Assembly: GCA_021159235.1 (NCBI GenBank)
Contig: JAGGSF010000116.1
Coordinates: 1-21,114 of the forward strand
Length of the DNA stretch: 21,114 nucleotides
Direction: 5' to 3'
From: Deltaproteobacteria bacterium
GTDB taxonomy: Bacteria > Campylobacterota_A > Desulfurellia > JAGGSF01
Of the stretch, positions 1-21,114 are shown in pieces; position 1 is the first letter of the stretch, and each line of letters starts with the position of its first letter. The notes beneath the pieces were generated by a model. It did not search any database and had not been told where the DNA came from. It saw only the letters and a program-made list of their open reading frames with translations. The position numbers were made by a program, and so were the translations under genes.

Positions 1-1
1 G

Positions 2-175
2 GGAAGTTTTTGTATTCGCTGGCGAAAAGAAGGAAAAAAGATTATCTACACAAGCGTTTTTTCCATGAAACAATCCGAGGTATCACCTCGAGATTACCCC
101 TCTTTGAGAGCGTTGTTTAACAACGCAGTTAAGGCTATGAAAAATCAGATAATAATTCTAAAACAAAAACGGTAA
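2..175 (+). CDS. C-terminal fragment, probable DUF3857/transglutaminase-like protein
   Basis: A frame open from the first bases of the window ends at TAA 173-175 and gives the last 57 residues of a protein whose start lies outside. The stretch GKKIIYTSVFSMKQSEVSP, then DYPSLRALFNNAVKAMKNQ, resembles the C-terminal end of DUF3857/transglutaminase-type proteins, where a Pro-x-x-Tyr-x-x-Leu-Arg segment precedes a final helix and a short strand. The match is by eye and the fragment is short, so the family is tentative. The gene converges on the DUF3108 gene, with 11 bases between the two stops. A competing frame (1-120) encodes a less protein-like, Arg/Lys-rich peptide and was not chosen. Being coding here also explains the small palindromes at 73-126 as sequence inside a gene. 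Confidence 0.55.
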   Translation, partial: GSFCIRWRKEGKKIIYTSVFSMKQSEVSPRDYPSLRALFNNAVKAMKNQIIILKQKR

Positions 176-186
176 ACTATTCATCT

Positions 187-936
187 TTAGTTTTTTATAA
201 TAAGTCTTTTTAGGTTGCATTCTACAGTTCCCATTCCAAACCTGTATTCCATTTTAACTGGTATTTTCAGATTATTTACCCAGGCGTGAATTTCTTCTAC
301 CTTTTTGCTTGCATCCACTTTACCGTTTTTCATTCTGAATATCCTCACTCTTACCTTTGTCTTTCCCTGTTTAACCTTTAAGGGCACCGTCTCAACCTTA
401 TGAATATCATCACTGATAACAATATACTTGCAATAGTTCTTGTTGAGTTGGAAATCTGCTCGCATGAAAAAGACATAGAGAGATATAGGAGAAAATATAG
501 ACTCTTTCAAAATCAGTGTTTTGTTCCTGTTTTTAATCTTAGAAGCTTTTATCTTGGTCATCTTGACCACTGCTTTATGTTCATCAATATATTTTACAGT
601 TACAATCTTTGACTTTCCGGGTTTTTTCTCTGAGTAAACACAATTTATTGGTTGCAATGTATTTATATCAACACTACCACGCACACATCCTTCCACTTTA
701 TAAAAAAGACTTATAAATTTGGTGGTTTTACCCTGGAAGTCCATCTTGTATTGCTTCCCATACTTTTCCCCCTTAAGAACGCCACTTGCAACTGTTATTC
801 CATTAGTAAACTTAAATTTATAATAAGCTTCAAAATCTGGTAGATACTTACAATCTCCTGCATGAGATACATTAAACGGTATAAATGCAAGGAAAAAGAC
901 AAAAAACAAGATATTTTTTATTTGTAGCTGCATCAT
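187..936 (-). CDS. Secreted DUF3108 domain protein
   Basis: A 249-residue protein with an N-terminal signal peptide: a short charged start, a hydrophobic core (about residues 8-22) and a likely signal peptidase I site after SHA, around residue 26. No lipobox is visible. The mature part alternates short strands and matches the DUF3108 pattern, a beta-rich domain of exported proteins whose biochemical role is unknown; late features such as the EIHAWVNNLKIPVKMEYRFG stretch and an early FEAYYKFKF strand fit that family. There are two adjacent ATG codons (934-936 and 931-933) and only a weak purine-rich ribosome site, so the start is uncertain by one residue. It lies 39 bases after trpF on the same strand and could be read with it, but no functional link to tryptophan synthesis is apparent. 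Confidence 0.75.
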   Translation of the reverse strand: MMQLQIKNILFFVFFLAFIPFNVSHAGDCKYLPDFEAYYKFKFTNGITVASGVLKGEKYGKQYKMDFQGKTTKFISLFYKVEGCVRGSVDINTLQPINCVYSEKKPGKSKIVTVKYIDEHKAVVKMTKIKASKIKNRNKTLILKESIFSPISLYVFFMRADFQLNKNYCKYIVISDDIHKVETVPLKVKQGKTKVRVRIFRMKNGKVDASKKVEEIHAWVNNLKIPVKMEYRFGMGTVECNLKRLIIKN

Positions 937-975
937 CTACTTCATTCGGTATTATTTTTTTTCACCATATCACAG

Positions 976-1647
976 TTAACTCCTTAAGATTTTTACTAAT
1001 TCTTCAACCTTTTCTTTGTCCTTCTTTCCTTTTTCTTTCTCCACACCGCTTATTACATCTATGGCAAATGGTTTTACATATTCTATATATTTCTTAACAT
1101 TGGATGAATTTATTCCCCCTGCTATGATCAACGGAACATCTATGTTTTCCCTTATTTTCCTTAAAAGTTTTACATCTAAGGATATGCCTGTGCCCCCCGG
1201 TTTATCTTTTGTGAAAGCATCAACAAGCAGAGCATCAATACCGATTGAAGCATATGTCTTTGAAGCTGTAATGAAACTGTCTGTTCCTGAATCTCCACTG
1301 GCATTAATCCTTAAAACATAAACAGTCTTTACCCCCTCTTTCTTAGAAACATCAACAAGTTCTTCTATTTCCTCCGGGTCTTTTCCCCAGTGGATTTGAA
1401 CACAATCAGGTCTTAAAAATTTAACCAGATTAACAATGTTTCTATTTTCCCCACCTGCTACCAGAACTGTGGTTATAAATGGCGGAACGAGGTAAAGGAG
1501 CTTTTTTGCGAAAGTTCTATTGATGTTCCAGGGCACATCTATTGGGTATTCAACCACAAATCCCAGAGCATCAACACCTGCTTGAGTGCAGATTTTTATA
1601 TCCTCTTCATTTGTTATACCGCAGACCTTCAACCGGACATAAGCCAC
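976..1647 (-). CDS. trpF: Phosphoribosylanthranilate isomerase
   Basis: TrpF converts N-(5-phosphoribosyl)anthranilate to CdRP, the third step from chorismate to tryptophan. The 223-residue protein is a single TIM barrel. The family start motif LKVCGIT is present, with the catalytic Cys at residue 9; the catalytic acid is Asp143 in LLVDAF, followed by the GGTG phosphate loop (151-154) and the late phosphate motif IIAGGINSSNV. The chosen start is GTG at 1645-1647, with AGGAG about 10 bases upstream; it overlaps the end of trpC by 19 bases. A TTG at 1630-1632 would give a TTGA overlap but has no ribosome site. The C-terminal tail is unusually Lys/Glu-rich. Last of the trp genes in this operon. 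Confidence 0.93.
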   Translation of the reverse strand: MAYVRLKVCGITNEEDIKICTQAGVDALGFVVEYPIDVPWNINRTFAKKLLYLVPPFITTVLVAGGENRNIVNLVKFLRPDCVQIHWGKDPEEIEELVDVSKKEGVKTVYVLRINASGDSGTDSFITASKTYASIGIDALLVDAFTKDKPGGTGISLDVKLLRKIRENIDVPLIIAGGINSSNVKKYIEYVKPFAIDVISGVEKEKGKKDKEKVEELVKILRS

Positions 1648-2315
1648 TTTATCTTTTCTCCTATACTTTCTGATTTAAGGATCGCCGTTCCTATGAGAAC
1701 ACCATCCACAAAAGACATTGCTCTTTTTATATCCTCTTTTGTTTTTATACCACTTTCGCTTATGATGGGAATTTTGCTTTTTATATTTTTAGCAATCTTT
1801 TCTGTAGTCGATACGTTTCCATCGTCCATCTCAAGTCTTAATATGTCCCTGTTGTTTATGCCCAGAATGTCAACATCTAAATCCTTTACAGTGTTTAGTT
1901 CGTCTTCAGTGTGAATCTCCACTAAAACTTCCATTTTTAACCTATGTGAGTAGCTGATGAGTTCTTTTAGAAGATTTACCGGTGTTTTTGCTACTATCAA
2001 GAGATTGATATCAGCACCAGCTTGTTTTGATTCATCAAGCTGACTCTTTGATGTGATAAAATCCTTTCTCAAAACAGGGAGAGAAACACTTTGCCTTACC
2101 TTTTTCAATATATCCAGGTTTCCACGAAAATATTTTCCTTCCGTCACCACAGATATACCAACCGCACCTGCAGATTCCATTTCCTTTGCAAGTCTTTCAA
2201 TATTTCTTTTTCCAATCAGTTCTCCTTCCTTTGGGGAGTAAACTTTTATCTCACTTATAATAGGAATTTTCCCTTCTGCTTTTCTGTTTAAGATAGCCCT
2301 TTTTAAAGAAATCAT
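1629..2315 (-). CDS. trpC: Indole-3-glycerol phosphate synthase
   Basis: TrpC cyclises and decarboxylates CdRP to indole-3-glycerol phosphate. At 228 residues it is shorter than the usual 250-260: the N-terminal extension (helix alpha-0) common in mesophilic enzymes is mostly missing, as in some short thermophile/archaeal forms. The catalytic set is intact by motif: Glu22 and Lys24 (SEIKVYSP), Lys84 (LRKDF), Glu133 (LVEIH), Asn154/155 (GINNRD), and Glu187/Ser188 (ISESGI). The usual SPSKG loop reads SPKEG here, a small departure. Its ATG overlaps the trpD stop by 4 bases, so translation is probably coupled, and only a weak AAGGGA-like ribosome site precedes it. Confidence 0.93.
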   Translation of the reverse strand: MISLKRAILNRKAEGKIPIISEIKVYSPKEGELIGKRNIERLAKEMESAGAVGISVVTEGKYFRGNLDILKKVRQSVSLPVLRKDFITSKSQLDESKQAGADINLLIVAKTPVNLLKELISYSHRLKMEVLVEIHTEDELNTVKDLDVDILGINNRDILRLEMDDGNVSTTEKIAKNIKSKIPIISESGIKTKEDIKRAMSFVDGVLIGTAILKSESIGEKIKWLMSG

Positions 2316-3331
2316 ATTCGGTTGCTTTCCCTTACCAGTTCTTCCAATTTTTTATATGCAAGTCCCCTTTCTATGACTTCTTTTGCCATCTTTACACCAT
2401 CTGTGAGATTTTTTGCTTTTCCTCCAGCTACAAATGATGCACCGGCATTTAAAATGAGCATATTCTTTGGTGCTCCCTTTTCTTCATTCTTGAATATTCT
2501 TTTCGTTAAATCTGCGTTGTACTTTGCATCTCCACCTTCTACATCCTCAAACGAACACCTTTCAAATCCAAAGTCCTCAGGCTTAATCTCATATTTTTCT
2601 ATTCTATTCCCCTTTACTTCTGCCACCAGTGTTTTGCCCAATAATGAAATTTCATCCACACCGTCCAGGCCATGAACCACAAAAGCGTGAATGAAATTAA
2701 GTTTTACCAGAACCTTTGCCACCATCATTACTAAATCCGGTCTATATACACCCAGGACATGAGCCTTTGCATCAGCAGGGTTTATCAGAGGACCAATTAT
2801 GGTAAAGAATATCGTTTTTATGCCCAGTTCCTGCTCAGGACCCCATACCTTTCCCATCACGGGATGGCAGATACTGGCATTCAAGAAACCTATACCGATT
2901 TTTTCTATCAGTTTTGCTACCTTTTCCGGGGGCAAATCCACATTAACACCCAGTGCTTCCAGTACATCTGCACTTCCCGATGAAGATGAAATGGAGCGGC
3001 TACCATGTTTTGCAACAGGTATTTTGCCTGCTGCAGCAACAATTGCATTTGCGGTGGAGATATTGAATGTTTTTAATCCCCCACCTGTTCCACAAGTATC
3101 AATCAATCTTCCTTTGATCTTTGGTTTTATGCCAATGCATATATCTCTCATTGCCTTTGCTATAGCAGCAACTTCAGTGATAGAAGGACCTTTCATCAAA
3201 AATCCCACTAAAAATCCACCGATCTGTGCTGGAGTGAGTCTATCCTTGTCAAGCTCTATTATCAAGTTATATGTTTCGTCAAAGGTTAGATCTCTGTTTT
3301 CTGTTATCTTTTTCAATATGGTTTTTACCAT
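2312..3331 (-). CDS. trpD: Anthranilate phosphoribosyltransferase
   Basis: TrpD transfers the phosphoribosyl group of PRPP to anthranilate, the second step of tryptophan synthesis. The 339-residue length is typical. An N-terminal helical domain (about 1-70) is followed by the phosphoribosyl-binding domain with the signature DTCGTGGGLKTFNIST (78-93), the KHGSRSISSSSGSADVLE segment (108-125) and the later VHGLDGVDE motif. The start is supported by AGGAGG six bases before the ATG. It is ten bases downstream of the RAM-domain gene and overlaps trpC by 4 bases. This is a stand-alone TrpD, not fused to the TrpG glutaminase domain. Confidence 0.95.
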   Translation of the reverse strand: MVKTILKKITENRDLTFDETYNLIIELDKDRLTPAQIGGFLVGFLMKGPSITEVAAIAKAMRDICIGIKPKIKGRLIDTCGTGGGLKTFNISTANAIVAAAGKIPVAKHGSRSISSSSGSADVLEALGVNVDLPPEKVAKLIEKIGIGFLNASICHPVMGKVWGPEQELGIKTIFFTIIGPLINPADAKAHVLGVYRPDLVMMVAKVLVKLNFIHAFVVHGLDGVDEISLLGKTLVAEVKGNRIEKYEIKPEDFGFERCSFEDVEGGDAKYNADLTKRIFKNEEKGAPKNMLILNAGASFVAGGKAKNLTDGVKMAKEVIERGLAYKKLEELVRESNRI

Positions 3332-3340
3332 TTTCGCCTC

Positions 3341-3583
3341 CTAAAACTTGTAAGCCTTAAATGCCATCAATGTTTGTGTGTTTTTTATCCCGTCAATCTT
3401 CTGGAGTTTATCGGGTATAATTTCATTAAAAGCCTCGTATTCGTTTACCTGAACCTTTACCACAAGGTCGTAAGGCCCTGCAACGGAATAAACTTCCACT
3501 GCTTCTTCTAACTGGGATATTCTCTCTGCTACATCGTGGATTTTTCCTCTTTCTACATTAATTAAAATTAGGGCTGTAAGCAT
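3341..3583 (-). CDS. Stand-alone Lrp/AsnC-type RAM (ligand-binding) domain protein
   Basis: An 80-residue protein consisting only of the effector-binding domain of Lrp/AsnC regulators: a beta-alpha-beta-beta-alpha-beta fold with the characteristic glycine motif AGPYDLVVKVQV (35-46) and a final strand. The N-terminal DNA-binding helix-turn-helix of Lrp is absent, so by itself it should not bind DNA. Stand-alone RAM proteins are known in bacteria and archaea; they oligomerise and bind amino acids. The start is well supported by GGGAGG six bases before the ATG, and a strong promoter lies 40-70 bases upstream. It is the first gene of the trpDCF unit, which suggests, without proving, a role linked to tryptophan or another amino acid. 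Confidence 0.88.
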   Translation of the reverse strand: MLTALILINVERGKIHDVAERISQLEEAVEVYSVAGPYDLVVKVQVNEYEAFNEIIPDKLQKIDGIKNTQTLMAFKAYKF

Positions 3584-3625
3584 TTTACACCTCCCAAGTG
3601 TTTGGACATATTATAAGGGTAAAAT

Positions 3626-3654
3626 GTTATAATTAAAGATTTGTGTCTTGACAA
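3626..3654 (-). promoter_or_regulatory. Promoter of the RAM-trpDCF operon
   Basis: On the minus strand TTGTCA (3649-3654), a 17-base spacer and TATAAC (3626-3631) match the sigma-70 consensus at 5 of 6 positions in each box. Transcription would start near 3619, giving a leader of about 36 bases, too short for an attenuator or T-box. A second, perfect TATAAT (3610-3615) with a poor -35 could give a nested start. The two -10 elements form an inverted repeat, ATTATAA-N10-TTATAAT (3610-3633). The -35 box lies in the outer edge of the structured repeat. Confidence 0.55.
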
Positions 3655-3745
3655 CTGCCAGAGGCAGTTGCAAGCAAACAACTTTGTTGTTTGTCTTGAC
3701 AACTCTCGCAGAGAGTTGCAAGCAAAGCGAAGCTTTGTCTTGACA
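3645..3745. repeat. Tandem structured repeat with covarying palindromic arms
   Basis: Two tandem copies (3645-3692, 48 bp; 3693-3736, 44 bp) plus the first 9 bases of a third (3737-3745). Each opens with GTCTTGACAACT, then a short palindrome, then AGTTGCAAGCAAA, a second palindrome and TTT. The framework is identical between copies but the palindromes differ: CAACTGCC-AGA-GGCAGTTG (3652-3670) against CAACTCTC-GCA-GAGAGTTG (3700-3718), and AAACAAC-TTT-GTTGTTT (3676-3692) against AAAGC-GAA-GCTTT (3724-3736). All have three-base loops. The framework arms also pair (TTGCTTGCAAC with TTGTCTTGACAAC, allowing one-base bulges). No protein-coding potential is credible here. Confidence 0.85.
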
Positions 3746-3768
3746 TTTTCCATATTCAGTGCTAATGC
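3740..3768 (+). promoter_or_regulatory. Possible promoter of tRNA-Val and the downstream operon
   Basis: TTGACA (3740-3745), a perfect -35 carried by the partial third repeat copy, is followed after 17 bases by TAATGC preceded by TGC, an extended -10-like arrangement. The -10 itself is poor (2 of 6). Transcription would begin about at the mature tRNA 5' end (3775). An alternative upstream promoter is TGGACA (3603-3608)-N19-TATAAT (3628-3633), which would place the hairpin repeat in the leader. Confidence 0.35.
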
Positions 3769-3774
3769 TTATGT

Positions 3775-3846
3775 GGGCGCATAGCTCAGTGGGAGAGCAC
3801 TTGCTTGACGTGCAAGGGGTCGGAGGTTCGAAACCTTCTGCGCCCA
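3775..3846 (+). tRNA. tRNA-Val (anticodon GAC)
   Basis: A complete 72-nt cloverleaf: acceptor GGGCGCA pairs with TGCGCCC and the discriminator is A3846; the D arm is GCTCAGTGGGAGAGC; the anticodon stem CTTGC/GCAAG closes the loop TTGACGT with anticodon GAC (valine codons GUC/GUU); the variable loop is five bases; the T arm GGAGG-TTCGAAA-CCTTC has one G-U pair. CCA is not encoded, so the 3' end must be added by the nucleotidyltransferase. It lies only 16 bases before the thrS start, with no terminator between, and so is probably the first cistron of the long plus-strand transcript. Confidence 0.95.
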
Positions 3847-3862
3847 TCATTTGTAGAAATAG

Positions 3863-5740
3863 ATGGAAAAAGTAAGTTTAAAGAAAGATACGAACATATT
3901 GCAGTATGTGAAAGAAAACAGGAAGGATAATGTTGTTGTTGCAAGGATTGATGGAAGACTTGTTGACCTTGATACAACATTGGATAGCGAAAAGGAAGTT
4001 GAACTGATATCCATAAATGATGATGAAGGTCTTCAAGTTCTGCGGCACAGTGCAGCTCATGTAATGGCTCAAGCCATAAAACATATATACAAAAATGCGA
4101 AATTTGCTATTGGTCCTGCAACGGACAGTGGTTTTTTCTACGATGTAGATGTAGGAAGAACGCTCACGATTTCTGATCTTCCTCCTGTAGAAGAGGAAAT
4201 GAAAAGAATTGTCAGAGCAGATTATAGTTTTAAAAGAAAGGAGTTATCCAAGGAAGAGGCACTAAGTTATTTCAGTAATGATGAATACAAGATAGATATA
4301 CTGAGAAGAATAAAAGACAGTAAAGTAACTCTATACACTCAGGGGGATTTCACGGACCTGTGTGGAGGTCCGCATGTTCCCTCTACTTCTTTTATAAAGT
4401 ATTTTAAACTCTTAAGTGTATCAGGTGCATACTTCAGAGGTATAGAAACAGGACCGGTGTTACAGAGGATACACGGGGCGTGTTTTGCCACAGAGAAAGA
4501 ATTGAACGATTACCTTCATTTCTTGAAAGAGGTGAAGAAAAGAGACCATCGAAGGTTGGGGAAAGAACTGGATCTGTTTCACATCACAGATGAAATAGGT
4601 GCAGGTTTTGTCATCTGGCATCCCAAAGGAGCAATGCTCAGGCATTTAATAGAACAATATGAAATAAGAGAACACCTGAAAAGAGGATATGAACTTGTAA
4701 AAGGGCCTGAACTTTTAAGATCAGAACTGTGGAAGAAAAGTGGACATTACGATAACTACAGGGAACTTATGTATTTCACAAAGGTAGAAAACCAGGAATT
4801 TGGCGTAAAACCTATGAATTGTTTAGGGCACATCGCTGTCTATGCTTCCAAAAAGAGAAGTTATAGGGAGTTGCCGAAGAGATACTTTGAACTGGGCATA
4901 GTACACAGACACGAAAAAAGTGGCGTTTTGCACGGATTGCTCCGGTTGAGGGAATTTACACAGGATGATGCCCACATCTTTTGCAGAGCTGATCAATTAA
5001 ACGAGGAAATTACAAAGGTGCTGGACTTTGTAAAAGATACAATGGATATCTTCGAATTTGACTTTAGTTTAGAGCTTTCTACTCAACCAGAAAAACACAT
5101 AGGGAGTGAGGAAAACTGGCGAAAAGCGACACAAGCCCTGCAGCAAGCGCTGGAGAAAACGAATAAAGAATACCGGATAAATGAAGGTGAGGGGGCATTT
5201 TACGGGCCAAAGATAGATGTTAAATTAAAAGATGCCTTGCGCAGGGAGTGGCAGTGTGCTACCATTCAGTGTGATTTTGCTTTGCCTGAACGCTTCAACC
5301 TGGTATATACAGATAAAGATGGAAGAGAAAAAAGACCGGTGATGGTTCATCGTGTGATTCTGGGTTCTATTGAAAGGTTTGTTGCTATATTGATAGAACA
5401 TTTTACTGGAGATTTTCCTTTATGGCTTGCACCGGTGCAGGCACGCATTCTGCCTGTATCCGAAAAGTTCCTTTCTTACGGAATGGAGGTGTATAAACGG
5501 CTCAGCGAGAGAGGCTTAAGAATAGAGATAGATGCAAGAGGAGAAACGTTATCCAGAAGAATAAGAGAAGCGGAGAAAGCACACATTCCATTTATGTGTA
5601 TTGTAGGGGAAAGAGAGAAGGAGAGAAAGAGTATTGCTGTAAGACAGAGAAAGAAAGGAAATATGGGTAATTTTAGCGTTGAAGCCTTTTCAAACATGAT
5701 AGACGAAATGTGTAAAAACAGGATAAATCAAACTGCATGA
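3863..5740 (+). CDS. thrS: Threonine-tRNA ligase
   Basis: ThrRS charges tRNA-Thr and edits Ser-tRNA-Thr. The 625 residues cover a short TGS domain (about 1-50), the editing domain with HSAAH (62-66) and CGGPH (167-171), the class II catalytic core with motif 2 around RHEKSGVLHGLLRLREFTQ (349-367) and motif 3 around residues 496-506, and a C-terminal anticodon-binding domain from about 515. The zinc ligands Cys320 (MNCLGH), His371 (DDAHIF) and His496 (VMVHRV) are all present. The start is bounded by the tRNA 16 bases upstream; the ribosome site is weak. The stop overlaps the infC start as ATGA. No T-box leader is present. Confidence 0.97.
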   Translation: MEKVSLKKDTNILQYVKENRKDNVVVARIDGRLVDLDTTLDSEKEVELISINDDEGLQVLRHSAAHVMAQAIKHIYKNAKFAIGPATDSGFFYDVDVGRTLTISDLPPVEEEMKRIVRADYSFKRKELSKEEALSYFSNDEYKIDILRRIKDSKVTLYTQGDFTDLCGGPHVPSTSFIKYFKLLSVSGAYFRGIETGPVLQRIHGACFATEKELNDYLHFLKEVKKRDHRRLGKELDLFHITDEIGAGFVIWHPKGAMLRHLIEQYEIREHLKRGYELVKGPELLRSELWKKSGHYDNYRELMYFTKVENQEFGVKPMNCLGHIAVYASKKRSYRELPKRYFELGIVHRHEKSGVLHGLLRLREFTQDDAHIFCRADQLNEEITKVLDFVKDTMDIFEFDFSLELSTQPEKHIGSEENWRKATQALQQALEKTNKEYRINEGEGAFYGPKIDVKLKDALRREWQCATIQCDFALPERFNLVYTDKDGREKRPVMVHRVILGSIERFVAILIEHFTGDFPLWLAPVQARILPVSEKFLSYGMEVYKRLSERGLRIEIDARGETLSRRIREAEKAHIPFMCIVGEREKERKSIAVRQRKKGNMGNFSVEAFSNMIDEMCKNRINQTA

Positions 5741-6261
5741 GTATTCCTAAAAAAGGAAGGGAAATACCCTATATCAATGAAAACATCAGGGCTAAAGAGG
5801 TGAGATTGGTTGATGAAAAAGGGAAACAGATAGGCATCATTCCCATAAGTGAGGCATTGAACAGAGCAAGAGAAGCAGGACTGGATCTGGTTGCCATTTC
5901 TCTAAAATCACAACCCATTGTCTGTAAGATAATGGATTACGGAAGGTATAAGTATGAACAGCAAAAAAAGGAGCAAAAAGCAAAGAAGAAACGTAAGGTG
6001 ATGAAAGTAAAAGAGGTAAAAATCAGGCCCCGTATTGCTGATGCAGATTACAATGTGAAGGTATTATGCGCACATAATTTTTTAAAAGAAAATTGTAAGG
6101 TGAAATTTAATGTATTCTTCAAGGGTAGAGAATTTGTAAAACATGAACTCGTTAATAATCTTATTGAGCGGTTGAAAAGTGACCTTAAAGATGTGGGAAC
6201 AATGGAAGGTTCTCCTCAGATGCTGGGTCACAGGATGGTAATCATTTTTTTACCAAAATAG
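5737..6261 (+). CDS. infC: Translation initiation factor IF-3
   Basis: IF-3 binds the 30S subunit and checks start-codon/initiator-tRNA pairing. The 174-residue protein has the N domain ([20 protein letters not shown] from residue 12), a Lys-rich linker helix around 70-90, and the C domain ending in [18 protein letters not shown]. The annotated start is ATG 5737, overlapping the thrS stop by 4 bases. Only a distant AGGA (5720-5723) precedes it. In many bacteria infC starts at a rare codon; here in-frame ATA (5764) and ATC (5773) follow a strong AGGAAGG (5754-5760), so a shorter product from a non-AUG start cannot be excluded. It leads the conserved infC-rpmI-rplT block. Confidence 0.95.
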
Positions 6262-6269
6262 GAGGACAG

Positions 6270-6470
6270 ATGCAAAAGCTAAAGACGAAGAGAGGTGCAG
6301 CAAAGAGATTCTTCAAAACATCAGGTGGGAAATTTAAAAGAGTCAAAGCGTTCAAGAGTCATCTCCTGGAGTGCAAGAATAGAAAGAGGAAAAGAAACTT
6401 AAGAAAAGCTGCATATATTGTCAGGGGTAAAGAAAAAAGAAATTTAAAGAGACTTTTACCTTACGCGTAG
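6270..6470 (+). CDS. rpmI: Large ribosomal subunit protein bL35
   Basis: A 66-residue, very basic protein with the L35 signature near the start ([19 protein letters not shown]) and the family's usual length. It is a structural protein of the 50S subunit. The ATG is preceded by GGAGG at a good distance and lies 8 bases after infC. Gene order infC-rpmI-rplT is the widely conserved one; in bacteria studied, IF-3 or L20 feeds back on this operon, but no long leader is visible here that would show how. Confidence 0.97.
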
Positions 6471-6479
6471 GAGAGAGAA

Positions 6480-6821
6480 ATGAGGGTTAAAACAGGTCCG
6501 TATAGAAGGAGAAGACATAAAAAGATACTGAAAATGGCAAAAGGTTACTATCAGAGAAGACATAGCACCTATAAAAATGCTGAGGAGGCAGTGCGCAGAG
6601 CGCTGGTTTATGCCTACAGAGACAGGAAGGTAAGAAAAAGGGAATTTAGAAAATTGTGGATTACTCGTATCAATGCTGCAGTGAGAGCCTTGGGTCTAAA
6701 CTATAGTAACTTTATGCACCGCTTAAAGGAAAATCAGATAAATATAAATAGAAAAATGCTTTCAGAACTTGCGATAAGAGCACCGGAAACGTTTAGAAAA
6801 CTGGTGGAGGCAGTAAAGTAA
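6480..6821 (+). CDS. rplT: Large ribosomal subunit protein bL20
   Basis: A 113-residue basic protein starting MRVKTGPYRRRRHKKILK, the L20 signature, with the usual 110-120 residue length. L20 binds 23S rRNA early in 50S assembly and in several bacteria represses its own operon by binding mRNA. The ribosome site AGGAGAG sits just before the ATG, 9 bases after rpmI. The TAA stop is two bases from the pheS TTG start, so pheS is probably translated by ribosomes coming from rplT. Confidence 0.97.
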   Translation: MRVKTGPYRRRRHKKILKMAKGYYQRRHSTYKNAEEAVRRALVYAYRDRKVRKREFRKLWITRINAAVRALGLNYSNFMHRLKENQININRKMLSELAIRAPETFRKLVEAVK

Positions 6822-6823
6822 AG

Positions 6824-7846
6824 TTGGAAGAAATATTAGAGAAGTTAAAGCAGGAAATAAAAGAGATTCACAACTTAGAAAGCCTGAAGAAGGTAAAAGC
6901 TGCATACTTGGGTAAAAAGGGCTGTATAACAAAACTTTTAAAGAACATCTCCACTCTTTCTGCAGAGAAAAGGAAAAACTATGGAGAAAAAGTAAATAGA
7001 CTGAAGAGAGAAGCAGAAAAGATATTTTCACAGAAAAGTGAAAGCATAAAAAAGGAAATAGAGAATCTGTCCTTAGAGAGAGAGAAACTGGATATTACCC
7101 TCCCCGGTAGAAGATACGCAAAGGGCAGTCTGCATCCTTTGAGTATTGTCCTAAGAGAAATAGAAGATATATTTGAAGGGCTGAATTTCTCCATAGAGGA
7201 AGGACCGGAAATAGAATATGAACTGTACAATTTTGATATGCTCAACATGCCTAAGGAGCATCCAGCAAGAGACATGCATGATACATTCTATATAGATGAA
7301 GGCATGCTTCTGCGCACACATACCTCTCCTGTGCAAATACGCGTTTTAAAAGAGAAAGTTCCTCCATTAATGTTTATATCACCGGGAAAGGTCTACAGAA
7401 GAGATGCCGATATCTCTCATTCACCCATGTTTCATCAAGTAGAAGGAATGATAGTAGATAAAAAGCTGAGTTTTTCCCATCTAAAGGGTATCATGACGGT
7501 TTTTTTAAGGAAATTCTTCGGAGAAGAGACAGAACTCCGTTTTCGTCCCAGTTATTTTCCGTTTACTGAACCCTCAGCAGAAGTAGACATACAATGCATT
7601 GTGTGTAAAGGGAATGGATGCAGACTCTGTTCATATACAGGCTTTCTGGAAATATTGGGTTGTGGTGTGGTTCATCCCAATGTGTTTAAAGCGGCAGGAT
7701 ATGACCCAGAGATTTGGAAAGGCTTGGCTTTTGGTATGGGTGTAGAGAGGATGGCAATGCTCAAATATGGCATAGATGATATCAGGCTATTTTTTGAAAA
7801 CGATTATAGATTCTTGAAGAATTTTTCCTTGACAGCTGTGACATGA
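6824..7846 (+). CDS. pheS: Phenylalanine-tRNA ligase alpha subunit
   Basis: PheS is the catalytic subunit of the (alpha-beta)2 PheRS. The 340-residue protein has an N-terminal coiled coil (about 1-85), then the class II core: motif 2 around PGKVYRRDADISHSPMFHQ, the Cys-rich segment CKGNGCRLC followed by GFLEILGCGVVHP, and motif 3 GLAFGMGVERMAMLKYGID near the C-terminus. All are diagnostic. The start is TTG at 6824, two bases after the rplT stop; GGTGGAGG ends 13 bases upstream, inside rplT. No ATG or GTG precedes the coiled coil, and the length from TTG equals the family norm. It overlaps pheT by 4 bases (ATGA). Confidence 0.96.
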   Translation: MEEILEKLKQEIKEIHNLESLKKVKAAYLGKKGCITKLLKNISTLSAEKRKNYGEKVNRLKREAEKIFSQKSESIKKEIENLSLEREKLDITLPGRRYAKGSLHPLSIVLREIEDIFEGLNFSIEEGPEIEYELYNFDMLNMPKEHPARDMHDTFYIDEGMLLRTHTSPVQIRVLKEKVPPLMFISPGKVYRRDADISHSPMFHQVEGMIVDKKLSFSHLKGIMTVFLRKFFGEETELRFRPSYFPFTEPSAEVDIQCIVCKGNGCRLCSYTGFLEILGCGVVHPNVFKAAGYDPEIWKGLAFGMGVERMAMLKYGIDDIRLFFENDYRFLKNFSLTAVT

Positions 7847-10197
7847 TTGTTTCATTAAACTGGCTCAACGAATTCGTAGAAATTCCCTGTGATGCCAGGG
7901 AATTCGTATACAGACTTACAATGAGTGGGTTGGAGGCGGAGGGTATAGTTTGTTTGAATGAGATGCTGGGGTCAGCCCGGGTGGGAGAGATAAAAGATAT
8001 AAAAAAAGGAAACATCAACTGGGTAACAGTAGATATAAAGGATAAAGATATAGAAATTGCAACCAATCTTTCACTGAACATAGGAGATAAGATACCGGTG
8101 GTAGAGGCGGGAGGTGAGGTAGGAAAGAGAAAGGTGCAAGAGAAAGCATTTGGCAATAAGGTGTCCTATGGTGTTATATGTTCAACTAAGAATTTTGGAA
8201 TGGAAAATGAGGAATTAATAAAGCTGGAAAAGGAAGTAGAAAATGGCACATATCTGAGAGACATAAAGGAATTTGATGACTGTTTGATTGATTTTGATAT
8301 TACCCCCAATCGCGGTGATTGCCTTTCCATGCTGGGTATCGCCAGGGATGCTTCTGCTATTTTTAATAAACCGTTGAAAAAATTAGAATACAATTTAGAG
8401 GAAGAAAGGTTTGAACAGAAGATAAAAGTAACGGTAGAAAATACCAGAGATTGTCCCCGTTATTCTGCTCGACTGATAAAAAATGTAAACATAAAAGAAT
8501 CTCCGTTTCTCATTCGTTTCAGACTCCTCAAATGTGGAATAAGGCCTATCAACAATATTGTAGATATTACAAATTATGTTATGCTCGCTTTAGGACAACC
8601 TTTACATGCGTTTGATGTAGAAAAGTTGAAAGGCAGTGAAATCATCGTGAGAAGTGCCAGAAATGGAGAAAGTATCATCACACTGGATGGAAAAGAAAGG
8701 ATGCTTTCTGAAGATATGCTTGTTATCGCAGACAGGACAAAGCCTATAGCTATTGCAGGAATTATGGGAGGAGAAGAGACAGGTGTTACCGAAGAAACAA
8801 GGGATATCTTGATAGAAAGTGCTCACTTCAACCCCGTATCGGTAAGGATGACGGCTCGAAAACTTCTGATGCACACTGAGGCTTCTCATCGGTTTGAAAG
8901 AGGAGTAGATCCAGAAAATACGATGGAGGCGGCAAATTACGCTGCCTATCTTATACAGAGATATGCTCAGGGGCATGTTTCTCAGGATTTCGTAGATGTA
9001 AAAGTCAAAGATTTTCCGGAAAGAGGAATAATATGTTCATATAATGATATAAGAGAGATTATCGGCTGTGATATAGAGGATGAAAAGATAAGAGATACTA
9101 TTAAAAGTTTGCATATGAGCCTGGAGGATAGAAAAGAACGATTTCTCGTTCGTGTTCCTACATTTCGCTTTGACCTGTTTCAATGCGAGGACATCGCTGA
9201 AGAGGTGGCTCGAATTTACGGATATAATCGTATTCCTTCCATTCTCCCCTCCACTCCCTTGCTCTCCCAGAAGAAAAGTAGACTGGCTACCGTATCTGAA
9301 AAGATAAAAGATGTACTTTCAAATAATGGATTATCAGAAGTGATAAATTACTCTTTTGTAAATGCAGAGGAATTAAAAAAATATAACCTGATAAGAGATG
9401 AGGATGAATTGATAAAAATAAGCAATCCACTTTCCTCGGAACAGAATGTGATGCGCCCTACCCTCTTGTTGGGATTGCTGAACAATGTAATTTTAAATGT
9501 GTCTCGATCTGTTTTAAGAGTTCCCCTGTTTGAAATAGGAAGGATCTTTATAAAAGGTGAAAGGGGAAGGTTACCTTATGAACCGCTCACTCTGGGTATA
9601 GCGCTTTCTGGTAGAAGGTATGAACCCTGCTGGTATGAAAGGGAAACGGATTTTGATTTTTACGATATAAAGGGTTTTTTTGAAGATGTATTTTATCTGA
9701 TAGGTGCGGATGTAGAATACAGGCAGACTAAAAATCCATTCTTCCATCCTCAGAAGGCAACTGATGTGGTATTTGAAAAGAAAATAGTAGGACACTTTGG
9801 CGAAATTCATCCTGAAGTAATCCATAAAACAGGATTGAAGGTAAAGAATACTATCGTTTTAGGAGAAATAAACCTTTCAGAAATGGTGGAAAAGACCAGG
9901 AAAGTTATCTTCTTCCGCCGTTTACCCAGATATCCACTGGTTATCAGGGATATTTCATTACTCATGGAAAGAAGTGTACAGGTGGGTGAAATTCTGAAGA
10001 CAATAGAGGATACAGATAAACACATTGATAAAGTATATATCTTTGATCTGTTTACTAAGGGTAAAGAGAAGAGTGTAGGATTTCGTATCATCTTGAGAAA
10101 TGATGAAAAGACATTTACCGAAGATGAGGTTCAGTATATTATAGACAGAGTTGTGCAGAGAATAGAGGAAAAATTTGCCGCTCGCCTGAGGAGGTAA
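7843..10197 (+). CDS. pheT: Phenylalanine-tRNA ligase beta subunit
   Basis: PheT, 784 residues, provides tRNA-Phe binding and editing of Tyr-tRNA-Phe in the heterotetramer. Domains in order: short N-terminal module (MIVSLNWLNEFVEI), an OB-fold tRNA-binding domain (about 40-150), the B3/B4 editing domain (about 210-370, including RPINNIVDITNYVMLALGQP), the B5 domain (about 400-470), a catalytic-like fold (about 480-680) and the C-terminal FDX-ACB anticodon domain (about 690-784, RRLPRYPLVIRDISLLME). Length and order are typical of the bacterial form. Translation is coupled to pheS by an ATGA overlap; the gene's last codons (AGG AGG) act as the ribosome site of ileS. Confidence 0.97.
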   Translation: MIVSLNWLNEFVEIPCDAREFVYRLTMSGLEAEGIVCLNEMLGSARVGEIKDIKKGNINWVTVDIKDKDIEIATNLSLNIGDKIPVVEAGGEVGKRKVQEKAFGNKVSYGVICSTKNFGMENEELIKLEKEVENGTYLRDIKEFDDCLIDFDITPNRGDCLSMLGIARDASAIFNKPLKKLEYNLEEERFEQKIKVTVENTRDCPRYSARLIKNVNIKESPFLIRFRLLKCGIRPINNIVDITNYVMLALGQPLHAFDVEKLKGSEIIVRSARNGESIITLDGKERMLSEDMLVIADRTKPIAIAGIMGGEETGVTEETRDILIESAHFNPVSVRMTARKLLMHTEASHRFERGVDPENTMEAANYAAYLIQRYAQGHVSQDFVDVKVKDFPERGIICSYNDIREIIGCDIEDEKIRDTIKSLHMSLEDRKERFLVRVPTFRFDLFQCEDIAEEVARIYGYNRIPSILPSTPLLSQKKSRLATVSEKIKDVLSNNGLSEVINYSFVNAEELKKYNLIRDEDELIKISNPLSSEQNVMRPTLLLGLLNNVILNVSRSVLRVPLFEIGRIFIKGERGRLPYEPLTLGIALSGRRYEPCWYERETDFDFYDIKGFFEDVFYLIGADVEYRQTKNPFFHPQKATDVVFEKKIVGHFGEIHPEVIHKTGLKVKNTIVLGEINLSEMVEKTRKVIFFRRLPRYPLVIRDISLLMERSVQVGEILKTIEDTDKHIDKVYIFDLFTKGKEKSVGFRIILRNDEKTFTEDEVQYIIDRVVQRIEEKFAARLRR
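7881..7904 (+). other. Strong hairpin early in pheT coding sequence
   Basis: AATTCCCTG (7881-7889), a six-base loop and CAGGGAATT (7896-7904) form a perfect 9-bp stem, 38 bases after the pheT start. It is flanked by a direct repeat of GAATTCGTA (7870-7878 and 7900-7908), both copies coding Glu-Phe-Val. The structure is clearly present; a role in PheS:PheT translation balance is only a guess. Confidence 0.4.
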
Positions 10198-10198
10198 A

Positions 10199-12955
10199 AT
10201 GAACTATAAGAATACGCTGCTTCTTCCCAGAACAGAGTTTTCAATGAAGGCAAATCTCAATGAGAAGGAACCTGAAATATTAGAGAAATGGGAAAAGATA
10301 AAGCTCTACGAAAAGATAATGGAGGAGTGTAAAAAAAGAAAAAACACATTTATTCTTCACGATGGTCCTCCTTATGCCAATGGTCACATTCATATTGGAC
10401 ATGCGTTGAACAAAATATTAAAAGACATTGTGATAAAGGCGAAGTTTATGAGTGGTTACAGCACCCCTTTCATCCCCGGATGGGATTGCCACGGTCTTCC
10501 TATTGAACATCAGGTAGAAAGAGAAATAGGGAAGACAGAGAAAGGGAGAATGAGGAGTGTATGTAGAAAGTTTGCTGCAAAATTTGTGGATATTCAGAGA
10601 GAGGAATTTAAAAGGCTGGGAGTATTTGGTCTGTGGGACAAACCTTACCTTACCATGGACTATAAGTACGAAGCGGATACACTGAGGGAATTGGCTAAAT
10701 TCGTAGGAAAAGGCATGGTCTACAAGAAGAAAAAGCCCGTTTTCTGGTGTTATTCCTGCAAAACAGCATTGGCTATGGCAGAAGTAGAATATGAAGAAGA
10801 TAGATCCCCATCTATTTATGTGCGCTTTCCTCTTCTAACCAACATATCACAGGATGACAGAAGATTCCTGGGGAAAAGAGTCAGTGTAATCATCTGGACT
10901 ACCACCCCCTGGACTTTACCCGCAAATCTGGCGGTATGCGTTCATCCTGATATAGATTATAGCTTCGTAGATGTTGGAGAAAGAAATGTTTATGTTCTGG
11001 CAACGGGTTTAGTTGAAAAACTGATGAAGAAATTCTCCATAAAAAATTATAGCATTATCTCCACTGTTAAGGGAAGGGAAATGGAAGGAATGGAACTGGT
11101 GCATCCGTTTTATGAGCGTATCAGCAGGCTCATCAATGGAGAATTCGTCAATTTGGAAGAGGGAACAGGTTGTGTTCATATCGCTACAGGTCACGGAGAA
11201 GAAGATTACAATGTAGGGCTGAAATATCATCTTCCCATTTATTCTCCTGTAGATGAAGAGGGAAGATTTACTTCCAGTATAGAACATTTTGGTAATATGT
11301 TTGTCTTCGATGCCAATAAAGCTATTATAAAAAAGTTAAAGGAAACAAATACCCTGGTTTTAGAAGAGGAGATTATTCATTCCTATCCTCATTGCTGGAG
11401 ATGCAAGAAGCCTGTCATCTTTAGAGCCACAGAACAGTGGTTTATATCTGTAGAAACTGTGAGAAAAAATGCCTTGAAAGAAATAGACAGGGTTCAATGG
11501 ATACCGGAGTGGGGGAAAAATAGAATAAGGAGCATGATGGAAACAAGACCCGATTGGTGCATATCCAGACAGAGAGCGTGGGGCGTTCCCATCACTTTAA
11601 TAAGATGCAAGAAATGCGGCAATATTCAACTTGGTAGAGAATTTGTGGAGAAAGTAGCAGAGAGTGTGCAGAGAGAGGGATCGGATGTATGGTTCAAAAA
11701 GGACATAAGAGATTTTCTGCCTCATGATTTTGTATGCGAAAGATGCGGAGGAAAAGAATTTGAGAAGGAAACAGATATTCTGGATGTGTGGTTCGATTCC
11801 AGTGTTAGTCATGCTGTTGTGCTTGAAGGAAGAGAAGAGTTGAAGTGGCCAGCGGATATGTATCTGGAGGGCTCAGATCAGCATCGTGGTTGGTTTCAAT
11901 CCTCGCTCTTGGAGTCTGTTGCCACCAGAGGCAGGGCGCCTTACAATACAGTTCTTACCCATGGTTTTGTAGTAGATGCAGAAGGTAAGAAGATGTCAAA
12001 ATCGCTGGGGAATGTGATTTCTCCTCAGGAAGTGATAGAAAAGGCTGGTGCAGAGATATTGCGATTGTGGGTTTGTGCTTCTGACTATCGAAATGACATT
12101 AAGCTCTCTCCCGAGATATTGAAGAGGCTAATTGACAGCTACCGTAAGATGAGAAATACACTGAGATTTCTTCTCGGTAATCTCTTTGATTTTAAGGAAG
12201 AAGATAAAATAAAGTATGAAGATTTAGAAAACATAGACCGATGGATATTAGCAGAACTGGAAGACTTAAAGAGAAAGATCCTGAATAGTTACGAAACATA
12301 CGAGTATCACAGGATATACCAACTGGTTACATCCTTCTGTGCGGATGAGTTGAGTTCATTTTATCTTGATGTGTTAAAGGATAGATTGTATTGTGAAGAT
12401 ATGAACAGCAGAAAGAGAAGAAGTGCCCAAACAGCAATGTTTGAAATACTACACACACTTTTACTCTTAATTGCACCCATTCTTTCTTTTACCGCTGAAG
12501 AGGCTTATTCCTTTATAAACCTGAAAGAAAAAAAAGAGAGCGTGCATCTGGAAAGCTTTCCCAGCTTGAATGATGATTGGCTAAATGCTCAGATTATAGA
12601 GGAATGGACAGCTTTGAGAGAACTTAAGGCTAAAACAGATAAAGCCATAGAGGTGGTTCGCTCACAGAAAAAGATTGGTAATTCACTGGAAGCTGACATC
12701 TACATTGAAGGTGATGGAGGGTTTAGAGAGATACTGGAAAAATATAGAGATGAGCTGGCAGATATTGCCATTGTCTCTCATCTATTTTTAGAAAGACCTG
12801 CTTCCTCCTTGTACTGTCTGGAAGGAGAGGGATTGAAGATATATGTAACTCATGCTCAAGGGGAAAAATGTGAAAGATGTTGGAGGTATGATACAGATGT
12901 AGATGAAAACAGGTTATGTAAAAGGTGCAGGGGTGTTCTGGGAGGTAGAAAATGA
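10199..12955 (+). CDS. ileS: Isoleucine-tRNA ligase
   Basis: IleRS charges tRNA-Ile and edits valine. At 918 residues it is a full-length bacterial type I enzyme. Visible motifs: class I HIGH (HIGH, 65-68) in PYANGHIHIGHALNK, the CP1 editing domain with TTTPWTLPAN (234-243) and GTGCVHIATGHGEEDY (322-337), KMSKS at 598-602, and a C-terminal zinc finger (CERCW then CKRC) close to the end. Internal Cys pairs (CKKC, CERC) around 470 and 513 suggest a further zinc site. The start lies one base after the pheT stop with GAGGAGG supplied by the end of pheT; the stop overlaps the next gene by 4 bases. Confidence 0.97.
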   Translation: MNYKNTLLLPRTEFSMKANLNEKEPEILEKWEKIKLYEKIMEECKKRKNTFILHDGPPYANGHIHIGHALNKILKDIVIKAKFMSGYSTPFIPGWDCHGLPIEHQVEREIGKTEKGRMRSVCRKFAAKFVDIQREEFKRLGVFGLWDKPYLTMDYKYEADTLRELAKFVGKGMVYKKKKPVFWCYSCKTALAMAEVEYEEDRSPSIYVRFPLLTNISQDDRRFLGKRVSVIIWTTTPWTLPANLAVCVHPDIDYSFVDVGERNVYVLATGLVEKLMKKFSIKNYSIISTVKGREMEGMELVHPFYERISRLINGEFVNLEEGTGCVHIATGHGEEDYNVGLKYHLPIYSPVDEEGRFTSSIEHFGNMFVFDANKAIIKKLKETNTLVLEEEIIHSYPHCWRCKKPVIFRATEQWFISVETVRKNALKEIDRVQWIPEWGKNRIRSMMETRPDWCISRQRAWGVPITLIRCKKCGNIQLGREFVEKVAESVQREGSDVWFKKDIRDFLPHDFVCERCGGKEFEKETDILDVWFDSSVSHAVVLEGREELKWPADMYLEGSDQHRGWFQSSLLESVATRGRAPYNTVLTHGFVVDAEGKKMSKSLGNVISPQEVIEKAGAEILRLWVCASDYRNDIKLSPEILKRLIDSYRKMRNTLRFLLGNLFDFKEEDKIKYEDLENIDRWILAELEDLKRKILNSYETYEYHRIYQLVTSFCADELSSFYLDVLKDRLYCEDMNSRKRRSAQTAMFEILHTLLLLIAPILSFTAEEAYSFINLKEKKESVHLESFPSLNDDWLNAQIIEEWTALRELKAKTDKAIEVVRSQKKIGNSLEADIYIEGDGGFREILEKYRDELADIAIVSHLFLERPASSLYCLEGEGLKIYVTHAQGEKCERCWRYDTDVDENRLCKRCRGVLGGRK

Positions 12956-13572
12956 GGAAACTTTCACAAAAAGAAGGTGCTTTTCTTGTAAAATTGGCGA
13001 GAAAATCCATAGAATATTATTTAAAAGAACACAGATATCTTACTCCACCTGAAGACCATCCATCCATCCTGGATGAACAGAGAGGGATATTCGTAACGTT
13101 GGAAAGTTATCCCTCCCACAACCTAAGAGGATGTATAGGCTATCCATTGGGAGAGGGACCTTTGATCAGCTCAACAATTGATGCTGCTATGTCCAGCGCG
13201 TTCAATGATCCGCGATTTGACCCTTTGACGGAAAGGGAACTTAATCTCATAACGATAGAAATTAGTGTTCTCTCTGAACCAGAAATACTTGATCCGAACC
13301 GGAGATACTCTGTGCAATTTGAGATTGGCGAACATGGATTGCTTATACGCTGCGGCAAGTGGAGTGGCATCTTACTTCCACAGGTACCGGTAGAACAGAA
13401 ATGGGACAAGGAGACATTTTTAAAGCATATATGTTTAAAGGCAGGCCTTGCACCGGATTGCTACAAGGATAAACATTGCCATCTTTTCAAATTTTCCGGG
13501 CAAATATTTAGAGAGGTTGTCCCTGGTGGGGAAATAGAAGAAAGAGATATTAAAAAGGAGATGAAAACATGA
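12952..13572 (+). CDS. AMMECR1 domain protein (AmmeMemoRadiSam component A)
   Basis: A 206-residue member of the AMMECR1 family, the A component of the AmmeMemoRadiSam set, whose biochemical role was long unknown. The near-invariant motif LRGCIGY is at residues 58-64 and is followed by the family's ASAFNDPRF-type helix (MSSAFNDPRFDPLT), EISVLSEPE, and HGLLIRCGKWSGILLPQVP. An ATGA overlap couples it to ileS and another couples it to the next gene. The radical SAM partner lies 6.4 kb away in the opposite-strand operon (19988-21004); the Memo partner is not in the window. The position at the end of an aminoacyl-tRNA synthetase operon hints at a translation-linked role. Confidence 0.93.
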   Translation: MRKLSQKEGAFLVKLARKSIEYYLKEHRYLTPPEDHPSILDEQRGIFVTLESYPSHNLRGCIGYPLGEGPLISSTIDAAMSSAFNDPRFDPLTERELNLITIEISVLSEPEILDPNRRYSVQFEIGEHGLLIRCGKWSGILLPQVPVEQKWDKETFLKHICLKAGLAPDCYKDKHCHLFKFSGQIFREVVPGGEIEERDIKKEMKT

Positions 13573-14156
13573 AAAAAATACTGGAAAAATATAACAACAA
13601 ACTCAGTGAATTTACATCCGTGCTAAAAACAGATTATTCTATACAGATAATTCCAGAAAAGGATGTCCTGGAAGATTTAAGAAGAAAATTGGAAGAATGG
13701 GGGAAGAACAATCTCCAGTCTATACTCACTGATTTAACAAATTTTGTGGAGGAAAATTGTAAGGAGTATATAACTAAAAATAAGCAGGAATGGGAAGATG
13801 TTAAACGCCGGGCAAAGATTGCTTCTGAATACGGACTATATTTAGCACCAATAGACCTGATAAGTGTAGAAAAAAGTAGAGTAAAAGCCGCTGCGGTAGG
13901 AAGTACTGTAATCTTGTCTAATATTTTTTTGTCTCGTCTTATTAGAAAAAAGCTCCTTGATTTCCCATCCTCTCTTATTCTCGGCGGTGTTGCAGGATTT
14001 GTCAGCTATCTCTTATTTAAAGAAAAGGAAGAAGCGGGGATGGGAACATTGATTGAGGGATATATCAGCGATTCCGAGGAGTGGATAAGGACAGCACTGG
14101 AAAATGTGTTCAGCGTGTTTGAAGAGATAAGAGAAAAATCTGCAGACAAAGCTTGA
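13569..14156 (+). CDS. Protein of unknown family with a membrane hairpin
   Basis: I do not recognise a family. The 195 residues show an amphipathic, charged helical N-terminal region (about 1-85, with EDLRRKLEEWGKNNLQ), a stretch rich in Ala/Ile/Leu that gives two candidate membrane segments (about 107-124 and 132-150, the second with Gly-Gly-Val-Ala-Gly) separated by the basic loop RLIRKKLLDF, and a C-terminal helical tail (about 165-192). No signal peptide and no Cys motif are seen. The basic loop suggests the hairpin tip faces the cytoplasm. Its ATG overlaps the AMMECR1 stop by 4 bases, so it is the last gene of the long operon. The promoter of the next unit lies in its last codons. Confidence 0.75.
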   Translation: MKKILEKYNNKLSEFTSVLKTDYSIQIIPEKDVLEDLRRKLEEWGKNNLQSILTDLTNFVEENCKEYITKNKQEWEDVKRRAKIASEYGLYLAPIDLISVEKSRVKAAAVGSTVILSNIFLSRLIRKKLLDFPSSLILGGVAGFVSYLLFKEKEEAGMGTLIEGYISDSEEWIRTALENVFSVFEEIREKSADKA

Positions 14157-14180
14157 TTTTTTGCATCATTGCATTATAAT
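14153..14180 (+). promoter_or_regulatory. Promoter of the RHH-radical SAM-mobA unit
   Basis: TTGATT (14153-14158), a 16-base spacer and a perfect TATAAT (14175-14180). Transcription would begin near 14187, giving a leader of about 22 bases to the ATG at 14209. It overlaps the final codons of the upstream gene. It also argues against a TTG start at 14161, which would lie between the two promoter boxes. Confidence 0.55.
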
Positions 14181-14208
14181 ATCATTAACACATAATCAGA
14201 GGTGTAGA

Positions 14209-14406
14209 ATGCGAGGGTTTACAGTAAGAATTGAAGAGAAAAAAGCCAAAATTCTAAAGGCAATAAGTTCCTTGGAGGGGAAATCTGTAGCACAAGTTTT
14301 AAAAGAGTTGATAGATGAGTATATAGAATTGCGTTCTGAGGATTTGAAGTCACTCTTGAACAATGTAAAAAATATTGGTTTACCCAAGAGTATAAAATGC
14401 AAGTAA
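14209..14406 (+). CDS. Small ribbon-helix-helix (CopG/Arc-like) protein
   Basis: A 65-residue protein whose first 40 residues follow the ribbon-helix-helix pattern: a strand with alternating residues (RGFTVRIEE), helix 1 (KKAKILKAISSLEG), a turn with Ser/Thr-type capping (KSVAQ) and helix 2 (VLKELIDEYIE). RHH proteins usually bind DNA as dimers, either as autoregulators or antitoxins. No toxin gene is adjacent; the next gene is a radical SAM protein 16 bases away. The ATG at 14209 is chosen because AGAGGTG (14198-14204) lies four bases before it; an in-frame TTG at 14161 would place the start inside the promoter. It may repress its own promoter, but no clear operator palindrome is seen. Confidence 0.72.
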   Translation: MRGFTVRIEEKKAKILKAISSLEGKSVAQVLKELIDEYIELRSEDLKSLLNNVKNIGLPKSIKCK

Positions 14407-14422
14407 GGGAGGGATAAATAAG

Positions 14423-15916
14423 ATGGACTTGAAGAAATTTGTAAGTGTATTTTCTAACATTACAACGGATGTTGGTAAAATAATGATGGGTTATAACTCT
14501 GCCAGGTCTTTTTTACTCAAACAGGGAGAAAAGCTGGCATTTAAGAGATTGGTTATAGAAAATACAGAAAACAGGCCACCGGAGATACAGAAAGAAAAGG
14601 TCAGAGTGCTTAATAACCTGTTTGAAACGGTGGACAAGAGGATAAAAGAAGGACTTTATTCACCAAATGTGGTTAAGGTAATAGTTCATGTATTTGTAAA
14701 ATATCTGATATTGCCTAATGAAGATAAGAAAAAAAGATTTGAAGTATTTAAAGAAAAATACAGGAGAGAACCTCCTGCATTTTTGGTCATTGCGCCTACC
14801 AAGAGATGTAATCTCCATTGTGTTGGGTGTTATGCTTCTTCTAACTCAAAATCGGCAGAAACTATTCCCTTTCATTTATTTGACCGTATAATGAAGGAGA
14901 AAACGGAATTCTGGGGTTCGCATTTTACGGTGATTACAGGAGGAGAACCCTTCATCTACAGGAGCGAAGGAAAAGACATTCTGGATTTGGTGGAAAAGTA
15001 TCCTGATAACTTCTTCATGTTCTATACAAATGGAACACTGATTACCAAAGAAGTTGCTAAGAGAATGTCGGAACTGGGTAATGTCACGCCTGCCGTTTCG
15101 ATAGAAGGCTTTGAAAAAGAGACAGATACACGAAGGGGAAAGGGTGTATTCAAAAAGATAATGCAGGCATTTGAATACTTGAGAGAATATGGTGTGCCGT
15201 TTGGTATATCTGTAACACCCATGCGGCACAATGCAGAACTTCTGGTGAGTGATGAGTTTCTCGACTTCTATTTTGAAAAACAAAAGGTAACCTATGGATG
15301 GTTATTCCAGTACATGCCGATAGGAAATAAATACACATTGGATTTGATGATTACGCCAGAACAAAGGTTGAACCTGTTTAAGAGAGAAAGAGAGATCCTG
15401 TGGGAAAAGAAGCTGTTCTATCCCGATTTCTGGAACAGTGGTCCACTGGCTACGGGATGTATTGCCTCAGGTAGAGAGGGAGGATATCTGTATATAGACT
15501 GGAACGGAACTGTAACACCATGTGCTTTTTATCCATATTCGCCTGTAAATGTATTTGAGATATACAAAAGTGGTGGAAATCTAAATGATGTATACAATCA
15601 ACCATTTTTTGAAGCGGTGAGAAGATGGCAGGATGAGTATGGATACAAGAAACCTGCACCTGAGGTAGGCAACCTTATCAGAGGATGTCCTATAAGAGAC
15701 CATCATAAAACAGCTATAGAAATAGTAAGGAAATATAACGCCCAGCCCGAAGATGAATATGCAAAACAGGCACTGGAGGATGAGGAATATCACAAAGGAC
15801 TTATAGAATATGATGAGAAACTGAAAGAACTTCTTGATCCTTATTGGAAAGAGATATACCTGAAAGGCCTCTATATTGATAGGGAGAAAAAGAAGTATTT
15901 CACCGCTGCTATTTAA
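14423..15916 (+). CDS. Radical SAM protein with SPASM-like C-terminal cysteines
   Basis: A 497-residue radical SAM enzyme of unknown substrate. An N-terminal extension (1-117) precedes the radical SAM core: CX3CX2C at Cys129/133/136 (KRCNLHCVGCYA) binds the 4Fe-4S cluster, and GGEP at 173-176 is the SAM amino-group motif. C-terminal cysteines 346 (TGCIASG), 367 (VTPCAFYP) and 422 (RGCPIRD) resemble an auxiliary-cluster (SPASM-like) region, typical of enzymes modifying peptides or maturing cofactors. GGGAGGG nine bases upstream supports the start. Its stop overlaps the mobA start by one base (TAATG). It is not MoaA by motif, and no precursor-peptide gene is obvious. Specific function unknown. 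Confidence 0.85.
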   Translation: MDLKKFVSVFSNITTDVGKIMMGYNSARSFLLKQGEKLAFKRLVIENTENRPPEIQKEKVRVLNNLFETVDKRIKEGLYSPNVVKVIVHVFVKYLILPNEDKKKRFEVFKEKYRREPPAFLVIAPTKRCNLHCVGCYASSNSKSAETIPFHLFDRIMKEKTEFWGSHFTVITGGEPFIYRSEGKDILDLVEKYPDNFFMFYTNGTLITKEVAKRMSELGNVTPAVSIEGFEKETDTRRGKGVFKKIMQAFEYLREYGVPFGISVTPMRHNAELLVSDEFLDFYFEKQKVTYGWLFQYMPIGNKYTLDLMITPEQRLNLFKREREILWEKKLFYPDFWNSGPLATGCIASGREGGYLYIDWNGTVTPCAFYPYSPVNVFEIYKSGGNLNDVYNQPFFEAVRRWQDEYGYKKPAPEVGNLIRGCPIRDHHKTAIEIVRKYNAQPEDEYAKQALEDEEYHKGLIEYDEKLKELLDPYWKEIYLKGLYIDREKKKYFTAAI

Positions 15917-16524
15917 TGCCACCTGAGAGCTTTAATCTTCAACAGAAGCCCACCGCTGTCATATTAGCCGGCGGTGGGTCAAGAAGAATAGGAAGAAATA
16001 AAGCGTTCTTAAAGCTTGAGGGGAAACCTGTAATTCAACATCAGATAGAGGCATTAAGAACATTTTGCAGCGGTGTGATGATCGTTACTAACAGGAGAGA
16101 AGAGTATAAAAAACTAAATGTCCCTTTATTGAAGGATGAGATACCGTACCTGGGTCCATTGGGAGGTATATATACGGGGTTGAAGAATGCACTTACGGAG
16201 TGGGTGTTCGTCTGCGGTTGTGATATGCCATTTATTGATAAGAAACTCATTGAATATGAATGGGAAAAAAGAGACAGTGCAGATATAGTAGTTCCCTTTT
16301 ACGAAGAGAGATTTCAGACATTGCATGCTTTATATAAAAAGAGTTGTTTAAAAACAATGGAAGAAGCGATAAGAAGAGGTGAAAGACGGATAAGAGATAT
16401 TTTACCTCATCTTAAATTAAGTATTATAAAAGAAGAAGAGATCGTATCTATTAAAGCTGAAAAATCTCTGGTGAACATCAATACAATTCAAGATGTTGAA
16501 ACATATAATTTAAAGATTTTTTAA
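15916..16524 (+). CDS. mobA: Molybdenum cofactor guanylyltransferase
   Basis: MobA attaches GMP to molybdopterin to make the guanine dinucleotide cofactor of Mo/W oxidoreductases. The 202-residue protein has the nucleotidyltransferase signature LAGGGSRRIGRNK (17-29), the GPLGGIYTGL segment after the guanine-binding region, the metal-binding CDMPF motif, and the family's ending NINTIQDVE. An N-terminal extension of about 12 residues precedes the first strand. The start overlaps the radical SAM stop by one base and has no good ribosome site, which suggests coupled translation. Its 3' end overlaps that of prfA on the other strand by 15 bases. Presence of MobA implies Mo- or W-dependent enzymes elsewhere in the genome. 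Confidence 0.93.
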   Translation: MPPESFNLQQKPTAVILAGGGSRRIGRNKAFLKLEGKPVIQHQIEALRTFCSGVMIVTNRREEYKKLNVPLLKDEIPYLGPLGGIYTGLKNALTEWVFVCGCDMPFIDKKLIEYEWEKRDSADIVVPFYEERFQTLHALYKKSCLKTMEEAIRRGERRIRDILPHLKLSIIKEEEIVSIKAEKSLVNINTIQDVETYNLKIF

Positions 16525-17565
16525 TGTCTGCTCTTTCTCATGAATGTTCAAAGCTTCTACTATCTCATCTAAATCGCCATCCATTACAGATTCTAACTTG
16601 TATAACGTAAGATTTATCCTGTGATCTGTAACCCTCTTTTGAGGAAAATTATAGGTCCTGATCTTTTCTGATCGGTCACCTGTTCCTACCTGTTTTTTAC
16701 GCGATTTCTCTGTCTGTTCTTTTTGTTTTTGTTGATAATATTGCTGCAATTTAGCCCTTAGAATCTTTAATGCCTTTTCCTTGTTTTTAAATTGAGACCT
16801 CTCGTCTTGTTGAGTTACCACGATACCAGTGGGAATATGTGTTACACGTACTGCAGAATCTGTCTTGTTTACATGTTGACCACCATGACCGGATGCCCTG
16901 AAGGTATCTATTCTCAAGTCATCTGGATTTATATCTATTTCCATTTCATCTGCTTCAGGGAAAACAGCTACGGTTACCGCTGAGGTGTGTATCCTTCCCC
17001 TTGATTCTGTAACAGGCACTCGCTGAACCCTGTGAATACCACTCTCATGCTTAAAAAATCTATATGCTTCCTTACCTTTAATATTTAAAATGATCTCTTT
17101 AAACCCTCCCCTCTCAGTTAAGCTTTTGCTTATTACCTCAACCTGAAATCCTTTTCTTAAAGCATAACCTGCATACATTTTAAACAGGTCATGGGCGAAG
17201 AGTGCTGCTTCTTCCCCACCTGTACCTGCCCTTATTTCCAATATCACATTTCTTTCATCCATTGGATCATGTGGAATAAGCAAAAGCTTCATCTTTTCTT
17301 CTAACTCTTCCTTTTGTTTGTTTAGTGTTTCTATTTCTTGCTGTGCCAATTTTTTTAATTCAGGATCAGTTAGCATCTCTTCGCACTCTTCTATTTCTTT
17401 TAAGATGCGGCAATAATCGTCATATACACTTACGATAGGCTGTATTGACTTTCGTTCTAAAGAAAGTTCTTTATATTTTTTTATATCACCTGTTATCTCG
17501 GGCTTAGCAAGCAAATCTGTTATTTCATCAAACCTCTTTTTAATCTCCTTTATTTTTGACAGCAT
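16510..17565 (-). CDS. prfA: Peptide chain release factor 1
   Basis: RF1 terminates translation at UAA and UAG. The chosen 351-residue product has the coiled N-terminal domain, the class I release factor core with GGQ at 228-230 (RASGHGGQHVNKTDSAV), and the RF1-type PxT codon-recognition motif Pro184-Val-Thr186 (RVPVTESRGRIHTS); RF2 would have SPF here. The length matches RF1 (about 355-360). A longer frame reaching 17631 is open, but its 22 extra residues do not fit the family, and GGAGGG (17569-17574) sits just before the ATG at 17563-17565. The start overlaps the GIY-YIG gene by 26 bases. No prmC methyltransferase gene follows. Confidence 0.96.
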   Translation of the reverse strand: MLSKIKEIKKRFDEITDLLAKPEITGDIKKYKELSLERKSIQPIVSVYDDYCRILKEIEECEEMLTDPELKKLAQQEIETLNKQKEELEEKMKLLLIPHDPMDERNVILEIRAGTGGEEAALFAHDLFKMYAGYALRKGFQVEVISKSLTERGGFKEIILNIKGKEAYRFFKHESGIHRVQRVPVTESRGRIHTSAVTVAVFPEADEMEIDINPDDLRIDTFRASGHGGQHVNKTDSAVRVTHIPTGIVVTQQDERSQFKNKEKALKILRAKLQQYYQQKQKEQTEKSRKKQVGTGDRSEKIRTYNFPQKRVTDHRINLTLYKLESVMDGDLDEIVEALNIHEKEQTLKNL

Positions 17566-17881
17566 TTTCCCTCCAATGAAACAGATGCGTTCTCCATCTG
17601 GAATCCGATGCTCCAAAACCATCAATACCATTTAGCCTTTGTAATTCTTTCACTATCTCAGATTCCTCTTTATCCTTCCATATATAAAAACCCAGAATAT
17701 GAGTGCTTTTATTTTCCAGCAGATAGTCTATATGCCAGTGCAATCTTTTTCTACAACCTGAATGCCTTTTTAGCCTTGTTTTCAAACCGCCTTTAGCAGA
17801 ACCAATATAGATATAAATTCCTTCTGGAATAAGGAATGTTTTTCCCTTTGTTTTCATCCTGATATATCTGTCCACTTGCAC
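17540..17881 (-). CDS. GIY-YIG domain protein, DUF123 type (possibly N-terminally incomplete)
   Basis: A 113-residue GIY-YIG-fold protein of the DUF123 subfamily, common in archaea and some bacteria, with suspected nuclease activity but no settled role. Motifs: GIYIYIGSA (21-29), a basic helix with RLKRH (36-40), HWHIDYLL (48-55) and the C-terminal GFGASDSRWRTHLF. From the GTG at 17879-17881 (GGAG five bases upstream) the protein lacks the family's first strand. That strand is encoded directly upstream in the same frame (KGAYGVIVQV, about 17873-17902), but there is no ATG, GTG or TTG before it. The true product may start at a rare codon or be the C-terminal part of a frameshifted fusion with the preceding PP-loop gene. 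Confidence 0.8.
   Translation of the reverse strand: MQVDRYIRMKTKGKTFLIPEGIYIYIGSAKGGLKTRLKRHSGCRKRLHWHIDYLLENKSTHILGFYIWKDKEESEIVKELQRLNGIDGFGASDSRWRTHLFHWRENAVKNKGD
17569..17574 (-). promoter_or_regulatory. Ribosome binding site deciding the prfA start
   Basis: GGAGGG on the minus strand, three to four bases before the ATG at 17563-17565. It lies inside the end of the upstream GIY-YIG gene and selects the internal Met as the RF1 start instead of the ATG at 17629-17631. Confidence 0.6.
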
Positions 17882-17916
17882 AATAACTCCATAAGCACCT
17901 TTTCCTTGAACGTTCT

Positions 17917-18867
17917 CTATATCATCAACAGGGATATATTTTGAGAAAATGGCTCTCCCTCCTCTATATGTTCTTTTCCTTCCAAACAGTATTTTACCCT
18001 TATCCTTCTTTTTTTAGAATAATGAGCGATTAGAGAAGCAATGATCTTTCCATCTCCAGTTTTAATCTTTTTGGCTACGGCTATCGTTCCCGGTCTTTCT
18101 ACAGGAAAGAAACAGGTATACCTGTTGCAAAATCCCTGTAAATATTTACATTCTCTTTCATCTCTGGCTAAGACAACCTTTGTTCCCGATGGTAATCTGA
18201 AATGCCTGCCTGCTTCAAGTAAAATTACATCGGACAGCTCTATATTTTCCTCATTCTTTAAAAGTTCTCTGAATCTACGAGAAAACACCTCTTCAGTTAA
18301 GATGCATCCACCACTGTGAGGGATATAACTTTTTATATTCAATTTTTCTTTTAACTCCATCTGCCTTTTCATTCCCCTACCCTGAATATCCAGACACCAA
18401 TCTTCACTGTCTTCGTTCAGGAGTTTTTCGGAAAGAGGTCTCAATATTCTTATTCCCGTTTGCTTTTCCATAAGTCTGAATGTATTTTTATTCTGTGTCA
18501 TCGGTCTCTGTCCTAACACCTCTCCGGTAGCAATGATATCTGCTCCTATTTTTTCTTTCCATTCCTTTGCCTTATTTATCATGAATATGCGGCAATCTAT
18601 GCAGGGATTTGCCCCTTTACCATAACCAAAACGAGGATGGAGCAATACCTTTTGAAAATAACAGTTTCTTACATCTAATGCTTTTAGTCTTATACCTTCT
18701 CTATCGGCAATATTCCTTACCTTTTGTTCCATCTTTCCATTTATTTCTCTTCCTATGAAGCCCGTATCTATAAATAGAGCAGTCACCTCCCACCCGTTTT
18801 TCTGCAGAAGTTTGCACACGATTACACTGTCCAGGCCTCCAGAAAACAGTACTATTGCCTTATGCAT
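17917..18867 (-). CDS. PP-loop ATPase, tRNA-sulfurtransferase-like, with NFACT-R (DUF814)-like C-terminus
   Basis: A 316-residue protein. The N-terminal PP-loop SGGLDS (9-14) marks an ATP pyrophosphatase of the MnmA/ThiI/TtcA-like group that adenylates a base before sulfur transfer. NPCIDC with Cys89 and Cys92 (87-92), then TGEVLGQRPMTQN (114-126) and Cys188 (SGGCILT) resemble the cysteine layout of thiouridylase-like enzymes. From about 205 the sequence LLEAGRHFRLPSGTKVVLARDE matches the NFACT-R/DUF814 RNA-binding domain. The substrate is probably a tRNA uridine but is not proven. It overlaps the phosphoribosyltransferase gene by 8 bases. The C-terminus ends abruptly, while the -1 frame continues in a family-like way, so a frameshift near 17939-17942 is suspected. 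Confidence 0.78.
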   Translation of the reverse strand: MHKAIVLFSGGLDSVIVCKLLQKNGWEVTALFIDTGFIGREINGKMEQKVRNIADREGIRLKALDVRNCYFQKVLLHPRFGYGKGANPCIDCRIFMINKAKEWKEKIGADIIATGEVLGQRPMTQNKNTFRLMEKQTGIRILRPLSEKLLNEDSEDWCLDIQGRGMKRQMELKEKLNIKSYIPHSGGCILTEEVFSRRFRELLKNEENIELSDVILLEAGRHFRLPSGTKVVLARDERECKYLQGFCNRYTCFFPVERPGTIAVAKKIKTGDGKIIASLIAHYSKKRRIRVKYCLEGKEHIEEGEPFSQNISLLMI

Positions 18868-19474
18868 TAAGATATTCTATAACCTCTTCATCTGTCAGTT
18901 GATGAAAATCTTCATAGAATGAACCTATGGCCATAAAAAAATCTGGTTTTTCCACCACCACTATTTCCGCTATCTTTTCAAATTTTTCTACTACTTCTGG
19001 TGGTGCTACCGGTACTGCAACAATAATCCTCTTCGGTTTTCTCTTCTTCAAACTATTTATAATACAGAGCATAGTAAGTCCGGTGGCAATACCATCATCC
19101 ACTAAGATAACCTCTTTCCCCTTTACAGAAGGAAGTTTCCTTCCCTGACGATATTTCTGTATGTATTCTTCAATCTTTTTTTCTATTTCCTTCTTCTGTT
19201 GTTCAATATAGTTTCTGTTGTATTCTTCATAGACATTTATCTCTACATCACCCCATTCACTCATTGCGGCAATAGCGTATTCAGGGTTGTAAGGTGCGCC
19301 AATTTTCTTCGAAACAACTACATCCATTGGAATGTTTAACATTTTCTTTATACTGTAAGCTACAGGAACGCCACCCCGAGGTAGAGCCAAAACAACGGCG
19401 TTTTTTGTATCTATGTTTATTTTTTTCAACAAACAGGAAAGGGCTCTACCTGCTTCTTCCCTATCTTTAAACAT
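18860..19474 (-). CDS. Phosphoribosyltransferase of the COG1926 type
   Basis: A 204-residue type I phosphoribosyltransferase. The PRPP-binding signature is VILVDDGIATGLTM (122-135), the PPi loop is LPRGGVPVAY (31-40), and SKKIGAPYNPEYAIAAMSE (55-73) is typical of the predicted phosphoribosyltransferases of COG1926, whose substrate is unknown. The start MFKDREEAGR fits the family, although GAGG lies right against the ATG. It overlaps hpt by 8 bases upstream and the PP-loop gene by 8 bases downstream. A central Lys/Glu-rich helix (about 88-112) is the variable hood region. It could act on a purine, like its neighbour, but the motif does not reveal the base. Confidence 0.88.
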   Translation of the reverse strand: MFKDREEAGRALSCLLKKINIDTKNAVVLALPRGGVPVAYSIKKMLNIPMDVVVSKKIGAPYNPEYAIAAMSEWGDVEINVYEEYNRNYIEQQKKEIEKKIEEYIQKYRQGRKLPSVKGKEVILVDDGIATGLTMLCIINSLKKRKPKRIIVAVPVAPPEVVEKFEKIAEIVVVEKPDFFMAIGSFYEDFHQLTDEEVIEYLNA

Positions 19475-19991
19475 CCTCTTCTATAACATATATATCTTTT
19501 AATTCTCTGAACATCCCATCATAATCCATCCCAAATCCCACAAGAAATCCTTTTTCCACATGAAATAAGGAAAAATCAGGCTGGATATCCTCTTCTCTCC
19601 TTTCCAATTTATCTACCGCCACACACACCTTACAGGATACAGCCCCATTTTCCTCTATGTGTTTTTTTAGCAACTTTATTGTCTTTCCCGTATCCAGTAT
19701 GTCATCAACGATCAGGCAGTTTCTTCCTGTAAAATCCTTTTTGTTTTTTTCCAGCCATTCTAACCCGCCGCTTTTAGTACCAGCATAGCTTCTTACCCAG
19801 ACAAAATCTGTATCGAATGGTATGTGCAGTTTTGAGGTTAATATCTCAAAGAAGGTTTTACCTCCCACCAGGATGTAAATAATAAGTGGATTTTTATCTT
19901 TATACTGCCTGTCAATTTCAGAGGCAATTTCATCTACCTTCTGCATAATCTCTTTTCTGGAGATAAGTTTTCTCAGCCTGAATGATTTCAT
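19467..19991 (-). CDS. hpt: Hypoxanthine phosphoribosyltransferase
   Basis: A purine-salvage enzyme that makes IMP (and often GMP) from hypoxanthine/guanine and PRPP. The 174-residue length is typical. The PPi loop is YILVGGKTF, the flexible loop has the Ser-Tyr pair in VRSYAGTKSGG, the PRPP motif is CLIVDDILDTGKTI, and the C-terminal purine-binding region reads VEKGFLVGFGMDYDGMFRELKDIYVI, all diagnostic of the HPRT family. The start overlaps the amrS stop (ATGA). Purine salvage in an operon with tRNA modification and termination factors is probably a growth-linked grouping and not a pathway. Confidence 0.92.
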   Translation of the reverse strand: MKSFRLRKLISRKEIMQKVDEIASEIDRQYKDKNPLIIYILVGGKTFFEILTSKLHIPFDTDFVWVRSYAGTKSGGLEWLEKNKKDFTGRNCLIVDDILDTGKTIKLLKKHIEENGAVSCKVCVAVDKLERREEDIQPDFSLFHVEKGFLVGFGMDYDGMFRELKDIYVIEEDV

Positions 19992-21004
19992 TTTTCCACT
20001 ATATCAATTTCTGCGCCACAGAAATTACATCTACCATCCTTAATATGATTTTCAAGCACAGAAAATCCCGTTCGCTTGATGAGCAACTTGTGACAGTTGG
20101 GACAGTAAGTATTTTCTCCATCTCCTTCACCTGGCACATTTCCCAGATACACATATTTCAAACCTACCTGTAGCCCTATCTGTCTGATGTTGATGAGAGT
20201 CTTGACAGGAGTAGGAAAAATTTCCTGCAATCTGTATGCCGGAAAAAAACGGCTTATATGCCATGGTATGCCTGGATCAATATCCTTTATAAACTGAGCA
20301 ATGCTGATAATCTGCATAGGATCATCATTCACATCAGGTATAACCAGCGTAGTTACCTCTACCCAGATGTCCTTCTTTTTCATATATTCTATGTTTTCCA
20401 GCACTGGCTTTAATCTTCCCCCACATATAGTATGGTAAAACTTTTCACTATATGATTTTAAGTCAATATTTGCTGCATCCAGGTAGGGCTGCATCATGTC
20501 TATTGCCTCTTTGCTCATAAAGCCGTTGGTAACAAAGTTATTTTTCATCCCTTCTTTTTTAGCCAATTTCATTGTATCCAGGGCATATTCAAAGAAGATC
20601 GTAGGTTCGGTATAGGTGTATGAAATAGACATGCATCCATTTTCTTTCGCCTCCTTCACAATTTGCTCCGGAGGAAGGTCAAAACCTATAATCTCTCCAT
20701 TATGTTCCTGTGGATACTGGGAGATCTCTGCATTTTGGCAGTGAAGACAGGTAAAATTGCATCCTACAGTAGCAATAGAATAGCTCAAAGAGCCCGGTAA
20801 AAAATGAAAAAATGGCTTTTTCTCAATAGGGTCTATGTGATTGGCAATTGCCTTTCCATAAACAAGCGTATATAATGTTCCTTTCCTGTTTTCTCTTACC
20901 CCGCATTTACCCCTTTCTCCTTCTCTTATTACACAGTGGTGATTACACAGATCACATCTTACTTTATTTTCAGAAAGCTTTTTATAGAGCAACGCTTCTT
21001 TCAT
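19988..21004 (-). CDS. amrS: AmmeMemoRadiSam system radical SAM enzyme
   Basis: A 338-residue radical SAM protein related to pyruvate formate-lyase activating enzymes. An N-terminal cysteine cluster (Cys17, 20, 24, 34: CDLCNHHC and GKCGVR) precedes the CX3CX2C motif at Cys82/86/89 (GCNFTCLHCQN). Other family marks are SYTYTEPTIFFEYALDT, NIDLKSYSEKFY and PWHISRFFPAYRL; the C-terminus ends with a rubredoxin-like zinc ribbon (CPNC and CNFC). The substrate is not known. AGGAGG before the ATG gives a strong start. It is the first gene of the minus-strand operon; the AMMECR1 partner is at 12952-13572 and Memo is absent from the window. Confidence 0.93.
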   Translation of the reverse strand: MKEALLYKKLSENKVRCDLCNHHCVIREGERGKCGVRENRKGTLYTLVYGKAIANHIDPIEKKPFFHFLPGSLSYSIATVGCNFTCLHCQNAEISQYPQEHNGEIIGFDLPPEQIVKEAKENGCMSISYTYTEPTIFFEYALDTMKLAKKEGMKNNFVTNGFMSKEAIDMMQPYLDAANIDLKSYSEKFYHTICGGRLKPVLENIEYMKKKDIWVEVTTLVIPDVNDDPMQIISIAQFIKDIDPGIPWHISRFFPAYRLQEIFPTPVKTLINIRQIGLQVGLKYVYLGNVPGEGDGENTYCPNCHKLLIKRTGFSVLENHIKDGRCNFCGAEIDIVEK

Positions 21005-21029
21005 GTATCCTCCTGATCTCTTTTCTTAC

Positions 21030-21057
21030 AGTTTAACGGAATTCATAATTTTATCAA
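21030..21057 (-). promoter_or_regulatory. Candidate promoter of the amrS-hpt-prfA operon
   Basis: On the minus strand TTGATA (21052-21057), a 16-base spacer and TAAACT (21030-21035), 4 of 6 in the second box. An alternative -10 is TAAAAT (21048-21053), without a good -35. Either would give a short leader before the ATG at 21002-21004. The call is by eye. Confidence 0.35.
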
Positions 21058-21102
21058 TAGATTTACTTTAACATGAAAAACCATTCTGATATATTTACTT
21101 TA
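21057..21102. repeat. Pair of 14-bp direct repeats upstream of amrS
   Basis: ATAGATTTACTTTA (21057-21070) and ATATATTTACTTTA (21089-21102) match at 13 of 14 positions, spaced 32 bp start to start, about three helical turns. They lie immediately upstream of the candidate amrS promoter, a usual place for regulator sites. The rest of the interval to the window end holds no gene I can support. Confidence 0.5.
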
Positions 21103-21114
21103 TGAATCTTCTAC

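Follow-up and report, generated by a model that had tools for sequence, protein, structure and literature searches.

The array upstream of a tRNA-Val gene in the 21,114-nt stretch of DNA that was analysed (hereafter the window) probably consists of clustered copies of a REP-like miniature mobile DNA element that is non-autonomous. The family to which these copies belong is a previously unnamed double-hairpin element of about 48 bases, found in a genus of Desulfurellaceae-related bacteria, and it is mobile. In general kind it is a double hairpin of the sort known from REP sequences and GC clusters; its framework is new, its target is TTGA, and it has a habit of settling at -35 boxes.

Structure of the array

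A two-hairpin unit is present in two tandem copies, 48 bp apart, at 3640-3745 of the window, and the array that they form spans 3648-3739. Each unit is roughly 48 bp long and consists of hairpin a followed by hairpin b. Hairpin a conforms to TTGaCAA-x-LLL-x'-TTGCAA, with a bulged A, and hairpin b to GCAAA-y-LLL-y'-TTTGtC, with a bulged T. The features of the array and its surroundings are as follows.

3341..3583, minus strand: divergent gene of 80 aa, resembling by eye an Lrp/AsnC-type ligand-binding domain (ORF list)
3648..3673, plus strand: hairpin a1, TTGACAACTGCCAGAGGCAGTTGCAA, TTGaCAA-CTGCC-AGA-GGCAG-TTGCAA with the bulged A (sequence)
3674..3695, plus strand: hairpin b1, GCAAACAACTTTGTTGTTTGTC, GCAAA-CAAC-TTT-GTTG-TTTGtC with the bulged T; a1 and b1 make one 48-bp unit (sequence)
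3696..3721, plus strand: hairpin a2, TTGACAACTCTCGCAGAGAGTTGCAA, TTGaCAA-CTCTC-GCA-GAGAG-TTGCAA (sequence)
3722..3739, plus strand: hairpin b2, GCAAAGCGAAGCTTTGTC, GCAAA-GC-GAA-GC-TTTGtC; a2 and b2 make the second unit, of 44 bp (sequence)
3740..3745, plus strand: terminal TTGACA, which closes the array on the right and is probably the tRNA-Val -35 (sequence)
3763..3768, plus strand: probable -10, TAATGC, with a 17-bp spacer and a TG one base upstream; among the weaker matches
3774..3848, plus strand: tRNA-Val(GAC), downstream of the array (ARAGORN, Rfam)

A preliminary description of this DNA had reported two copies of a common framework, one-base bulges within it and four self-complementary cassettes with a three-base centre; the copies lie at 3648-3673 and 3696-3721, the bulges are the A of hairpin a and the T of hairpin b, and all four cassettes read as described. 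The architecture of a1 and b1 is that of units gained cleanly at other loci, and the cassette of a2 also occurs in an insertion in rsmA in a sister species (G001). The array is situated between two divergent genes, the 80-aa gene on the minus strand and the tRNA-Val gene on the plus strand, and it is asymmetric, with its right end forming the -35 of a promoter. At 3763-3774, the predicted start of tRNA-Val transcription falls approximately at the first base of the tRNA, which would allow for almost no 5' leader; the corresponding spacing in G001 is longer.

Distribution of the family

Further arrays were found upstream of genes in the same genome (1.13 Mb in 122 contigs), including those for an NAD(P)HX epimerase, a phosphatase, mraZ and others, as recognized by eye from their translations. 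The search of the genome and its relatives that had been suggested was performed with a covariance model of hairpin a (R1, 28 nt) and detected the family in all three species of the genus (G000, G001 and G002) but not in any of the 22 further genomes searched for the phylum. The same range emerged when 61 genomes were searched at the DNA level, apart from one weak match in G009 (E 9.5e-4), which has neither CTTGACA nor a second hairpin, escaped the covariance model and was taken as chance. An exact-pattern search in other sequenced species matched only a MAG of the same genus (JAGMDW01, 'Desulfurellaceae bacterium RS_18_25', placed in Campylobacterota in NCBI), and no copies were found in the phages, plasmids and viral contigs searched. 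Copies thus exist beyond the window, in its own genome and in two sister species. The three genomes of the genus are fragmented drafts, at least one of them a MAG, and because many arrays lie at contig ends, counts of arrays are lower bounds.

Another repeat, unrelated to the first and at least 116 bp long, was observed in two copies with 98% identity (L008 1540-1660 and L139 448-563, both in G000:C19). Both adjoin arrays or promoters orthologous to those with arrays, and part of this repeat is also present in G001 (L095, 89% over 57 bp).

Covariation of the hairpin arms

Hairpins for a test of pairing were gathered by their framework alone, not by pairing. The framework columns, on which the search was keyed, therefore carry no weight, and neither do the outermost C and G, which the script supplied. 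Among 50 distinct a cassettes, 202 of 233 cells pair (87%), while dealing the right arms to other copies reduced pairing to 50%, and to at most 62% in 1000 trials. The b cassettes pair in 418 of 489 cells (85%), as against 38% in a letter-shuffled control. The cassettes are therefore palindromic elsewhere in the family as well, at frequencies far above controls. The covariation suspected from the window was likewise borne out, as 37 a hairpins of equal length contained 62 two-sided changes where 19 were expected from shuffling. A recurring set of cassettes (CTGCC, CTCTC and ACGCT; CAAC, CGAC, CACC and GC) is common to unlinked loci and to different species, and loops are found in both orientations (AGA/TCT, TTC/GAA).

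Turnover was also evident between orthologous loci. At several of them (L102/L047, L097/L051), both arms of the cassettes differ between G001 and G002 within nearly identical flanks, and an orthologous b hairpin near L103 carries a compensatory pair change, with GGGAATTCTC...GAGAATTCCC in G001 and GGAAATTCTC...GAGAATTTCC in G000. The covariation is that of DNA palindromes turning over as whole cassettes. The arms are probably kept complementary by arm-to-arm correction and whole-unit replacement, with the fold under selection.

The preliminary description had offered three origins for the repeat: a mobile structured element, a self-templating element or a processed RNA next to a tRNA. The first is upheld by the dispersed copies and by the filled and empty sites described below. 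Self-templating, in the sense of copying local host sequence, is not supported by the cassettes, which bear no likeness above shuffles to the promoters at which they sit. The third, a structured RNA (a processed small RNA or a leader) whose arms covary under RNA selection, is very improbable. The 110-nt stretch folds better than nearly all of its shuffles as RNA (z -4.6), in agreement with the foldable array claimed at first, and covariation of the arms would be expected of such an RNA; the DNA fold is equally good relative to its shuffles (z -6.1), however. The fold that ViennaRNA chooses is an alternative one, with CAAG pairing rightward with CTTG. Mismatches in the a cassettes comprise 10 G-T and 8 A-C, without the G-U excess that RNA selection would favour; the 18 G-T and 8 A-C of the b cassettes leave a little room for it. 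Furthermore, arrays precede the -35 of the gene that follows them, that of the window lies between divergent genes, most copies are not adjacent to a tRNA, and Rfam gave no match over the window except the tRNA. An RNA role is thus not supported.

Mobility and array growth

Shared loci of G001 and G002 are mostly 92-99% identical, and two of them are clean filled/empty sites, each with one unit in G001 and none in G002. At the first, TTTCTC/TTGATATAAAGG gains TTGACAACTCTCGCAGAGAGTTGCAAGCAAACGACTTCGTCGTTTGTC, 48 bp that constitute exactly one a-b unit; at the second, GTTTGTA/TTGATTTGCTG gains a 47-bp a-b unit. Once the unit is removed from the comparison, the flanking sequences can be aligned gap-free, at 96.75% identity across 677 bp for the first site and at 97.5% across 280 bp for the second. 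Both gained units abut 5'-TTGA, and both empty sites read TTGAT. The first site is located in rsmA/ksgA near its 3' end (L052 1506-1553, G001:C61), where the unit is in-frame and encodes DNSRRELQANDFVVCL, 16 residues near the C-terminus; this insertion is also absent from the outgroup G000. Unit number changes as well, since one orthologous array comprises six identical units in G001 and one in G002.

The behaviour of the arrays might also be accounted for by expansion in place, whereby quasi-palindromes would arise and multiply at a -35 box through replication slippage and template switching, without any transposition. Tandem identical units are found in G001 (six copies in C28, and three repeats of an 89-bp period in C79), and both the complementarity of the arms and the inverted loops are in line with this idea. 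It is nevertheless quite unlikely, as identical cassettes are shared between loci that are not linked and between species, single units have been gained cleanly where no copy existed before, and the cassettes are unlike local host sequence.

Placement at promoters

Arrays are found almost exclusively immediately upstream of a promoter's -35 box. When a -10 was defined as a hexamer with A2 and T6 lying 16-18 bp after the TTGA of the right end, 36 of 40 arrays had one after their terminal TTGA, compared with 8 of 79 internal TTGACA copies (Fisher 3e-18); 31% of shuffled downstream sequences meet this definition. Under a stricter promoter definition, 30 of 40 array ends qualified versus 15 of 98 intergenic TTGA sites from a 163-kb genome sample, a background whose gene mask is crude, and 20 of 29 ends qualified once orthologues had been grouped by hand (p 8e-8). 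The tRNA-Val promoter of the window does not pass the strict test. Because the terminal hexamers differ (TTGATA, TTGATT, TTGAAA, TTGAAT and TTGACT occur), only TTGA is required.

Copies hold one fixed orientation relative to the promoter. The alternative of a two-sided promoter element, with the left end serving as the -35 of the divergent gene, was rejected: 11 of 40 left ends have a -10, which is the shuffle level overall, although this arrangement fits at rpmB in all three species. At this rpmB/phosphatase locus (L003, L050 and L032), the first a hairpin is identical in the three species, and its left edge can also be read as the divergent rpmB -35 (TTGTCA/TTGCCA, with TATATT at 17 bp). A general rule that hairpins precede promoters was ruled out, because a 163-kb portion of the genome contained 58 promoter-like sites, none of them with a hairpin directly before it.

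Strong polar placement upstream of the -35, a constant framework and the fact that two or three species have arrays at shared promoters are all features that a promoter-bound regulatory array would possess, in which the hairpins or the TTGACAA/TTGCAAG framework would act as operator-like sites or cruciforms and array size would tune expression. Several observations make such a role unlikely. Unit number and cassettes change faster than the flanks, nothing unites the genes served (tRNA-Val, mraZ, a phosphatase, an epimerase), arrays are missing from several orthologous promoters, and one copy lies in-frame within the coding region of rsmA. The lack of hairpins at the 58 promoter-like sites likewise argues against a general promoter part.

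Proposed mechanism and candidate machinery

As a mobile element, one copy would consist of about 47-48 nt, hairpin a and then hairpin b, and its insertion at 5'-TTGA would leave host-TTGA-(CAA x x' TTG / CAAGCAAA y y' TTTGTC)-TTGA-host. TTGA also starts the sigma-70 -35 hexamer TTGACA, which would explain why most surviving copies lie directly upstream of a -35 and leave the promoter intact. Because insertion would recreate TTGA(C) at both edges, arrays could grow by self-insertion, and unequal exchange between identical units may contribute to their growth. The promoter bias may reflect the use of TTGA as target, together with purifying selection at other sites.

The element might move in the form of folded single-stranded DNA, with a trans-acting HUH/Y1 enzyme of the type known from IS200/IS605 or REP systems making the cut after TTGA. 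This single-strand route is the preferred mechanism, with confidence that falls somewhat short of even. Arm-to-arm template switching or gene conversion, together with whole-unit replacement, would then preserve the fold that the enzyme uses. A DDE enzyme with a 4-bp target duplication is a possible alternative, which would give the same TTGA-flanked pattern; TTGA on both sides fits such a duplication, and the ends (TTGACAA.../...TTTGTC) form at most a short imperfect inverted repeat.

The sole Y1_Tnp gene in the genus encodes a 322-aa protein with a Bac_DnaA_C domain, which by domain content belongs to the DnaA_C group of TnpA-REP relatives (group as in PMC6006769). It is present in G000 and G001, kept at the same place in the two species (L056 1462-2427 and L057 1462-2427), and was not found in G002. 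Its motif reads NSCFH instead of NHxH, whereas a relative from a different genus has SNHYH, so that the first histidine of HUH is missing. The protein scores about 60 against NF047646, below the cut-off of 80, and no repeats flank its gene. Y1_Tnp genes, several of similar length to that for the 322-aa protein, also occur in genera without the repeat. This RAYT was rejected as the driver in view of its damaged motif, its absence from G002 and its relatives in repeat-free genera. Neither TnpB nor a canonical TnpA was found in the three genomes, and the Y1_Tnp and TnpB searches of these genomes yielded no intact partner transposase.

A more far-reaching reading is that of a bacterial mobile element whose machinery recognizes the fold rather than the arm sequence and steers to -35 boxes; framework and pairing alone would be preserved, and the arms would be swapped as whole palindromic cassettes. 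It is put forward with considerable doubt. If true, insertion would place structured DNA in front of promoters and leave them unbroken.

The unit is a very small piece of mobile DNA with filled and empty sites at the species level, and in the sister genomes its gains, the growth of its arrays and the turnover of its arms can be followed. How palindromes alter both arms at once thereby becomes directly testable. The family also suggests that an element can spare its host by targeting the TTGA with which the -35 box begins.

Comparison with known systems

The family shares several properties with REP, BIME and REPIN sequences and their TnpA-REP (RAYT) proteins (PMC3116915, PMC6006769), namely short, dispersed extragenic palindromes that are single or clustered, non-autonomy, bulged hairpins, a tetranucleotide at the hairpin foot and, in the genus, one TnpA-REP relative. 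It differs in that the tetranucleotide is TTGA in all units instead of GTAG/GTGG, and in that two direct hairpins of unlike framework replace the inverted REP pairs. Furthermore, the arm sequence is unconserved here, copies are placed at -35 boxes, the tnpA-REP gene is unflanked with its HUH motif damaged, and copies persist in G002, which lacks the gene.

Like IS200/IS605 elements and their miniature derivatives, the units have a hairpin at each end and were inserted 3' of a fixed TTGA at both clean sites, for which a 4-bp duplication would look identical. In IS200/IS605 elements the cut site lies outside the hairpin, whereas here it would lie inside the foot of hairpin a. The present element is also only about 48 nt in all, and no parent IS, canonical TnpA or TnpB was detected in the three genomes. 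ISDra2 inserts 3' of TTGAT (PMC2806898), and the TTGAT of both clean empty sites is suggestive only.

By description, the family resembles in form the mobile GC clusters of yeast mitochondria, such as the 42-nt GC42 with its AG target (PMC4478555), and the double-hairpin elements of Allomyces (cited in PMC7218506). These are very short palindromes with putative target bases on both sides, which occur in clusters, merge and shuffle units and diversify rapidly with preservation of hairpin structure. The present family differs from GC clusters in its bacterial chromosomal location, its TTGA rather than AG target and its promoter placement.

Two further groups resemble it in part. Rickettsia palindromic elements (RPE), of about 150 bp and often within genes (PMC10969869), are palindromic repeats able to lie in-frame within protein genes, like the rsmA copy; in the present family that copy was the one found in a coding region, with promoters accounting for nearly all the rest. 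Correia elements and other promoter-linked MITEs are likewise small, non-autonomous, situated upstream of genes and able to affect promoters (PMC10969869). Correia elements carry their own promoters (PMC10969869), whereas the present element adjoins a -35 that is already there and supplies no -10.
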